From the NCBI GenBank assembly GCA_015067565.1, contig SVMF01000006.1, positions 44,906 to 108,905 of the forward strand: a stretch of 64,000 bases of DNA, given 5' to 3'. Below are positions 1-64,000 of the stretch, in pieces. Position numbers and translations under genes: made by a program. This DNA is from Oscillospiraceae bacterium. Its GTDB lineage: Bacteria; Bacillota; Clostridia; Oscillospirales; Oscillospiraceae. Each line of letters starts with the position of its first letter. Position 1 is the stretch's first letter. The notes under the pieces were generated by a model. That model was given only the letters and a program-made list of their open reading frames with translations, was not told where the DNA came from and searched no databases.

Positions 1-708
1 GTTGATCGTGTGCATAGTCCAAAAGATGTCCGTCAGCAGGTCTTTCTTTTCGTTCGTCATGGAGGCGGCTTCCTGTGGGTTTTCTCCGTCCGTTGTCAAG
101 CTGACAGAGTAGACAGCCAAGACCTCTTTCCAAGCCGCATGGGAGCCTGTGGTTTCTACCTTATCGTGCGTCATACTTCGTTTTACCTTTGAAACAGAAC
201 GAAGTAACAGATTAAGACCTTTGGTTGAGAGAAAATTGGGCTGAGACGGAATAATCACGCTGTCCGCTGCGACGAGAGCGTTGATTGTCATCATGCCGAG
301 AGAAGGCATACAATCAATAAGAATGTAATCATAGTTCTTTTTTACTGTACTGATATAATTACGGAGTACAAACTCTCGACTCATAGTGTTAAAAAGACCT
401 GTTTCCACGCCGGACAGTTCGATGTTCGAAGGCATCAGGTCTATGCCCTCATTGTTATGAATAATGCCTGTTTCGGGTGGCAACTCGATATCTTCAATGG
501 AAGCGGTCATAACAGTTGCCAAAGACTCATTCAAAGAGTCCGGATCTTTAATTCCGAGGGAGATCGTAAGGCTTCCTTGCGGATCTGCATCGATTAAAAG
601 AACTCGATGCCCGGTTTTTGCAAGTCCCACTCCGAGATTGACCGTGGTAGTGGTCTTTCCAACACCACCTTTTTGGTTGGTAATTGCTATCACCTTACAG
701 TGGTCCAT
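1..708 (-). CDS. ParA/Soj-type ATPase, partial, apparently chimeric
   Basis: The reading frame starts at the ATG ending at 708 (GGAGAAAACAAC upstream) and stays open to the window edge, 236 codons. Residues 1 to about 185 are a typical ParA/Soj ATPase: deviant Walker A NQKGGVGKTTTT, then LLIDADPQGS, then the Walker B region YDYILIDCMPSLG. ParA proteins use ATP-driven DNA binding to segregate plasmids, integrative elements or chromosomes. After the segment LLLRSVSKVKR the usual ParA continuation is missing. The following residues (HAAWKEVLAVYSVS, NPQEAASM, LLTDIFWTMHTIN) resemble the middle of CHAP/NlpC-type wall hydrolases carried by clostridial conjugative elements, as I recall that family. 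The frame is not broken at the junction. It is either a real recombination product of an integrative element or an assembly chimera. The ParA part is confident; the fusion partner is recognised from memory only. Confidence 0.72.
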   Translation of the reverse strand, partial: MDHCKVIAITNQKGGVGKTTTTVNLGVGLAKTGHRVLLIDADPQGSLTISLGIKDPDSLNESLATVMTASIEDIELPPETGIIHNNEGIDLMPSNIELSGVETGLFNTMSREFVLRNYISTVKKNYDYILIDCMPSLGMMTINALVAADSVIIPSQPNFLSTKGLNLLLRSVSKVKRSMTHDKVETTGSHAAWKEVLAVYSVSLTTDGENPQEAASMTNEKKDLLTDIFWTMHTIN

Positions 709-1060
709 TGTTGTTTTCTCCTTCGATTGAGAATAATTTGAATAGTTGATTTCTGTTTGGTGTGCTATTTTTCCTTGAACCCCACACACCGGGGAAACAT
801 CAGACGTCCGATTGCGAATCGGGCTCATGGGAATTCCACCCCTGCCGGGTTCTCCGCCAGCTCCGTAGAGAAGTATCATTGTACCCTGCAGAGATCATCG
901 CCGCCACCGATGGCAATTCGGCTTTTGCTGTATAAGCTTGATCGCTCCCTCCCCATGGAGATCGTGGCGGGCTTACAGCTTTGGCTCCCTTCTGCAAGGA
1001 ATGTATCTGATGAATGTGTATTCAGTTGTCAAGGTACACCGAGCAGTTGATTTCCCTTTG
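709..1060 (-). other. Long leader upstream of the parA-like gene, possible structured RNA
   Basis: About 350 bases upstream of the ParA start have no convincing gene. On the minus strand they hold a perfect 6-bp hairpin (CCGATT, loop GCG, AATCGG at 808-822) in a GC-rich segment, preceded by a stretch around 1015-1045 whose minus strand contains TGACAACTGAATAC. The short minus-strand frame at 800-997 has no ribosome binding site and looks like an open window in a non-coding element. I could not match it to a named RNA family. Confidence 0.35.
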
Positions 1061-1163
1061 GAAAAGAACTCCTCAAGTGGTAGGCAGCGAGAATGCCGTT
1101 TTTTTCGGGTTTTTCTAAAAAATTTTTCAAAAATTTTTTCACGACTTCCTCCAACGAAAAAAA

Positions 1164-1193
1164 TCCACCCGATTCAGAGTAGAATCAGGTGGA
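1164..1193 (-). terminator. Second terminator-like hairpin after ppdK
   Basis: TCCACC-C-GATTC and GAATC-A-GGTGGA pair with one mismatch around a 6-base loop. On the minus strand the stem is followed by seven T residues. It lies 40 bases beyond the first ppdK terminator and probably acts as a tandem stop. Confidence 0.7.
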
Positions 1194-1233
1194 TCAAATT
1201 GTGCCTTTTATTCTCAAAAACGCAAATAAAAAG

Positions 1234-1265
1234 CCCGTATATCACTTTTTGCGGTGATATACGGG
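1234..1265 (-). terminator. Rho-independent terminator of ppdK
   Basis: A perfect 12-bp stem (CCCGTATATCAC / GTGATATACGGG) with an 8-base loop. On the minus strand it is followed by CTTTTTATTT, and it sits about 95 bases past the ppdK stop. Confidence 0.85.
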
Positions 1266-1358
1266 CGGATTTTCAATTATCTAAAATCTGCACATTTTAC
1301 AGAGCATATTTCTGAGGAAATTCCTCAAAAACCCTGTATTTATGCAAGTTTCAGGTTC

Positions 1359-3986
<2,628 letters not shown>

Positions 3987-4009
3987 GGTATATTACCCCT
4001 TTCATTTGT

Positions 4010-4029
4010 CGAAGTGAGGCGTCACTTCG
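4010..4029 (-). promoter_or_regulatory. 5'-UTR hairpin upstream of ppdK
   Basis: CGAAGTGA / TCACTTCG form an 8-bp stem with a 4-base loop, about 25 bases upstream of the ppdK start and just ahead of its ribosome binding site. It could stabilise the messenger or modulate initiation. No known riboswitch fold was recognised. Confidence 0.4.
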
Positions 4030-4064
4030 TTATTTATTTGTGGATTGATTTTAACGCGCACTAA

Positions 4065-4093
4065 ATTATAGCACAGTGCGTTGCTTTTTGCAA
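4065..4093 (-). promoter_or_regulatory. Sigma-A-type promoter of ppdK
   Basis: On the minus strand TTGCAA and TATAAT are separated by exactly 17 bases. This predicts an untranslated leader of about 70 bases. Confidence 0.75.
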
Positions 4094-4189
4094 TATTTTC
4101 TGCAAAAAAATCACTTTTTTCAGAAAAAATCTTTTTTATCAGCGTGGATTTGTGGAAAGTTTACAGAAAATGAGCGATTTTGATGCTTT

Positions 4190-5761
4190 TTAGGCGCTCA
4201 AGTGCTCAAAACGCTTGGCACCGCTGCGCAGAAGGTAAAGCGAGCACAGGAATGTGGGGGCGACCAAAAGGGTGGTCGCAAGGATCATATAGATGGTCAG
4301 AGGGATGTCCAAAAAGAACAGACCGACGATCAGCGCAATTGGCAGGAGCATCATCGTCAGCATGGTAATGCCGACGGGCGCAGACTGCTTGACGGGGACG
4401 GCCTCGTTTGTCCAGTCAAACTTCGGAAAGCGCAGATTTGAGGCAAGACCGAGGGTCGCGCAGAGGAAATTGCCCACCTGCGGGATCAGGAGCAGGATTA
4501 CCCAGCTGCCTGCCGAAGCGCGTAACACGATCGACACGACAATGCTGACCGCGAGTAGAACAGGTGCCGTCAGCGACAGGTGGAACAGCAGCTTGGAAAG
4601 CAGGATCTTCCTTGCGTCGATGGGAGCAGAGCGCAGCAACCAGAGGGTCTTGCCCTCCAGAGAGATGGACGCTGCAGTCAGGCAGCACATTGCGCCAAAG
4701 GTGCAAAGCAGCAGGGCGGCGGCGAAGGCCAGCTCCGCTTCCGTCAGCGGCAGCAGGGGAAGGTAGACCAACAGCTTATTGCCTTGAATGGCGAGATAGA
4801 CCGCGACTGCGACCATCAGAATCATGCCCAGACCGCAGTTGAGCAGGTACACCGGGCAGGAGAGGAAGCGGGCGAGCTCCCTTTTGTACAGCGTGCGCAG
4901 GATGCTTCTGCAACGGTAGGTAAGCTCGCGCGTGTTCTTCTTGTGCGAACTGCGGTTGCCGGAGAAGATGTGCAAGAAGCGGTGCGAGATCGTCCAGACT
5001 CCGAGCGTGAAGACTGTGAGACTGATGCTGATAACGGCCAGAAGCTGTCCCCATTCACCCTCGGCAATACCGATACCGAGCCAATGGAAGAGGAAACCCC
5101 AACCGATCATGCTGTCGGAAATTTGCTGATAAGAGGAGAGAATCTGGTTTACATAATCCTGCATATTGGAATAGACGATGAAATAGATCGCGAGGAAGAC
5201 CAGAGAGCAGACAATGGTGACGAGGTTTTTTCTGCGGGCATTGGAGCTGAGCAGGGCGAGCAGCCAGCCGACCACGCTGGCAAGCGCCGAGGTCAGAAGC
5301 GGCAGGCTCAGGCAGCCGAGAAGATAGGCCGGCAGGAAGCCGAGGCCTGCGTGCTGCGCCCAGGCGATCCCGCAGGGAATCATAACCAAAAACGAGAACA
5401 GATATTCCATGCCGAGCAAAAGCGCAATGCGACTGAGCAGGATGGTGCGCGGTTTGATGGGCAAAGAGAGCAGAAGCTCGTTATCTTTTGACTCAAAAAG
5501 TTCGGTTTTTGCGGTAAACGCGGTGAAGAAAAATGACAGACCGAAGGACACCAGTCCTACGAGGGCGAAGTAGAACCACGCATAATCAGTCGCGTGAAGA
5601 ATTGCTGCAAGCTCGTTGGACATCAGGTAAAACAGCACGCCGAATGTGCCGAAGCAGTACAAAAATGCAAGGGCGAGGACGATCAGAAAGCCTTTGCCGC
5701 GCTTGCCTGAGAGCTTGCCGAGAAGACCCTGCAGACGGATGGAAATAAGTTTACATAACAT
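4190..5761 (-). CDS. ABC exporter permease, ABC-2-like
   Basis: 523-residue polytopic membrane protein with at least ten hydrophobic segments in two halves separated by a charged loop. This layout is typical of putative clostridial ABC exporters rather than of the short ABC-2 permeases. The start is the ATG at 5761: a GGAGG lies in the last codons of the ATPase gene, and only two bases separate the ATPase stop from this ATG. The frame is open further upstream, but that would overlap the ATPase gene. It forms a two-gene operon with the ATPase at 5764-6468. The substrate is unknown; bacteriocin, lipid or multidrug export are the usual guesses. An alternating-frame reading on the plus strand is a shadow. 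Confidence 0.85.
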   Translation of the reverse strand: MLCKLISIRLQGLLGKLSGKRGKGFLIVLALAFLYCFGTFGVLFYLMSNELAAILHATDYAWFYFALVGLVSFGLSFFFTAFTAKTELFESKDNELLLSLPIKPRTILLSRIALLLGMEYLFSFLVMIPCGIAWAQHAGLGFLPAYLLGCLSLPLLTSALASVVGWLLALLSSNARRKNLVTIVCSLVFLAIYFIVYSNMQDYVNQILSSYQQISDSMIGWGFLFHWLGIGIAEGEWGQLLAVISISLTVFTLGVWTISHRFLHIFSGNRSSHKKNTRELTYRCRSILRTLYKRELARFLSCPVYLLNCGLGMILMVAVAVYLAIQGNKLLVYLPLLPLTEAELAFAAALLLCTFGAMCCLTAASISLEGKTLWLLRSAPIDARKILLSKLLFHLSLTAPVLLAVSIVVSIVLRASAGSWVILLLIPQVGNFLCATLGLASNLRFPKFDWTNEAVPVKQSAPVGITMLTMMLLPIALIVGLFFLDIPLTIYMILATTLLVAPTFLCSLYLLRSGAKRFEHLSA

Positions 5762-5763
5762 CT

Positions 5764-6468
5764 TTACGCCTCCAGCTCCAAGAAGACATTTTCCAGCGAG
5801 GTATCGCCACGAACCTCGTCCATCGTGCCCGAGACGACGAGCTTGCCGTCCTTGATGATGGCGACGCGGTCGCACAGCTTTTCGGCAACCTCCAAGACAT
5901 GGGTCGAGAAGAAGATGGCTCCACCGTTTGCGCAGTGCTCGCGCATGACCTGCTTGAGCTGGTGGCTTGCCTTGGGGTCGAGGCCGACGAAGGGCTCATC
6001 CATCAAAATAAGTTTGGGTGCGTGTGACAGTGCGGCGATGAGGGCCAGCTTCTGCTTCATGCCGTGGCTGTAGGAGCTGATGGGGTTGTTCAGCTCGGAT
6101 TTCAGCTCCAGCAGCTGTGAAAAGTGCTCGATGCGTTCCTTACGAGTTTTTTTGTCCACACCGTACACGTCGCAGATGAAATTCAGGAAGGAAATGCCCG
6201 TCAGGTATTCGTACAGGTCGGGATTGTCGGGCAGGTAGGCCAGAAGACGCTTGCATTCCAGGGACTCTTTTCGAATGCTGTGTCCGTCGATGAGAATCTC
6301 GCCCTCGTCGAAGCTCAGAATGCCGCAGCAGGCTTTGAGTGTGGTGGTTTTGCCGGCACCGTTGTGGCCGATGAAAGCGCACAGCTCGCCCGGTCGGATG
6401 TGTAAGGACAGGTGATCGACGGCGCATTTGTCGCCGTAACGCTTGACCAAATTTTCAATTTTTAACAT
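5764..6468 (-). CDS. ABC transporter ATP-binding protein
   Basis: 234-residue nucleotide-binding subunit driving the adjacent permease at the cytoplasmic membrane face. Motifs in order: Walker A GHNGAGKTTT; a signature in the degenerate form SYSHGMKQKLAL; Walker B LILMDEPFVGLD; and the H-loop STHVLE. This pattern is typical of the CcmA/BcrA-like group used by ABC-2 exporters. A clear GGAGG precedes the ATG. It is the first gene of the two-gene operon and is divergent from the phage-like cassette that begins at about 6.6 kb. Confidence 0.95.
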   Translation of the reverse strand: MLKIENLVKRYGDKCAVDHLSLHIRPGELCAFIGHNGAGKTTTLKACCGILSFDEGEILIDGHSIRKESLECKRLLAYLPDNPDLYEYLTGISFLNFICDVYGVDKKTRKERIEHFSQLLELKSELNNPISSYSHGMKQKLALIAALSHAPKLILMDEPFVGLDPKASHQLKQVMREHCANGGAIFFSTHVLEVAEKLCDRVAIIKDGKLVVSGTMDEVRGDTSLENVFLELEA

Positions 6469-6634
6469 GGCAACCTCCGAATGTTTTCTAAAAAGGACTT
6501 ATATGCATGATTATAGCAGAAATTTTTTTTATTTACAAGGCGATGTTGCACGAAATGGGGCAATTTTCGCTTTTTTAACACTACGGGTGAGGAAGTTTGT
6601 TCTCCCTCCATTTCTAATGACAGAGGTGATTGGT

Positions 6635-7069
6635 TTGAATCCGAATCTTCCGAGTGAAAAGCGAAGATTTGCGGCGGCTTATCTGCGTTGCTTCGATGCC
6701 GAGGCGGCCGGTGAGCAGATCGGCAGACCTGACGGCATTCGTCTGCTGTCGACACCTGCGGTGCAGGAGGAGCTGAGATTGCAGCGCACCCAATGCGACA
6801 TTTGCCGTCAGGATGTTTTAAGACGTTTGGCACAGCTTGCCTTCGGCAGAGCCAATGATTGCGTGAAGCTGGTACTGAATGAGGAGCCTGATTTGGATGC
6901 GCTCGATCTGAGCCTCTTAAGCGAGGTCAAGCGCAACGACAAAGGAACTGTGGAGGTTAAGCTGATCGACCGAGTGAGGGCGCTTCAGGAGCTTTTGCAG
7001 GCAGGAAACCAGACAAACGATGCGGCTGAGCTCTTTTTTGCCGCCGCGGAGGATGTGCAGGAAGATTGA
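6635..7069 (+). CDS. Phage terminase small subunit
   Basis: First gene of a phage head cassette. The protein (about 144 residues) begins NPNLPSEKRRFAAAYL and carries an N-terminal helix-turn-helix-like region (RFAAAYLRCFDAEAAGEQIG). This is the usual arrangement of terminase small subunits that recognise packaging sites and recruit the large subunit. I chose the TTG at 6635 because AGAGGTGAT lies about six bases before it. The in-frame ATG at 6617 has no ribosome binding site. The stop overlaps the start of the large subunit gene. Assignment rests on position and general features. Confidence 0.75.
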   Translation: MNPNLPSEKRRFAAAYLRCFDAEAAGEQIGRPDGIRLLSTPAVQEELRLQRTQCDICRQDVLRRLAQLAFGRANDCVKLVLNEEPDLDALDLSLLSEVKRNDKGTVEVKLIDRVRALQELLQAGNQTNDAAELFFAAAEDVQED

Positions 7070-8307
7070 AATTCTCAAAAAAACAGCGCATCGTCTTAAA
7101 CTGGTGGCAAAAAAGCTCGGTGCACTATGAAAAGGAAGCCATCATCTGCGACGGTGCGGTTCGATCGGGAAAAACGCTTTGCATGGGGCTGAGTTTTTTC
7201 TTGTGGGCGTGCTCAAGCTTTTCGGGTGCGAGATTCGGCATTTGCGGCAAGACCATTGCGTCCTTGCGGAGAAATGTGCTGACGGAGCTGCTGCCAAAAT
7301 TAAAGGCCATCGGCTTTACTGTAACGGAAAAGCGAACCGAGAATTTGGTTCGTGTTTCTTTTCGCGGAAAGACGAATGATTTTTATATTTTCGGCGGGCG
7401 AGACGAGAGCTCCTCGTCGCTCATTCAGGGCATTACCTTTGCAGGCGTTTTGCTCGATGAGGTCGCGCTGATGCCCCGAAGCTTTGTGGAGCAGGCTTGC
7501 GCAAGATGCTCCGTTACGGGGAGCCGTCTGTGGTTCAATTGCAATCCCGAGGGGCCGAGGCACTGGTTTTACAATGAATGGATCCTCGGTGCGGACAAGC
7601 GAAATTGCCTATATCTGCACTTTACCATGCAGGACAATCCATCGCTGTCACCACAGATCCGCGCCCGATATGCAAGGCTCTATTCGGGGGTGTTCTACCG
7701 TCGGTTCGTGCTCGGGCAATGGGTTGCTGCTGAGGGGCGCGTGTACGACTTTTTTGATGCCGCCTCCGCGCCTCCGCCACCGACGGGCGAGTTCTCCCAA
7801 TGGTACATCTCCTGCGACTACGGTACGGTCAATCCGGCCTCCTTCGGTCTTTGGGGCCTGCAGGAGGGTATTTGGTATCGTGTCAGGGAGTTTTACTTCG
7901 ACTCCCGACGGGAAATGCGCCAGATGACCGATGCGGAATATGCCGACGAGCTGGCGCGTCTGGCAGGGGAGCGCAGCATCACGGCGGTCATCGTTGATCC
8001 ATCGGCTGCCAGCTTCATCGAGCTGCTGCGCAGACGGGGGTGGTGCGTCCGACGTGCTGACAATGATGTGCTCAGCGGCATCCGCAGAACATCGGATCTG
8101 CTCAAGGCAGGAAAGCTCGTCATCTGCGACACCTGCGTGGACTGTCTGCGTGAGATGGAGCAATATGTCTGGGATACCAAGGCCGGCAAGGATGCTGTCA
8201 AGAAGGAGCATGACCATGCGATGGACGATATGCGCTACTTTGCCGCGACTGTTTTGCGGCAGCAAAAGACACCAATGGCGGTTTGCTCTGTCAGCCGCCG
8301 TGGATGA
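7066..8307 (+). CDS. Phage terminase large subunit
   Basis: 413-residue packaging motor and nuclease that pumps phage DNA into the prohead. The N-terminal ATPase shows DGAVRSGKT (Walker A) and GVLLDEVALM (Walker B with catalytic Glu). The C-terminal RNase H-like nuclease shows YISCDYGTVNPASFG, where an Asp starts the metal site, and later VIVDPSAASF and DHAMDDMRY. The length fits PBSX-type terminases. The start is a TTG that overlaps the TGA of the small subunit gene, with AGGAAG just upstream. All catalytic signatures appear intact, so the gene is not visibly decayed. Confidence 0.93.
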   Translation: MKFSKKQRIVLNWWQKSSVHYEKEAIICDGAVRSGKTLCMGLSFFLWACSSFSGARFGICGKTIASLRRNVLTELLPKLKAIGFTVTEKRTENLVRVSFRGKTNDFYIFGGRDESSSSLIQGITFAGVLLDEVALMPRSFVEQACARCSVTGSRLWFNCNPEGPRHWFYNEWILGADKRNCLYLHFTMQDNPSLSPQIRARYARLYSGVFYRRFVLGQWVAAEGRVYDFFDAASAPPPPTGEFSQWYISCDYGTVNPASFGLWGLQEGIWYRVREFYFDSRREMRQMTDAEYADELARLAGERSITAVIVDPSAASFIELLRRRGWCVRRADNDVLSGIRRTSDLLKAGKLVICDTCVDCLREMEQYVWDTKAGKDAVKKEHDHAMDDMRYFAATVLRQQKTPMAVCSVSRRG

Positions 8308-8331
8308 CACAAAGGATGGAAAGGGGGTGAA

Positions 8332-9474
8332 ATGATGAAGAAAAAGCGTTCTCAAGCATCAAGGGATGCGGTTGCCACTGCGGTCACGCAGCTTCGTGGG
8401 GATCAGGCGCATCCCTTTGCCTCGATCGCAAGCTACACACCGCTCGGCGGCGGGGAGGCCAGACTCTATCAGTCCATGCGTGAGGCGGTGCCGATCCTCG
8501 ATGCGGCCATCACCAAGCTGGTACGGCTTTGTGGCGGCTTTCGTGTACGCTGCGATCACCGCGAGGCTGAGCTGGCGGAGTTTCTGCGTACCGTGCCCTG
8601 CGGTCGTGGACAAAGGGGGATTCACAACTTTTTGTCGGCATATCTCGACAGCCTTTTGCTCTATGGCCGTGCCATCGGGGAGATGGTCGTGCAAGATGGG
8701 GAGTTGATCGGTATTTGCTGGGGCGATGTGACGCAGGTACAGATCTGCCAAGGAGCTTCGCCTCTGGACATCACCATCTGCGCACCGGACGAAAACGGTC
8801 ATATGCGACCGCTGCCGCAGCAGAAGCTCCTGCTTCTGACCACGCTCAATCCCGAGCCTGCCAATCCCTATGGTGTGTCGATGCTGCGCAGTATGCCGTT
8901 TTTGGTCGACATTTTGCTCAAGATCTACAAGACCATAGGCACGAACTGGGAGCGTGCAGGCAATGTGCGCTATGCCGTCGTTTGCAAGCCCGGCTCGGAC
9001 GGTTTTGAGCAAAGCGGTGCGGCCGAACGTGCCGAGGCGATCGCAGGGGAGTGGTCGTCTGCCATGCAGGAGAGTAAGAACGGCATCGTGCGCGATTTTG
9101 TGGCCGTGGGCGATGTGTCCATCCGCGTCATCGGCTCGGATGGGCAGATCCTCGACTCGGAGGTGCCTGTCAGGCAGATCCTGGAGCAGCTTGTTGCAAG
9201 GACAGGCCTGCCGCCTTTTCTGCTCGGGCTAAGCTGGTCGAGCACCGAGCGCATGAGTCAGCAGCAGGCCGATGTGCTGACAAGCGAGCTCTGGGCGATC
9301 CGCAGAAGCGTCGAGCCGATCCTCGAGCGCATCTGCCAGATGTTCCTGCGCTTGCGTGGCGATTCGTCCAAGCTGACGATCATCTGGGACGAAATTACCC
9401 TGCAGGATCTTCTCGAGCAGGCGCACGCTGAGCTGTACCGTGCGCAGGCCAATGCCATCACAAACGGAGAGTGA
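8332..9474 (+). CDS. Phage portal protein
   Basis: 380-residue protein between terminase and protease, the standard position for the dodecameric portal through which DNA enters the capsid. It begins after AAGGGGGTGA and contains ARLYQSMREAVPILDAAI near the N-terminus, a portal-like pattern, plus NPYGVSMLRSMPFLVDILLK and a C-terminal helical part with LSWSSTERMSQQQ. The length is on the short side for portals (usually 400-500). No frameshift is visible. Calls are by context and motif style. Confidence 0.82.
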   Translation: MMKKKRSQASRDAVATAVTQLRGDQAHPFASIASYTPLGGGEARLYQSMREAVPILDAAITKLVRLCGGFRVRCDHREAELAEFLRTVPCGRGQRGIHNFLSAYLDSLLLYGRAIGEMVVQDGELIGICWGDVTQVQICQGASPLDITICAPDENGHMRPLPQQKLLLLTTLNPEPANPYGVSMLRSMPFLVDILLKIYKTIGTNWERAGNVRYAVVCKPGSDGFEQSGAAERAEAIAGEWSSAMQESKNGIVRDFVAVGDVSIRVIGSDGQILDSEVPVRQILEQLVARTGLPPFLLGLSWSSTERMSQQQADVLTSELWAIRRSVEPILERICQMFLRLRGDSSKLTIIWDEITLQDLLEQAHAELYRAQANAITNGE

Positions 9475-9478
9475 TTCT

Positions 9479-10387
9479 ATGAATATTCGCAAGGAGGCAT
9501 CTGTGTGCACCGAGGCAGCGGTAAATGAGCAGATGCTGGAAAAAATCAACCGCTACACCAAAACGCCCCTCACGGCAGAGCAGGTCTACTGTTTCAGCGT
9601 TCGCCTGTGCGACGATCTGCCCGACCGTGACTTTGAACGCTTTGATACCGCTGCCTTGCCGATCCTGGCAGAGCTTTTTTGCGGCAAAACGGGCATCGTG
9701 GACCACGATTGGTCGGCAGATCGCCAAGTGGCCCGTATCTTTGACACGCAGGTATGCTCGCAGGACGGTGTGAGCTTTGTGCAGGCTTGGTGCTATGTGC
9801 TTCGTACCCCGGGCAATACCGAGCTGATCGCACAGATCGAAGGCGGCATCAAAAAGGAGGTCTCTGTCGGCTGTGCCGTCGGCGAAAGCCGATGCAGCAT
9901 CTGCGGCAAGGCCTATGGCACCTGCGAGCATCGCAAGGGGATGGAATATGACGGGCAGACCTGCCTTGCCGTCTTGTGTGAGCCTACAGATGCCTACGAG
10001 TTTTCCTTCGTCGCCGTGCCGGCGCAGCCGCTGGCAGGTGTTCTGAAGGCAAAGACGGGAGGTGAGAGTATGACCCTTCAGGAATTGGTCAGCAAGAACG
10101 GCACGAGCGCCATGTGCGACAGCCTCAAGGCCTTGCAGACCGAAGCGGAGTTTGGCAGACAGTGCCGAACCGAGTGTGTGGAAAGCACGGTAGCGCTTTG
10201 CTTACAGCTCGGCCTCGGAGAGGAGGCTGAAATTCTGAAAAAGGCCTTCGACGCACTGAGCTTTGCAGAGCTTTCGGCGCTGAAGACCACGATGCGCCGA
10301 AAGGCAAACAGTCTGTATCCCAATGCGCCGCAGCTGCCGTGCAGCACGATGGTGCACGATCCCGTCAGCAACGACTACATGATTTAG
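9479..10387 (+). CDS. Putative prohead protease with zinc-binding Cys/His motif
   Basis: 302-residue protein between portal and decoration/capsid genes. GKTGIVDHDWSADRQVARI, KKEVSVGCAVGESRCSICG and CEHRKGMEYDG, followed by EPTDAYEFSFVAVPAQP, fit phage head-maturation proteases of Clostridia. The Cys/His pairs probably bind zinc. The last third (helical, from TLQELVSK) may be a scaffold-like tail. The start is the ATG at 9479 behind GGAGAGTGAT. The role would be to cleave scaffold and capsid delta domains during head assembly. Family assignment is moderate because catalytic residues cannot be fixed by eye. Confidence 0.6.
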   Translation: MNIRKEASVCTEAAVNEQMLEKINRYTKTPLTAEQVYCFSVRLCDDLPDRDFERFDTAALPILAELFCGKTGIVDHDWSADRQVARIFDTQVCSQDGVSFVQAWCYVLRTPGNTELIAQIEGGIKKEVSVGCAVGESRCSICGKAYGTCEHRKGMEYDGQTCLAVLCEPTDAYEFSFVAVPAQPLAGVLKAKTGGESMTLQELVSKNGTSAMCDSLKALQTEAEFGRQCRTECVESTVALCLQLGLGEEAEILKKAFDALSFAELSALKTTMRRKANSLYPNAPQLPCSTMVHDPVSNDYMI

Positions 10388-10398
10388 GAGGATTTTTT

Positions 10399-10740
10399 AT
10401 GTTTATTTGTCACGAAAACGAAGGTCAGCTCTGCACGACCTTCCAGTCTGCCGGTGAAATGACCGTTGGTGCTCCCTGCACCATGGCCTACAGCAACATC
10501 ATCAAAACCAGCGATGCCGATGAGGCCTTTGTCGGCATCATCGCTTCTGCCCGTGGAAACATTGCATCGGTCATCATGCGCGGACTGGTCACCGTCGGCT
10601 ATTCCGGCAATATGCCGTCCATCGGCTTTACCGCTCTTGTCGCCGACGGCACAGGCAAGGTCAAAATGGGCGAAAGCGGCAACACCTATGCCATTGTTGC
10701 CGTCGATACCAATGCCAAGACCGTTACATTTCTGATTTAA
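10399..10740 (+). CDS. Head decoration-like protein
   Basis: 113-residue protein preceded by a strong AGGAGG. It is rich in small residues and beta-prone segments (AYSNIIKTSDADEAFVGII, VIMRGLVTVGYSG, KMGESGNTYAIVAVD). The size, composition and position directly before the major capsid gene match capsid decoration/stabilisation proteins. Functional assignment is from context only. Confidence 0.55.
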   Translation: MFICHENEGQLCTTFQSAGEMTVGAPCTMAYSNIIKTSDADEAFVGIIASARGNIASVIMRGLVTVGYSGNMPSIGFTALVADGTGKVKMGESGNTYAIVAVDTNAKTVTFLI

Positions 10741-10753
10741 GGAGGATAGCAAT

Positions 10754-11761
10754 ATGGCTTTTGATAACATTCATCTGGAGAAGGGTATGTACCGTGAGAG
10801 CGGCAAGAGCTTTACGCAGGTTCTGGAGGGACTCGACCCCTCCGAGGCTTACCGCGGCACCGCACTCGAGGGCACCGATGCGTTCCAGCGTCAGCTCAAG
10901 CGTTTTGACATCCATGCCAAGGGCGCTGGCAGTGACAGTGTGGAAAAGTTCTTCCGCACCTATGAATCTGCCGTGCTGTTCCCCGAGTTCGTCGCCCGTG
11001 TGGTTCGTCAGGGAATGGAGGAGAACAACATCCTGCCCTCCGTGGTTGCAACCGTGACCAATATCGACTCGATGGACTATCGCAGCATCCATTCTGTCCC
11101 CTCTGAGAAGGACAAGACCCTGGCCGATGTCGGTGAGGGTGCGCAGATCCCCACAACCACCATCAAGACCGACGACAAGCTTGTTACGCTCAAGAAGCAT
11201 GGCAGAATGCTTGTGGCATCCTACGAGGCACTGCGGTTCCAGAAGCTCGATCTGTTCTCTGTGATGCTGCGACAGATCGGCGCCTATATCCAGAGAAAGC
11301 ATCTGGATGATGTGGTCAGACTGCTCAACACCAGCGCTACGACGTTCGTCATTGGGGACGATCCCATCAGCAGCGCAGAAGGGGAGATCGGGTATGCTTC
11401 TCTGGTCGACTTCTGGGCGCAGTTCTATCCCTATGAGATGAACACCATGCTCGTTTCCAACAGCATGATGTCCAAGCTCCTGAAGCTGCCCGAATTCCAG
11501 AATCCGCTGACGGGTCTGAATTTCCAGGGTACCGGCAAGCTTTCGACCGCGCTGGGCGCACAGATCCTGCGCAGCGATGCGATCCCCGCAAATTACATCT
11601 TTGCCCTGGACCGCAACTATGCCGTTGAGATGGTTCAGGCCGGCGATGTGAATGTCGAGTATGACAAGCTCATCGACCGTCAGCTCGAGCGTGCGGCCAT
11701 CACCCACATCTGCGGCTTCGGCATGATCATGGACGATGCTGCCAAGATCCTGGAGATCTGA
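10754..11761 (+). CDS. Phage major capsid protein
   Basis: 335-residue protein with a strong AAGGAGG site, following the decoration gene. An N-terminal region (about residues 1-80) with predicted helices is followed by a body containing LPSVVATVTNIDSMDYRS and KHGRMLVASYEAL, and a C-terminus with QAGDVNVEYDKLIDRQLERA. This is how HK97-fold capsid proteins of PBSX-like elements look. The size is normal. The frame is intact, with codon use like that of the other cassette genes. Confidence 0.8.
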   Translation: MAFDNIHLEKGMYRESGKSFTQVLEGLDPSEAYRGTALEGTDAFQRQLKRFDIHAKGAGSDSVEKFFRTYESAVLFPEFVARVVRQGMEENNILPSVVATVTNIDSMDYRSIHSVPSEKDKTLADVGEGAQIPTTTIKTDDKLVTLKKHGRMLVASYEALRFQKLDLFSVMLRQIGAYIQRKHLDDVVRLLNTSATTFVIGDDPISSAEGEIGYASLVDFWAQFYPYEMNTMLVSNSMMSKLLKLPEFQNPLTGLNFQGTGKLSTALGAQILRSDAIPANYIFALDRNYAVEMVQAGDVNVEYDKLIDRQLERAAITHICGFGMIMDDAAKILEI

Positions 11762-11762
11762 T

Positions 11763-12095
11763 ATGGATCTGAGTCCTGAGATCTGTGCCTATGCTGCCGA
11801 GCTCAACGGATCGGACAAGCCGTATATGGAGGCTGTCAGCCGCGCGGTATGGCAGATCCTGAAGGCAAATCTGCGCAAGAATGTGGCAATTGAGGAATAT
11901 CGCGATGCTCTCATTACCGCAGGGGCGCTTCTGGTGCTGCGCTACATGGAGTGCATTGAGAGAAACGAGCTGGCCTCGTTTGATGCCGGTACGCTCAAGT
12001 TGGCCTTTCGTGACTCGGACAGCGGCCTGATGAGCTTCGTTCGTCTGCTTCTGGCACCGTGCTGCCGGGGCGATTGTATCGTTCTGGGGGTGTAG
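11763..12095 (+). CDS. Head-tail connector-like protein
   Basis: 110-residue, mainly helical protein beginning one base after the capsid stop. The size, helical content and position after the capsid match the gp6/gp15-type adaptor that joins portal to tail. The ATG at 11763 is used because the frame upstream overlaps the capsid gene. Confidence 0.5.
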   Translation: MDLSPEICAYAAELNGSDKPYMEAVSRAVWQILKANLRKNVAIEEYRDALITAGALLVLRYMECIERNELASFDAGTLKLAFRDSDSGLMSFVRLLLAPCCRGDCIVLGV

Positions 12096-12097
12096 CC

Positions 12098-12424
12098 GTG
12101 AAGGAATTGATCGGACGCCTGATCGACCGCTACGGCTCGACGATGCAGGTGACCTCCGGCAAGACAACCAAGCAGATCAAGGCTTTCCTGCAGCTCGTTA
12201 CCTCCAAGAGTTGGCAGAATATGGAGCGCATGATCCCCACGGTCGGAGAGATCCCGAGAGGGCAGTTCCTCTACCTCGGGCCGCCGGAGGTTTTGCTGAG
12301 TGGCTACGATACGCTCCTCTTTGACGGCAGACAGTTCATCATCCGTCGTGCCGACGCCATTGTCTACCGCAATGAGCGCATCTTCGTCTGGGGCTTGTGC
12401 GTGGAAGGAGGGCTGTCTTTGTGA
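12098..12424 (+). CDS. Head-tail joining (stopper-like) protein
   Basis: 108-residue protein starting at a GTG two bases after the previous stop, with GGGGGTG upstream. It has a beta-rich C-terminal half (GQFLYLGPPE, DTLLFDGRQFIIRRADAIV). The position fits the stopper/head completion protein. No sequence signature was recognised. Confidence 0.45.
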   Translation: MKELIGRLIDRYGSTMQVTSGKTTKQIKAFLQLVTSKSWQNMERMIPTVGEIPRGQFLYLGPPEVLLSGYDTLLFDGRQFIIRRADAIVYRNERIFVWGLCVEGGLSL

Positions 12425-12843
12425 GTGATTGTATGTCAAGCGTGATCGCGCAGCTGGATGTGGAGCAGATCCCTTTCCTCTATGCCTTTCCGAATGAGCG
12501 GATGCCGCCTCTGAAGGAGCATACCCTGCGCATCAGAATGTCCAAATGCGAGGTTACGGCGGTGTGTCAGGAGCATTTGATTGCGCCCGATCACCCGGTA
12601 CTGCTGCAGCGAGAGACCGTCGACATCGACATTTACTCACCGTATTTGTTCGGCGGCGAAAAGTGCGAGCTGTATACAAAGCAGATTTTCCTGCGCCTGC
12701 TGCCCGTGTTTGAAAGCGGCTGCATCGATTCCATGGAGCGGGAGAGCTGCCGTTATGATCCTGACACCGACTGCTTCCGCAGCAGGATCGTTCTAAAGGG
12801 CAGCACGCTGCTGTCATATCTGGAAAGGACGGTGCTGCAATGA
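12421..12843 (+). CDS. Tail-completion-like phage protein
   Basis: 140-residue protein starting at a GTG that overlaps the previous stop; GGAAGGAGG lies eight bases upstream (an ATG at 12433 is the alternative). It alternates beta strands with a central helix (KQIFLRLLPVFESG) and ends YLERTVLQ. The order of genes suggests a tail terminator/neck role. Inference from position only. Confidence 0.45.
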   Translation: MSDCMSSVIAQLDVEQIPFLYAFPNERMPPLKEHTLRIRMSKCEVTAVCQEHLIAPDHPVLLQRETVDIDIYSPYLFGGEKCELYTKQIFLRLLPVFESGCIDSMERESCRYDPDTDCFRSRIVLKGSTLLSYLERTVLQ

Positions 12844-13229
12844 CCTATGTAACGATCCCGGCAGCGGCCGCAGTGCGTGTGAGCATCAACGGTAGCTTCG
12901 TCGGGGCACTGCAGAGCTATCGTGAGGAGTGCACCCAGGGGCTTGCGCGGATCTGCAGCATCGGCTCGGGCAGCGTTCAAAAGCTGCATCCGCTGCGCAG
13001 GGAATATGACCTCCGGCTACGCTTTCTAATGCCGGCCGGCAGCAGCGCACCGGATATGCAAGAGCTGTCGAACTTTACGCTCGAGCTGTCTGCGCATGAT
13101 CGAACGCTCCGCTTCGGCGGCTGCGAGTTTGAGCGCGTCTTTACCGAATGTGAGCTTGGCGGCAGCATCGTCTGCGAGGTGCAGCTTGCTGCCATCTCCC
13201 GCCGCTGCATTGTTGGAAGGGAGGATTGA
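12840..13229 (+). CDS. Phage tail-associated protein, possibly tube-like
   Basis: 129-residue beta-rich protein whose ATG overlaps the previous TGA. It contains VSINGSFVGALQSYREE, YDLRLRFLMP and a tail with FGGCEFERVFTECELGG. Small beta-barrel proteins at this place are often tail tube or baseplate subunits. I do not recognise the family. Confidence 0.4.
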   Translation: MTYVTIPAAAAVRVSINGSFVGALQSYREECTQGLARICSIGSGSVQKLHPLRREYDLRLRFLMPAGSSAPDMQELSNFTLELSAHDRTLRFGGCEFERVFTECELGGSIVCEVQLAAISRRCIVGRED

Positions 13230-13230
13230 C

Positions 13231-13578
13231 ATGCTCAAGCTTGGAAGCTTTACCTGGCCGAACGACCCCGAACGGCTGACGGTCTCCTACAGCCGCAAAC
13301 TCAAATCGCAGATCGAGGAGAACGGTTTATGGAGCGTGGAAAATCAGGGGCGCTTCGGAAGAACCTTCGTCGGGGATGGCGTATTTTACGGGAAAGAGGC
13401 ATACGATACTTTCAGCCAATTGGCGCAGCTCCTTTACGACGGAAACCCCTTGACCTTTGAGCATCCGATGTGGGATGAGGCCACGGTGCTTCTGACCGAT
13501 CTGACCGTGACCGAGGAGTGGGAGGACGACCTTCTGCATTACCGCTTCGAGATGACGGAGCTGCCTCCGAGAGTATAA
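13231..13578 (+). CDS. Phage tail-associated protein, last gene of the cassette
   Basis: 115-residue protein one base after the previous stop, with GGAGG nearby. It begins MLKLGSFTWPNDPERLTVSY and ends in LLHYRFEMTELPPRV. The pattern of a WP..P start and a Y.F.M.E end is reminiscent of small tail/baseplate proteins near the tape measure in PBSX-like elements. A terminator follows directly. The tail-assembly chaperone, tape measure, baseplate, fibre and lysis genes that would normally come next are absent. Confidence 0.4.
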   Translation: MLKLGSFTWPNDPERLTVSYSRKLKSQIEENGLWSVENQGRFGRTFVGDGVFYGKEAYDTFSQLAQLLYDGNPLTFEHPMWDEATVLLTDLTVTEEWEDDLLHYRFEMTELPPRV

Positions 13579-13584
13579 TTTTGT

Positions 13585-13623
13585 GGTGTGTTCCTGTGCA
13601 GGATACGGGAACACACCTTTTTT
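13585..13623 (+). terminator. Terminator closing the phage cassette
   Basis: GGTGTGTTCC / GGAACACACC form a perfect 10-bp stem followed by seven T residues, seven bases after the last phage gene. It isolates the cassette from typA. Confidence 0.88.
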
Positions 13624-13644
13624 ATGCTTTGCGTGAAAAAATGT

Positions 13645-13673
13645 TTGCGATTTTGCTCAGAATATGTTATATT
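13645..13673 (+). promoter_or_regulatory. Sigma-A-type promoter of typA
   Basis: TTGCGA and TATATT with a 17-base spacer, about 40 bases before the typA start codon. Confidence 0.65.
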
Positions 13674-13713
13674 CTTAGATTGTAGATATATCGCTGAAAG
13701 AAGGTTAGATTCT

Positions 13714-15543
13714 ATGGCACAGCAGGAAAATATTCGCAATATTGCCATTATCGCCCACGTCGACCACGGTAAGACGACCCTCGTCGACGAGATGCTCAAG
13801 CAGGGCGGCATTTACAGAGAAAATCAGGCCGTTGTCGACCGCGTCATGGACTCCGGTGACCTGGAGCGCGAGCGCGGCATCACCATTCTGGCAAAGAACA
13901 CGGCTGTCAATTACAGAGGAACAAAGATCAATATTGTTGACACCCCGGGTCACGCGGATTTCGGCGGTGAGGTCGAGCGCATTTTGAAGATGGTCAACGG
14001 TGTCATCCTGCTGGTCGATGCTGCTGAGGGTCCCATGCCGCAGACTCGCTTTGTTCTGGGCAAGGCACTTGAGCTTGGTCACAAGGTTATCGTTGTCGTC
14101 AACAAGATTGACCGCCTGGATGCCCGAGTGGAGGAGGTCGTCGATGAGGTTCTTGAGCTGCTGCTGAACCTGAACGCAACTGACGAGCAGTTCGATTCTC
14201 CGACGCTGTTCTGCTCTGCCCGCCAGGGCGTTGCGGCCTATTCCCCGAATGAAACGGGTGTCAACCTCGACCCGTTGTTTGACACCATCGTGCGCTACAT
14301 CCCCGCCCCCGAGGGTGAGCGTGAGGAGCCACTGCAGATGCTTGTTTCTGCCATCGACTATAATGAGTATGTCGGAAGAATCGGCATTGGCCGTATCGAG
14401 CGCGGTGTCATCCGTCAGAACCAGGAGGTCAGCATCTGCGATTTCCACAACCCCGATCAGACGGCTAAGGGCAAGGTCGTTGCCCTGTATGAATTCGACG
14501 GTCTGGGTAAGAAGGCCGTGAGCGAGGCTGCCGCAGGCGAGATCGTTGCCTTCTCGGGCATGGCAGACATCACCATCGGCCAGACCATCTGCGCTGTCGA
14601 GCAGCCGGAACCGCTGCCTTTTGTCAAGATTTCTGACCCGACCATCGAGATGACCTTCTCAGTCAATGATTCTCCGTTTGCCGGCAAGGAGGGCAAGTAT
14701 GTTACCTCCAGAAATCTGCGCGACCGTCTGTTCAAGGAGCTTTTGAAGGATGTTTCCCTGCACGTGACCGAGCAGGGAACCGATGCATTCAATGTCGCAG
14801 GCCGTGGCGAGATGCACATCTCCATCTTGATCGAGACGATGCGCCGCGAGGGCTATGAGTTCCAGGTCAGCACGCCCCGTGTTCTGACCAAGGAGATCGA
14901 CGGCTGCGTCTGCGAGCCGATCGAGCGTATGGTCGCTGACGTTCCCGAGGCCTCTATGGGCAGCGTGATCGAGAAGATGGGCAAGCGCAAGGGCGACCTT
15001 TTGTCCATGACTCCTGTCGGAAACCGTTACCGCCTGGAATTCCTGGTTCCCTCGAGAGGTCTGTTCGGTTACCGCAACGAATTCTTGACCGACACGAGAG
15101 GCGAGGGTATCATGTCCTCCGTGCTCGACTCCTACGCACCGCTCAAGGGCGGCATCGAACGCCGCAAGACAGGCTCTCTGGTCGCCTTCGAGACCGGCGA
15201 GGCCTGCACCTACGGCCTGTTCAATGCGCAGGAGCGTGGCCAGCTCTTCATCGGTGCCGGCGTCGAGGTCTATGCCGGTATGGTCGTGGGCATCTGCTCG
15301 CGCAACGAGGATATGAATGTCAATGTCTGCAAGAAAAAGCAGCTGACCAATATGCGTGCCTCCGGCTCGGATGAAGCACTGCGTCTGACCAGTCCGAAAA
15401 TCCTTTCACTCGAACAGTGTCTGGAATTTTTGGCAGATGACGAGCTTCTGGAGGTTACTCCCAAGAGCCTGCGTATCCGTAAGCGTGAGCTCGATCACGC
15501 ACAGCGTATGCGCCAGCTGATGAAGACCCGCGCAGGCGGCTAA
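13714..15543 (+). CDS. typA: Translational GTPase TypA/BipA
   Basis: 609-residue ribosome-binding GTPase of the EF-G superfamily, involved in 50S assembly and stress adaptation. N-terminal G domain: [15 protein letters not shown] (G1), RGITI (G2), [14 protein letters not shown] (G3), NKIDR (G4). The middle and C-terminal parts carry the TypA-specific segments [20 protein letters not shown] and [20 protein letters not shown]. The usual length is about 610. The start at 13714 follows GAAGG; the frame extends upstream but only through the terminator and promoter. Monocistronic with its own terminator. Confidence 0.97.
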
Positions 15544-15550
15544 GTAAATA

Positions 15551-15597
15551 CACAATACCCGCATAGCACCGATAGATTGCTGTGTGGGTATTGTTTT
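15551..15597 (+). terminator. Terminator of typA
   Basis: CAATACCC ... GGGTATTG with an extended imperfect stem and a T-rich 3' side, starting eight bases after the typA stop. Confidence 0.8.
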
Positions 15598-15640
15598 TGC
15601 GATATGGGGTGACAAATGGTGCAAAAAACCGAGAAACAGA

Positions 15641-16578
15641 ATCATCTTTGAAATTCAGAATATTTTAGACGAATTTGGACTGATATGGGCGAGGAAAGTC
15701 TGTATTTTTGTGCAAAAAATCACAAATGTCGAATAATGTCGAACGAAACATGGCATTTTCGCCGTAAAATACCTTGCAAATGCCCGAATGGTGTGCTAAG
15801 TTGGTACTACCGTTCAGGAATTTGTATTTTATGGAGGAAAGGGAATGGAAAAAATGATGCGGGTGCTGCTGGCAAACAGCAACGAGGATTTTACCCGAAA
15901 TCTCTCGGCAACACTCAGGCAGACAGAACGATATGCGATTGTCGGAACGGCCCCTGACGGGGTCAGCGCAATGGAGCTTCTGCGCCAGCTCAAGCCGGAG
16001 ATTTTGGTTTTGGATATGATGCTTCCGAAGGCAGACGGCATTGCCGTTGTCAAGGCGGCCTCGCTTCTGGACAAGAAGCCGTTGATCCTGGTTCTGGCGG
16101 ACTTCATGACGGAGTTTGTCGGTGCCGCGCTGCAGCAGCACGGGGTAGAATATGTCATGCTCAAGCCGTGCACGACGGCTGCGATCGCCGAACGATTGGA
16201 TCAGCTGCGAGAGAGCGGCAAGCCAAAGGAGCGTCCGAACATCGAAACGATGGTGACCTCGATGATCCACGAGATCGGTGTGCCTGCGCATATCAAGGGC
16301 TATCAGTACCTGCGAGAGGCGATCATTCTGGCCGTAAAGGACATGGAGGTCATCAACGCAATCACGAAGGTTCTGTATCCGCAGGTGGCAAGAACCTTTG
16401 CCACGACACCGAGCCGTGTGGAGCGAGCCATCCGCCATGCCATCGAAGTTGCTTGGGACAGAGGCGACCTGGATACGCTGCAAAGATTTTTCGGCTATAC
16501 CGTCAGCAATACCAAGGGAAAACCCACGAATTCCGAGTTCATCGCCCTCATCGCCGATAAGCTCCAGCTGCAGCTCAA
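15641..16578 (+). repeat. Left copy of a 938-bp inverted repeat carrying spo0A
   Basis: Bases 15641-16578 match the reverse complement of 61329-62266 over exactly 938 positions, with 12 substitutions by my count and no gaps. The match covers about 200 bases of promoter DNA and all but the last few codons of spo0A. It ends abruptly at both sides. Ten of the 12 differences fall in 16447-16483. Confidence 0.92.
15727..15743 (+). promoter_or_regulatory. Tandem Spo0A boxes upstream of the left spo0A
   Basis: Two exact TGTCGAA motifs (15727-15733 and 15737-15743) lie 10 bp apart, on the same face of the helix. TGTCGAA is the established 0A-box core. They sit about 100 bp before the start codon, next to a possible TTGCAA-17-TAAGTT promoter, so autoregulation is likely. 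Confidence 0.7.
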
Positions 16579-16603
16579 AACCGAAAAAGCGGTTCATTTC
16601 TGA
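15845..16603 (+). CDS. spo0A: Stage 0 sporulation response regulator Spo0A, left copy
   Basis: 252-residue master regulator of sporulation entry. The receiver domain (about 1-120) has the phospho-acceptor in [12 protein letters not shown] (D57) and the Lys in YVMLKPC. The acidic pair that normally binds magnesium (VADD in Bacillus subtilis) reads LLANS here. The C-terminal DNA-binding domain (from about 140) is very well conserved: [18 protein letters not shown] and [19 protein letters not shown], covering the recognition helix that reads TGTCGAA. The start follows GGAGGAAAGGG. It differs from the right copy only in the last residues (LKTEKAVHF here). No spoIVB lies upstream, unlike the usual Firmicute context. 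Two Spo0A boxes precede it. Confidence 0.96.
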
Positions 16604-16608
16604 AGCGC

Positions 16609-16643
16609 AAATGCATCTGCCTTGTTTGGCAGGTGCATTTTTA
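16609..16643 (+). terminator. Terminator of the left spo0A
   Basis: AAATGCATCTGCC pairs with GGCAGGTGCATTT (one G-T wobble) and is followed by TTAT. The right copy has no equivalent because the repeat ends before this point. Confidence 0.82.
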
Positions 16644-16934
16644 TACAAAAAATCAGAGTCAGCCGTGGCGGATATGCGCCCCAAAAGTTAGAGCCCTTGG
16701 GGGTACATATCATAGGACTTCCCCGAGCGTTTTTTCGCAATACCTCACGCAGTAAGGCGCAAAAATCGCTTGGCGAAAACAGAATTTTGTGCATCTTATC
16801 TAAAAAAATCAGCGCATTTTTGGGTAGATATTTTCTCCGCCCTGTGCTATAATGTATGTGGTGAATGTTGGCATTCACTGTCATATTGCAATCATGCCGC
16901 TCCTTGCGGCAAATGGAAAATAGGAGGAAACATT
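16644..16934 (+). promoter_or_regulatory. pckA promoter region
   Basis: No gene seen. A consensus -10 box TATAAT lies at 16848-16853, about 80 bases before the pckA start; no good -35 box is at the usual distance, which may mean activator dependence. The rest is non-coding, with no recognised riboswitch. Confidence 0.5.
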
Positions 16935-18524
16935 ATGGAAAACTACGGTCTGGAAAAGCTGGGCATCCTGGCTCCGAAGGCGGTTTACCGCAACCTGACT
17001 CCCGCGCAGCTGACTGAGGCTGCTCTGCGCCGCGGCGAAGGTAAACTCTCCAACACCGGCGCACTTGTTGTCACCACCGGTAAGTACACCGGCCGTTCGC
17101 CTAACGACAAGTTCATTGTTGATACTCCTGCCATCCATGACGATATCGCATGGGGCAAGGTCAATCGTCCGATTTCCAAGGAGAAGTTTGATGCCATCAA
17201 GGGCAAGCTGTGCGCTTACCTGCAGGGCCGTGAGGTCTTCGTTTTCGATGGCTTCGCAGGTGCTGACAAGGCTCACACCAAGAAGTTCCGTATCGTCAAT
17301 GAGCTGGCTTCTCAGAACCTCTTCATCCATCAGCTCCTCATCCGTCCGACCCTCGAAGAGCTCGAGGCCTACGGCGAGGCTGATTACACCGTTCTGTGCG
17401 CTCCCGGCTTCAAGTGCGATCCCGAGGTTGATGGTGTCAACTCCGAGGCTGCCATCATGATCGACTATGAGGCGCACCTCATCGTCATCGCAGGCTCCCG
17501 TTACGCAGGTGAGATCAAAAAGTCCGTATTCTCCACCATGAACTTCGTTCTGACCAAGGAGAACATTCTGCCGATGCACTGCTCGGCCAACATGGATCCT
17601 GAAACCCATGAGACTGCTGTATTCTTCGGTCTGTCCGGCACCGGCAAGACCACCTTGTCTGCCGACCCGAACCGCAAGCTCATCGGTGACGACGAGCACG
17701 GCTGGGCAGATGACGGCATCTTCAACCTCGAGGGCGGCTGCTATGCAAAGTGCATCAACCTCAAAGCTGAAAACGAGCCTGAGATCTTCAATGCAATCCG
17801 CTTCGGCTCTCTGGTCGAGAATGTCATCATGGACGAAGAGACCCGCGAGTTTGACTTTGACGACGGCAGCCTGACCGAGAACACCCGTGTCGGCTATCCC
17901 GTGGAGTACATTTCCAACTCTGCAATCCCCGGTGTTGGTGGCATTCCGAAGGTTGTTATCTTCCTGACCGCTGACGCATTTGGTGTTCTGCCTCCGATCA
18001 GCCGCTTGAGCGAGGATGCTGCCATGTATCATTTCGTCACCGGCTTCACCTCCAAGCTTGCAGGTACCGAGCGTGGCGTTACCGAGCCGCAGCCGACCTT
18101 CTCTACTCTGTTCGGCGAGCCGTTCATGCCGATGGATCCGTCCGTCTATGCTGAGATGCTGGGCAAGCGTATCCGCGAGTCCGGCGCAAAGGTCTATCTG
18201 GTCAACACCGGTTGGGCAGGCGGCTCTGCAGCCTCCGGCGCAAAGCGCATGAAGTTGGCTTACACCCGCGCTATGGTCTCCGCAGCGCTCAACGGCGACT
18301 TCGACAATGTGGAATTCAAGCACCACGATGTATTCAATGTCGATTTCCCGACCTCTTGCCCGAACGTTCCCGACGAAATGCTCGACGCTCGCGGTCTGTG
18401 GGCAGATAAGGATGCTTACGATGCACAGGCAAACAAGCTGGCAACCATGTTCTCTGAGAACTTCGCAAAGAAGTATCCGAACATGCCGGCACACATTGCA
18501 AATGCAGGCCCGAAGGCAAAGTGA
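16935..18524 (+). CDS. pckA: Phosphoenolpyruvate carboxykinase (ATP)
   Basis: 529-residue cytoplasmic enzyme interconverting oxaloacetate + ATP and PEP + CO2 + ADP. In fermentative anaerobes it often runs toward oxaloacetate, feeding succinate/propionate or amino acid synthesis. Motifs: substrate-binding TGRSPNDKF near residue 55; P-loop GLSGTGKTTLSADP at about residue 232; and the metal-binding IGDDEHGWADDG. The length matches ATP-type PEPCK (about 530-540). The ATG at 16935 follows TAGGAGG; upstream extension of the frame has no ribosome site. Transcribed alone. With ppdK in the same window it suggests an active PEP-pyruvate-oxaloacetate node. Confidence 0.98.
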   Translation: MENYGLEKLGILAPKAVYRNLTPAQLTEAALRRGEGKLSNTGALVVTTGKYTGRSPNDKFIVDTPAIHDDIAWGKVNRPISKEKFDAIKGKLCAYLQGREVFVFDGFAGADKAHTKKFRIVNELASQNLFIHQLLIRPTLEELEAYGEADYTVLCAPGFKCDPEVDGVNSEAAIMIDYEAHLIVIAGSRYAGEIKKSVFSTMNFVLTKENILPMHCSANMDPETHETAVFFGLSGTGKTTLSADPNRKLIGDDEHGWADDGIFNLEGGCYAKCINLKAENEPEIFNAIRFGSLVENVIMDEETREFDFDDGSLTENTRVGYPVEYISNSAIPGVGGIPKVVIFLTADAFGVLPPISRLSEDAAMYHFVTGFTSKLAGTERGVTEPQPTFSTLFGEPFMPMDPSVYAEMLGKRIRESGAKVYLVNTGWAGGSAASGAKRMKLAYTRAMVSAALNGDFDNVEFKHHDVFNVDFPTSCPNVPDEMLDARGLWADKDAYDAQANKLATMFSENFAKKYPNMPAHIANAGPKAK

Positions 18525-18536
18525 TTGAAACAACGA

Positions 18537-18566
18537 AACCGCTCCGTGAAAACGGAGCGGTTTTTT
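18537..18566 (+). terminator. Terminator of pckA
   Basis: AACCGCTCCGT, loop GAAA, ACGGAGCGGTT, followed by TTTT. A textbook stable GNRA-loop terminator. Confidence 0.93.
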
Positions 18567-18949
18567 CACACCACGAAATGCCGCAAATTCGGCAGTTTCC
18601 GTTGCCTGCTGCTTCGCAGCCGGTCGAGTCATGACTCGACCCCAGAGTGTCAAAAAAGTCGCCAATCGTCAAAATGCAAATTTTTGGCGGTTGGCGATCT
18701 GTATTCAAATAAGAGATTGCGAACGTATCTCCGATACAGCAAAAAAGCACTTCCAATGCTTGCTGCGCAAGGCATTTTGACTTACATCGCAAACCGAGCT
18801 CTACCGTACCATCGTACGCCGACGCGCTCGGTTTGCTCGTCTTGACGACTTTTTGAACTCTGTCAGTCTGTCGAAAATTAAGTTTTTCGACAGACTGCGG
18901 TCGAGTCATGACTCGACCCTACACAGGTGCGTAGCGCAAAGACAAATCG
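18567..18949. repeat. Intergenic palindromic repeat region
   Basis: No gene. The same perfect 20-bp palindrome GGTCGAGTCATGACTCGACC occurs at 18622-18641 and 18899-18918. Between them lie a hairpin at 18658-18698 (near-identical in sequence to the one at 33021-33061, with a T run on the minus strand, so probably a terminator for the minus-strand lipoprotein gene) and a 14-bp hairpin CAGTCTGTCGAAAA at 18864-18897. This looks like a REP/MITE-type composite. Confidence 0.6.
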
Positions 18950-20089
18950 TTATTTGATTTGGGTGCCGCCCCATTCGACGACGGTGAAGCCGCTGCGCTC
19001 GGGTGCAGTCAGCTCTTGTGTCGGAATCTCAATGGCTTCCTCGCTTCCGTACCATGCCATGTACACACGCAAGAGCGTATTGGGCGCAGGCGTAATCGTC
19101 AGCGGTGCGGTTTCGGTATAGCGATCGGTCTGGAATGTGATGATGTTATAGGGATTGTTCTGCATCATCGGCAGCCAGAACACAATAAATTCATTGGCTT
19201 CCTTACGCGTCAGACCGAGCTGCGCAAGGGCGCTTTCCAAAAAGGCTGCTGTATCCTCTCCCTTGACGCAGAAGCCTTTGGAAAAGTCGTATTCCGCTGG
19301 GCCTTGTCCCTCCCAATAAAGGTAATTATAGGTCTGACCGCTTGCATCGGTCAGCGTGCCGTCGGGCTGTGCAGTGACCGACCAGCCGTCACGGTATTCA
19401 GGATAGGTGCAGGTCAGTTTGCCGTTGTAATCCAGCTTCACCGTGACCTCGGACTCCTTCTCAGGGTACAGATAGATCACAGGCTTCATGGGCGTGGGCT
19501 CTTCGTCAAAGCTCGTGTAGTAGGCATAGGATGCTCCATGAATGTATTCAACGAGTTCGCTGCTGTAAAATAAGTTGGTGCCGCCGTAGTCGTTTTCTGT
19601 TGCCACAACTTCGATATACCACTTCGGGGTATCCTCAGGGCGTTGCAGGGCGGCACGGATGACACAACCGTCGGTGACCTCCACACAGTAGGTTGGCTCG
19701 TCGGCATAGAGAACATCGCCGTATTCCTCCCAATGGAGAACCTCGTAAATATCGACTCGGGTGCCGACATATTTGGGGATAATGTAAAGATATTCCTGCG
19801 AGCCGTCGGTCCAGACAGTCGTGGGAGTCAGGTCTTTTTCAAACGGTGGATACAGGAGCATCGCCATGGCAGAAGCATCTTCATGAGGACCTTCGTATGC
19901 GCTGTTGATGGGAAGGTCTACACTCAGACCCATAACAGAACCGTGCACATAGGTCGGCCGTTCCTCCTGCGTCGCACTCGTGGTGTTCTCAGAAGAAATG
20001 TGCTCCGAGGCGGCAGGTGTGACCGGCTCCGTGTCGGCGCAGGCGCACAGAAGCAGGGCCAGGAACATCACAAAAATCAAGCGTTTCAT
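18950..20089 (-). CDS. Lipoprotein with conserved KPVIYLYP domain, function unknown
   Basis: 379 residues with a signal peptide and lipobox (FLALLLCAC, Cys at about 17), then a low-complexity linker, so it is anchored on the outer face of the membrane. The C-terminal half starts KPVIYLYPEKESEVTVKLDY and continues with CTYPEYRDGWSVTAQPDG, FWLPMMQNNPYNIITFQ and ends TVVEWGGTQ. I have seen this domain in many Clostridia proteins without an assigned activity. AGGAGG precedes the ATG. It is a single gene, with flanking repeats on both sides. Confidence 0.85.
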   Translation of the reverse strand: MKRLIFVMFLALLLCACADTEPVTPAASEHISSENTTSATQEERPTYVHGSVMGLSVDLPINSAYEGPHEDASAMAMLLYPPFEKDLTPTTVWTDGSQEYLYIIPKYVGTRVDIYEVLHWEEYGDVLYADEPTYCVEVTDGCVIRAALQRPEDTPKWYIEVVATENDYGGTNLFYSSELVEYIHGASYAYYTSFDEEPTPMKPVIYLYPEKESEVTVKLDYNGKLTCTYPEYRDGWSVTAQPDGTLTDASGQTYNYLYWEGQGPAEYDFSKGFCVKGEDTAAFLESALAQLGLTRKEANEFIVFWLPMMQNNPYNIITFQTDRYTETAPLTITPAPNTLLRVYMAWYGSEEAIEIPTQELTAPERSGFTVVEWGGTQIK

Positions 20090-20397
20090 AAAAATCCTCC
20101 TCTGATCGTTCGGCGATCATTGTTTGTAAATTCTGAGCTTACCGTTTTGCACTGTAGGGGAGGGGCATGCCCCTCCCGGCGGCAATTGCTACGATTTTGC
20201 CGGAAGCTACTGCGAATACGGGCCTGTTTCTGCCGGTGGAGGCATGCCTCCACCCTACCTTGTCTGTACAATCACAGACCGCAAAATCGGAATTGGAAGG
20301 TTTTCTATCATAATAGACGACGCGGATCGGCGAAGGTTCCGAGATTTTTCATACCTTGCAAAGCCGGTGGAATTTTGCTCTGCAAATGCAAAATCAA
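20090..20397. repeat. Intergenic region with two GC palindromes
   Basis: No gene seen. Perfect palindromes GGGAGGGGCATGCCCCTCCC (20158-20177) and GGTGGAGGCATGCCTCCACC (20235-20254) share a central GGCATGCC and have similar architecture. They look like short dispersed intergenic repeats; they could act as transcription barriers between the divergent genes. Confidence 0.55.
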
Positions 20398-20425
20398 TTG
20401 ACAATATGATATATTTAGATATAAT
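20398..20425 (+). promoter_or_regulatory. Promoter of the large secreted phosphoesterase gene
   Basis: TTGACA and TATAAT with a 16-base spacer in an AT-rich stretch, about 30 bases upstream of the start codon. Confidence 0.72.
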
Positions 20426-20457
20426 AAATGTATATTTATAATAAGGGGTGTACCATC

Positions 20458-23400
20458 ATGGCAAAACGCATCATCGCATTGCTGTTGTGCCTTGTGACGA
20501 TCCTCTCTTTGCTGCCGTTGGTTTCCGCACAGGAAACAACGGTGGACAGAGGTGCGACCAAAGCAAGCAACTTTGTTGGCTATCCGTCTGTCTTCGTTGT
20601 CGAAGACGACTATCGCATCTCCTTCCTGACCAATACCAATGGTATGGCTTGGGTCGAGATCGGTGGCGTGGCCTATGAGGACACGACCGCCGGCATCATG
20701 GACTGGGAAACCAAGTTCCATGGCATTACCGTTCCGCAAAGTGTGCTTGACAGTGCAAAGAGCTATAAAATTTGCTTCCGACCGCTGAGCGAAAGGCCTG
20801 CCAACAATCCCGCGCCCGGTGCAACGCAGTCGAAGACCTACAGCTTCAATCCCGTTTTGCCCGGTGAAGATCCCGTTTTGCTGTGCGTTTCCGACCAGCA
20901 TAACAATAACACAGGCGCCGTGGCAGTATCAAAGTATGCAAACTACGATGCTTTGGTCTTTGGTGGCGACTATACCGCTTCCATCAACACCGAAGCCGTT
21001 GCTCAGGACTTTTTGAAGTACAGCGGTGAGATCTCCATGGGTACCAAGCCCGTCATCTATCCGCGTGGCAACCACGAGATCCGAGGAAATTACACACACT
21101 GGATCGACGGCGTTGTTCCTGCCAGCTCGACCAATAAGAGCTATTTTGAGTTTGTGATGGGTGATGTTTACGGCATCGTGATGGACTGCGGCGGCAGCTA
21201 TGCGGATAACTATACTGACATTGCCGACACCATCGACTATGAACCTTACCGCGTGGAGCAGACTCGTTGGCTCGAGCAGGTCTACACCAAGGGCACTTGG
21301 AGACAGTATTCCAAGCGCATCATCGTATCGCATGTGCCGTTTGTCACGCAGGCAAACTTCACCAGCATTTTTAAGGACTGGACGAATATCCTCAACCGTA
21401 TGGATATGAGTGTTTGTATCTCCGGCCATACGCATAACTTTACATTCTATACCCCGACGCATGGCAGCGTGAAGACGGCGCCCAATTTCCCGACGTTTAC
21501 CATGACCAAGTATGCGAAGGATCCTTATGTTTACACCGGCGGATACTTGACCTTGGGCGATGAGAACTTCACACTCAAGCAGGTCGACTCTGCGAGCCTG
21601 TCCGTCTTGTCGACCCATACGATTGCGAACAAGACTTATGGAATTACGCCCGAGCCGAGCACGAAATTCGAAACGGCAGTGGCACCGATGCCGAGCAGAA
21701 CGGTCTCGGCAGGCTCGGCAAGCGTGCCTTCGGTGGCTTCTCCCTTCAGTGCGCACCCGACCGTATTTGTTGTGGAAGATCATTATGTCATTTCCTTCCT
21801 GACCACCGAAAACGGTATGGGCTGGGTTGAAATCGGCGGCCAAAAGTATAAGGACTCGACCATGGGTGTTATGGATTGGGAATCGAGAATCCACTCGGTG
21901 ACCGTTCCGCAGAGCATTCTCAACAGCGCGAAGACTTATAAGATCTGCTTCCAGTCCATGAGCGAACGTAAGGCGTATACCCCGGTACACGGTGAGACAA
22001 AATCCAAAACCTACCCGTTTACGCCCGCGCCGCCTGCGCCGACCTATCTGTGTATGTCTGAGCAGCTCAATGACAACACCAATGCGATGAAAGTTTCCAA
22101 GTACAAGAACTGGGATGTCTTTGTCTGCGGCGGCAAGTATATGAAGGCGGCGAACACAGAAAATAACCGTTATTATCTGCTGACGCTCTGCGGCGAAACA
22201 GCACAGGGCACGAAACCTACGATTTTTACCCGCGGCAACCGTGAGCTTCGCGGTTTCGGCGCGCATGATGTCATTCACTCCATGGGCACGAGCACCACAG
22301 GCGATGCTTACTTCTACTTCACGCAGCCGAATATTTTCGGCATCGTGCTCGACACCGGTGAATATGGTGCGGACTCCTTGGCGCAATTTGGCGACACTGT
22401 CCGTTTCCAGAAGTACCGCGAAGAGCAGGCACAGTGGCTCAGAAAGATTCTGGCGGAAGGAAAGTGGAAGGATTATGACAATCGTGTTGTCATCTGCCAT
22501 ATTCCGTTCACCACCTATACTGACGGCAGCATGAAGGCGGTTTTCAAGGAATGGACGGACATCTTGAACCAGATGGGTGTTACCTTGATGATCGCAGGTC
22601 ACGTCAATAAGTATGCCTACCATCCCGTGGGCGATGCCGCCAATGTATCCGGCCCGAATTTCCCGATGCTGACCATGTCCGACGCACCGGAAAACGGCAG
22701 CACTCTTTACTCCGGTACATATGTTACCTTCAACGGCAGAACCTTTACGACCGAAAATGTCTCCAATACCTTGGCGGTCAGAGAGAAGAAAACGGTGATA
22801 AATCCGCTCTATGTCGATAAGGGCGACTTGGTTTCCAACTATTCTCCGACCAATGACCAAAATGTGCTTTATTTTGGCTTCGGCAATACGCCTGATGACG
22901 TTCAGCGCTACACCACAAATCCCGTTTATGCCAATGCCAACTATGACACCAACGGCGTAATTCGCACTTCCAACTTCTACAAGGGCGGCAATTCGAACTA
23001 TGATCTGCCCACCGGCACCGGAATGGGCTTTGATTATAACGAAGGCACGGTTTATTCCAATATCACAGGCCCCTATGCAAGCACATCCACAGACCCCACC
23101 TACACAGGCAATGTCAGCCGCCGCTTCGTCTTTGGCGAGACGAACGACACAAAGGACTCGGTCGGCTCGTTGAAGTACAGCCCGAAAAATGCAGAGGTAT
23201 TCCAGGTGCGCTTCAAGCTCCATAATGTAAAGCTCAGAAGCAATATTCCTGCAAGCGAACGCGCCAGAATTGTTTCCTTGCAGTACTATAAGGATTCTGC
23301 AACCTCCGCAACCAGAAATGCCAACTCGTACGGCGGTGCCTTCGTCAATGACAAATACATGGTCGTTACGCTGGATTTGGACAGCAACTTCAAATCTGCA

Positions 23401-26268
23401 ACGACGATCACGAAGTTCTGGGTTGAATTCCACGGCTTCTTCAAAAATGACGAAAGTGCTGACGCATCCATCACGCTCGACTATGTATACATTGGGCCGC
23501 GTGCAACGATGCCCACCAAAGATGACGGCTACCTTCTCTTTGATTTTACCAACTCGGCAGCGGCACAGTATCGTTATTCCGGCGAGGCTTACGGCGCAAA
23601 CTATGACTTGGCTGCCAACTGGTCCTTCAACGACAGCCGTTCTTCGATGCCCGAGATCATAAACGGGGCGATGACCGCCACCTGCAAGCAAGCTGGTCAC
23701 GCATGGTTCGAGACCAAGAACGGCAAGACCTCTGCACCTGCGATGGCTTATGTTCCGAGCGGCGAGGAATATGTCCAGGTTCGCCTCCGCTTTCATAACC
23801 TTGAACGCGTAGCTACGAATGAAGCAGGAAGAGTTACAATTTTCTTCTTCGATGCCTCGAATCATGTCGATGCGACGGCGCGCAGTGCGACATTCTCAAT
23901 TCCGAATGAAGATCTGGCTACGAATGGGGAGTGGTTCACCTACCATTTCAAAATCGGCGATCAATTGAAAGGTTTGGCAAAATCGGACTCCGTGCGTATC
24001 ACCTTGTCAAACATCTATAGCTCGGTCGGCACAGGTACGGTAGAAATTGACTATCTGTACATCGGCGATGACGATAAGATGCCCACGCCGCACAATTATA
24101 GTGAGGTTGTAACTCCACCCACTTGTATAGAACACGGATATACCACCTTTACCTGCGCCGATTGCGGTAAAATCCTTGTCGGCAACGAGACCGAAGCAGG
24201 CGTGCACGATTATGAGACGGTCGAAACTGCACCGACCTGTACGGAAAGCGGCCTTGCGGTGCACACCTGTGTCACTTGCGGTCATGTTTCCGAGGAAATA
24301 CTTGCACCCATGGGGCATAACACCGAATATCGTGACAGCGTGCAACCGACTTGTACAACCGATGGCCTATTGGATCACTTTTCATGCGGAGCCTGCGGCG
24401 GATACTTTGCCGACATAGAAGGCTCTGTTGCGGTTACGCAAGAGGAGCTTCGAATCGAGAAGCTTGGGCATTCGTATGCCTCTGAAACGAACGAACCGAC
24501 TTGCACTACCGAAGGTGTTACCGTGTACACTTGTACTGCTTGCGGCGACAGTTACGAAGAACGCACCGATGCACTTGGCCACAGCTATGACATTGTTGTG
24601 ACCGATCCCGATTGCACCCATGACGGCTACACCACCTACACCTGCTCTGTCTGTGACGATACCTACATCACCGATGAGATCGATGCACTTGGCCACAGCG
24701 AGATCATCGACGAAGCAGTTGCCCCGACCTGCACCGAAGGCGGCCTGACCGAGGGCGCACACTGTGATGCCTGTGGCGAAGTCCTTGTGGCGCAGCAAGC
24801 CATTGCCGCCAACGGCCACAGCTACGATGAAGGCAAGATCACTGTTGAGCCGATCTGCGGCACGAACGGTGTCATGACCTATACCTGCCTGATCTGCGGC
24901 GCGGAAAAGACCGAAACGATCGTAGGAACCGCCCATGTCAGTATGTATGTCGCAGCCATCGCCCCGACCTGCACGGAAGACGGCCTCGAGGCACATTACA
25001 AGTGCATCCACTGTGGAAAGACATTCATTGACGAGAAGTGTGCCTACCCGATCCCCATCGACTTTATGGTCATCACCGCATTGGGTCATGCTTATGATTC
25101 TGTTGTGACCGAACCAACTTGCACCGACGATGGCTACACGAGCTACACCTGCTTTGCCTGCGGCGACAGCTATACCGCTGACGAAGTTAAGGCAAACGGC
25201 CACAGCTACACCTACACCAACAACGGCGAGAACCACACCGTCGGTTGCGCAAATTGCGACGACTCCGCAACGGAAGATCACACCTACGTAGATGGCAAGT
25301 GCATCTGCGGCGCAAACGAGCCGACGGAGCAGTTTGTCGAGACACTCAAGCCCAGCATGAGCATCGTTGTCGGCGCGGAAATGAGCGTTGCCTTCACTGT
25401 CAATCAGTCCATGGTATCCAAGTACGAAAGCTTCTACCTCGTCGTTGAGAAGGATATGGTCGGCGCAGAGACCAAGACCGTTACCTTCGGCTACGGCGAA
25501 GGCCAGACTGCCCTGACCCCGATGCCCAATGCAACAAATCCGTTCCTGCACAATGCAAGCTTCACCGGCCTGACCGCAAAGGAAATGGGAGATGAGATCA
25601 GAGCAACGCTGTACTGCGTGGACGCAGAAGGCAACATCTTCTACGGCCCGACGCAGACCGACTCTGTCAAGGATTATCTGCTCAGAGGTCTGGACCTTGC
25701 AACCTCGACTCCGGAGAAGAAGACGATGTATGTCGATATGCTCCGCTATGGCGCAGTGGCGCAAACCTACTTCGACTACGACACGGACAATCTGGTTGCG
25801 GACGATCTGACGGAGGAGCACCTGACCTACGCAACCACCGTGATCCCCGAGGCAGTCGATGGCTCCAAGGCAGAGGGCGGCCATGGCACCTTGAACACCA
25901 GCGTCGTTTTGAAGGCAAGAGTCACCCTGACTCTGTCCCACCTGAAGCCCGGTGCAAACCTTGCAAACATGAAGTTCATTGTCAAGGACGCACTTGACGG
26001 CACTGTTATCAAGGAGCTGCCTGCTTACAACCTCAACCCCGTCATGATTGCAGCAGACTTTGACGATGTCGGCGCAAAGCAGATGAGAAGACTCATCACC
26101 GTCACTCTGTACGACGGCGACACTGCCATCACGGACACTGTGACCTGGAGCGTTGAGAGCTATGTTGCAAAGACTCGTGCAACGAGCACCGACGCAGGCC
26201 AGATCGACCTTGTCAACGCAATGCTCACCTACGGTGACGCAGTTGCTGCCTACATGGCAACCCAATAA
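20458..26268 (+). CDS. Giant secreted metallophosphoesterase with degenerate second domain and Cys-repeat stalk
   Basis: 1936 residues from the ATG behind AAGGGGTG. A signal peptide (about 1-26, ending VSAQE) is followed by a calcineurin-like phosphoesterase domain with SDQH, GGDYT, GNHE (about 203), SHVPF and GHTH (about 323). Residues about 430-780 repeat this domain but with ligands altered: SEQL, GGKYM, GNRE, HIPF retained, GHVN. Two beta-sandwich-like modules follow (about 800-1210). Next come nine Cys-rich repeats of the form PTC...G...YTC..CG (about 1220-1620), each with two CxxC-type half-sites, and a 310-residue C-terminal domain. There is no LPXTG or SLH anchor. Probably an extracellular or wall-associated phosphatase/nucleotidase with a metal-binding or disulphide stalk. 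The substrate is unknown. Confidence 0.88.
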   Translation: MAKRIIALLLCLVTILSLLPLVSAQETTVDRGATKASNFVGYPSVFVVEDDYRISFLTNTNGMAWVEIGGVAYEDTTAGIMDWETKFHGITVPQSVLDSAKSYKICFRPLSERPANNPAPGATQSKTYSFNPVLPGEDPVLLCVSDQHNNNTGAVAVSKYANYDALVFGGDYTASINTEAVAQDFLKYSGEISMGTKPVIYPRGNHEIRGNYTHWIDGVVPASSTNKSYFEFVMGDVYGIVMDCGGSYADNYTDIADTIDYEPYRVEQTRWLEQVYTKGTWRQYSKRIIVSHVPFVTQANFTSIFKDWTNILNRMDMSVCISGHTHNFTFYTPTHGSVKTAPNFPTFTMTKYAKDPYVYTGGYLTLGDENFTLKQVDSASLSVLSTHTIANKTYGITPEPSTKFETAVAPMPSRTVSAGSASVPSVASPFSAHPTVFVVEDHYVISFLTTENGMGWVEIGGQKYKDSTMGVMDWESRIHSVTVPQSILNSAKTYKICFQSMSERKAYTPVHGETKSKTYPFTPAPPAPTYLCMSEQLNDNTNAMKVSKYKNWDVFVCGGKYMKAANTENNRYYLLTLCGETAQGTKPTIFTRGNRELRGFGAHDVIHSMGTSTTGDAYFYFTQPNIFGIVLDTGEYGADSLAQFGDTVRFQKYREEQAQWLRKILAEGKWKDYDNRVVICHIPFTTYTDGSMKAVFKEWTDILNQMGVTLMIAGHVNKYAYHPVGDAANVSGPNFPMLTMSDAPENGSTLYSGTYVTFNGRTFTTENVSNTLAVREKKTVINPLYVDKGDLVSNYSPTNDQNVLYFGFGNTPDDVQRYTTNPVYANANYDTNGVIRTSNFYKGGNSNYDLPTGTGMGFDYNEGTVYSNITGPYASTSTDPTYTGNVSRRFVFGETNDTKDSVGSLKYSPKNAEVFQVRFKLHNVKLRSNIPASERARIVSLQYYKDSATSATRNANSYGGAFVNDKYMVVTLDLDSNFKSATTITKFWVEFHGFFKNDESADASITLDYVYIGPRATMPTKDDGYLLFDFTNSAAAQYRYSGEAYGANYDLAANWSFNDSRSSMPEIINGAMTATCKQAGHAWFETKNGKTSAPAMAYVPSGEEYVQVRLRFHNLERVATNEAGRVTIFFFDASNHVDATARSATFSIPNEDLATNGEWFTYHFKIGDQLKGLAKSDSVRITLSNIYSSVGTGTVEIDYLYIGDDDKMPTPHNYSEVVTPPTCIEHGYTTFTCADCGKILVGNETEAGVHDYETVETAPTCTESGLAVHTCVTCGHVSEEILAPMGHNTEYRDSVQPTCTTDGLLDHFSCGACGGYFADIEGSVAVTQEELRIEKLGHSYASETNEPTCTTEGVTVYTCTACGDSYEERTDALGHSYDIVVTDPDCTHDGYTTYTCSVCDDTYITDEIDALGHSEIIDEAVAPTCTEGGLTEGAHCDACGEVLVAQQAIAANGHSYDEGKITVEPICGTNGVMTYTCLICGAEKTETIVGTAHVSMYVAAIAPTCTEDGLEAHYKCIHCGKTFIDEKCAYPIPIDFMVITALGHAYDSVVTEPTCTDDGYTSYTCFACGDSYTADEVKANGHSYTYTNNGENHTVGCANCDDSATEDHTYVDGKCICGANEPTEQFVETLKPSMSIVVGAEMSVAFTVNQSMVSKYESFYLVVEKDMVGAETKTVTFGYGEGQTALTPMPNATNPFLHNASFTGLTAKEMGDEIRATLYCVDAEGNIFYGPTQTDSVKDYLLRGLDLATSTPEKKTMYVDMLRYGAVAQTYFDYDTDNLVADDLTEEHLTYATTVIPEAVDGSKAEGGHGTLNTSVVLKARVTLTLSHLKPGANLANMKFIVKDALDGTVIKELPAYNLNPVMIAADFDDVGAKQMRRLITVTLYDGDTAITDTVTWSVESYVAKTRATSTDAGQIDLVNAMLTYGDAVAAYMATQ

Positions 26269-26269
26269 A

Positions 26270-26584
26270 ATGCGAGGGGTTGGCTCCGCAGGTACTGGCC
26301 TTCAACGTCTTGCAGGAAAGGCTGGGATCGTGCTTTTGAATGCAGCTGAGGCAGTTTATGATAGTGTAAAAGCAGGAGATTCTTTTGTTGATACAATGAA
26401 GAATGCTACGAAGGCGGCTGGTGCTTCCACAGCCCTGCAAGTAGCGGGGTTGCCATTTAAGTCCCATAGCTATAACTACAAAGACACGGCGTTTATATCA
26501 GGTGCACGTGCGGCGAAAGCTTTAAATAGACGCTACGGGCCCGTTCAGGGATTCTTTGAATTTGTTGGAGATTTAATAAACTGA
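26270..26584 (+). CDS. Small AT-rich gene fragment, possible toxin tip
   Basis: 104 codons directly after the stop of the giant gene. The ATG has no ribosome binding site. The protein has a glycine/alanine-rich start (MRGVGSAGTGLQRLAGKAG) and a compact C-terminal part (SHSYNYKDTAFISGARAAKA, YGPVQGFFEFVGDLIN). Base composition differs from the upstream gene. It looks like the C-terminal end of a larger secreted protein left without its front. The small membrane protein downstream would suit an immunity partner. Not recognised as a known toxin family; it could be a non-functional remnant. Confidence 0.4.
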   Translation: MRGVGSAGTGLQRLAGKAGIVLLNAAEAVYDSVKAGDSFVDTMKNATKAAGASTALQVAGLPFKSHSYNYKDTAFISGARAAKALNRRYGPVQGFFEFVGDLIN

Positions 26585-26597
26585 CTTTTGAGGTGTA

Positions 26598-26882
26598 ATG
26601 ATCAATATGCGTGGTATTAGATTTTTATTTCGCTGTATAAAGGATGGCACTGTTGGTTGGCTTGGCGGAGATCCACCCCAAAAGAGTGGCCTAATTGGAA
26701 TGGCAATTCTGTTCGTCTATTATCTCATTGTATCACTTATCATCATTATGTGGCGAAATGAGAATATAGCTACAAACGAAACAGCTCGCCTCCTTTTTGT
26801 AAGCACAGTAGCCTATTTCTCAACTCTTTTAATCGGTGCCTTTTTACTCGATTTTATTTGGCATACGTTGCTCAAAAAATAG
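26598..26882 (+). CDS. Small membrane protein, putative immunity partner
   Basis: 94 residues with two hydrophobic segments (about 32-53 and 63-90), starting behind GAGGTGTA. It lies 13 bases downstream of the fragment at 26270-26584 and shares its AT-rich character. Small two-helix membrane proteins are common as immunity proteins for membrane-active toxins, but no family was recognised. It is followed by a strong hairpin. Confidence 0.5.
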   Translation: MINMRGIRFLFRCIKDGTVGWLGGDPPQKSGLIGMAILFVYYLIVSLIIIMWRNENIATNETARLLFVSTVAYFSTLLIGAFLLDFIWHTLLKK

Positions 26883-26920
26883 TGGTGCGGGGGCCGGTTT
26901 GTGTGAACCCTAAGCTACGA

Positions 26921-26952
26921 ACCCCGGGATAGGCTAAGGCCTATCCCGGGGT
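26921..26952. terminator. Strong bidirectional hairpin between convergent genes
   Basis: ACCCCGGGATAGGC / GCCTATCCCGGGGT, a perfect 14-bp stem with a 4-base loop. It lies between the plus-strand membrane gene and the minus-strand gene at 26991, so it can serve both, although the T tracts are weak. Confidence 0.65.
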
Positions 26953-26990
26953 CTTGTATACCCGTTGCTCACATTTGAGCCAACAGTTTG

Positions 26991-27926
26991 TTACGATCGA
27001 CGGAACAATCGTGCGAGGGTGAGCGCGACCACACCGCACACGCAGACGATGGCGATGGTGGTGGCATGCTGGCGAATCTGCGGCCAACGGTCAAAAAAGC
27101 TCGAAGCGTCGATCAGCGCCGAGAACAACGACAGCAGCGACAAGCCAAACAAGAACTTATCCGATCGCTTGCCGGCTTTTACCGCATCGGCATTTTGAAG
27201 CATCTCCATCTGCGACTCGTTGTCCACAATGTCCTCCAAAAGTTGCTTGATCTTCAAAATGTCGTACATCTTTGAATACACATTTTGGAACACCTTATCA
27301 TCCGAAATGACATTGAAGGAAAACACTGTTTTCAGCCGCACGATGCGCTGATTCAGCTTCTCGAGTGCAGAGGACTTGCTGTCGAAGAGCAAGGAGATCT
27401 GGTCGATGTATTCCACGGCGGAAAACTTCTGATTCAGCAGAAGCAGGTACATAAAATAGTAGTCCTTTTGCAAGTGAGCAGGTTTGGTTCTGTGCAGATA
27501 ACCGTTTTCATCTTTGTGGTTTGCGTCATAAACGACATTGACAAGGCCCTCAGTACAGCCTGCCCAGTAATCGCCTGAACTGGGCGTGTAGACCATGTCG
27601 TAGTCGCTGTCCTGATGGATTGGGATGTCCTCTTTGTAGCTTCGGCACAGATGGAAGAGTCGGTTCTTCACCTCGTCCTCATGCTGTTCTGCCTCGTCCA
27701 GATGTAGAAAATGATAGCAATTACACTCCCGCTTGAAGCCAGCCGCCGCAGTGAAAAAGAGCGTTGCACGGGCATTGTCCGGCAGAAGCGACAAGGCGAC
27801 GTCGTACAAGGCCCGCTCTCCTTCGGGCGGTGCATGGTGCTTGTCCTTCTCGGCTTTCTTAAAACGGTAGGCAAAGTTATATATCTCCTCGGGTGTCATA
27901 TCCGTATAATTCACCCAAAATTCCAT
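26991..27926 (-). CDS. Membrane protein with two C-terminal helices, unknown
   Basis: 311 residues. The first 230 or so are soluble and mixed helical (YNFAYRFKKAEKDKHH, YKEDIPIHQDSDYD, QRIVRLKTVFSFNVI). The last 60 contain two transmembrane helices (FLFGLSLLSLFSALIDASSF and the one before LARLFRRS). That ending recalls CorA-like proteins, where a soluble sensor domain precedes two helices, but the CorA GMN motif is not visible. It may be the last gene of the murD-ispD-ispF unit, 63 bases after the preceding gene. The ribosome binding site is weak and the start uncertain. Confidence 0.72.
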   Translation of the reverse strand: MEFWVNYTDMTPEEIYNFAYRFKKAEKDKHHAPPEGERALYDVALSLLPDNARATLFFTAAAGFKRECNCYHFLHLDEAEQHEDEVKNRLFHLCRSYKEDIPIHQDSDYDMVYTPSSGDYWAGCTEGLVNVVYDANHKDENGYLHRTKPAHLQKDYYFMYLLLLNQKFSAVEYIDQISLLFDSKSSALEKLNQRIVRLKTVFSFNVISDDKVFQNVYSKMYDILKIKQLLEDIVDNESQMEMLQNADAVKAGKRSDKFLFGLSLLSLFSALIDASSFFDRWPQIRQHATTIAIVCVCGVVALTLARLFRRS

Positions 27927-27989
27927 AAACCCGATGCCGGTGGCAAAGCAAGTACAGGAATGAAATAAATGGATTTGGAATAGCTCATA

Positions 27990-28772
27990 TTACTTTTTGG
28001 CAGCGGCCTGGCGCTTGGCGAATTCCTCGGGATCAACGCTTTCCCAATAAGCATCCGTGCGGTGGTAGAGCTCGTAGAGCTTCCAGTCGCTCGGGCTGAG
28101 GTAATAAAGTGCGTTGAGCCGCGAGAAAAGAAACGCGAGCAACGCATAGAACCAGAACAATCCGAACAGAACCGTCAGAAGCAGCAGCGCAACCAGCGCA
28201 AGCTGCAGAGCAATGGCACCGCCGGATGCATAGTCGATGAACATAAATACGATGACCACCGCCATGAGGCCGGTCAAAATGCCACTTTCCGGATAGATCG
28301 TCCAATGCAGGATCTTTCTGCGCAGCTCATAGACATTCTCAGCCAGATTGGTCAGCGCCTGTGCCTTCTGCGCCTGCGTGCCGTTGAGGGGAACCTGCAC
28401 ATCGCGGTATCTCAGCCAATCGCGCAGGTAGAAGCCACCTGCGACCATGCCACAGATCAGAAGCGGCACGATAAAGCCGATCAGGATCGAAAACAAGATC
28501 ACTTTTGCCCAGCCGTCACGGGGCATGGACTCGACAAGCGACGGAAGCAGAGGCAATTTTTCGAAGTATTTCGACATTTTTTCGCCAAAATAAAAAAGGC
28601 CGAAATTCATGCTGACCAAAAGCATATTGAATACAAAAAGTACGGCTCCGAGAGGCTGAATGATGCGACTTACGAGGACATTTCGCTTGAGCAGACGTTC
28701 CCTGCTGATCAGATACTCCCAGGTCGGCTGAACCTCGGCCTCGGTCATCGGTGTTTTCGGTAGCTTAAACAT
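27990..28772 (-). CDS. Four-helix membrane protein, unknown
   Basis: 260 residues with four or five hydrophobic helices (about 38-60, 90-115, 165-180, 185-215) and a cytoplasmic C-terminus rich in Lys/Ala. The ATG overlaps the ispF stop by 8 bases, with AAAGGAG upstream, so it is translationally coupled to ispF. No conserved motif was recognised. It is probably co-transcribed with the gene at 26991; the two may form one membrane complex. Confidence 0.75.
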
Positions 28773-29256
28773 GGCCGGACTCCTTTCTCTCTTCTAACAG
28801 GCAGACGGCGTGGCAGGCGATTCCCTCGCCACGGCCCGTAAAGCCCAGTCCCTCCTCCGTGGTGGCCTTGACATTGACTCTGTCAAGGGGCAGGTGGAGT
28901 GCTTGGGCAAGGTTTTCGATCATTTGGGGGATGTAGGGCTTGAGCTTCGGGCGCTGTGCCAGCACGGTTACATCCACATTACCGACACAGTATCCCTTTT
29001 CCTCCACCCGGGATACAACCTCATGCAGCAAGAGCATACTGGAGATGCCCTTGAAGCGTGCATCATTGTCGGGGAACAGAACACCGATGTCGCGCAGGGC
29101 GGCTGCGCCCAAAAGGGCATCCATCACTGCGTGCAGCAGAACATCTGCATCTGAATGCCCGTCAAGTCCGAGCTTATAGGGGATCTCGACACCGCCCAGG
29201 ATCAGCTTTCTTTCTGCGACCAGTCGGTGGACATCGTAGCCGTGTCCGATTCTCAT
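28765..29256 (-). CDS. ispF: 2-C-methyl-D-erythritol 2,4-cyclodiphosphate synthase
   Basis: 163-residue MEP-pathway enzyme converting CDP-ME 2-phosphate to MEcPP, the isoprenoid precursor route of most Firmicutes. It has the zinc-binding GYDVHRL (Asp, His) at the N-terminus, [28 protein letters not shown] and the conserved [16 protein letters not shown]. The length matches IspF trimers (about 155-165). The start overlaps the IspD stop (ATGA). Confidence 0.97.
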
Positions 29257-29936
29257 AGCGCATCCCTCCGTTTCAGGATCGCCTCGCCGAAGGCAAGGTC
29301 GATCGGGGTTGTGATTTTGATATTTTCGTCGCTGCCCTCGGTCAAAATAACAGTCTTTCCCATTGCCTCGAAGGCAGAACAATCATCTGTCAGATTGAGA
29401 TTTTGTGCCAAAGCGGTCTGCAAAGCATTCAAGATCTCCGTCTTGTAAAATACCTGCGGTGTCTGTACAGCAAACAGCTCACTGCGGTCGGGTGTGTGGC
29501 AGATCCGACTGTCACGGGCAACCTTGATTGTGTCCTTGACTGCAATGGCAGGTGCGGCTGCGCCGTGCTGCTCGGCAGCTTCAATCGCCCGATCGATCAC
29601 ATCCTGCGTGACGAAGGGTCTTGCACCGTCATGAATGGCGACCAAGGTCCCGTTTGCGTCGGTTATGCCGCTTAAGACGCTCTCCGTTCGGCTTTTTCCA
29701 CCGACCACTGCTGTGCGAAATTTCGCCACATCCTTGCAAAGGGTGCAGATCGTTTCGATTAAGTCCTGACGCGTGACGACCACGATCTCGTCGATGCGAT
29801 CGCTTTGGCTCAGTGCCTGAACGGTTCTTAAAATCATCGGTATGCCACCGATGGATGCTACGGTCTTGTCGATGCCTCGCATTCTCGAGGCACTTCCGGC
29901 GGCAACCACGACCGCCGTGCAGCTTTCTTTTCTCAC
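29253..29936 (-). CDS. ispD: 2-C-methyl-D-erythritol 4-phosphate cytidylyltransferase
   Basis: 227-residue MEP-pathway enzyme making CDP-ME from MEP and CTP. The nucleotide-binding N-terminus reads [14 protein letters not shown]. Catalytic and substrate residues lie in [16 protein letters not shown] and the C-terminal [10 protein letters not shown]. It starts at a GTG overlapping the murD TGA (GTGA), so it is translationally coupled to murD. The length is normal. Confidence 0.95.
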
Positions 29937-31282
29937 AGCTCCATCACCGTCTTTTTGTATTCTGCACCACGCACCATGAAGTTCTTGAACTTGTCAAAGG
30001 CTGGGCCGGCCGGGGAGAGTGTTACGATATCGCCCTCTTCGGCATGTGCGGAAGCGGTGCGAATCGCCTCGTAAAAGTCCTCGATACGCAGGATCTCGGG
30101 AGCCTTTCCTGCCCTTTCGGTCGCTTGTGCGATTTTTTCACCTGTTGCGCCCGTGCAGATCAGCAGCTTGACATGCTTGCAGATCTCCTCACCCAGCTCG
30201 TCGAAAGGCAGACCCTTGTCATAGCCGCCTGCGATCAAAATGACCTTCTGCGTGAAGCTGCGCAGGCCGGCGATCGTGCGGCTCGGAGACGAGGCAATTG
30301 AGTCGTTGTAATAGCGCACGCCGTCCTTGATGCGAACCAGCTCGATGCGATGCTCCACACCGCCGAAACTGCGGGCGACATGAACGATGTCCTCATCGCT
30401 GACCATGCCTTCCACTGCCAAAATCGCTGCCATATAGTTTTCAACATTGTGAATGCCAGGCAGCAGGATGTCCTCCTGCCGCAGGAGTGGCTCGCCATGG
30501 CGGTAGATCACGCCGTCTTGCAGATAAACCTCGGTTTCTTCTTTTCGGGAGAAGCGCTTGACTGCACCCTTGGCCATGGACGCAAAGCCGTCGGTGATGG
30601 CATTGTCGCGGTTTAATATTAGGATGCCATTGGCGTTCTGGCGACTGAAAATATGCGTTTTTGCTTCAATGTATTCGTCCATGTCACGGTGGACATCCAG
30701 ATGGTTTGGCGCCAGATTCGTGACCACGGCGGTTTTTGCGCTGTAGCGCAGATCCATGAGCTGGAAGGAGCTGAGCTCCAGAACGACCTTGTCGTTTTCT
30801 GTCATTTCATCGACACGATTGAGCAGGGGCGTGCCGATGTTGCCGCCCAAAAAGACTCGATGACCCGCCTTTTTCAGCATCTCGGAGATCAGCGTGGTGG
30901 TCGTGGTCTTGCCGTCAGAGCCGGTCACGGCGATGATGTCGCACGGACACAGAGAGAAGAAGGCCTCCATCTCACTGGTCATTTCGCAGCCGCTTTCCCG
31001 CAGGGCAATGAGCTCCGGCCGATTCGGATGCAGGCCGGGGGTGCGGAAGGCTACATCTGCCTTGAGATCCTTCAGATAGGCTTCGCCAAGCTGCAGCTCG
31101 CAGCCGAGCTGCTCCAGCTCCAGAACCTCGGCATCCAGCTTCTCACGCTCCGTGCGGTCACAGCCACGCACCCGAATGCCGTGCTGCAGCAAAAGCCGCA
31201 CCAGCGGTCGGTTGCTCACACCAAGTCCCAAAACCAAGACCTGCTTGTTTTTCAGTCCTGCAAAGTAGTCCTTCAATTTCAT
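29933..31282 (-). CDS. murD: UDP-N-acetylmuramoylalanine-D-glutamate ligase
   Basis: 449-residue cytoplasmic Mur ligase adding D-Glu to UDP-MurNAc-L-Ala in peptidoglycan synthesis. N-terminal Rossmann-like part VLVLGLGVSNRPLVR; ATP-binding AVTGSDGKTTTTTLI; central NLAPNHLDVHRDMDEYIEAK with the carbamylated-Lys region; and the C-terminal domain ILIAGGYDKGLP and LSPAGPAFDKFKNF. The length matches MurD (about 450). It is the first gene of murD-ispD-ispF and two membrane genes, an unusual grouping of cell wall and isoprenoid synthesis, both feeding lipid II production. Confidence 0.96.
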   Translation of the reverse strand: MKLKDYFAGLKNKQVLVLGLGVSNRPLVRLLLQHGIRVRGCDRTEREKLDAEVLELEQLGCELQLGEAYLKDLKADVAFRTPGLHPNRPELIALRESGCEMTSEMEAFFSLCPCDIIAVTGSDGKTTTTTLISEMLKKAGHRVFLGGNIGTPLLNRVDEMTENDKVVLELSSFQLMDLRYSAKTAVVTNLAPNHLDVHRDMDEYIEAKTHIFSRQNANGILILNRDNAITDGFASMAKGAVKRFSRKEETEVYLQDGVIYRHGEPLLRQEDILLPGIHNVENYMAAILAVEGMVSDEDIVHVARSFGGVEHRIELVRIKDGVRYYNDSIASSPSRTIAGLRSFTQKVILIAGGYDKGLPFDELGEEICKHVKLLICTGATGEKIAQATERAGKAPEILRIEDFYEAIRTASAHAEEGDIVTLSPAGPAFDKFKNFMVRGAEYKKTVMEL

Positions 31283-31347
31283 GCACTGACTCCTTTTTGT
31301 CCATATTTCTTATATTATAACCGATACAAATATTTTTTGCAATCTAT

Positions 31348-31376
31348 TTGACATCAGGAAAAAAATAAAGTACAAT
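31348..31376 (+). promoter_or_regulatory. Promoter of rnpB
   Basis: TTGACA and TACAAT separated by exactly 17 bases. Predicted start at about 31382, the 5' end of the RNA. Confidence 0.88.
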
Positions 31377-31380
31377 AGGC

Positions 31381-31760
31381 GTGCGACCGGGACGGGCAGT
31401 CGCGTGCCGCTCTCCAAAGGGGGCGGTATGAGGAAAGTCCGGGCTCCACAGGGCAAGAATAACGGGTAACGCCCGCCGAAGGCGACTTCAGGAAAAGTGC
31501 AACAGAGAGATACCGCCACGTTTTTATTCCGCAACCCGATTATGTGGTTGCCTTGACGTGGTAAGGGTGGAAAGGCGAGGTAAGAGCTCACCCATCACAC
31601 GGGAACGTCGTGATGCTGTAAACTCTATTCGGAGCAACACCGTGGAGGAGGCAAATGGTTGGCCCGACCGTCTCCGAGGAGGTGGCTGGAGCGTATCGGT
31701 AACGGTGCGCCAAGATAGATGGCTGTCGATTACAGAACCCGGCTTATAGTCCCGATCGCA
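31381..31760 (+). ncRNA. rnpB: RNase P RNA, class A
   Basis: About 380 bases with the conserved blocks of bacterial RNase P RNA in order: GAGGAAAGTCCGGGCTCC, CAGGGCAAGAATAACGGGTAACGCC, AGAGCTCACC and the 3' block GATAGATGGCTGTCGATTAC followed by AGAACCCGGCTTAT. Helix P1 is formed by 31383-31393 pairing with 31749-31759 (one mismatch), fixing both ends. It is the catalytic RNA that matures tRNA 5' ends. Class A rather than class B architecture (AGAACCCGG end, P6-type segment) fits Clostridia rather than Bacilli. It has its own promoter and terminator. Confidence 0.96.
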
Positions 31761-31764
31761 AAAA

Positions 31765-31795
31765 AAGCAGAGTGCCGTTTGGCACTCTGCTTTTC
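31765..31795 (+). terminator. Terminator of rnpB
   Basis: AAGCAGAGTGCC, loop GTTT, GGCACTCTGCTT, then TTC. A perfect 12-bp stem directly after the RNA. Confidence 0.92.
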
Positions 31796-31811
31796 ATACG
31801 ATTACCTAATA

Positions 31812-32230
31812 AAAATAATTGACAAATTTCAATTTTTCGCTCCGGTTGCCCTCGATAAAAACGACCACAACGCTGTCACGACGACGCGCAGCGTGCCTGG
31901 AGGGGTCATGGGGAGGGCGGCTCTGCGGCGGGGTAGGCAGTAACAAAACATGAAAGGTTGAATCGCCGCAGGCTCCAGCGCCTCCCCATGCCTGTTCTTT
32001 GGTACCTTTCTTGCAGGAGCAAGAAAGGTACGCCCCACGCAGTGGAGCAAACTTCCGCCTTATACAGTCGTAATTTTCTTATAAAAACTGCCTGCGAGCG
32101 CGCCAGCGTTACGATATGTGAAAGACAAGACTTCTTGCACACGGTCACGGCACGCCGTGCCCCTACAATGACGTGAGCAACGAACCGATAAATTGGAATT
32201 TTATCAAAGCTTTTCATCAGGTTTTAGTAT
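31812..32230. repeat. Long intergenic direct repeat, copy A
   Basis: About 419 bases that recur as copy B at 32576-33005 in the same orientation with roughly 90% identity by eye. It contains an internal hairpin (GTACCTTTCTTGC ... GCAAGAAAGGTAC) and a block GCCCCACGCAGTGGAGCAA. No frame in it is plausible as a gene. It looks like a non-autonomous mobile or REP-derived element next to rnpB. Confidence 0.8.
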
Positions 32231-32575
32231 AAGAGGTTATTGCGAGGAGCGAAACGACATGGCTGCGGCCTGCCCTTTACGGGTGCAAGCACAAGGTATC
32301 GTGGTGCGATGGACATCGGTACTTTGCTCCACTGCGTGGGGCGTGACTTTCTTGTTTCGGCCAAGAAAGTCACCAAAGAACACGACAAGAGAGAGGCGCT
32401 GTAGAAAACCTATCGCTCCATGGAACGGATCGTTACTGCCAAGCTCGGTTTTCAAGCCGCCCTCTCTCTTGACGTTCTCCCGGCACGCTGACGCGGATCG
32501 TTCCCCTGTGGTGATCGGTTTCGTGATGCGGAATTCTTGCCGCCTTTGCAAGAAAAAAATTTATCAACCTTTATG
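32231..32575. repeat. Spacer between the direct repeats with an inverted partial copy
   Basis: 345 bases without a gene. The block 32325-32385 (TTTGCTCCACTGCGTGGGGC ... CCAAAGAACA) is related to the reverse complement of the hairpin segment inside copies A and B. The three copies thus form a nested direct/inverted array. Confidence 0.6.
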
Positions 32576-33005
32576 AAAATAATTGACAAATTTCAATTTG
32601 TGGCTCCGGTTGCCCTCGATAAAAACGACCACAACGCTGTCACGACGACGCGCAGCGTGCCTGGAGGGGTCATGGGGAGGGCGGCTCTGCGGCGGGGTAG
32701 GCAGAAACAAAACATGAAACGTTTGGATAGCCGCAGGCTCCAGCGCCTCCCCATGCCTGTTCTTTGGTACCTTTCTTGCAGGAGCAAGAAAGGTACGCCC
32801 CACGCAGTGGAGCAAGCTTCCGACTTGTACAGTCGTAATTTTCTTATAAAAACTGCCTACGAGCGTGCCAAGGATGTCGCGCGCTACGATATGCGAAAAA
32901 CGAGACTTCTTGCACAGGGTCACGGCACGGCGTGACCCTACAATGACGTGAGCAACGCACCGATAAATTGGAATTTTATCAAAACTTTTCATCAGGTTTT
33001 CGTAT
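32576..33005. repeat. Long intergenic direct repeat, copy B
   Basis: Second copy of the 31812-32230 element. The start (AAAATAATTGACAAATTTC) and end (TTTTCATCAGGTTTT) match copy A. Differences are spread out and include a small insertion near 32870-32880. Together with copy A and the spacer it makes 1.2 kb of non-coding repeats. Confidence 0.8.
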
Positions 33006-33020
33006 CAGCGAGTCAAAAAT

Positions 33021-33061
33021 GTCGCCAACCGTCAAAATGCTAATTTTTGACGGTTGGCGAC
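33021..33061 (-). terminator. Terminator of the glycosyltransferase-CsaB gene
   Basis: GTCGCCAACCGTCAAAA and TTTTGACGGTTGGCGAC form a perfect 17-bp stem with a 7-base loop, followed by ATTTTTG on the minus strand. A near-copy is at 18658-18698. Confidence 0.85.
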
Positions 33062-33066
33062 GGTTT

Positions 33067-35265
33067 TTACTGTAGCAGCTCGGCGGCAAGGACTTCATTC
33101 TCAGATGCAAGCTCGCGCAGGCGGTGGATGCTCTCCGACTGCGTATCATTCATGGCCGCTTCGATCAGGGACAGCAGCTTCTCCTGCGTCACATCCTCCA
33201 GCGGAACATAATGCTTCTTGCCCAGATAATCCAAAAATCCGCTGACCTTCGGATCATAGACGATGCCGACCATCGGCACGCTCTGTCCTGCGGCAAAGAT
33301 CAAGGTGTGCAGGCGCATGGACACTACAAAGCTCATGCGGCGCACGAGCGCCAGAATCTCCTCACCGTTGGTGCCCGTGTGCAGCAGCAGATGCGCAGAG
33401 CGCAGGTGCTTTGCGACCATTTTGGCGGCTGCGTCGTCACGGTTCGGCTCCATGCAGTACAGCACGGGGATGAGATTGTTTTTTTCGCAGGCGGTGTCGA
33501 CTGCCTGAGCGATGGCCTCGACCTTCTTTTCAAAGCCCTCCCACGGGCGCACAGCCAGCATCAGATAGCGCTTGTCCCGTTCGATACCGCAGCGGCGCAA
33601 ATAGTTGCTCAGCTCGTCGGTCTCGGGCGGATCGATCAGCAGTGCCGGGTCAGCCGTCAGGCAGATGCGCGGCTTGCTCACGCGCAGCTCCTTCAAGAAT
33701 TCTTCGGAGTAGCGGTCGCGCACCGAGATGACCTCGGCATAGCGGTTGAGGGTCTTGGAAGCGCGTTTGCGGTTCTTTTCCTTGTCGATGGGGCCGACAC
33801 CGCAGCCATAGAGCATAACACGGCAGCCCTTCCTGGCGGCCTGGCGAATGCTGTAAAGATAGTAAAGAAGCGAGCGAGTGCTGGTGGCATCCTGCATCAG
33901 GGTGCCGCCGCCGCTGATATAGAGCTTGGCGTGACGCATACGCTTGCCGATCTTGCGCAGGCTGAAGGTATAGACAGAGTCGACATTGGCGCACAACCGT
34001 GTTTCGGTCGGGTCACGGCTCAGTACGGTGATGGGCACATCCGGGTCGATGTGGTGCAGCTGGTCAACGATGGCATTGAGGATGGCATTGTCGCCGCTGT
34101 TGCCCTTGCCGTAGGCACCGCAGATGACCACACCGTCACGGCAGTTCTTCGGCCGTGCAGCACGGCGCAGAATCGTTTCGTAGATCTTAATCTGCTTGGC
34201 GATCATGGCCTCGAGCGAGAAATCCTGCTTGGTTTTTTCATACAAGGCCTGTCCCATGCGCTTGCGCAGAGCAGCATCGCCTGCCAGACGCACTATGTGC
34301 GCAGCAAGTGCGTCCACATCCTGCGGTTTGAACAGAAGCCCATTGCTTCCGTCGTCGATCAGATAGGGGACGCCGCCGACCTCGGAGGAGATGGTGGCGC
34401 ATTTCATCCGCGCGCCCTCGGTCAGGGCGTAGGGGAAGGTCTCGGAAAGGGAGGTCAGGCAGTTGACATCCAAAGCGTGGTAGAAGCTGTCAATGTCCTT
34501 GACCCAGCCTGCAAAATGTACCGTATTTTCTGCGCAAAGCTCCTTGGCCAGAGCCTTGATCTGCGCTTCCTCCTCACCCTCGCCGGCGATGGCCAAACGG
34601 ATGAAGGGACATTCCTTTTGCGCTTTTGCAAAGGCCTTGACCAAGGTCGTCATATCTTTGACGGGGTTGATTCTTGCGGCGATACCGAAGACGACATCCG
34701 TTTCCGCAAAGCCCATTTCAGAGAGCACCTCACTGCGGGGTCGCACCCTGCGCTCGGTTGAAAAATCGACACCGTTATACAGTGTGTAGATGCGCTGCGG
34801 ATCGAAGCCGCGCTCGGTCAGAAGCCTGCGCATTCCGTCGGACACACCGACCCAGGCATCAAATTTCGGCAGGACCCGACGGTTGATGTTGCCATAGGTC
34901 AGGTTGGCCAAGGGTCTTCCCATATAGTCGAGCTTGTAGTCGCTGTGGATGGTAGAGATGACAGGAATCTTGGCCTTCTTGCGCAGCAGATGGCCCATCA
35001 TGTTGGCCCGTGCGCCGTGGCAATGCATGACCTGATAGCCGTCGTGACGGATCATGGCCAGGATCCGCTTCTTGGTCGTTGAGAGATTGTTGCCGGCAAT
35101 GACCGTGGTGGGAATGCCGAGCTGCCGTGCTTCCTTGGCAAAGTCGCCCTCGGTGAAGCAGACCAAATGCACCGTCTGCGTGCGGTTGAGCCCTGCCAAA
35201 AGGGACAAAACGTGTGTTTTGGCACCTCCAACATCGCCGCCGGAGATCATGTGAATGATTTTCAT
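33067..35265 (-). CDS. GT4-type glycosyltransferase fused to CsaB-like pyruvyltransferase
   Basis: 732 residues with two enzymes in one chain. Residues about 1-370 are a GT-B glycosyltransferase: MKIIHMISGGDVGGAKTHV start, GIAARINPVKDMTTLVKAF, and the nucleotide-sugar region SLSETFPYALTEGARMKCA. Residues about 375-732 match polysaccharide pyruvyl transferases: VVICGAYGKGNSGDNAILN, LYISGGGTLMQD, and SMRLHTLIFAAGQSVPMVG with the conserved His. CsaB pyruvylates secondary cell wall polysaccharide that anchors SLH-domain proteins. The transferase half may build the acceptor glycan. The start is the ATG at 35265 with GAGGA seven bases before; an upstream in-frame start lacks a site. Divergent from the DUF4330 gene. 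The substrate is inferred from the family. Confidence 0.9.
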   Translation of the reverse strand: MKIIHMISGGDVGGAKTHVLSLLAGLNRTQTVHLVCFTEGDFAKEARQLGIPTTVIAGNNLSTTKKRILAMIRHDGYQVMHCHGARANMMGHLLRKKAKIPVISTIHSDYKLDYMGRPLANLTYGNINRRVLPKFDAWVGVSDGMRRLLTERGFDPQRIYTLYNGVDFSTERRVRPRSEVLSEMGFAETDVVFGIAARINPVKDMTTLVKAFAKAQKECPFIRLAIAGEGEEEAQIKALAKELCAENTVHFAGWVKDIDSFYHALDVNCLTSLSETFPYALTEGARMKCATISSEVGGVPYLIDDGSNGLLFKPQDVDALAAHIVRLAGDAALRKRMGQALYEKTKQDFSLEAMIAKQIKIYETILRRAARPKNCRDGVVICGAYGKGNSGDNAILNAIVDQLHHIDPDVPITVLSRDPTETRLCANVDSVYTFSLRKIGKRMRHAKLYISGGGTLMQDATSTRSLLYYLYSIRQAARKGCRVMLYGCGVGPIDKEKNRKRASKTLNRYAEVISVRDRYSEEFLKELRVSKPRICLTADPALLIDPPETDELSNYLRRCGIERDKRYLMLAVRPWEGFEKKVEAIAQAVDTACEKNNLIPVLYCMEPNRDDAAAKMVAKHLRSAHLLLHTGTNGEEILALVRRMSFVVSMRLHTLIFAAGQSVPMVGIVYDPKVSGFLDYLGKKHYVPLEDVTQEKLLSLIEAAMNDTQSESIHRLRELASENEVLAAELLQ

Positions 35266-35277
35266 AGCGTATTCCTC

Positions 35278-35306
35278 TTGCAATTCGTGTTTCGATAAGA
35301 TATAAT
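35278..35306 (+). promoter_or_regulatory. Promoter of the DUF4330-polymerase unit
   Basis: TTGCAA and TATAAT with a 17-base spacer, about 50 bases upstream of the start at 35356. Confidence 0.7.
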
Positions 35307-35355
35307 TTATTTTACAATATTTTTCGGGAACTTACAACCCGATAGGAGGTATTTT

Positions 35356-35832
35356 ATGAAATTATTCGGCAAAGGCGGCAAGCTCAACATCATCGATGTG
35401 ATCCTGATCGTCATTTTAATCGCGGCGGTTGCCTTCGTAGCAATTCGTTTCCTCTCCGGCAGCCACGACACCCTCGGCAGCGATGTGGCTCTGAGTGAGC
35501 CGAACCTGACCTTCACAGTCGTATGCGAGGATGTCGATCCGATGCTGGCTGAGAGCATTCTGGCCTCTCTGGACAGCCCCGACTCTGTCCTTGACGGCAA
35601 CACCATCAGCATGACCCGTCTGTTCAACAGCAACAAGCTCGTGGATGCACAGGTCGTTGCGAAGGACTACACCGATGGTAAGCTCTCACTGACCGTTTCG
35701 GGCAAGGCTGTCTACTCCAACGGTGCCTTCTCCATCGGCACGCAGGAGGTTCGCATCGGTAAGATCTTCAATGTCAAGACCCTCGATGTGGAGATCGAAG
35801 GCATCGTCTATGCCATGGAGAAGCTCGGATGA
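35356..35832 (+). CDS. DUF4330-like membrane-anchored protein
   Basis: 158 residues. A short cytoplasmic start (MKLFGKGGKLNIIDVILI) leads into one transmembrane helix (about 11-32), then an extracytoplasmic beta-rich domain. This one-helix layout beginning with a GKLNIIDV motif is typical of DUF4330 proteins, which are often found beside polysaccharide genes in Firmicutes. Strong AGGAGG. The stop overlaps the ATG of the next gene, suggesting coupling. Function unknown. Confidence 0.8.
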   Translation: MKLFGKGGKLNIIDVILIVILIAAVAFVAIRFLSGSHDTLGSDVALSEPNLTFTVVCEDVDPMLAESILASLDSPDSVLDGNTISMTRLFNSNKLVDAQVVAKDYTDGKLSLTVSGKAVYSNGAFSIGTQEVRIGKIFNVKTLDVEIEGIVYAMEKLG

Positions 35833-37403
35833 GTGAGCTGATCAAAAACAGTCTGATCTGGCGGATCTGTGCAGCCATTGGGCTGTGGTTCGGCCGCTGT
35901 CCGATCGGCAGATTCTTCGCCTTTGTCGGAAGGCTCTGGCGGCAAGCGTGGATTTACGGCCTGATTGCCAAATGGCTCAAGGCCAAGCCGATTGCCAAGA
36001 ATTCCGCTGCCAACAAGCGCCTGGGTAACCTCAACAGCCGCCTGCATCGCTTGGGCGGAGGTCTGCGTGATGCGCTTGAGGGCAGCCTTGTGCGCCGCAT
36101 GTACGCCGCAATCCTGCGATATCTGCAGGGCAGCTTTTTTCTGGGCAAGCTCCTGGCAGGCGGCTTCACAAGCGTGATTCTGATCCTCATTGCCGCTTAT
36201 ACGCCCATCGACTATTTTCTGCGCGACGGTCTGAAAATGGATGCCATCGCCGGCATCTGGGATGAGGCACTGATGGTGATCGGCTTTTTGTGGCTGGTCT
36301 ATTGCCGCATGAGCGCCAAAAAGCCGCTGCAAAGCCGCCTGAATTCGATGGATGTCTACCTCGGCTTCTACATCGCCGTGGGTCTGGCACTACTGACCTT
36401 CTGCTATACGCCCCACTATTTCGGGGTCAATGTGACGGGCTTCCGCGCTGCCATGCAGTACATTCTGCTGTTCTATCTGGTCAGCAGACTCATTCGGGAT
36501 GATGCGGACTTCATGCTGATGTATAAGCTCATGATCGCCATCGCCTTCCTGTTTGCCCTGCACGGCATCTATCAGTTTGTTGTCGGCGTGGAGATCCCTG
36601 CGCAGTGGACGGACAAGGCAGAGGATGCTGTCCGCACCCGTGTGTTCTCCATCTTCAGTAACCCCAATATCATGGGTGCGTATATGCTGCTGTTTGCGCC
36701 CATGGCCATCGGCATGGCCTATGCCACCGAGGACATTGCAACGAAGGCATTTTACTGGTTCTGTGGCATTTGTATGTGCCTGGGCTGCCTGTTCACCATG
36801 TCCAGAGGCGCCTGGCTGGCGCTTGCAGTCGCCGCCGTGCTCTTTGCCCTCATCATTGACAGACGGCTCTTCGGCCTCATGGCTGTGGCAGGCATTGCCG
36901 CCTGCTTCCTTCCCTTTGTCAGAAGCCGAATCACCTATCTGTTCACGCCGGAATTCCAAGAATCCAATGCCCGTGCCGGCCGCGGCAAGCGCTGGGATAC
37001 CGCATTTTCCTATCTCGACGAGTATGAGCGCTGGGATGTCGGCCTCGGCTACGGTATGTTCGGCGGTGCGGTCGCGGCGCAGAACGAGATCAATGAGAAT
37101 TTCGACTATATGTATGTGGATAACTACTATGTCAAGCTGATCGTCGAAAACGGCATCATCGGTCTTTGTGCCTTCCTGACGAGCGTTTTGGGCCTTCTGT
37201 GGAACGGCATCCGCGCCTGCGGCAGAAATTCCAAGAATTCCTTCAAGCCGTTGTGTGCCGGTATGCTGTGCGGTTTGATTGGTATTTTGGTGCACAGCTT
37301 CTTCGAAAGCCTTTGGGAAGAGCCGTATATGATGGCATTGTTCTTTGCCATTGCAGGTATGCTGGTCTATGCAGGCTTCTTCCGCAAAAAGCAAAAATCA
37401 TAA
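35829..37403 (+). CDS. O-antigen ligase / Wzy-like polymerase family membrane protein
   Basis: 524 residues with about eleven hydrophobic segments and a large loop (about 370-430). The Wzy_C-type features are SIFSNPNIMGAYMLLFAPM, FTMSRGAWLALAVAAV and the loop with GLGYGMFGG. Such proteins polymerise or ligate lipid-linked glycans outside the membrane. The amphipathic, Arg-rich first 100 residues are unusual. Overlaps the DUF4330 gene by 4 bases, and the divergent GT-CsaB gene lies beyond, so the three probably serve one wall polysaccharide. Confidence 0.85.
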   Translation: MSELIKNSLIWRICAAIGLWFGRCPIGRFFAFVGRLWRQAWIYGLIAKWLKAKPIAKNSAANKRLGNLNSRLHRLGGGLRDALEGSLVRRMYAAILRYLQGSFFLGKLLAGGFTSVILILIAAYTPIDYFLRDGLKMDAIAGIWDEALMVIGFLWLVYCRMSAKKPLQSRLNSMDVYLGFYIAVGLALLTFCYTPHYFGVNVTGFRAAMQYILLFYLVSRLIRDDADFMLMYKLMIAIAFLFALHGIYQFVVGVEIPAQWTDKAEDAVRTRVFSIFSNPNIMGAYMLLFAPMAIGMAYATEDIATKAFYWFCGICMCLGCLFTMSRGAWLALAVAAVLFALIIDRRLFGLMAVAGIAACFLPFVRSRITYLFTPEFQESNARAGRGKRWDTAFSYLDEYERWDVGLGYGMFGGAVAAQNEINENFDYMYVDNYYVKLIVENGIIGLCAFLTSVLGLLWNGIRACGRNSKNSFKPLCAGMLCGLIGILVHSFFESLWEEPYMMALFFAIAGMLVYAGFFRKKQKS

Positions 37404-37415
37404 GGAGGAAAAACG

Positions 37416-38123
37416 ATGTTTTGTTCCAAATGTGGTGCTTCCAATCCCAATGGTGCAATCTTCTGCTCCCGTTGCGGTGAGCGTCTTGCAATCGCGCAGT
37501 CGACCGTAGCCCCCAAAGAACCCGCAGCTCCCGAAGCTCCTGTCGAGCCGCAGTTCATGCCAATCATGGGTCAGATCATGCCGCCTGAGGCAGGCTCAAT
37601 GACGGAATACTTCGTCCCACAGCCGAAAAAGAAGAACAAGGCACTTCCCTTTATCATCGCAGGTGTGGCCATGGCTGTGATTGCAGTCGTTTTGATCCTG
37701 ATCCTCGGCGGCAGCGGCTACTCCGATCCGGAAGAGTTGGCCTTGGACTTTGCAGAGGCAATCACGGAATTTGATGTAAGCGACTTAGAAGACACCATGC
37801 ATCCGGATATTCTCGACACAGAAGAATGGTATGATATCCGACAGATGATAGATTCCGAGCGTAAGCGCAGTATATACGACGACTATGAGACGGAGAATTT
37901 CAGAATCGTTGATGTGTATGATGAATACGACCGCTATGACCTCAGAGAGATGGAGGACGTTTTTGAGTCAGATTACGACATGGTTGTGCACATCGAGGAG
38001 GCCATAAGGTATCAGATTCGCTATGAACGCCATCTCAACGGCAGAATTTCTGATGAGAACGGTAGGGTCACGGTTGTGAAGATCGACGGTCGCTGGTACG
38101 CCCATCCGGAATCTGTGCGCTAA
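37416..38123 (+). CDS. Zinc-ribbon membrane protein
   Basis: 235 residues. The N-terminal zinc ribbon has two CxxC pairs (MFCSKCGASNPNGAIFCSRC), followed by a Pro/Ala-rich linker, one transmembrane helix (about 76-96) and an acidic extracytoplasmic domain (about 100-235) with many Asp/Glu/Tyr residues. AAGGAGG precedes the ATG. Similar ribbon-helix-domain proteins are frequent in Clostridia, usually without known function. It is the last gene of the 35.3-38.1 kb unit, with a terminator after it. Confidence 0.85.
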   Translation: MFCSKCGASNPNGAIFCSRCGERLAIAQSTVAPKEPAAPEAPVEPQFMPIMGQIMPPEAGSMTEYFVPQPKKKNKALPFIIAGVAMAVIAVVLILILGGSGYSDPEELALDFAEAITEFDVSDLEDTMHPDILDTEEWYDIRQMIDSERKRSIYDDYETENFRIVDVYDEYDRYDLREMEDVFESDYDMVVHIEEAIRYQIRYERHLNGRISDENGRVTVVKIDGRWYAHPESVR

Positions 38124-38190
38124 GAATGTAACAACATCCTGCTTGCGGGTTTGTATTGTTTTTCATCAACTCAATTCTACCGCAAATAGA

Positions 38191-38233
38191 CACATCAGCC
38201 AACCCCTTTCGGGGTCAGCTGATGTGTTTTTTT
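38191..38233 (+). terminator. Terminator after the zinc-ribbon gene
   Basis: Nested hairpins: ACATCAGC / GCTGATGT outside and AACCCC / GGGGT inside, followed by a run of T. Confidence 0.82.
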
Positions 38234-38275
38234 ACTCCACGCATTTTGTAACGCGCCCTTGACTTAAAGTTGAGA

Positions 38276-39196
38276 TCACTGGAATTGCGCGGCCTCCAGA
38301 CAGACATCGACATAGTAGGTGTTGCCGTCGCGGTAGAAGTAGATCCGCACGGCCTGCCCTGCGCTGTAATGCCGCAGCGCCTGCATATAGTCAGACAAAT
38401 CCGTCAGCAGTGTGCGCTCGATCTGCACCAGCACATCTCCTGCTCGCAAACCTGCGCGGTAGGCATTGCTCGAGGTGAGCAAGCGGTTGACGATCACACC
38501 CTGCGGCAACTGCCAATAAATGCGGTATGGCTCGGGGATCTCGCCCACCTCCACACCGAGGCTGGCACCGTGGGCACTGCTCTGCAAAATAGCGTCGAGG
38601 CTCTGCTGCGCGTGCAGCCGCTCGTCTGCATCGATATCCGAAGGGGTCAGGCCCTCTCGGTCGACCTTTAAGATCGCCATATCGCTCGATGCGTCGATGC
38701 CCACGAAGGCAGCGACACAGCTCGTACCGTCGGGAAGGGTCACAAACAGCTCAGAGGCATTGTCCAGAATGTCGGATTTTGTCAGAAGATACCCGTCCTC
38801 CGTCAGGATCATTGCCGTTGCGCAGATCAGACCACGGCTTGACTGCGCCGTGACAACCGCGGTTCCATCGGCATAGCGGTCATAGATCCCCTTCAGGGAC
38901 GGATCCTTCCACGCATCCCCGGTAGTCTGCGGCTGCAGCAGCAGCGTATCATCGGGGGCAAAGAGCTGCTCATCGTCCGGCTCCTGCCGGGTTTGTGTGC
39001 GTGGTTCGGAGAACAAAAAGATTGCTACAATGGTAACGTTGATTGCCATGAGCACCGTCAGGGCGGTCAGGATCCATGGCAGCTTCGACTTTTTCGGCTG
39101 CGTCTGAATGCCGGTGCCGTAATAGTACAGATTCTGCGCCGGCTGTTCAGGGGGGAGTTCACGGTATTCCGGTTCCATCGGGGTAAAATCATCCAT
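38276..39196 (-). CDS. Membrane-anchored HtrA-like pseudoprotease with PDZ domain
   Basis: 306 residues: cytoplasmic N-terminus (about 1-38), one transmembrane helix (about 39-62), a shortened trypsin-like part and a C-terminal PDZ domain (from about 215, ending in the strand NTYYVDVCLEAAQF). The trypsin-like part has GLICATAMILTEDGYLLTKS, where the usual HtrA His (NNHVV) is replaced, and SSDMAILKVD where the Asp is kept. The GNSGGPL segment with the nucleophile Ser is absent: the chain runs from there directly into the PDZ part. The start is the ATG at 39196, six bases after GGAGGGG. Third gene of the two-component operon, so probably a non-proteolytic sensor or adaptor. Confidence 0.75.
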   Translation of the reverse strand: MDDFTPMEPEYRELPPEQPAQNLYYYGTGIQTQPKKSKLPWILTALTVLMAINVTIVAIFLFSEPRTQTRQEPDDEQLFAPDDTLLLQPQTTGDAWKDPSLKGIYDRYADGTAVVTAQSSRGLICATAMILTEDGYLLTKSDILDNASELFVTLPDGTSCVAAFVGIDASSDMAILKVDREGLTPSDIDADERLHAQQSLDAILQSSAHGASLGVEVGEIPEPYRIYWQLPQGVIVNRLLTSSNAYRAGLRAGDVLVQIERTLLTDLSDYMQALRHYSAGQAVRIYFYRDGNTYYVDVCLEAAQFQ

Positions 39197-39210
39197 TTGC
39201 ATCCCCTCCT

Positions 39211-40626
39211 TTACTTACTCAATGCGACGGAGAAGGTAAACTCCGTCTTGCCGTCACGGCTATGGACATAGATATCCTCACCGTGCGCCATGATGATCGT
39301 CTTGACAATATATAGACCCAAACCCACGCCGTCGCGATCATCTGAGCGGCTCTTGTCGGTCTTGTGGAAGCGGTCGAAGATCAGCGGCAGCTCCTCGCGT
39401 GCGATGGTTGGGCCGGTATTGCTGATGCTGACGAGGGCGCTGTCGGCGCGTTTTTTGACGCTGATACCGAGGATGCCGTTTTCGTCGATGAATTTGACGG
39501 CGTTGTCGAGCAGGTTGTAAAGCACCTGTGTGATGGAATCCGGCTCTGCGTTTACGAGCACACCCGATTCGGGCATATCAATCTCCACGGTCAGATTTTT
39601 GCGCACAATACGCTGCTCAAAGCTCAAAAGAGCCTGCCCGGCAGCCTCGCAGATGTCAAAATTCTTTCTCTGCTGTGGAGCAATGCCCTGATCTCTCAGA
39701 CGGCTGGCATCGAGCATACTGCGCACCATCCGCGAGAGCCTGCGCGCCTCACCGGCAACGAGCCCCATATAATCCTTGTGGCGCTCAGGTGGGATCGTAC
39801 CGTCGAGCATTCCGTCCAGATAGCCTGCGATGGTGGTCATGGGTGTTTTCAGCTCATGCGAGACATTTGCGACGAATTCCTTGCGTACCGTCTCGGAATT
39901 CTGCAGAGCAAGGGCCATGTTGTTGAAGGCAACCGACAGCTCCTCGAGCTCCTCGACACGGTTGCCCGTCGGGACACGCACCTCCAGATTGCCGTGGGCG
40001 ATCTGCCTTGCGGCAGCAGCCAGAATGCGCAGGGGTTTTGCCTCTCTTCGGGTCAGAAGCGGCGCAAGGAGCAGCATCAGCACGATGACGAGGACAGCCG
40101 TCAGAAAGAAAATGCGCAGCGGCCCGCTCATCAATCTCGAGACGGTCGACTCCTGCATCGAAACCACCACAATGCACACAAGCTGACCGTAGTCGTCCTG
40201 CACCCGATAAGCCACGGCGGGGCGCTCTTCTTCGTAGATCGCATCCACACGGCATTTGACGGGGCTGCTTGCCTGCAAAAGTGGGCTCAGCTCCTTTTGG
40301 GGCAGCATTTTTCCGATATGGCCGCAATCCTGCAGCTCGGTGGCACAAAGCTGCACCTCCCCCGTGAGGGAACAGATGAGAATGTCCTTTTCCGAGGCGG
40401 TTGCTGCCACGGACAGATTGGTACGGAAATTCCAATCGTAGAGGTAGCTGTCGCGGTAGGCCGAGGCCAGCGTGCCGACGCTCAAAGCGGTGCTTTGCAG
40501 TGTTTTTTCCTGTTCCCTTTCAAAGTAGCGGTCAAACAGCAGCCAGAACGAAACACCGATCAGAAGCGTGGCGGCCAAAAGCAGGCACAGCATCAGGGTC
40601 AGCTGTCGGCGAAAGGTCGTTTTCAT
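39211..40626 (-). CDS. Sensor histidine kinase
   Basis: 471 residues: transmembrane helices at about 11-32 and 171-193 flanking an extracytoplasmic sensor of about 135 residues; a HAMP linker (LLTRREAKPLRILAAAARQI); H-box SHELKTPMTTIAGY; N-box QVLYNLLDNAVKF; and the G-boxes DGVGLGLYIVKTI. A complete class I kinase. Its ATG overlaps the response-regulator stop (ATGA). Probably senses an envelope signal. The PDZ pseudoprotease follows 14 bases after its stop. Confidence 0.95.
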   Translation of the reverse strand: MKTTFRRQLTLMLCLLLAATLLIGVSFWLLFDRYFEREQEKTLQSTALSVGTLASAYRDSYLYDWNFRTNLSVAATASEKDILICSLTGEVQLCATELQDCGHIGKMLPQKELSPLLQASSPVKCRVDAIYEEERPAVAYRVQDDYGQLVCIVVVSMQESTVSRLMSGPLRIFFLTAVLVIVLMLLLAPLLTRREAKPLRILAAAARQIAHGNLEVRVPTGNRVEELEELSVAFNNMALALQNSETVRKEFVANVSHELKTPMTTIAGYLDGMLDGTIPPERHKDYMGLVAGEARRLSRMVRSMLDASRLRDQGIAPQQRKNFDICEAAGQALLSFEQRIVRKNLTVEIDMPESGVLVNAEPDSITQVLYNLLDNAVKFIDENGILGISVKKRADSALVSISNTGPTIAREELPLIFDRFHKTDKSRSDDRDGVGLGLYIVKTIIMAHGEDIYVHSRDGKTEFTFSVALSK

Positions 40627-41309
40627 GCCTTGACCTCGAACTTATAGCCGACCGACCAGACCGTTTTCAGCTCCCACTGCTCCGAGGTTCCCTCGAGCTT
40701 TTCACGCAGGCGCTTGACATGCACATCCACGGTGCGGGTGTCACCGAAATAGTCAAAGCCCCAGACTTCGTCCAATAGCTGATTTCTCGTATATACGCGG
40801 TTTGGTGAAGAGGCCAGATGGAACAAAAGCTCCATTTCCTTCGGCGGTGTAGGTACTTTTTTGCCATCGACCGTCAGCTCAAAGGCATCCATATCAATGA
40901 TCAACCGATCAAACTCCAGCCGGCGGGTGGTCTTCTCAAGGCTCAAGCCGCTGCGGCGCAAAACCGCTTCGATGCGTGCCAGCACTTCCCGCATTTCAAA
41001 GGGTTTGGTGATGTAGTCGTCTGCACCCTGCTTCAGGCCGGAGACCTTGTCCTCGGTCTCGCCCTTGGCCGTGAGCATGATGATCGGCACACCGGAATCC
41101 TGACGGATCGTGCGACAAACGCCCCATCCGTCCATCCCCGGGAGCATGACATCCAGCAGAACGAGGTTCGGTTTGAGTTCACGGAAGGCCTCAAGTCCCT
41201 TCAAACCGTCGTGAACCATATGTGCTTCATAGCCTTCTTTTACCAAATACAGCCGCAGAAGATCGGCAATATTGCGGTCGTCTTCAATGATCAAAATGCA
41301 CGGTGTCAT
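40623..41309 (-). CDS. OmpR/PhoB-family response regulator
   Basis: 228 residues. The receiver domain has CILIIEDDRN, VLLDVMLPGMDGW (phospho-Asp) and ITKPFEMREVL. The winged-helix domain ends VWGFDYFGDTRTVDVHVKRL. The ATG at 41309 is set by AGGAG. A -10 box TATAAT occurs on the minus strand at 41334-41339. First gene of the operon RR-HK-PDZ protein. Confidence 0.95.
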   Translation of the reverse strand: MTPCILIIEDDRNIADLLRLYLVKEGYEAHMVHDGLKGLEAFRELKPNLVLLDVMLPGMDGWGVCRTIRQDSGVPIIMLTAKGETEDKVSGLKQGADDYITKPFEMREVLARIEAVLRRSGLSLEKTTRRLEFDRLIIDMDAFELTVDGKKVPTPPKEMELLFHLASSPNRVYTRNQLLDEVWGFDYFGDTRTVDVHVKRLREKLEGTSEQWELKTVWSVGYKFEVKA

Positions 41310-41389
41310 ACGAACACTCCTTTCTCTGCTAACATTATAACCGAAAAAAACGATTTTGGGTGAACAAATTATGAATAGCGGTTTTTTTC

Positions 41390-41418
41390 TTGCATTCCAA
41401 CGGGGGCTATGATAAGAT
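41390..41418 (+). promoter_or_regulatory. Promoter of the metF-greA operon
   Basis: TTGCAT and TAAGAT with a 17-base spacer, about 40 bases upstream of metF. No SAM or cobalamin riboswitch fold is visible in the short intergenic space. Confidence 0.55.
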
Positions 41419-41455
41419 AAAGTTGAGATGATAGACATTTGCGGAGGTAGAAAAT

Positions 41456-42376
41456 ATGCGTGTTACAGAGATATTTCCGAGGCGCAAAACCCTGTCTTTG
41501 GAGCTGTTTCCACCCAAGAGCGAGCTTGGAATGCAGAAGCTTGATCAGGAGCTGGAACGCCTGTATGCCCTTGAACCGGACTATATTTCCTGCACCTACG
41601 GCGCAGGCGGCAAGGGTCTTGGCAAGCATATGGAGCTGCTGTGTCGCCTGAGCAGCGACGCAAAGACCATCCCGATGACGCATTTTACCTGCATCGGCAG
41701 CGGCAAGGAGTACATCCGCCATCAGCTGCAGAGCTATCTGGACATTGGTGTGGATCACATCCTCGCCCTTCGGGGCGATCTTCCCAACGGCTGGAGCGGT
41801 ACGAGAGGCGACCTGCAGTATGCAAGTGAGCTGGTCAGCTTCATCCGTGAGGCATTCGGCGATCGATTCACCATCGCCGTGGCAGGCTCGCCCGAGGGGC
41901 ATATCGAGTGCAAATCCATCGAATCGGACATCGAGTTTTTGAAGCATAAGCAGGACTGCGGTGCAGACTTCATCCTTACGCAGCTGTGCTGGGATATGGA
42001 GCAGTTTGAACGCTGGCTGGAGAAAATCCGTGCCGCAGGGATTACCATGCCCGTCGATGTCGGCATCATGCCGATTCTGGATCAGGCGGCCACGATCAAT
42101 ATGGCGCTGTCAAGAAATGCCTGCGTGCTGCCTCGTAAGCTTTGTGAGTTGATCACGAGGCATTGGATCTTCCCGAATCCGTTCGACAAGAATCCTTATG
42201 ACGAAGAGGCTGAGACTAAAAAACTCTCCTTCCGCAAGGCAGGAATCGAATACACCATCGAGCAGATTGAGCAGTTCAAGAAGATGGATGTCAGTGGCTT
42301 CCATCTGTATGCGCTCAACCGCTATGACGATGTGGCCTATATCGCACAGCAGGCAGGTTTGCTGGAAAGGAACTGA
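41456..42376 (+). CDS. metF: Methylenetetrahydrofolate reductase
   Basis: 306-residue flavin enzyme reducing methylene-THF to methyl-THF, here probably feeding the methyl branch of the Wood-Ljungdahl pathway. SLELFPPKSELGMQKL near the N-terminus, SCTYGAGGKG, LALRGDLPNGW and the C-terminal GFHLYALNRYD are typical MetF signatures. AGGAGG-type site (CGGAGG) before ATG. It is followed at 7 bases by acsD and then acsCE, which argues for C1 metabolism rather than methionine synthesis alone. The zinc partner MetV is not seen in the window. Confidence 0.95.
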   Translation: MRVTEIFPRRKTLSLELFPPKSELGMQKLDQELERLYALEPDYISCTYGAGGKGLGKHMELLCRLSSDAKTIPMTHFTCIGSGKEYIRHQLQSYLDIGVDHILALRGDLPNGWSGTRGDLQYASELVSFIREAFGDRFTIAVAGSPEGHIECKSIESDIEFLKHKQDCGADFILTQLCWDMEQFERWLEKIRAAGITMPVDVGIMPILDQAATINMALSRNACVLPRKLCELITRHWIFPNPFDKNPYDEEAETKKLSFRKAGIEYTIEQIEQFKKMDVSGFHLYALNRYDDVAYIAQQAGLLERN

Positions 42377-42383
42377 AACCCAT

Positions 42384-43277
42384 ATGAATCAGAAGATCAC
42401 CACCGTCGTATTGGGCACAGGAGAAACGGCCGTCACGCTCGGCGGAGCATCCGCGCTGCCCTTTTATGACTTTGATATACCCGCAGAAAACCCACCGGCA
42501 ATCGGCATCGAAATCCCGGACAGGTTCGACGCGCCGCAGCAGGGCCTCAGAGCCTTCTTTGACGGCTGCACAACCCCTGCGCAGATGGCAAAAAGAGCCG
42601 AAACACTCCCTGAAGTAAGCTTTGTGTGTCTACACCTGAAACGTGCAGACCCGAACGGTGAAAATACCTCGGTCGAGGACTGCATCGCCCTTGTGCGCTC
42701 GGTCTGCGAGGCAACGCGCCTGCCTGTGGTTGTCATGGGTTGCCGGCATCTGAAGAAGGATGCTGCGCTGTTTGCAGGCCTTTCCGAGCTGAAAAAAAAC
42801 ATTCTCTTCCTCTCTGCCCGTGAAGAAAATTACGGAGATTTTTGCCGCAGCGATTGTCTGGTCGGCGCAGAATCCTCCGTGGATATCAATCTGGCAAAGC
42901 AGCTCAATGTCATGCTTCTGCAGGGCGGTGTCAAGGCAGAACACATCGTCATGAACGCAGGCTCGGCCGCCGTCGGCTATGGCTTTGAATATCTGACCTC
43001 CACGCTCGAGCGCATCCGCCTGGCTGCGCTGCAGCAGGGAGATGAGCAGCTTCAGATGCCCATCATCACCCCGGTGTTTGCAGATGTCTGGGAGGTCAAG
43101 GAGTCGACCGCTGAGGATATGCCCGAGTGGGGAGACAGCGAGGAACGGGGCATCCACATGGAGATCGCCACTGCAGCAGCCTGTCTCGCCTCGGGTTCGG
43201 ATGCCGTGATCCTGCGCCATCCGAAGGCCATCGAGGCCGTGGGCAGCATGATTTGGGCACTAAGGCAGGAGGGATAA
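42384..43277 (+). CDS. acsD: Corrinoid iron-sulphur protein small subunit (ACS delta)
   Basis: 298-residue TIM-barrel subunit of the CFeSP that carries a methyl group on cobalamin to acetyl-CoA synthase. MNQKITTVVLGTGETAVTLGG is followed by LPFYDFD and PPAIGIEI, as in the delta subunit family, and GSDAVILRHPKAIEAV at the end. The length is on the short side (usually about 310). The start is chosen at 42384; the GGAAAGG site is rather distant. The large subunit is encoded immediately downstream. CODH and ACS catalytic genes are not in the window. Confidence 0.85.
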   Translation: MNQKITTVVLGTGETAVTLGGASALPFYDFDIPAENPPAIGIEIPDRFDAPQQGLRAFFDGCTTPAQMAKRAETLPEVSFVCLHLKRADPNGENTSVEDCIALVRSVCEATRLPVVVMGCRHLKKDAALFAGLSELKKNILFLSAREENYGDFCRSDCLVGAESSVDINLAKQLNVMLLQGGVKAEHIVMNAGSAAVGYGFEYLTSTLERIRLAALQQGDEQLQMPIITPVFADVWEVKESTAEDMPEWGDSEERGIHMEIATAAACLASGSDAVILRHPKAIEAVGSMIWALRQEG

Positions 43278-43278
43278 G

Positions 43279-45495
43279 ATGGCACTGAAGGGTTTGGATA
43301 TTTTTAAGCTTTCCCCAAAGAAGAACTGCAGGGAGTGCGGCTGCCCGACGTGTATGTCCTTCTGCATGAAGCTGGCGCAGGGCGCAGCTGAGCTGTCTCA
43401 GTGTCCGTATTTTTCGCCCGAGGCCGTTGCCAGGCTGACTGAGGCCAACGAGCCTGCCATGAAGACCATCCGGCTTGCGGGACACGCGCTCGGCGGCGAA
43501 ACGGTACTCTTCCGCCATGAAAAGACCTTTGTCCATCGCAATCGCTTTTCTGTGTGCATCAGCACGGACATGGACGAAGCAACAGTCAAAAACAGACTTT
43601 CCGAGCTGCAGAAGATCGACTATGAGCGCATCGGAGAGCGCGAATATGTAGAATTTATCACGCTGAAATGGCGCGAGGAAAGTGCGCACAACTGGCTGAG
43701 GCTGGTCGCACTTGCAAAAGAGGCGAACAGACCTCTGATCCTCGACTGTCCCGATGTTCAGGCTGCAAAGGCAGCGCTTGAGGCAGTGGGGGCCGTAGCT
43801 GCCGTGTTGGGCGCAGATGCGGAGAATTATGCGGATTTGAGTGAGCTTTGCACGAACTTCTCCGCTGCCTTGGGCGTTCGGGGCGAGAGTCTTGCGGCCC
43901 TCGAGGACACGGTGCGAAGACTGGAGGCCTTGGGCAACAAGCATCTGCTGTTAGACATTACGGCGCAGAGCATCAAGCAGACCTTTGCCAATGCAGTCTG
44001 CGTCCGCAGGAGTGCCATCCGTGACGGCAACCGTACCCTTGGCTATCCGTCGGTGGTTGATGTCGGCTGCCTTGCAAAGACGAACGCGTACCTGCAAACG
44101 GCTCTGGCAGCTCTGTTCACCGCAAAATACGGCTCAATCGTCACGATGGAGTCCATGAGCTATGCACAGGCTCTGCCGCTTTACGGTCTGCGACAGAACC
44201 TTTTCACCGATCCGCAGAAGCCGATGAAGGTGGAACCGGGCATCTATCCCCTCAATGGTGCGACACCCGACGATCCGTGTATGCTGACGGTCGATTTTGC
44301 CCTGACTTATTATCTTGTGGCAGGAGAAATCGAGCGTTCAGGCGTTCCCATCAATCTGCTCATCGCCGATGCCTCGGGCATGAGCGTGCTGACCGCCTGG
44401 GCGGCCGGCAAGCTCTCTGCAAGCACTGTGGCAGGCTTTATTTCCGAGCACGCACCGTTTCTTCGCAGCCGCACCCTGATCCTGCCGGGTAAGGTTGCCG
44501 TGCTGCAGGAGGAGATCTGTGAAAAATTGCCTGATTGGAATGTTCTAATCGGCCCTCGTGAGGCGGTCGAGATCGTGAAATATCTGAAAAACGGAGGCCA
44601 TCTGCAGGTCTCTCGGCGACCGAAGCAGGCCGTATTTACCAAAATCAACGCACCCGAGATCGTGCACCGTGATATGGGCGTGCACTATCGGCCGCGCAAC
44701 CCCGACAGCAAGAAATTTGTCGTCATCGGCGAGCGCATCCACTGCATCAGCCCCGTGATCCGTGAGGCAATGGCAAATTACAACGCAGAGCCGATTTTAG
44801 AGCGAGCTGCCAAGCAGATCCAAGCCGGCGCGACCTATTTGGATGTCAACATCGGCCCTGCCGAAGGGAATGGGCCCGAGCTGATGCGCTGGGCGGTGCG
44901 TCTGCTGCAGGAGAATTTTGACAATGTACCGCTGGCGCTCGACACCACCAATCAAAAGGCGATCGAGGCAGGTCTGCAGGTTTATAACCGCACGAACGGT
45001 AAGCCGATCATCAATTCTGCGGATGCCGGTGCGAGAATTTCGAACATCGACCTTGCAGCGGCCAACGATGCCATCGTCATCGCCCTATGCTCAGCCGACG
45101 GCATTGCACGCGACAACGACGAGAGGCTGCACCACTGCCATACCATGTTAGATCGTGGTCTTGCCCTGGGAATGCAGCCGGAGGATCTGTGGTTCGACCC
45201 ACTGTTCCTGGTCGTCAAGGGGATGCAGGACAAGCAGCTTGAGGTGTTGGAGGCGATCCGTCTGTTCGCTTCGGAGGGCCTGAAATCCACGGGCGGCCTG
45301 AGCAATGCCTCCAATGGGGCGCCAAAGGCTGCACGGGCCGTGCTGGATTCAACCCTTCTCGCCATGGCGATGATGCAGGGTCTGACCTCTGCCATTGTCA
45401 ATCCCAATGACACACGCCTGATGGAAACCATCAAGGCCTGCGATGTTTTTAAGAACCATACCCTCTATTCTGACAGTTTTTTGGAGGTTCTTTGA
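43279..45495 (+). CDS. AcsC-AcsE fusion: CFeSP large subunit with methyltransferase domain
   Basis: 738 residues in one frame. Residues 1 to about 455 are the gamma subunit of the CFeSP: the [4Fe-4S] motif CRECGCPTCMSFCMKLAQG, then a TIM barrel and a cobalamin-binding region with GMSVLTAWAAGKLS. From about residue 475 the chain is methyltetrahydrofolate:CFeSP methyltransferase: VVIGERIHCISPVI, YLDVNIGPAEG, LALDTTNQKAIEAGL, LWFDPLFLVV, GLSNASNGAPKA and YSDSFLEVL at the end. In Moorella these are separate proteins (AcsC, AcsE). The frame is unbroken through the junction and the ribosome site AGGAGG is strong. The fusion would hold methyl donor and acceptor together. Confidence 0.88.
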   Translation: MALKGLDIFKLSPKKNCRECGCPTCMSFCMKLAQGAAELSQCPYFSPEAVARLTEANEPAMKTIRLAGHALGGETVLFRHEKTFVHRNRFSVCISTDMDEATVKNRLSELQKIDYERIGEREYVEFITLKWREESAHNWLRLVALAKEANRPLILDCPDVQAAKAALEAVGAVAAVLGADAENYADLSELCTNFSAALGVRGESLAALEDTVRRLEALGNKHLLLDITAQSIKQTFANAVCVRRSAIRDGNRTLGYPSVVDVGCLAKTNAYLQTALAALFTAKYGSIVTMESMSYAQALPLYGLRQNLFTDPQKPMKVEPGIYPLNGATPDDPCMLTVDFALTYYLVAGEIERSGVPINLLIADASGMSVLTAWAAGKLSASTVAGFISEHAPFLRSRTLILPGKVAVLQEEICEKLPDWNVLIGPREAVEIVKYLKNGGHLQVSRRPKQAVFTKINAPEIVHRDMGVHYRPRNPDSKKFVVIGERIHCISPVIREAMANYNAEPILERAAKQIQAGATYLDVNIGPAEGNGPELMRWAVRLLQENFDNVPLALDTTNQKAIEAGLQVYNRTNGKPIINSADAGARISNIDLAAANDAIVIALCSADGIARDNDERLHHCHTMLDRGLALGMQPEDLWFDPLFLVVKGMQDKQLEVLEAIRLFASEGLKSTGGLSNASNGAPKAARAVLDSTLLAMAMMQGLTSAIVNPNDTRLMETIKACDVFKNHTLYSDSFLEVL

Positions 45496-46169
45496 TGAAG
45501 AAAAAGTTTTCGACCGAGCTTGCCTATATCCTCGGTCTTGTATGTCTGGCCATCGGCGCTTCGCTGATGATCAAGGCGGATTTTGGCCTGACGATGATCG
45601 TTGCACCGGCCTTTGTTCTGCAAACCAAGCTCCACGCAATTGCGCCGTGGCTTAGCCTTGGTATGATGGAATATCTCTGGCAGGGTGTACTGCTGCTGGC
45701 CACGATGCTCATTGTTCGTCGTGCCCGTTTGAGCTATCTTTTCTCGTTTGTCACGGCTGTCATTTTCGGCTATATGCTCGACGGCTGCCTTGCCCTGACG
45801 GGGGATCTGCCCTCGATGCTTGCCCTTCGATTTGTCTATTATATCTTCGGTGTGCTGATCTGCTCGCTGGGTGTGAGCTTCATCTTCCGCACCTACATAT
45901 CGCCCGAGGTGCATGAGCTTCTGGTCAAGGAGATTTCCTCGAAATTCTCCCTGCAGTCGCATCGGGTCAAAATGGGTTATGATATATTTTGCACCGTGAC
46001 GGCCGTCGCCTTGTCCCTGATCTTCTTTGCAGAGCTTGTCGGCATTGGCTGGGGCACGGTTGTTTGTGCTTTGATCAACGGCTTCCTGATCGGCCAATTC
46101 TCCAGGCTTTTCGACAAAAAGCTGGAATTTGTCGATGTACTGCCGCTGCGCCGCCTGTTTGAGAGGTGA
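45495..46169 (+). CDS. YczE/YitT-type membrane protein
   Basis: 224 residues with five hydrophobic helices. Start MKKKFSTELAYILGLVCLA, then GASLMIKADFGLTMI with the small-residue/DFG pattern of the YczE/YyaS/DUF6198 proteins, and a C-terminus GWGTVVCALINGFLIGQFS. The ATG overlaps the acsCE stop (TGATG) with GGAGG seven bases upstream. Function unknown; membership of the operon suggests a link to the C1 pathway or simple co-transcription. Confidence 0.82.
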   Translation: MKKKFSTELAYILGLVCLAIGASLMIKADFGLTMIVAPAFVLQTKLHAIAPWLSLGMMEYLWQGVLLLATMLIVRRARLSYLFSFVTAVIFGYMLDGCLALTGDLPSMLALRFVYYIFGVLICSLGVSFIFRTYISPEVHELLVKEISSKFSLQSHRVKMGYDIFCTVTAVALSLIFFAELVGIGWGTVVCALINGFLIGQFSRLFDKKLEFVDVLPLRRLFER

Positions 46170-46180
46170 AGGAAGTACCG

Positions 46181-46981
46181 ATGCTGAGTGAAAAACGACT
46201 GTTCCTGCTGGATATGGATGGCACAATCTACCTGGACGATGATTTGTTTGACGGAACGCTCGATTTTTTGGAATATGTCAGAGAAATCGGCGGTAAATAT
46301 CAGTTTTTGACCAACAATTCTTCCCGCAGCGTCGAAGCCTATGTGCAAAAAATGGCTCGCTTGGGCATCGAAACGACTGCAGAGGATTTTCTAACCTCGG
46401 TCGATGCACTATGCGTCTATCTGAAGAAGCACGGATTTTCGGGCAAAAAGCTCTACGGCTTCGGCACACAGTCCTTTTGCAGACAGCTGGCCGACCACGG
46501 CTTTCGCGTGTATCGTGAGCTAAGGGACGATATTGATGCGCTCGTGTGCGGCTTTGACACGGAGCTGACCTTCCAAAAATTGGAGGATGCCTGCATCCTG
46601 CTCGGCCGAGGGGTCGATTTCATCGCGGCAAATCCCGACTGGCTCTGCCCGACGAGCTACGGCTTCGTGCCTGACTGCGGCTCGGTGTGCCAGATGCTCA
46701 CCCGTGCCACGGGCAGAAAGCCGACCTTCATCGGCAAGCCGCAGCCGGAAATGGCATTCCTGGCGATGGAAAAATGCGGTTTTTCCCGGGAGCAGACCAT
46801 TCTGCTCGGTGACCGCATCTACACCGACATCGCCTGTGGTGTCAATGCAGGTATTGACACGGTGCTGCTCCTGAGTGGTGAGAGTACCCTTCAGGACATC
46901 GACAAAAACAACGAAAAACCGACCTATGTTTATGACAATATCCGCATATTCCTGACGGAGCTTTGGAGGGAAACCGTATGA
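46181..46981 (+). CDS. HAD-IIA hydrolase, NagD/phosphoglycolate-phosphatase-like
   Basis: 266 residues. HAD motifs: LFLLDMDGTIYLDDDL (motif I, nucleophile Asp), FLTNNSSRS (II), GKPQPEMAF (III, Lys) and LLGDRIYTDIACG (IV). The large cap with GFDTELTFQKLEDACILL is the C2 type. Cytoplasmic phosphatase of small phosphate esters; NagD, PGP and p-nitrophenylphosphatase-like enzymes share it. The ATG at 46181 follows GAAGGAAG; the GTG at 46166 is less likely. The stop overlaps the next gene. Confidence 0.92.
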   Translation: MLSEKRLFLLDMDGTIYLDDDLFDGTLDFLEYVREIGGKYQFLTNNSSRSVEAYVQKMARLGIETTAEDFLTSVDALCVYLKKHGFSGKKLYGFGTQSFCRQLADHGFRVYRELRDDIDALVCGFDTELTFQKLEDACILLGRGVDFIAANPDWLCPTSYGFVPDCGSVCQMLTRATGRKPTFIGKPQPEMAFLAMEKCGFSREQTILLGDRIYTDIACGVNAGIDTVLLLSGESTLQDIDKNNEKPTYVYDNIRIFLTELWRETV

Positions 46982-48348
46982 AGCTGGATTACAAACGCAC
47001 GGTCTATATTGGCTTTGCCTTCTTTCTGATCTGCGCCTTCTGGCAGGCCTATGACACGATCATCCCCCTGACCCTGACCAATAAATTCGGCCTGTCTCAA
47101 ACCGTCTCGGGCATCATCATGGCGTTGGACAATGTGCTGGCCTTGTTCCTGTTGCCGCTGTTCGGCGCAATCTCTGACCGCCATCGCTCGCGTTTCGGCA
47201 AGAGAACGCCCTTCATTGTATTCGGCACAAGCGTTTCCGTGGTGGCCTTTATGGCCCTCGCAGTGATCGACCGCTGGCAGAAGTCGGCTCTGACCGCCGC
47301 AGCAGGCTCGGCCGAGCCCGAGGCCATGATGGCTGCAGCTGCCAAAACGACCGAGCAGAACCCTGAGATCCTTGTGATCTTCATCGGTGTGCTGCTGGTC
47401 ATCCTGCTTTCGATGGCGACCTTCCGCTCGCCCGCCGTAGCACTGATGCCCGATGTGACGGTCAAGCCGCTGCGCTCGAAGGCCAATGCCGTGATCAACC
47501 TCATGGGCACGGCCGGCGGCATTCTGGTGCTTGTGCTGGGCATGGTCTTTGCCACAGGCGCACAGAAGCACGCAACAATGAGCTATATCCCCTTCTTCGG
47601 TGCGGTTGCAGCGATCATGGTACTTGCGCTGGCGATCTTCCTTTGGAAGGTGCGTGAGCCGAAATTTGTCGAGCAGATGCGCAAGGAGAGCGCGCTTTAC
47701 GGCATTAAGGAGGAAACCGAAGCCGAGAGCAATCGCCGTCTCGGAAAGGGCGAGAAGCGTTCACTTTTGTTCCTGCTGGCCTCGATCGTGCTCTGGTTCA
47801 TGGCCTACAATGCCGTGACCTCGAAATATTCCGTCTATGCCACGAATATTTTGAAAAAGGACTACAACCTGACGCTCATGATCGCACAGGCTGCAGCCGT
47901 CATTTCTTATCTTCCCGTGGGCATGATCGCCTCCAGAATTGGTCGCAAGAGGTCCATCCTCAGCGGTGTTGCCATGCTCACGACAGCCTTTGCCGTGGCT
48001 GCCTTCCTCCGCGAGGGCAGCCCCGATGTCCTGATGTATGCCATGTTCATCCTGGCAGGCATTGGCTGGGCGACCATCAATGTCAACTCCTTCCCGATGG
48101 TCGTTGAAATGTGCCGCGGCGGCGATGTCGGCAAGTACACGGGCATCTACTACACCGCAAGCATGGCCGCTCAGACCCTGACGCCGCTCCTGTCCGGCTA
48201 TCTGATGGATTGCCTCGGCATGACGGTGCTCTTCCCCTATGCCGCAGGCTTTGCAGCCCTGGCGATGGGCACGATGCTCTTTGTAAAACACGGTGACAAC
48301 AAGCCGACAGCCAAGCGTGGACTGGAGGCGCTGGATATTGAGGATTGA
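46978..48348 (+). CDS. MFS transporter, SLC45/GPH-like
   Basis: 456 residues with twelve predicted helices. GAISDRHRSRFGKRTPFIV between helices 2 and 3 is the MFS A-motif in the form found in SLC45-like and glycoside-pentoside-hexuronide symporters. SRIGRKRSIL in the second half repeats it. The ATG overlaps the HAD stop (ATGA). It probably imports a sugar or sugar derivative with a cation; the substrate is unknown. The HAD phosphatase and GDPD beside it could process imported phosphorylated products. Confidence 0.9.
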   Translation: MKLDYKRTVYIGFAFFLICAFWQAYDTIIPLTLTNKFGLSQTVSGIIMALDNVLALFLLPLFGAISDRHRSRFGKRTPFIVFGTSVSVVAFMALAVIDRWQKSALTAAAGSAEPEAMMAAAAKTTEQNPEILVIFIGVLLVILLSMATFRSPAVALMPDVTVKPLRSKANAVINLMGTAGGILVLVLGMVFATGAQKHATMSYIPFFGAVAAIMVLALAIFLWKVREPKFVEQMRKESALYGIKEETEAESNRRLGKGEKRSLLFLLASIVLWFMAYNAVTSKYSVYATNILKKDYNLTLMIAQAAAVISYLPVGMIASRIGRKRSILSGVAMLTTAFAVAAFLREGSPDVLMYAMFILAGIGWATINVNSFPMVVEMCRGGDVGKYTGIYYTASMAAQTLTPLLSGYLMDCLGMTVLFPYAAGFAALAMGTMLFVKHGDNKPTAKRGLEALDIED

Positions 48349-48349
48349 T

Positions 48350-49159
48350 ATGATTTGGATCATTTTTGTGCCGATTGTGCTGCTTCTGCTGCGCCTTCTG
48401 ACGCTGCGGGGCAAGCGCTCGGACAGCAGCTTTTACGGACTCGGTAGCTACCACTATGCCCACAGAGGCCTGCACTCGGACACCGTGCCCGAAAATTCCA
48501 TGACGGCCTTTTCTCTGGCCGTTTCGCGCGGCTATGGCGCTGAGCTCGATGTGCATTTGACCAAGGATCGCAAGCTCGTTGTCTTCCACGACGAAACGCT
48601 CGTGCGCATGACGGGCGACAACCGCCGTGTAGAGCAATGCACCTATGCTGAGCTTTCGCAGCTGCGCCTGAAGGATACAGACGAGAGAATTCCGCTCTTG
48701 CAGGAGGTATTGCCGCTGTTTGAGGGCAAAACGCCCCTCATCATCGAGCTCAAGGCGGTCAAGGGCAACCACGCTGCGCTGGCGCGGCGGGTGTGCAAGC
48801 TTCTCGACGACTTTCCCAAGCTTCAGTTCTGCACGGAATCGTTTGATCCGCGGGTGCTGCGATGGCTGAAGAAGCATCGCCCCGAGATCGTCCGAGGGCA
48901 GCTTTCGTGCAATTTTATCCGCACAAGAAGCGGTTTGCCCTTGCCTCTGGCCTTCTTCCTGACCGGCCTTTGGATGAATTTTTTGACCGTGCCGCACTTC
49001 GTGGCCTATCGCTTTTCCGATCGCAAGCGACTGGCTGTGCGGCTGTGCCGCCTGCTCTGGGGCACAAAGCTTGTCGCATGGACCGTCCATACCGACGAGG
49101 AGAAAGATGCTGCTCTGAGCGAACATATGCCCATTATTTTTGAACACATTCTGCCATAG
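48350..49159 (+). CDS. Glycerophosphodiester phosphodiesterase family protein
   Basis: 269 residues: one N-terminal hydrophobic helix (about 2-18), then the GDPD TIM barrel: YAHRGLHSDTVPENSMTAF (catalytic His and substrate site), AELDVHLTKDRKLVVFHDET and LIIELKAVK. Hydrolyses glycerophosphodiesters such as those released from lipids or teichoic acids, and appears membrane-anchored. Starts one base after the transporter stop with GAGG nearby. The C-terminal strand AWTVHTDEEKDAA fits the family. Confidence 0.93.
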   Translation: MIWIIFVPIVLLLLRLLTLRGKRSDSSFYGLGSYHYAHRGLHSDTVPENSMTAFSLAVSRGYGAELDVHLTKDRKLVVFHDETLVRMTGDNRRVEQCTYAELSQLRLKDTDERIPLLQEVLPLFEGKTPLIIELKAVKGNHAALARRVCKLLDDFPKLQFCTESFDPRVLRWLKKHRPEIVRGQLSCNFIRTRSGLPLPLAFFLTGLWMNFLTVPHFVAYRFSDRKRLAVRLCRLLWGTKLVAWTVHTDEEKDAALSEHMPIIFEHILP

Positions 49160-49169
49160 GAGAACAAAA

Positions 49170-49679
49170 ATGTACGATAAACTGACAAGAAAAGACATCG
49201 AACTGATGGAGGCTGAGCTCGAAGACCGCCGATTGAATATCCGCCCGAAGATCATCGAGGAGGTCAAGCGTACCCGAGAGTACGGCGATCTGAGCGAGAA
49301 CTACGAGTACAAGGCCGCAAAGCAGGCACAGCGCCGCAACGACAGCCGTATGCGCTACCTGCAAAATATGATCAAGACTGCGCAGATCATCGACGATGCG
49401 CCGCAGGGTGAGACCGACGGTGTCAAGATGTACGACAAGGTGACGCTGTACCTGCCCGAGGACGATGAAACGATGGTGATTCAGGTCGTCTCGACAGTGC
49501 GTGTTGCACCGGATGCAGGATTTATCAGCATGGAGGCTCCTTTGGGAAAGGCGGTTCTGGGCAAAAAGGTCGGACAGACCGTCATGGTACACGTCAACGA
49601 CAGCATTTCCTATGAGGTGCAGATTCAAGCCATCGAGGAGGCTGCCGACGACGGCACCGCCCCGCTGCTGGAATATTGA
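49170..49679 (+). CDS. greA: Transcription elongation factor GreA-type
   Basis: 169 residues. The N-terminal coiled coil has GDLSENYEYKAAKQAQ with the acidic tip that enters the RNA polymerase secondary channel. The C-terminal FKBP-like domain ends VSYEVQIQAIEE-like. It rescues arrested RNA polymerase by stimulating transcript cleavage. Strong AGGAGA site before ATG. It is the last gene of the metF-greA unit. A slightly longer C-terminus than E. coli GreA (158). Confidence 0.93.
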   Translation: MYDKLTRKDIELMEAELEDRRLNIRPKIIEEVKRTREYGDLSENYEYKAAKQAQRRNDSRMRYLQNMIKTAQIIDDAPQGETDGVKMYDKVTLYLPEDDETMVIQVVSTVRVAPDAGFISMEAPLGKAVLGKKVGQTVMVHVNDSISYEVQIQAIEEAADDGTAPLLEY

Positions 49680-49690
49680 TGCTTTCCGTG

Positions 49691-49720
49691 AAGCCTTCTC
49701 CGCATGGGAGAAGGCTTTTT
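49691..49720 (+). terminator. Terminator of greA
   Basis: AGCCTTCTCC, loop GCAT, GGGAGAAGGCT, followed by TTTT. Confidence 0.92.
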
Positions 49721-49826
49721 GCGCAGCGTAGTGCGTGGCACCATTGACATTCTTTTCACAAATTAAAATTTGATCTGCAATAAAACGACACCCTCGTGCG
49801 TTATCTGAGTGAAAGGAGATGAAGCG

Positions 49827-50351
49827 ATGGCATTTGCAGATATGATACTCGATGACTTGCTGCAGCTTGTGGCACAAGGCAATACCGAGGCGCTTGCGCA
49901 GCTGTATCAAAAAACAGACAAGGCTGTTTATGCCTATGCGCTGTCCATATTGCGCTGCGCGCACGATGCAGAGGATGTTTTGCAGGAGTGCTTCATCAAA
50001 ATTTTTCACTCGGCGACATACTATAAGCCCAACGGCAAGCCGATGGCCTGGATTTTGACCATTGCGAGAAATCTCTCCATGGACATTCTGCGCAGGCGCA
50101 GCCGCACGGTCGAGCTTTCCGAAAATGCGTGGCTGAATCTGGCCGCAGCCGATACGACGGACGATGACCGACTCATTCTGACCTCGTGCATGGAGCTGCT
50201 GGACGAAACGGAGCGGCAGATCGTGGTATTGCACGTCGTGGCAGGCTTCAAGCACCGACAGGTCGCAGAGTTTTTGGGACTATCGCTGTCAAATGTTCTT
50301 TCGAAATATCACCGTTCGATCCGCAAGATGAAAAGGAGGGTGCAGGAATGA
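49827..50351 (+). CDS. ECF-family RNA polymerase sigma factor
   Basis: 174 residues. Sigma region 2 (EDVLQECFIKIFHSATYY, WILTIARNLSMDILRR) and region 4 (LDETERQIVVLHVVAGFKHR, EFLGLSLSNVLSKYHRSI) are clear. It directs polymerase to a small regulon, probably of envelope stress genes. The ATG at 49827 follows AAAGGAGAT; the GTG at 49809 is less likely. The ATG of the anti-sigma gene overlaps its stop. No autoregulatory promoter could be defined by eye. Confidence 0.93.
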   Translation: MAFADMILDDLLQLVAQGNTEALAQLYQKTDKAVYAYALSILRCAHDAEDVLQECFIKIFHSATYYKPNGKPMAWILTIARNLSMDILRRRSRTVELSENAWLNLAAADTTDDDRLILTSCMELLDETERQIVVLHVVAGFKHRQVAEFLGLSLSNVLSKYHRSIRKMKRRVQE

Positions 50352-52378
50352 AAAAGCTTCGCAAGGCCTTTGCGCATCAGACTCCGGACGTGCTGAAAAA
50401 TGTACTCTCCGCCTGTGCTGCCACGAAAGGAGAGATTTCCATGAACGACAAGAAATGGGAGAATGTCACACCGCAGAAAAGAACGAGCCCATGGATGGCA
50501 ATTGCCGCAGTAGCCGCCGTGCTTGCGCTTGTAATCGGCATCGGTTGGAGCATGCTGGGACATGAAGCGAGCCAAGAGACCCATTTAACCAAGCCGACGA
50601 CCGAGCTGACCGTGGAGAGCACGGAACCTACAGAGGTTACGAGTGAGCCGGTGCAGATGGATTGGACGGTAGAGCTGCTGGTCGAGCACTTCCAAATTGC
50701 GCCGGCCAGAGCGCATTTGGTTTGGAAGGCGTGGATGAACAACCCCGATACGCCGATCGAAGAACTGGTATATGAGGATATCCAGACGCTGATCGTGATG
50801 TCCGGCGTACAGATCCATCTTGGTGCGAGTGAAATTGATTACAGCAATCTGAAGCAGATCGTCCTAGATCACGCAGGACAGTCGGATGTATGGAACTACA
50901 TCGGTGCATTTCAAGGCGAGCTTTATACCGCCACCTTCTGTGCAGGTACGCAGCAATATTCCTATGAGGTTGATCGGATCAGCGGCGAGATCCTGAAGCA
51001 CGAGGCAACGGAGAATCCTGTATTTAAGCAACAAACAGCGGTAGCCGATAAGGTGTATGCGCTTTTTGCGGATCTTAGGGATATGGCCATGGAAAAGCGT
51101 CCACACGATCTGACCGTGCATCTTGCACGACAAGATTCGGAAGTTTGGGCTGATGCGATAGATTTTCCGCCGTATGTAAACAGCAGATTGTATTATGACG
51201 AGATCTACCTGAGCAATCAGGTAGCATATATCATGGAATTTGTGGACTATTGGCTGGAATCAAACGAGGAGCTTTTCTTATTGGATATTTCTTACGATGT
51301 CGAATGCATCAATGTCAAGGGTTCCTATGCACAGGTTCTCTTGTGTGAGGAAAAAGCGTTCCATTATTTCACCGAAACGGAGGACTCTTTCCTGACCTCA
51401 CACTATGAGCTTATGCTGGTATATCGCAACGATCAATGGGAGATCTTCGATATCGCTACGGAAGAAAATGTACCAAGAAAATATGCATCCGAGGACGTTG
51501 ACACTTCAGAGCTTGTGGTGGAGGATTATGCAAGCTCATACCAATCCTATGACGGAACGGAGCTTGTCACTTGGCATCAGGCTTTCCCAAAAATTATGAT
51601 CGACAGTGCGTATGCTGATAAGATCAATGCAAAAATCGCCACAATCAGAGACGATTTTATCAATTGGGAGAAATCTGAACACTCCCTTGGCGTAGAGTAT
51701 TCCTATGAATATTACACAAACGACGATTTTCTGACCCTAATTTTTGTAAGCAACCGGTATGAAACGTATGATCCACAGTACCATATTTACACCATTCACG
51801 TCAGCAACGGCAAAAAAGCAACCCGGGAAGAGATTATGGCATATTGCCATGTCTCCGAGGAAGAGCTGAGCAGAAAAGCGCATTGGATCATAGCAAACAA
51901 TATGTTTTCCGATGCAGACAAAGAGCCCACAGAGACGATGCTCAACCGTGCAATTGAAAACCCGGAGGTGGATGGCATGGGCATTTTCAGCGTGGTCGGC
52001 AAAACGCTGTGCTTTGAGAACATACAGAACATGACGGTATACCCCGGCAAGGATGGACAGATGTGCTTCCAGGCAACGGTGTATCAAATCGCCGGAGCGG
52101 ATAGTCACACGGAAGAGCATACCCTTGACGAGCAAATTGAAAAATCACCTTATTATGACCGTATGATGGAGCATTTGCTTGAGAAGGAATTTGCAATTTA
52201 CGATTATATGTGCCTCGATGCACTCAAGTCGGCCTTGGCTGACGCAGGCGCAACGCAGAGGCAAGTGTCGGATCTGTCGTGTATTGCTTGCTATTCACTC
52301 AGCGGACGATCCTATTTTAAGATCTGTTTTACCTATGAGGGTAAAACCTTTGTGAGATACTTTGATGCGTATTCTTGA
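50348..52378 (+). CDS. Anti-sigma factor with PepSY-like and DUF3298-like domains
   Basis: 676 residues. The cytoplasmic N-terminus (about 1-48) holds the helices that would bind the sigma factor. One transmembrane helix (about 49-70) leads to a long extracytoplasmic part. A PepSY-like stretch (YSYEVDRISGEILKHEATEN) is near residue 210. A RsiV/DUF3298-like domain lies at about 440-600 (YSYEYYTNDDFLTLIFVSNR, IYTIHVSNGKKATREEIMAY). In RsiV the outside domain binds lysozyme and triggers proteolysis; whether this one does is unknown. The start overlaps the sigma stop. Much larger than most anti-sigma proteins. Confidence 0.85.
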   Translation: MKKLRKAFAHQTPDVLKNVLSACAATKGEISMNDKKWENVTPQKRTSPWMAIAAVAAVLALVIGIGWSMLGHEASQETHLTKPTTELTVESTEPTEVTSEPVQMDWTVELLVEHFQIAPARAHLVWKAWMNNPDTPIEELVYEDIQTLIVMSGVQIHLGASEIDYSNLKQIVLDHAGQSDVWNYIGAFQGELYTATFCAGTQQYSYEVDRISGEILKHEATENPVFKQQTAVADKVYALFADLRDMAMEKRPHDLTVHLARQDSEVWADAIDFPPYVNSRLYYDEIYLSNQVAYIMEFVDYWLESNEELFLLDISYDVECINVKGSYAQVLLCEEKAFHYFTETEDSFLTSHYELMLVYRNDQWEIFDIATEENVPRKYASEDVDTSELVVEDYASSYQSYDGTELVTWHQAFPKIMIDSAYADKINAKIATIRDDFINWEKSEHSLGVEYSYEYYTNDDFLTLIFVSNRYETYDPQYHIYTIHVSNGKKATREEIMAYCHVSEEELSRKAHWIIANNMFSDADKEPTETMLNRAIENPEVDGMGIFSVVGKTLCFENIQNMTVYPGKDGQMCFQATVYQIAGADSHTEEHTLDEQIEKSPYYDRMMEHLLEKEFAIYDYMCLDALKSALADAGATQRQVSDLSCIACYSLSGRSYFKICFTYEGKTFVRYFDAYS

Positions 52379-52390
52379 TGAAAATATTTT

Positions 52391-52418
52391 AGCCCCCCGT
52401 TGCCAGCAACGGGGGGCT
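52391..52418 (+). terminator. GC-rich hairpin after the anti-sigma gene
   Basis: AGCCCCCCGTTG, loop CCAG, CAACGGGGGGCT, 12-bp stem. Neither side has a good T tract, so it is a weak terminator or a barrier. Confidence 0.5.
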
Positions 52419-52517
52419 TCATGCCTCAACCGACAGAGATAAGTTCATTTTTTTGCCAAAAGGTTCTTCAAAAAGGAATTTTTACCGCACGGCAGGGGCG
52501 TGTCCCTCCCCCTACAT

Positions 52518-53039
52518 TTAGCCCAGCTTGTCCAAGAGGGTCTTGTGGATATCCTCGTTGCCGCCCTTTACGGCGCAGTACCACACATAGCCGCCCTCGC
52601 TTGCCACCTTGGCGGTGGTCAGGGGTTCTGTATCCGTGGTGGGGTATGCCTGTGCGTTGAGAAGCTTCAGGTCGATGCGGGCCTGCAGGAAAGCCATAAA
52701 CAGCTCTGTGTCTGCGCCTTCCTTCATCTTAAAAATGCCGAATTCACACGGCAGGATGGGCATGGACTCGTCAATGTAGACGGCATAGGCTTCCACGCTG
52801 TCAAAATCGGGCGTTTCCGCTGCATCGCCGTAGTAAGCACGGATCAGATCCTCGTCCAGATACGCACCCTCCACCGTGGACACGGAAGAATAGCGGTTGC
52901 CGGAGCTGAGGGAATACTTTTCTATAATGGCTGTAGCCTCGGCCTCCACATCCAGAGCGGCAGGTTTCGCCTCAGACTTGCAGGCGGCCAGGGACACACA
53001 CAGAAACAGCGCTAAAAGCAGAGAAATATGTCGTTTCAT
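52518..53039 (-). CDS. DUF4358-like lipoprotein
   Basis: 173 residues. Signal peptide and lipobox FLCVSLAAC (Cys about 20), then a compact domain with SVEAYAVYIDESMPILPCEF and ending VWYCAVKGGNEDIHKTLLDK. This layout matches the DUF4358 group, lipoproteins frequent near acyltransferase (DltB/MBOAT) genes in Clostridia. It is divergent from the MBOAT cluster, sharing its promoter region and codon style. Function unknown. Confidence 0.82.
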   Translation of the reverse strand: MKRHISLLLALFLCVSLAACKSEAKPAALDVEAEATAIIEKYSLSSGNRYSSVSTVEGAYLDEDLIRAYYGDAAETPDFDSVEAYAVYIDESMPILPCEFGIFKMKEGADTELFMAFLQARIDLKLLNAQAYPTTDTEPLTTAKVASEGGYVWYCAVKGGNEDIHKTLLDKLG

Positions 53040-53130
53040 AAAGAATACCTCACAGAATGGTTTTGTATTAGTATAAACCTTTTTTTCTTTTCTGTCAATC
53101 GGTGGAAATGGTTGTTTTTTTTGGAAAAAC

Positions 53131-53159
53131 TTGTACTTTGAAAAATCTTGTGCTATAGT
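53131..53159 (+). promoter_or_regulatory. Promoter of the MBOAT-DHHW cluster
   Basis: TTGTAC and TATAGT with a 17-base spacer, about 30 bases upstream of the start. Confidence 0.65.
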
Positions 53160-53187
53160 ATACCCATCGTATGATAAGGAGTAGCCT

Positions 53188-54570
53188 ATGGTTTTTTCGT
53201 CACTGATCTTCCTTTTTGCCTATTTGACCGTCACTTTGGCGCTGTATTACGCGGTGCCTCTGAAGTGGCGGAATTTGGTGCTTTTCATTCTCTCCCTGGT
53301 CTTTTACGGCTGGGGCGAGCCGAAGTATATTGCCCTCATGCTCCTTTCCATTCTTTCGGCCTATGCCTTCGGCTTTGGCATCGAGCACTATCGGGTGAAA
53401 AAGCCCCCTGTGGCGAAGCTGTTTTTGGGCATTTCCGTGGGCATAAATCTCTCCTTCCTGCTTTTCTTCAAGTATTTTAACTTCTTCGCACAAACTGTGG
53501 GAGCAAATCCCATTCAGGGCCTGATTCTGCCCGTGGGCATCTCTTTCTATACCTTCCAGATCATGTCCTATTCCATTGATCTGTACCGCGGCGACGTGCC
53601 TCTGGCGAAAAAATTTGTCCCCTTCGGCACCTACGTCACCCTGTTCCCCCAGCTCATTGCCGGTCCCATCGTGCGCTATAAGGATGTCTGCGACCAGCTC
53701 CGTGCGCGCAGGGAAACGGTGAGCAAATTTGCCTCCGGCGTGACCCGTTTCGTCCTTGGTCTGGGCAAAAAGCTGATTCTGGGCGATGCCGCGGCGGCCC
53801 TGGCAGAGCGTTTGCAGACTGCGGCGGAGTTTTCTCCCACAGCTCTGGGTGCGTGGCTCATTGTGCTGTGCTACAGCTTCCATATTTATTTCGACTTCTC
53901 CGGCTATTCCGACATGGCCATCGGCCTGGGGCGGATGTTCGGCTTCGAGTTCGTGGAAAACTTCAACTATCCCTACATTGCCCGCAGCATCAGCGATTTT
54001 TGGCGCCGCTGGCACATCACTCTGTCCACCTGGTTCAAGGAATATGTCTACATTCCCCTGGGCGGCAACCGCGTGGGCAAGCTTCGAGGCTTCTGCAATT
54101 TGGCAGCAGTGTGGTTCCTCACAGGCTTCTGGCACGGGGCAGACTGGAATTATATGCTCTGGGGCCTGTATTTCTGGCTGTTTTTGGTGCTGGAGAAGGC
54201 ATTCCTGGGGAAAATTCTGAACAAAAACCGTCCGCTGTCCCATCTCTACGCCCTCCTGGTCATCGGCTTCGGCTGGCTGATCTTCTTCAACGATTTAGGG
54301 GCCCTGACCACAACAGCAGGTCATCTGGTGGGGGTGAATGCCATTTTTGCTGACGGCTCGGTGCTTCATCTCCTGCTTCGGATGCTGCCCTTCCTTCTAA
54401 TCTGTGCTCTGGCCTGCACCCCACTGCCCAAGCAGCTTTTGGCAAAAGCGAAGGACCGCCTGCCCTTTGTTGAGGCGCTTCTGTCCGTGGGAACCATGCT
54501 GTTGTTCCTGCTGTGTGTTGCGTACATGGTGGACAATTCTTTCTCCCCCTTCCTGTACTACATTTTCTGA
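53188..54570 (+). CDS. MBOAT O-acyltransferase, AlgI/DltB-like
   Basis: 460-residue polytopic membrane protein (ten or more helices). AlgI-type features: LPVGISFYTFQIMSYSIDLY, GPIVRYKDV, CYSFHIYFDFSGYSDMAIG, NYPYIARSISDFWRRWHITL, WFKEYVYIPLGGNR and the catalytic His in FLTGFWHGADWNYMLWG. MBOATs of this type move acetyl groups across the membrane to a partner that acetylates an exported polysaccharide. Starts at an ATG behind AAGGAG. Two candidate partners follow directly. Confidence 0.95.
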   Translation: MVFSSLIFLFAYLTVTLALYYAVPLKWRNLVLFILSLVFYGWGEPKYIALMLLSILSAYAFGFGIEHYRVKKPPVAKLFLGISVGINLSFLLFFKYFNFFAQTVGANPIQGLILPVGISFYTFQIMSYSIDLYRGDVPLAKKFVPFGTYVTLFPQLIAGPIVRYKDVCDQLRARRETVSKFASGVTRFVLGLGKKLILGDAAAALAERLQTAAEFSPTALGAWLIVLCYSFHIYFDFSGYSDMAIGLGRMFGFEFVENFNYPYIARSISDFWRRWHITLSTWFKEYVYIPLGGNRVGKLRGFCNLAAVWFLTGFWHGADWNYMLWGLYFWLFLVLEKAFLGKILNKNRPLSHLYALLVIGFGWLIFFNDLGALTTTAGHLVGVNAIFADGSVLHLLLRMLPFLLICALACTPLPKQLLAKAKDRLPFVEALLSVGTMLLFLLCVAYMVDNSFSPFLYYIF

Positions 54571-54582
54571 GGGAGGTACCGT

Positions 54583-55734
54583 ATGAAAAAATTTTCTGAG
54601 TATTTTACCGTGATCGGCTTCTGCGCCACCCTTGGAATTTTGGCGCTGCTGTTCCTGATCCTGCCGGATAAAGATTTTTCTCCCCAGGAAAACCGTGCGC
54701 TCAAGCAGTGGCCCGCACTCACAGGGGACAGTTTCTTCTCCGGCGAGTTTTCCCAAGAGGTCAACAGCTATTTTGCCGACCAATTCCCTGCCCGCAATGT
54801 CTTTGTCAAAATGAAAGGCGGTGCGGAGCTGCTCTTCCTCAAGGGAGAGAACAACGGCGTGCTCTACAGTCACCACCAGCTTGCGGTAAAGGATTTTAAC
54901 GCCTACCGCTCCCGTATTCACATCTCCGAGAACACCGACCGCATCTACCTGCAAAGCGCACAAGCGCAGTTTCAGGCAGTGAACACCTTTGCCGAAAATT
55001 CTTCCGTGCCTGTGGTGACGGTGCTGCCGCCCCGCACGGTGGATATTGCCGACAGCACTTTTTCCTATGACCGCCCCGACGGTGACGCCCTTTTCGCTCT
55101 CATGGAGCAGGAGCTGGTGAGCGCAGGCTATGTCGACAGCCTTTCCCTGCTTCGCCCCAGATTTGAAGCAGGGGAATATGTCTACTACCGCACCGACCAC
55201 CACTGGACCACGCTGGGTGCATATTACACTTATGCGGAAATTATGAAAGAACTGGGCAAAGAGGATGAGGTCTTGCCCATGGAAGCCTTTACGGTGGAGC
55301 AGATTTCCAATTTCAGCGGCACTACCGCTGCCAAGGCAGGTTTCCCCCTGTACGAAAAGGACACGCTGGAGCTGTGGCACCTGCCTGACGAGGAAAACTA
55401 CCGGGTTCTCGCGGATGGCAAGGAGCTGCCAGGCTTTTACGCCCGAGCGTTTTTGACGGGCAGCGACAAATATTCCGTTTTTCTTGACGGCACTCATAAT
55501 CTAACCCTCATCACCAAAAAGGGCGAAGCCAGAGAGAAGCTCCTTGTGGCCAAAGACTCCTTCGCCAACTGCCTCATTCCCTTCCTGGCCGCCCACTACG
55601 ATATCGTGGCTGTCAACCTGCGGGGCAACACGCAGCTGTCTGCCTTGGTGCAGGAACATTCTGCCCAAGCCGTTTTGATCGTCTACAATGCAGAAAATAT
55701 TATCACATCCGGCGATCTGGGCAACATTCGCTGA
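54583..55734 (+). CDS. DHHW-family AlgJ/AlgX-like acetylation protein
   Basis: 383 residues with an N-terminal signal anchor (about 8-28) and an extracytoplasmic SGNH-hydrolase-like domain. PQENRALKQWP and SFADQFPARN-like text mark the start of the DHHW family. The eponymous motif is RTDHHWTTLGAYYTY (D205 to W208), with the later DGTHN and VAKDSFANCLIPF providing the Ser-containing block. It probably accepts acetyl from the MBOAT and transfers it to wall glycan. A strong ribosome site follows the MBOAT stop by a few bases. Confidence 0.92.
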   Translation: MKKFSEYFTVIGFCATLGILALLFLILPDKDFSPQENRALKQWPALTGDSFFSGEFSQEVNSYFADQFPARNVFVKMKGGAELLFLKGENNGVLYSHHQLAVKDFNAYRSRIHISENTDRIYLQSAQAQFQAVNTFAENSSVPVVTVLPPRTVDIADSTFSYDRPDGDALFALMEQELVSAGYVDSLSLLRPRFEAGEYVYYRTDHHWTTLGAYYTYAEIMKELGKEDEVLPMEAFTVEQISNFSGTTAAKAGFPLYEKDTLELWHLPDEENYRVLADGKELPGFYARAFLTGSDKYSVFLDGTHNLTLITKKGEAREKLLVAKDSFANCLIPFLAAHYDIVAVNLRGNTQLSALVQEHSAQAVLIVYNAENIITSGDLGNIR

Positions 55735-55750
55735 AAATCGGAGGTTTTTT

Positions 55751-57115
55751 ATGAAAAAAACTGCGATAATTTTTCTTTCTCTGTTACTTATCGTGGCGCA
55801 TTTCGTCGGCTGCGACAGCGAAGCACTTCCTTCCACCAAGCCTTCCACTGCAGTACCTACCACGCAAGTGCCTACGACAGAAGCTCCCACAACTGCGGCG
55901 CCTTCTACGGAAGCTCCCACCACAGAAGCACCCACCACGGAAGCTCCTTCCACAGAGGCACCCACACAGCCTCAGGTGGAGATCCCCTTGGACAAGCCTG
56001 TGAACGTGCTGTATTGCACCTATACAGAAAAACCTTATTTTGCCATGGTGGGCACCTGCACCGAGGGTGCCACTGTAGTAGGCGAGGTGGCGGGCATCCG
56101 CTATTCCTCCAAGTCTTACAAGGGCTATTTTTCTCTGCGGCTGCCCTGTGAGAATGGCAGCGTGGAGGTCATTCTGAGCCAGACTACCGGCCCCAACACC
56201 GTTTCCGAACCCTTCAGCTACACCGCGTGGCCCAAATATCAGGAGGCAGGCCGCTGGCTCGTGGTAACGGGCGGCGATTTCCAGTTCTTCCTGCAAAAAA
56301 TGCTCCCCGACTACCAAAAGGACAATTTGGCCACGGAAGATGCCTATGCCGCCCTGGAAGAACAGGTGCAAAAACGCCTGGAAACCATGCACAGCTATAA
56401 CCCCGAAGGCGAGATTATCTATCTCATTGTGCCTTCTTCCATGTCCATCTACCCCGAGCTGGTGCCCGCTGACTATGTGCAAGGCACGGGCCAAAGCCGC
56501 TTGGACCGCATTTCCCAATCTCTGCGCAAGGCAGGTGCCACGGTCATCGACCTGAAATCCGCTTTCATGGCCCACAAAAATGACGAGATGCCCCTGTACT
56601 ACAAGCTGGACAGCCATTGGTCGGACTACGGCGCATTTGTGGCCTATGAAGAACTCTTTACCCACATTTCCAAGAAATTCCCCCATGCCGCCCCCAGAGC
56701 TTTGGAGGAATTCAACTGGAAGGCCGACTACTATCTAAGCGGCGATATAAGCCACTATTTAGGAATGTCCCAATCCGCAGTGCCGGAATACGGTTACTAC
56801 CGCAGCTTTGCCTTCGATGCGCCAAATAGCATCACCTCCATTTCCCGCTACCGTTCCCCTTCTGTCCTTACCTACAGCGATGCCATGACCTACGAAAAGT
56901 GGTTCGGCACCGAAAGGCCGGAGTTGCCCTCCTGCATGGTGATCCGCGACTCCTACTCCACGCAGATCTATGATCTCATCCTTGAACGCATGGACAACAC
57001 CCATTTTTTGGGGATGTGGAACTACACTTGGAACAGCAGCACCATCAAGGCAGAAAAGCCGGACTATGTAATCTACCTGGTGGCCGAGTGGAACATTGAT
57101 GTTCTTATGAAATAA
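55751..57115 (+). CDS. Second SGNH/AlgX-like lipoprotein with Pro/Thr stalk
   Basis: 454 residues. The signal peptide has a possible lipobox (AHFVGC, Cys about 20), followed by a low-complexity stalk of repeated PTTEAP units (about 28-75) that would extend the domain into the wall. The catalytic part has YLIVPSSMSIYPELVP, LDSHWSDYGAF (D287, H289) and the nucleophile block VIRDSYSTQIYDLI. GGAGG precedes ATG. A paralogue-like partner to the previous gene, so the MBOAT may feed two esterase/transferase enzymes. Confidence 0.9.
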   Translation: MKKTAIIFLSLLLIVAHFVGCDSEALPSTKPSTAVPTTQVPTTEAPTTAAPSTEAPTTEAPTTEAPSTEAPTQPQVEIPLDKPVNVLYCTYTEKPYFAMVGTCTEGATVVGEVAGIRYSSKSYKGYFSLRLPCENGSVEVILSQTTGPNTVSEPFSYTAWPKYQEAGRWLVVTGGDFQFFLQKMLPDYQKDNLATEDAYAALEEQVQKRLETMHSYNPEGEIIYLIVPSSMSIYPELVPADYVQGTGQSRLDRISQSLRKAGATVIDLKSAFMAHKNDEMPLYYKLDSHWSDYGAFVAYEELFTHISKKFPHAAPRALEEFNWKADYYLSGDISHYLGMSQSAVPEYGYYRSFAFDAPNSITSISRYRSPSVLTYSDAMTYEKWFGTERPELPSCMVIRDSYSTQIYDLILERMDNTHFLGMWNYTWNSSTIKAEKPDYVIYLVAEWNIDVLMK

Positions 57116-57155
57116 GCCAAACGGGCCTTCCTTAAAAAGGAAGGCCCGTTTGGCT
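57115..57155 (+). terminator. Long hairpin terminator of the acetylation cluster
   Basis: AGCCAAACGGGCCTTCCTT pairs with AAGGAAGGCCCGTTTGGCT, a perfect 19-bp stem with a tight A loop, overlapping the stop codon. The T tract is weak (GTTCTC). Confidence 0.7.
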
Positions 57156-57203
57156 GTTCTCGTCCTGCGCCCACAAAAAAGAGGTTCTATCATAATGTCT
57201 GCT

Positions 57204-57440
57204 GAATAAGTCGCTATAGCGACTTATTCGTGCGGCATCGCCGCAAATTGCATAAAAACGGCTCTTTTTAACCGTTTTTGCACGATTCAGACATGTAAAC
57301 AATGTGTATTTTCGTTGGTGCATCGCAATGCACCAACGAAAGGTGCAAGGTTTTTGCGGTAAAACCGCCAAAATCCTTGCACTTGAACAACGCATAATAG
57401 CCATGAAAGCCTTGGCTTGCAAGGGCTTTCGCGTTGTTCA
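57204..57440. repeat. Array of five consecutive inverted repeats
   Basis: No gene. Five hairpins follow one another: a perfect 26-bp palindrome at 57204-57229 (GAATAAGTCGCTA and its complement), a composite at 57231-57282, a 14-bp stem at 57310-57341 (TTTCGTTGGTGCAT), a nested stem at 57343-57382 (GTGCAAGG outside, GCGGT inside) and a nested stem at 57384-57440 (TGAACAACGC outside, GAAAGCC inside). They separate the acetylation cluster from the AT-rich island. Confidence 0.72.
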
Positions 57441-57533
57441 GTACGCATTATTTAATAGCAAAGGCGGTCCTGTTTTTTCTGGCGAGTGGCTCACTTTTTT
57501 CTTGACGTTTGCAGCTTTGTCAGAACCTCTGGT

Positions 57534-58232
57534 CTATGCTTTTAAATATCCTCTATTGCGGAGCTCATTTGCTACATTTTTCATATCATTAAAGTATTTT
57601 TCAAATGTGTCGTGGCTACCTCTCATTTGGGGGTGTCTAAAGGATACAACTGGAATTTGCTTACCCGTTTCTAATGTGCAAAGGAAAAAATTATAGCTAC
57701 CAAGCGGCCTTTTATCCCAGTCGGAAGCATGAGAAAGCACATGGTCATGCAATATGTCAGCATTTTTGCCGGTTCCGCGACCACAACAAATAATGATGTC
57801 TGGTTGATAGAGTTCAATCTGTGTGTTGATATACACTGCATCATTCATGCCAAAGGTTCTAATTTCCTCATCCTCGGCTTCGGCGTCTCCGCCAATTTTC
57901 TTGATGTTTAAAGCAGCAATCGTTTTCATGCATTCCGTTTTATTAGCTTTTGTAATTCTCCGTTGGTAGTCACCACCACAGCGAATTGCCTGCGTCCAAC
58001 GCGCAATATTGTTCCATGTTCTCCAATAACCGGATTTCCTAGGTTCTGAAAGCAAATATGCGCACAGATCAGTATCACCATCACCCCAGTTTGCTTCTTT
58101 AAGAACATACAGGATTTTTAAATCCTGTTTTAGCCATGTTTCTTCGTCAAACAAACCATCGGATATAAAGGTGGTGTAGTTGCGCTCTTTTCGCCAACGG
58201 CTAAAAAGCTCTCGCTCTTTTTCTTTTATCAT
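57534..58232 (-). CDS. Uracil-DNA-glycosylase-superfamily-like protein
   Basis: 232 residues. It shows an N-terminal strand LKILYVLKEANWGDGDTD, a central FGMNDAVYINTQIELYQPDI followed by IICCGRGTGKNADIL, and a late VVSFRHPQMRGSH. The order of a motif A-like strand, a Rossmann-type CCG turn and an HP-containing loop recalls divergent UDG-superfamily proteins of unknown activity. The catalytic residues of true UDGs are not obvious. AAGGAG lies nine bases before the ATG, 20 bases after the WYL gene stop. AT-richer than the neighbours. Last gene of the island operon. Confidence 0.5.
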   Translation of the reverse strand: MIKEKERELFSRWRKERNYTTFISDGLFDEETWLKQDLKILYVLKEANWGDGDTDLCAYLLSEPRKSGYWRTWNNIARWTQAIRCGGDYQRRITKANKTECMKTIAALNIKKIGGDAEAEDEEIRTFGMNDAVYINTQIELYQPDIIICCGRGTGKNADILHDHVLSHASDWDKRPLGSYNFFLCTLETGKQIPVVSFRHPQMRGSHDTFEKYFNDMKNVANELRNRGYLKA

Positions 58233-58252
58233 AGAAACATACTCCTTTTTGT

Positions 58253-59293
58253 TTAAGATTGGTAGCGATTGAGTGCATTCTGTAAATCTTCTTTTACAGT
58301 ATGTGCCAAGTCAGAGGGGGACAAGACGCGAACATGGCGGCAGTATTGCAGTGCCCAGTGGCGCATGGCGCTCCAATTGACGGTGACACGGGCTGTGACT
58401 TCCTCCTCTGTTTCCTCAGAGAAGGTGATGTCTGTGCCGAACCAGTCGATCACGTCATTCAAGATGCCTTTTTTCATTCGGAAGGTTACGGGGACGCTTT
58501 CACCGCTGAACATATACAGGTGCTCTGCCATGTGCTTGGGAAGGGAAAACTGCTTTCCCCCTTCTACCTGCTCTTTGGGTTTTATGGGGCTGTCCAAAAG
58601 CCGAATATTCGTGATCCGATCTATGCGGTAGTTGGCGAGATAGTCGTATTTGTCATAGTTGCCAATCAGATAATATCGGCCGTTGGTAGCTGCCATCTGA
58701 TAGGGATTGACGATGTACTCCTGCTCCCGCCTGGGGTGCAGCTTCTTGTCGATACCGTATTTGTTATAGGTAAATGCCACCTGCTTTCCCATTGCAATGG
58801 CTTCATCAATGATTTCGATGGTATAAAACAGCTGCAGATTCGCAGGTTTCGTCTCCGGGAAGGTGGAAATAAACCGCACTCTGGGCTTGAAGTAACGATT
58901 GGAAAGCCCTTCTAACTTTTCCACAAGCTCTTTGCATTGGCTGTAAGGGATGTGCTTGGAGAACAGCAAGCTGTCGATCAGAAGTCGCAGCTCCGCATCC
59001 GTGAAATCCCGTTCCAGATAGAAGTCAGAGAGGATATAGCTGGTTTCTTTCTTGCCCTGTTTGTTGATGTAAGTCCGAGCCACATCGTCCCTGCACTCGA
59101 TGGGATAACCGGCCGCCATCAGATTTGACAGATTCCGGGCCACGGTTTTGCGATCTGCAGTCATATCGTAGTCAGACTGCAGAAGCTCTATGATCTGCTT
59201 CTGACTCAGCTTATGTTCCTCATCTGTGTACCGTTTCAGAATATCCAAGATATTCATGATCAGCATTTTCTTTGCCGGTGCAGTTTGTGCCAT
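58253..59293 (-). CDS. WYL-domain transcriptional regulator
   Basis: 346 residues. N-terminal helix-turn-helix (LDILKRYTDEEHKLSQKQII, then DRKTVARNLSNLM); WYL domain at about 150-230 (VAFTYNKYG, IVNPYQMAATNGRYYLIGN, YRIDRITNI) and the C-terminal WCX extension (VTFRMKKGILNDVIDWFG). WYL proteins bind single-stranded or other nucleic-acid ligands and often repress defence operons (for example BrxR/CapW-type regulators). The ATG at 59293 lies six bases after GAGGTG. Imperfect inverted repeats just upstream could be its operator. Between the GyrA-like and UDG-like genes, all on the minus strand. Confidence 0.9.
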   Translation of the reverse strand: MAQTAPAKKMLIMNILDILKRYTDEEHKLSQKQIIELLQSDYDMTADRKTVARNLSNLMAAGYPIECRDDVARTYINKQGKKETSYILSDFYLERDFTDAELRLLIDSLLFSKHIPYSQCKELVEKLEGLSNRYFKPRVRFISTFPETKPANLQLFYTIEIIDEAIAMGKQVAFTYNKYGIDKKLHPRREQEYIVNPYQMAATNGRYYLIGNYDKYDYLANYRIDRITNIRLLDSPIKPKEQVEGGKQFSLPKHMAEHLYMFSGESVPVTFRMKKGILNDVIDWFGTDITFSEETEEEVTARVTVNWSAMRHWALQYCRHVRVLSPSDLAHTVKEDLQNALNRYQS

Positions 59294-59382
59294 TTCAATC
59301 ACCTCGTATTCAGAGTATCATGTTTGACACCGTATTACAATACCCAATGTGGCATTTCTGCCCCATCCGGTGAATTTTCGTA

Positions 59383-60567
59383 TTATAAATCAATCATTTC
59401 CGTCTTTCTGGGTTTTGCGTGTTTTTCCTTAATGGCAAGCAGTTCTCGGCACATTTCTTCGCTTGTTGGTGCTGCTCCGTTTTTCTTCTGAAGGAAGTCC
59501 CGATAGAACGCCAAATGCTCCGATAGAATGCTGTGTAGCGACATTCTTGCGGGCTCATTGCCGGAAAGCAGAATCGCCTGATAATCAACGACAGTATCCA
59601 GCTCTGTTTTTTGGTAAAGCAAATCCAGTACCTTGGGAATATCTGCGTTTGCTTTAAGCTCTACGCCGATTTCGGCGTAGTACATGGGGTACGCTCTTAC
59701 GACTCCGGGAAGCGCATCATCCCAGACAAGCATATCAATCCACTTTGTAAGTGCTTCCGGATCATTGGCCACTGTTATGGGAGTTTCTCTAAATATCAGT
59801 GTGGACTTTCTTTTTCTTCCCTCAGGTGGTTCCACGTGTGCTTTGCTCCGTATCCGAATTTGCCCCCGTCCCTTGCGGTAAATTTCTTCCAATTCACTTT
59901 TGTTCGTTACGATCCCTCCGGTGATAAAGTCGGGACCTTGAATATAGTCCATAACACATTCCGGAGGCAAGTCAGGATCTTTGATCATCGCCACCATTGC
60001 ATCTATTACTTCCCCTAAGTTGTGGGGCGGAATTTTGCTCACAAATCCGTCTGCCGTTGTATCTGTGCCTAAAATAACTGCCCAGGGAAGGCAGGAAGGT
60101 AATACAAGTGGCACCTTACCTCCTGAGATATAGTTATCATTTCCATACTGAACATAAGATTTGTTCACGTATCTCAGCATGGTATCTTCTGCAACAGAAC
60201 TGATTCTGATTTCTGTGAACCGAGGAGATGCAGGTCCATATCCATATCCGCCAAAGTTCCCACGACCTGCTTCTATAAGCGCCACGGTATTAAAATGCTG
60301 GGTCATTTGTGCAATGGTGTTATTAATTAAATCGGATTCTCCATAACCCAAGTGATCAGACATTTCCTCGCCAATGCCATATTTGCCTCCTGCATCTAAA
60401 AATGTTAATATTGTGTTTTCATATTCAGCACTGCCGGATAAATTGCGCACATACATTGTCCAAAGTATACGTCGCTGCCTTGGTGTTAAGCCATCCCGAA
60501 CATCCGGAAGATTGTAACGTTCATCGTCTGTTATGATGTCGACTTTCTTCTTCAATGCTTCTGTCAT
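59383..60567 (-). CDS. Truncated GyrA/ParC-like protein without the active-site tyrosine
   Basis: 394 residues. Matches the N-terminal breakage-reunion part of type IIA topoisomerase A subunits: YNLPDVRDGLTPRQRRILWTM, then MSDHLGYGESDLINNTIAQM and LIEAGRGNFGG. The block equivalent to MRYTEIR of E. coli GyrA reads PRFTEIR here, so the DNA-cleaving Tyr is Phe (F117). The HxHGD region is also changed (HLGYGES). The chain stops at the start of the coiled-coil gate and lacks the beta-propeller. No GyrB-like gene is in the window. It starts at the ATG at 60567 behind GGAGG. First gene of the WYL/UDG-like island. Probably a non-cleaving DNA-binding protein. Confidence 0.85.
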   Translation of the reverse strand: MTEALKKKVDIITDDERYNLPDVRDGLTPRQRRILWTMYVRNLSGSAEYENTILTFLDAGGKYGIGEEMSDHLGYGESDLINNTIAQMTQHFNTVALIEAGRGNFGGYGYGPASPRFTEIRISSVAEDTMLRYVNKSYVQYGNDNYISGGKVPLVLPSCLPWAVILGTDTTADGFVSKIPPHNLGEVIDAMVAMIKDPDLPPECVMDYIQGPDFITGGIVTNKSELEEIYRKGRGQIRIRSKAHVEPPEGRKRKSTLIFRETPITVANDPEALTKWIDMLVWDDALPGVVRAYPMYYAEIGVELKANADIPKVLDLLYQKTELDTVVDYQAILLSGNEPARMSLHSILSEHLAFYRDFLQKKNGAAPTSEEMCRELLAIKEKHAKPRKTEMIDL

Positions 60568-60854
60568 AGTATAAATTTCCTCCTTCTGTCTGTGTTGTTC
60601 GATCTGTATATATAATAACTCGTTGGATGGGGCAAAAACATCCCATCCAACGGGAAGCAATTCATGCCTATCTCTTACCGTAAAAGAAGCCCGGAGGAAA
60701 GAAAAATCTTCGGAGTTTTCGGTGCAGTAAGGGTAACTGTAAGGGTAAAACAGGGTTTTAGTTTGCTTAGGCGTCATTTTTCTGCATTTCTCAAAGATTG
60801 AGATTTGTTTCGTGTTTTTCGGAGTTTCTCTTGCTTGCTTCGTTTTTAGATAAG
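60568..60854 (-). other. Leader of the GyrA-like gene
   Basis: About 290 bases between the GyrA-like start and the tRNA terminator. The frame stays open upstream on the minus strand, but no ribosome site supports a longer protein. It contains a short repeated GTAAGGGTAA stretch (60727-60750) and no convincing promoter. Confidence 0.4.
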
Positions 60855-60886
60855 AAAAGATCCTGATTTCTTCCGAAATCAGGATC
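60855..60886 (-). terminator. Terminator of the tRNA-Val gene
   Basis: GATCCTGATTTC / GAAATCAGGATC, a perfect 12-bp stem with a 4-base loop, followed on the minus strand by TTTTCTT, about 10 bases after the tRNA CCA end. Confidence 0.88.
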
Positions 60887-60895
60887 TTCAAAAAC

Positions 60896-60972
60896 TGGTG
60901 GACGATATAGGACTCGAACCTATGACCTTCCGCACGTCAAGCGGATGCTCTAGCCAGCTGAGCTAATCGTCC
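60896..60972 (-). tRNA. tRNA-Val (GAC)
   Basis: 77-base tRNA with a perfect 7-bp acceptor stem (GGACGAT / ATCGTCC), D arm GCTCAGCTGGCTAGAGC, anticodon stem-loop TCCGC-TTGACGT-GCGGA giving anticodon GAC (valine), T arm ATAGG-TTCGAGT-CCTAT, and an encoded CCA. The accessory island lies on its 3' side, a common integration target, but no attachment-site duplication was found. Confidence 0.97.
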
Positions 60973-60984
60973 GTAGCGAGGCTT

Positions 60985-61013
60985 ATTATAGCACCCGACT
61001 TTTTGTTTGTCAA
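60985..61013 (-). promoter_or_regulatory. Promoter of the tRNA-Val gene
   Basis: On the minus strand TTGACA and TATAAT with a 17-base spacer, about 13 bases before the tRNA. A consensus stable-RNA promoter. Confidence 0.92.
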
Positions 61014-61303
61014 GAACTTTTTTTGAAAATTGCATAATTTTTTATGCGTCGAGGGTTCGCGTTGACGCGGCTCAGCCATTGCCATAAAAGACTGCTCGTT
61101 TGATATTCTGAGGACCAAAGCGACGAAGAATCCTGTTGGTGCCAAGAAATGCAGACATTTATGCGGCCACACACCAAGATTCTTCGCCGCGCACAGAATA
61201 CAAAAGGAGCGGCATTTTCGTTTGTCACGATGCGTTTGGATTGCGAAAAACCGCCGATCGCTCTGTCAGACGGTCGACGGCTTTCTGCGTGCATGGATAC
61301 AAG
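61014..61303. other. Intergenic region between tRNA-Val and the right spo0A
   Basis: About 290 bases. Reading frames through it have no ribosome sites and no recognisable protein. A GCGGTTTTT stretch on the minus strand (near 61250) could be a weak terminator for spo0A. Otherwise nothing seen. Confidence 0.45.
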
Positions 61304-62062
61304 TTACAGTGCGATGGCATTGCTGCGCTTGAGCTGCAGCTGGAGCTTATCGGCGATGAGGGCGATGAACTCGGAATTCGTGGGTTTTCCCTTGGTATTG
61401 CTGACGGTATAGCCGAAAAATCTCTGCAAAGTATCCAGATCGCCCCGATCCCATGCCACCTCGATGGCATGGCGGATGGCTCGCTCCACACGGCTCGGTG
61501 TCGTGGCGAAGGTTCTTGCCACCTGCGGATACAGAACCTTCGTGATTGCGTTGATGACCTCCATGTCCTTTACGGCCAGAATGATCGCTTCTCGCAGGTA
61601 CTGATAGCCCTTGATATGCGCAGGCACACCGATCTCGTGGATCATCGAGGTCACCATCGTTTCGATGTTCGGACGCTCCTTTGGCTTGCCGCTCTCTCGC
61701 AGCTGATCCAATCGTTCGGCGATCGCAGCCGTCGTGCACGGCTTGAGCATGACATATTCTACCCCGTGCTGCTGCAGCGCGGCACCGACAAACTCCGTCA
61801 TGAAGTCCGCCAGAACCAGGATCAACGGCTTCTTGTCCAGAAGCGAGGCCGCCTTGACAACGGCAATGCCGTCTGCCTTCGGAAGCATCATATCCAAAAC
61901 CAAAATCTCCGGCTTGAGCTGGCGCAGAAGCTCCATTGCGCTGACCCCGTCAGGGGCCGTTCCGACAATCGCATATCGTTCTGTCTGCCTGAGTGTTGCC
62001 GAGAGATTTCGGGTAAAATCCTCGTTGCTGTTTGCCAGCAGCACCCGCATCATTTTTTCCAT
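61304..62062 (-). CDS. spo0A: Stage 0 sporulation response regulator Spo0A, right copy
   Basis: 252 residues, identical to the left copy at 15845-16603 for residues 1-243 or so, then ending LKRSNAIAL instead of LKTEKAVHF. The same receiver features apply: phospho-acceptor Asp in [12 protein letters not shown], and the same LLANS in place of the acidic pair. The DNA-binding domain is intact. The promoter and tandem Spo0A boxes are duplicated too. It lies beside tRNA-Val and is divergent from the lipoprotein at 62345. Whether both copies are expressed, or one is recent, cannot be told from sequence. The terminator differs from the left copy. Confidence 0.95.
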
Positions 62063-62266
62063 TCCCTTTCCTCCATAAAATACAAATTCCTGAACGGTAG
62101 TACCAACTTAGCACACCATTCGGGCATTTGCAAGGTATTTTACGGCGAAAATGCCATGTTTCGTTCGACATTATTCGACATTTGTGATTTTTTGCACAAA
62201 AATACAGACTTTCCTCGCCCATATCAGTCCAAATTCGTCTAAAATATTCTGAATTTCAAAGATGAT
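61329..62266 (-). repeat. Right copy of the 938-bp inverted repeat carrying spo0A
   Basis: Reverse-complement partner of 15641-16578. The two arms enclose about 44.7 kb. Sequence diverges completely just outside both ends. Confidence 0.92.
62164..62180 (-). promoter_or_regulatory. Tandem Spo0A boxes upstream of the right spo0A
   Basis: Two TTCGACA motifs (reverse of TGTCGAA) at 62164-62170 and 62174-62180, spaced 10 bp, identical to the left copy. They lie between spo0A and the divergent lipoprotein gene, so either gene could respond. Confidence 0.7.
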
Positions 62267-62287
62267 GATGGCTATGGTATTTTATGG

Positions 62288-62315
62288 TTGATTTTACGCT
62301 GCTTTATGGTATGAT
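62288..62315 (+). promoter_or_regulatory. Promoter of the lipoprotein at 62345
   Basis: TTGATT and TATGAT with a 16-base spacer, about 30 bases before the start codon, just outside the repeat arm. Confidence 0.6.
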
Positions 62316-62344
62316 GATAACAGAAACAATCAGGAGGCAGAAAG

Positions 62345-63838
62345 ATGAAAAAATGTATGGCGATGTTTCTTGCGGCGTGCTTGATCTTCTCCCTGGCCGC
62401 CTGCGCAAAAGAGGGAAGGGCAGAACCGACAGACTCCGTGTCAACGACCCGACCGACCTCGGTTGAGGCCGAAAAGCCGGGCGAGGACATTGAGCTCAAG
62501 CAGCTCGAGGGTATTTACCGCCCGGAGAACAATGATGACACCTATGAGAAACGTCTGCAGATCTACAATCTGAACGACACGCTCCTGCTAGAGCAGAGCT
62601 ATTGGATGGACGGCGAGCTGATCGAAACATTGGCAGAGGAGTTCTGGCTGCATGAAGACGGCATTTCCGGCAGCAGCGTGACAGGGCTGGCGCAGACCTT
62701 TGGCCAAAACGACAGCTATCAGGCCGCTGCCTTTGAGCGCACGATCCTTCTGACCGATGAGGGCCTTGTCCTGCGGTCGGAGGAGGGGGAAGAGAATTTT
62801 GTCCGCGACGAAAGCATCGCGGGCGCGCACAATGACTATACGACCTACCTCGTAGGTGAGATAGATTCGCAGCTGTGTGGTGCTTGGGAATCCTACGGTA
62901 TGGGCTATGCCGCAGCTGTCGTGTTTGAGCCGAGCGGGTACTGCCGCATTGTGGTCAAGCAGAGAAACACACCGTGCTTCCTCTTTGAGGGTGCATGGTG
63001 CGTGGAGGATGATATCCTCCGATGCAACGGCGAGCAGATCGTCGGCGGCAGGCTGCACATGGAGTACGGCTTCAGCTACGAATGGAATGAAAACGGTGAG
63101 CTGCTGCTGTATGCACAGACGGAGGGAACGGTTGCATTGATGGGTGGCGCGTTCTGCTTCCGCCCGAGCGGGGGCGATTGGATGATCGGCATGCCGCAGA
63201 CGCAGACTGTGGGGTACTTTACGCAAATGTATGATGTCTGTGGTGAGTACACCGACGATTTGGGCAACCTCTATGGGTACGATTACCGTGTTCCGCAGCT
63301 TTTGAGCGAGAAACCCGGTGCGCAGGAGCTGAATGCGGAGCTTCAGGACATTTTCGGCAGCATCGCGCAGGAGGAGCTGGCTTCGATCGGGGAGGGGGCG
63401 TCCATTCATTGCGAATCGATTCGCTGGTTTGCCACACACTATGACGGCCTTTTGTTCCTTGTGCTGAGCGCGAGAAGCGTCTATGGCTATGAGTCGTATG
63501 CCGCATTTTGCTACGAGCCTGCGACGGATACCCGACTAAACAACAGTGAGCTGATCGCTCGCATGGGCTTAAGTGAGTCGGAGTATCTTGAGGCCTTCCG
63601 AGCTGCGGCGGAGGCTTCCTTCCGCAACAGCTTTGGCGGCATGAGTCAGGAGGATTGGGAGATGTACGGCTGTGAGGAGCTGCTTCAGTGGACGGTCTCG
63701 GACGAGGCGGTTCATATGGACCGACCCGTCTATGTAGATGATTTCGGTAATCTGGTCGTGGCGGCACAGATCGGCTCCATTGCCGGCGCAAGCTATTATG
63801 AACGACTGATCTATCTTTTAGGCGAGTCGGTCGGATGA
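62345..63838 (+). CDS. Large lipoprotein, function unknown
   Basis: 497 residues. Signal peptide with lipobox FSLAAC (Cys about 20), a Thr/Glu linker, then two regions. The middle (about 60-290) is rich in beta strands and acidic residues (GSSVTGLAQTFG, RILLTDEGLVLRSEE-like). The C-terminal 190 residues resemble the DUF3298/RsiV fold in layout (AQELNAELQDIFGSI, IRWFATHYDGLLFLVLSARS, CYEPATDTRLNNSELIAR). AGGAGG precedes ATG. It may be an extracellular ligand-binding lipoprotein. Transcribed divergently from the right spo0A. Confidence 0.8.
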   Translation: MKKCMAMFLAACLIFSLAACAKEGRAEPTDSVSTTRPTSVEAEKPGEDIELKQLEGIYRPENNDDTYEKRLQIYNLNDTLLLEQSYWMDGELIETLAEEFWLHEDGISGSSVTGLAQTFGQNDSYQAAAFERTILLTDEGLVLRSEEGEENFVRDESIAGAHNDYTTYLVGEIDSQLCGAWESYGMGYAAAVVFEPSGYCRIVVKQRNTPCFLFEGAWCVEDDILRCNGEQIVGGRLHMEYGFSYEWNENGELLLYAQTEGTVALMGGAFCFRPSGGDWMIGMPQTQTVGYFTQMYDVCGEYTDDLGNLYGYDYRVPQLLSEKPGAQELNAELQDIFGSIAQEELASIGEGASIHCESIRWFATHYDGLLFLVLSARSVYGYESYAAFCYEPATDTRLNNSELIARMGLSESEYLEAFRAAAEASFRNSFGGMSQEDWEMYGCEELLQWTVSDEAVHMDRPVYVDDFGNLVVAAQIGSIAGASYYERLIYLLGESVG

Positions 63839-63845
63839 CAAAAAA

Positions 63846-63875
63846 GAGAGCGACATCGTGAACGATGTCGCTCTC
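63846..63875 (-). terminator. Terminator-like hairpin, minus-strand orientation
   Basis: GAGAGCGACATCG, loop TGAA, CGATGTCGCTCTC, with a T run on the minus strand only. It probably ends a minus-strand gene beyond the window and may also stop the lipoprotein transcript. Confidence 0.7.
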
Positions 63876-63882
63876 AGTCTGT

Positions 63883-63925
63883 CGAATAACCCCTGTTTTG
63901 CGTCAAGCAAGACAGGGGTTATTCG
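63883..63925. repeat. Second hairpin near the right edge
   Basis: CGAATAACCCCTGT / ACAGGGGTTATTCG, a perfect 14-bp stem with a 15-base loop. It is preceded by CAGTCTGT, as in the intergenic hairpin at 18864. The last 75 bases of the window show no supported gene. Confidence 0.55.
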
Positions 63926-64000
63926 GACATTGAGCGAAAATAAAAGAAAATATGTGCAAAATAAAGCTGTTATGAGTATCCCTCCAGCGCCATTTTGCAA

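Follow-up and report, generated by a model that had tools for sequence, protein, structure and literature searches.

Four described systems come closest to the locus analyzed here: the topoisomerase subunits GyrA and ParC, the WYL regulator BrxR, the DNA glycosylases Brig1 and Brig3, and the two-gene defense system Gabija (GajA-GajB). For BrxR, inverted repeats are described that precede both the WYL gene and the operon following it (PMC9122601). Brig1 and Brig3 are described as members of the UDG superfamily that have been recruited into defense islands (PMC13160076).

The window, i.e. the whole 64-kb stretch of DNA that was analyzed, contains a set of three minus-strand genes (GyrA-like, WYL and UDG-like) placed 3′ of a tRNA-Val gene. 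The GC content of this region (44.3%) is lower than that of 269 overlapping windows of equal length (mean 54.1%, sd 1.9, minimum 48.6%). The original prediction of an AT-rich three-gene island on the 3′ side of a tRNA was therefore borne out, with all three ORFs in place. The features of the locus are as follows:

57184..57457 (strand not given): repeat of approximately 265 bp with many genomic copies, marking the island's distal edge
57534..58232 (minus): gene for a UDG-superfamily-like protein (232 aa), separated by 20 bp from the WYL gene that precedes it (Pfam UDG, E 0.067)
58253..59302 (minus): gene for a WYL-domain regulator of 349 aa (Pfam WYL and WCX)
59329..59375 (minus): palindrome 2, predicted operator, partly decayed, just upstream of the WYL gene (model R1, 38.9 bits)
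59383..60567 (minus): short GyrA-like gene, 394 aa, the DNA-gate half of GyrA with winged helix and tower (Pfam, alignment)
60607..60655 (minus): palindrome 1, predicted operator upstream of the GyrA-like gene, 39 bp from its start codon (model R1, 52.7 bits)
60896..60972 (minus): tRNA-Val(gac), followed on its 3′ side by a site where insertions vary within the genus
61304..62062 (minus): second spo0A gene, on the opposite side of tRNA-Val from the island, within a 938-bp inverted duplicate (98.7%) of positions 15641–16578

Our tentative interpretation (probability approximately 0.42) is that this is an accessory, likely mobile, WYL-controlled island, whose predicted non-cleaving gyrase-like protein would hinder invading DNA. 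The targets of the island would probably be phages or mobile elements.

The short GyrA-like protein

The start codon was assigned to ATG 60567, which is preceded by a GGAGG site and gives a protein of 394 aa; a TTG at 60891 was dropped as a candidate start. The protein matches Pfam DNA_topoisoIV (PF00521) with an E value of 2.2e-52 (178.8 bits vs a cut-off of 31), and on this homology it is assigned to the GyrA superfamily. Its residues 20–359 align with GyrA residues 34–362, covering the winged helix and the tower, and the Arg preceding the catalytic site as well as the PPHNL and GPDF regions are retained.

Unlike GyrA and ParC, the window protein contains Phe at the aligned position of the catalytic Tyr122, and the term “pseudo-topoisomerase”, originally applied to it, is apt. 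Furthermore, the position of Lys42 is occupied by Thr and that of Arg91 by Gln, and the His78/80 motif is lost. With several of the DNA contacts of GyrA changed in this way, DNA binding by the protein is doubtful. The exit gate is absent (approximately 13 query residues vs approximately 140 in gyrase 3lpx, in a weak tail alignment of 6 bits), as is the C-terminal domain, and the protein terminates with RKTEI, an end common to its short relatives. Apart from the island genes and spo0A, no ORF of a size suitable for a GyrB/ParE partner was seen by eye between 57.1 and 62 kb. The protein thus lacks the attributes of an active type IIA topoisomerase A subunit, namely the catalytic Tyr, the exit gate and an adjacent GyrB/ParE gene.

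Going by sequence, the protein is a member of a distinct family of shortened GyrA relatives, which constitute one side of a tree branch with support of 100/99. The assumption that Tyr is lost throughout this family proved wrong: Phe is found at the catalytic position in 38 of the 56 rows and Tyr in 17; in the tree, 20/20 rows of the window clade have Phe. The Arg-Tyr pair is retained in 7/56 rows, one of which (P0260) resembles a cut full-length gyrase. Thr replaces Lys42 in 53 of the 54 rows having a letter at this position. As judged from the alignment, the short family keeps the DNA gate, has given up cleavage chemistry in most rows and has lost strand passage. A gyrase-like family of this kind was not found in searches of the open-licence literature; it would show that the topoisomerase fold can be put to use for binding or as a decoy.

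The WYL regulator, the palindromes and the UDG-like gene

The 349-aa protein matched both the WYL (E 1.7e-11, 44.4 bits vs 21.8) and WCX (E 1.6e-5, 25.6 bits vs 23.9) models above their Pfam cut-offs, which agrees with its predicted identity and assigns it, by domain content, to the WYL-domain regulators. No HTH model exceeded its cut-off at the N-terminus in the Pfam scan. As in the account of BrxR (PMC9122601), the gene is linked to accessory genes and inverted repeats lie upstream of both the regulator and another gene, its predicted target, the copy on the WYL side being weak. In contrast to that account, the window WYL gene lies after its predicted target and the palindromes are longer.

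Palindromes were searched for with model R1, which includes both window copies, and model R2, built without them. With R2, palindrome 1 was the top match in the 64 kb (E 1.3e-9), and palindrome 2 was the second-best, weak site in the window (13.3 bits, E 0.094). The latter was not reported by a plain inverted-repeat scan; its position matches that in loci L079 and L080. Within the genome of origin, where 150 of 226 candidates were scored, only two sites matched R1 at E ≤ 0.01, one preceding the GyrA-like gene and the other the WYL gene. The palindrome arms covary across 15 sites (0/500 shuffles were as high in four of the five measures and 57/500 in the fifth). A promoter scan detected 7 promoter-like sites vs 7.0 in shuffles, i.e. 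no excess.

It is conceivable, if somewhat unlikely, that the palindromes are transcription terminators or cassette-joining sites, and that the genes occur together as members of a cassette array and not of a regulon. The palindromes are found at unit borders, and it is inside them that homology is interrupted in the comparisons of the window with locus L004 and of L004 with L005; the hairpin of palindrome 1 was listed in part as terminator-like, and all seven of the inspected weaker R1 matches outside the arrays (≤32.8 bits, left out of the array-site count) lie at gene 3′ ends. However, in two other Oscillospiraceae genomes (G353 and, going by gene start, G352) the equivalent of palindrome 1 is placed between divergent genes and is therefore no terminator there; in the window no protein gene precedes it. 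Moreover, the arms comprise only approximately 13 bp, and no integrase was recognized among the array ORFs read. Long palindromes are also present upstream of two of the four plasmid WYL relatives checked, one having a related core by eye. The array palindromes are shorter than integron attC sites.

The UDG-superfamily-like label originally given to the 232-aa protein stands as a weak similarity, below the Pfam cut-off (13.7 vs 24.3 bits; NCBIfam UDG_fam4, 13 vs 125.3 bits). No family model was above its cut-off, and by these models the protein is not placed in the UDG superfamily. When its profile was compared with solved structures, no UDG was retrieved at E ≤ 5, and neither this protein nor the GyrA-like protein matched any PADLOC family at E ≤ 1. 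It has in common with Brig1 and Brig3 (PMC13160076) the UDG-superfamily likeness and a putative defense-island setting, and differs in the weakness of that likeness (E 0.067). A 201-aa protein with UDG-like motifs from locus L008 did not align with the window family and was rejected as a member.

Related loci, distribution and mobility

The GyrA-like gene was not found in any of the 16 same-genus genomes searched, supporting its predicted accessory status. Among 394 genomes of the order, the short form was detected at E ≤ 1e-46 only in the genome of origin; of the 23 genomes that gave a match, the other 22 contain full-length gyrases (open frames of 825–891 aa). Loci L010 and L011 were also dropped, both being full-length gyrases.

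In G352 and G353 the GyrA-like gene opens a longer array, closed 9–12 kb away by a WYL gene 87–90% identical to that of the window. These arrays carry DnaB-like, macro, UvrD and Spo0A-like proteins, and 5 and 9 palindromes. After the WYL gene, G353 has a protein with UDG-like motifs, and G352 one that looks LRR-like by eye. Of the predicted trio, the GyrA-like/WYL pair held together, being linked in 4/7 loci, whereas the window UDG-like family adjoins a GyrA-like gene in 1/7, the window itself. On this comparison the GyrA-like and WYL genes form a real pair and the UDG-like gene looks exchangeable.

A complete Gabija system adjoins the GyrA-like gene of G353 (GajA E 1.5e-200, GajB E 4.4e-199) and a GmrSD-like neighbor is present in locus L006, but neither Gabija nor any other defense gene was recognized beside the island within the window (ORFs read by eye, part of them scanned). 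In the remaining three loci (L007–L009) no WYL or defense gene was recognized within flanks of ≤8 kb, which could miss a WYL gene 9–12 kb away.

An unlikely alternative is that an integrative element left the island behind as a remnant or carries it as satellite cargo, the GyrA-like, DnaB-like and Spo0A-like proteins steering host replication and sporulation for the element instead of defending the host. The tRNA-Val locus is variable, phage-type Tyr integrases being present on the 3′ side of the same tRNA in 3/7 relatives. Spo0A-like genes occur in both long arrays and the second spo0A gene lies beside the island; in L007–L009 copies of the spoVT start region flank the unit to which the GyrA-like gene belongs, and this unit is 93% identical between L008 and L009, where it occupies different loci. 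Nevertheless, neither the island nor the ORFs read in 16–20 kb per long array yielded a recognizable integrase or transfer gene, defense systems adjoin in two loci, and no short-family member was found in the viral contigs scanned, on which ground a phage origin of the family was also rejected. The best of the 143 matching “phage” records (MT839958.1, unannotated), the one inspected, has a GyrB-like gene followed by a topoisomerase A gene of ordinary type (745 aa).

In agreement with the original remark that no attachment duplication was seen, a 25-base piece of the tRNA-Val 3′ end had no second match in the 64-kb window with ≤3 mismatches allowed. The 5′ side of tRNA-Val also differs from that of relatives, and hence none of the sites compared could be identified as a clean empty site. 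A DHHW-type gene (55688–57115), tried as an anchor for the neighbor search, was found in the genome of origin only.

A role as a chromosome-topology or nucleoid factor, i.e. a gyrase paralogue that takes no part in defense and modulates the gyrase or topoisomerase IV of the host, seems improbable. The clear GyrA homology, purifying selection on the gene (dN/dS approximately 0.12 for the window and L004, and 0.21 for L008 and L009) and its occurrence without recognized partners in L007 and L009 would fit such a role, but the very patchy distribution of the short form and its linkage to WYL and accessory genes in 4/7 loci would not. That three unrelated accessory genes became neighbors beside a tRNA by chance is very improbable: the UDG-like family is not found beside the GyrA-like gene in the other six loci and the content after the WYL gene differs among G352, G353 and the window, but this reading is already weakened by the shared palindromes, with no other model match in the genome of origin, and by the linkage of GyrA-like and WYL genes in four loci.

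Proposed mode of action

For a WYL-controlled island directed against invading DNA, the WYL protein would bind the predicted operators upstream of its own gene and of the GyrA-like gene. It may repress through these palindromes until infection or damage produces a nucleic-acid signal that releases it, by analogy with the proposal for BrxR. The derepressed GyrA-like protein would then occupy DNA as a non-cleaving gate, or act as a decoy for gyrase partners. Because the catalytic Tyr is replaced by Phe and the exit gate is missing, DNA or topoisomerase partners might be held uncut, which would likely hinder replication of the invading DNA. The UDG-like protein could be a companion that acts on nucleic acids and can be exchanged for others; it may excise bases as an effector, in the manner of Brig. 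The palindromes would define a small predicted regulon, i.e. the genes that the WYL switch should turn on. If protective, the arrays would offer new defense genes from gut Clostridia.

More speculatively, and in our view rather unlikely, WYL-controlled arrays of uncultured Clostridia could confer immunity by means of decoy or dominant-negative replication and sporulation proteins, each behind the shared palindromic operator. On the same unlikely reading, their effectors would be gyrases without the tyrosine or the exit gate, DnaB motor domains and Spo0A paralogues.

Organization of the island and its tRNA-Val site

Three minus-strand genes on the 3' side of a tRNA-Val formed the core of the original prediction, and sequence analysis located tRNA-Val(gac) and all three ORFs:

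59383..60567, minus strand, GyrA-like gene (394 aa; start ATG at 60567, with GGAGG upstream)
58253..59302, minus strand, WYL gene, about 80 bp after the GyrA-like gene
57534..58232, minus strand, UDG-like gene, 20 bp after the WYL gene

The island has a GC content of 44.3%, compared to a mean of 54.1% (sd 1.9) for 269 window segments of equal length, which confirms that the genes are AT-richer than their surroundings. The initial observation is better founded than the sequence alone could show. From 57.0 to 62.5 kb, Rfam matches nothing but the tRNA (E ≤ 0.1). An ordinary GyrA is also encoded in the host genome (2.1 Mb, 31 contigs), as is a ParC-like protein.

The tRNA-Val was recovered in 8 of 17 genus genomes (own genome counted). 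Its 3' side carries a Phage_integrase protein in relatives G001, G007 and G010, an Mrr-type restriction endonuclease in G012 and a PLD-domain protein in G014; inspection by eye identified no integrase-like ORF there in G003 or G008. A clean empty site could not be demonstrated, since the 5' side differs too in the own genome. Elsewhere in the window, a repeat of approximately 265 bp with internal palindromes (57184-57457) has 18 more near-full genome copies among the matches listed (40 of 49 candidates scored), and phage head genes (terminase large subunit, portal, major head protein) lie at 7066-11761.

The family of short GyrA-like proteins

The short GyrA-like form was detected in only one of 99 genomes (own counted; E ≤ 1e-50) and, at the same threshold, turned up in none of the 16 same-genus genomes searched, some of them incomplete (down to 55%). 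At the level of the order (394 genomes, E ≤ 1e-46) it was again found once, the 22 other matching genomes carrying full-length gyrases. Eight loci came out of a pattern-limited scan covering 84,980 species genomes; six of them (L004-L009) are family members, and the other two were rejected as ordinary gyrases. Record MT839958.1, titled Bacteriophage sp., contains an ordinary GyrB/GyrA-type topoisomerase pair and is probably bacterial DNA.

Residues 20 to 359 of the window protein align with GyrA structures (E. coli GyrA 34-362). In the alignment with gyrase 3lpx its tail corresponds, by a weak match of 6 bits, to the extreme end of the breakage-reunion domain, with about 13 residues in place of about 140; the exit gate is therefore missing. 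Its RKTEI end recurs across the short family. The window protein has Phe where GyrA has its catalytic Tyr122. Across an alignment of 56 rows (the window, 49 database proteins and the six loci; fragments and near-copies counted), 38 have Phe, 17 have Tyr and a single odd fragment has Ile. The Lys42 position holds Thr in 53 rows, Lys in one and a gap in two. The Arg-Tyr pair is kept in 7 of the 56, including P0260, which resembles a cut ordinary gyrase.

Phylogenetic trees separate the short proteins from full-length GyrA/ParC by a well-supported branch (100/99; 100/100). With seven rows excluded as fragments, near-copies or suspect, the Tyr label requires three changes within the family. The dN/dS values of 0.12 (window versus L004) and 0.21 (L008 versus L009) indicate that these proteins are maintained. 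A DnaB_C-like protein (L008, 871-1461; Pfam E 0.0033, under the cut-off) lies beside the GyrA-like gene of that locus; its Walker A lysine is seemingly an arginine (motif judged by eye), and it is perhaps another disarmed replication-type protein.

Linkage with WYL genes and shared palindromes

Two other Oscillospiraceae, G353 and G352, contain long arrays that run from the GyrA-like gene through DnaB_C, a macro domain, an LRR or AAA protein, a DnaB-like fusion, UvrD and Spo0A-like regulators to a WYL gene, whose product is 90% (G353) or 87% (G352) identical to that of the window. In G353 the DnaB-like gene is shortened and the fusion lacks its DnaB part. In L006, genes for a WYL protein of 49% identity and for a GmrSD-like protein both lie within 5 kb. 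GyrA-like and WYL genes are thus linked at four of the seven loci, the window among them; no WYL gene was found in the L007-L009 flanks of up to 8 kb, where one at 9-12 kb, as in G353 and G352, could escape.

The trio was proposed as a unit. The GyrA-like/WYL pair holds in these four loci, whereas different genes follow WYL in G352 and G353: a leucine-rich-repeat-like protein (by eye) in the former and, amid small ORFs in the latter, a protein of 212 aa with UDG-like motifs that shares 40% identity with one from L008. The trio is thus a pair accompanied by an apparently exchangeable third gene. Known defence neighbours, the subject of another proposed check, turned up at two loci: both Gabija genes adjoin the G353 array and L006 has the GmrSD-like protein. 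No defence gene was recognised in the L007-L009 flanks of up to 8 kb.

Repeats in L004 and L005 prompted a palindrome model, R1, whose nine constituent copies include the window's two. At E ≤ 0.01 it matches the own genome twice (150 of 226 candidates scored), upstream of the GyrA-like gene and upstream of the WYL gene. Using R2, which omits the window copies, the first palindrome is the best match in the 64 kb (E 1.3e-9) and the second is weak (E 0.094). With nine same-strand sites in the G352 array and five in that of G353, the window's two bring the array sites to 16; all score at least 37.7 bits on R1, and 7 of the 16 were not used to build it. Matches beyond the arrays reach at most 32.8 bits in the 12 genomes searched, and all seven inspected are at gene 3' ends. 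Among 15 of the 16 sites (E ≤ 4e-9), in an alignment fitted to the model, 5 of 12 arm pairs changed on both sides; four of five covariation measures exceeded all 500 shuffles, and the fifth (pair types) was matched by 57. In G353 the first palindrome separates the GyrA-like gene from a divergent HTH-Fic gene, the start of which is also on the G352 contig (by eye). Homology between the window and L004 stops within both flanking palindromes, and that between L004 and L005 breaks within the third.

The two long palindrome arrays (loci L079 and L080) contain two Spo0A-like genes each, and one of those in L080 gave no match to a receiver domain. In the window spo0A occurs twice, within a 938-bp inverted duplication (15641-16578 and 61329-62266) that is 98.7% identical; all 14 of the other genus genomes that gave a match have a single copy. 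In L007, L008, L009 and L076 (G350:C63) there are small units that all terminate in a copied spoVT leader with its first codons; some of these units include a GyrA-like gene. Such copies form a stack preceding spoVT in G350 and also occur away from this gene; the units are apparently an unrecognised element targeting the spoVT start.

Proposed mode of action and relatives of the WYL and UDG-like proteins

BrxR is described as repressing through inverted repeats (PMC9122601), and the WYL protein, for which binding in the window is predicted, is proposed to resemble it in this respect. By this analogy, it would most likely repress the GyrA-like gene, as well as its own gene together with the UDG-like one, via the palindromes, and let go of them on a nucleic-acid signal; another WYL protein, DriD, is described as an ssDNA binder (PMC12340889). 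Neither cleavage by the known chemistry nor strand passage via an exit gate is expected of the GyrA-like protein, which would act by occupying DNA or binding gyrase partners. Its neighbourhood and control suggest that phages may be what it hinders. In a recent survey that applied machine learning to defence genes, the terms topoisomerase and gyrase do not occur in the main text (PMC13092281).

WYL relatives occur on nine plasmid records, three of which were examined: the gene adjoins McrC in Butyrivibrio and an LRR gene in Ruminococcus albus, and is near an AAA ATPase in Eubacterium eligens. When the regions upstream of four plasmid WYL genes were checked, two proved to contain long palindromes, and the core of one of these looks related by eye. 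R2 gave no match in the plasmid WYL stretches.

UDG-superfamily proteins are reported, in a preprint, to serve elsewhere as defence glycosylases (PMC13160076); the window protein differs in falling below the family cut-offs tested. Six of 300 family genomes gave a match to it (own counted; E ≤ 1e-10); among 391 class genomes only its own did (E ≤ 1e-25). Distant relatives (29-37% identical) are near a WYL gene in three of five loci, two of the three from one genus; L084, the scanned member of this pair, encodes type IV restriction-like and DdmD-like proteins. The UDG-like gene of L083 is immediately next to one for a DnaB-like protein. On a Vibrio plasmid (NZ_CP049914.1), a 32%-identical relative is surrounded by small accessory genes (catB9, VOC, toxin and SIR2) in a cluster that looks like a Vibrio superintegron.
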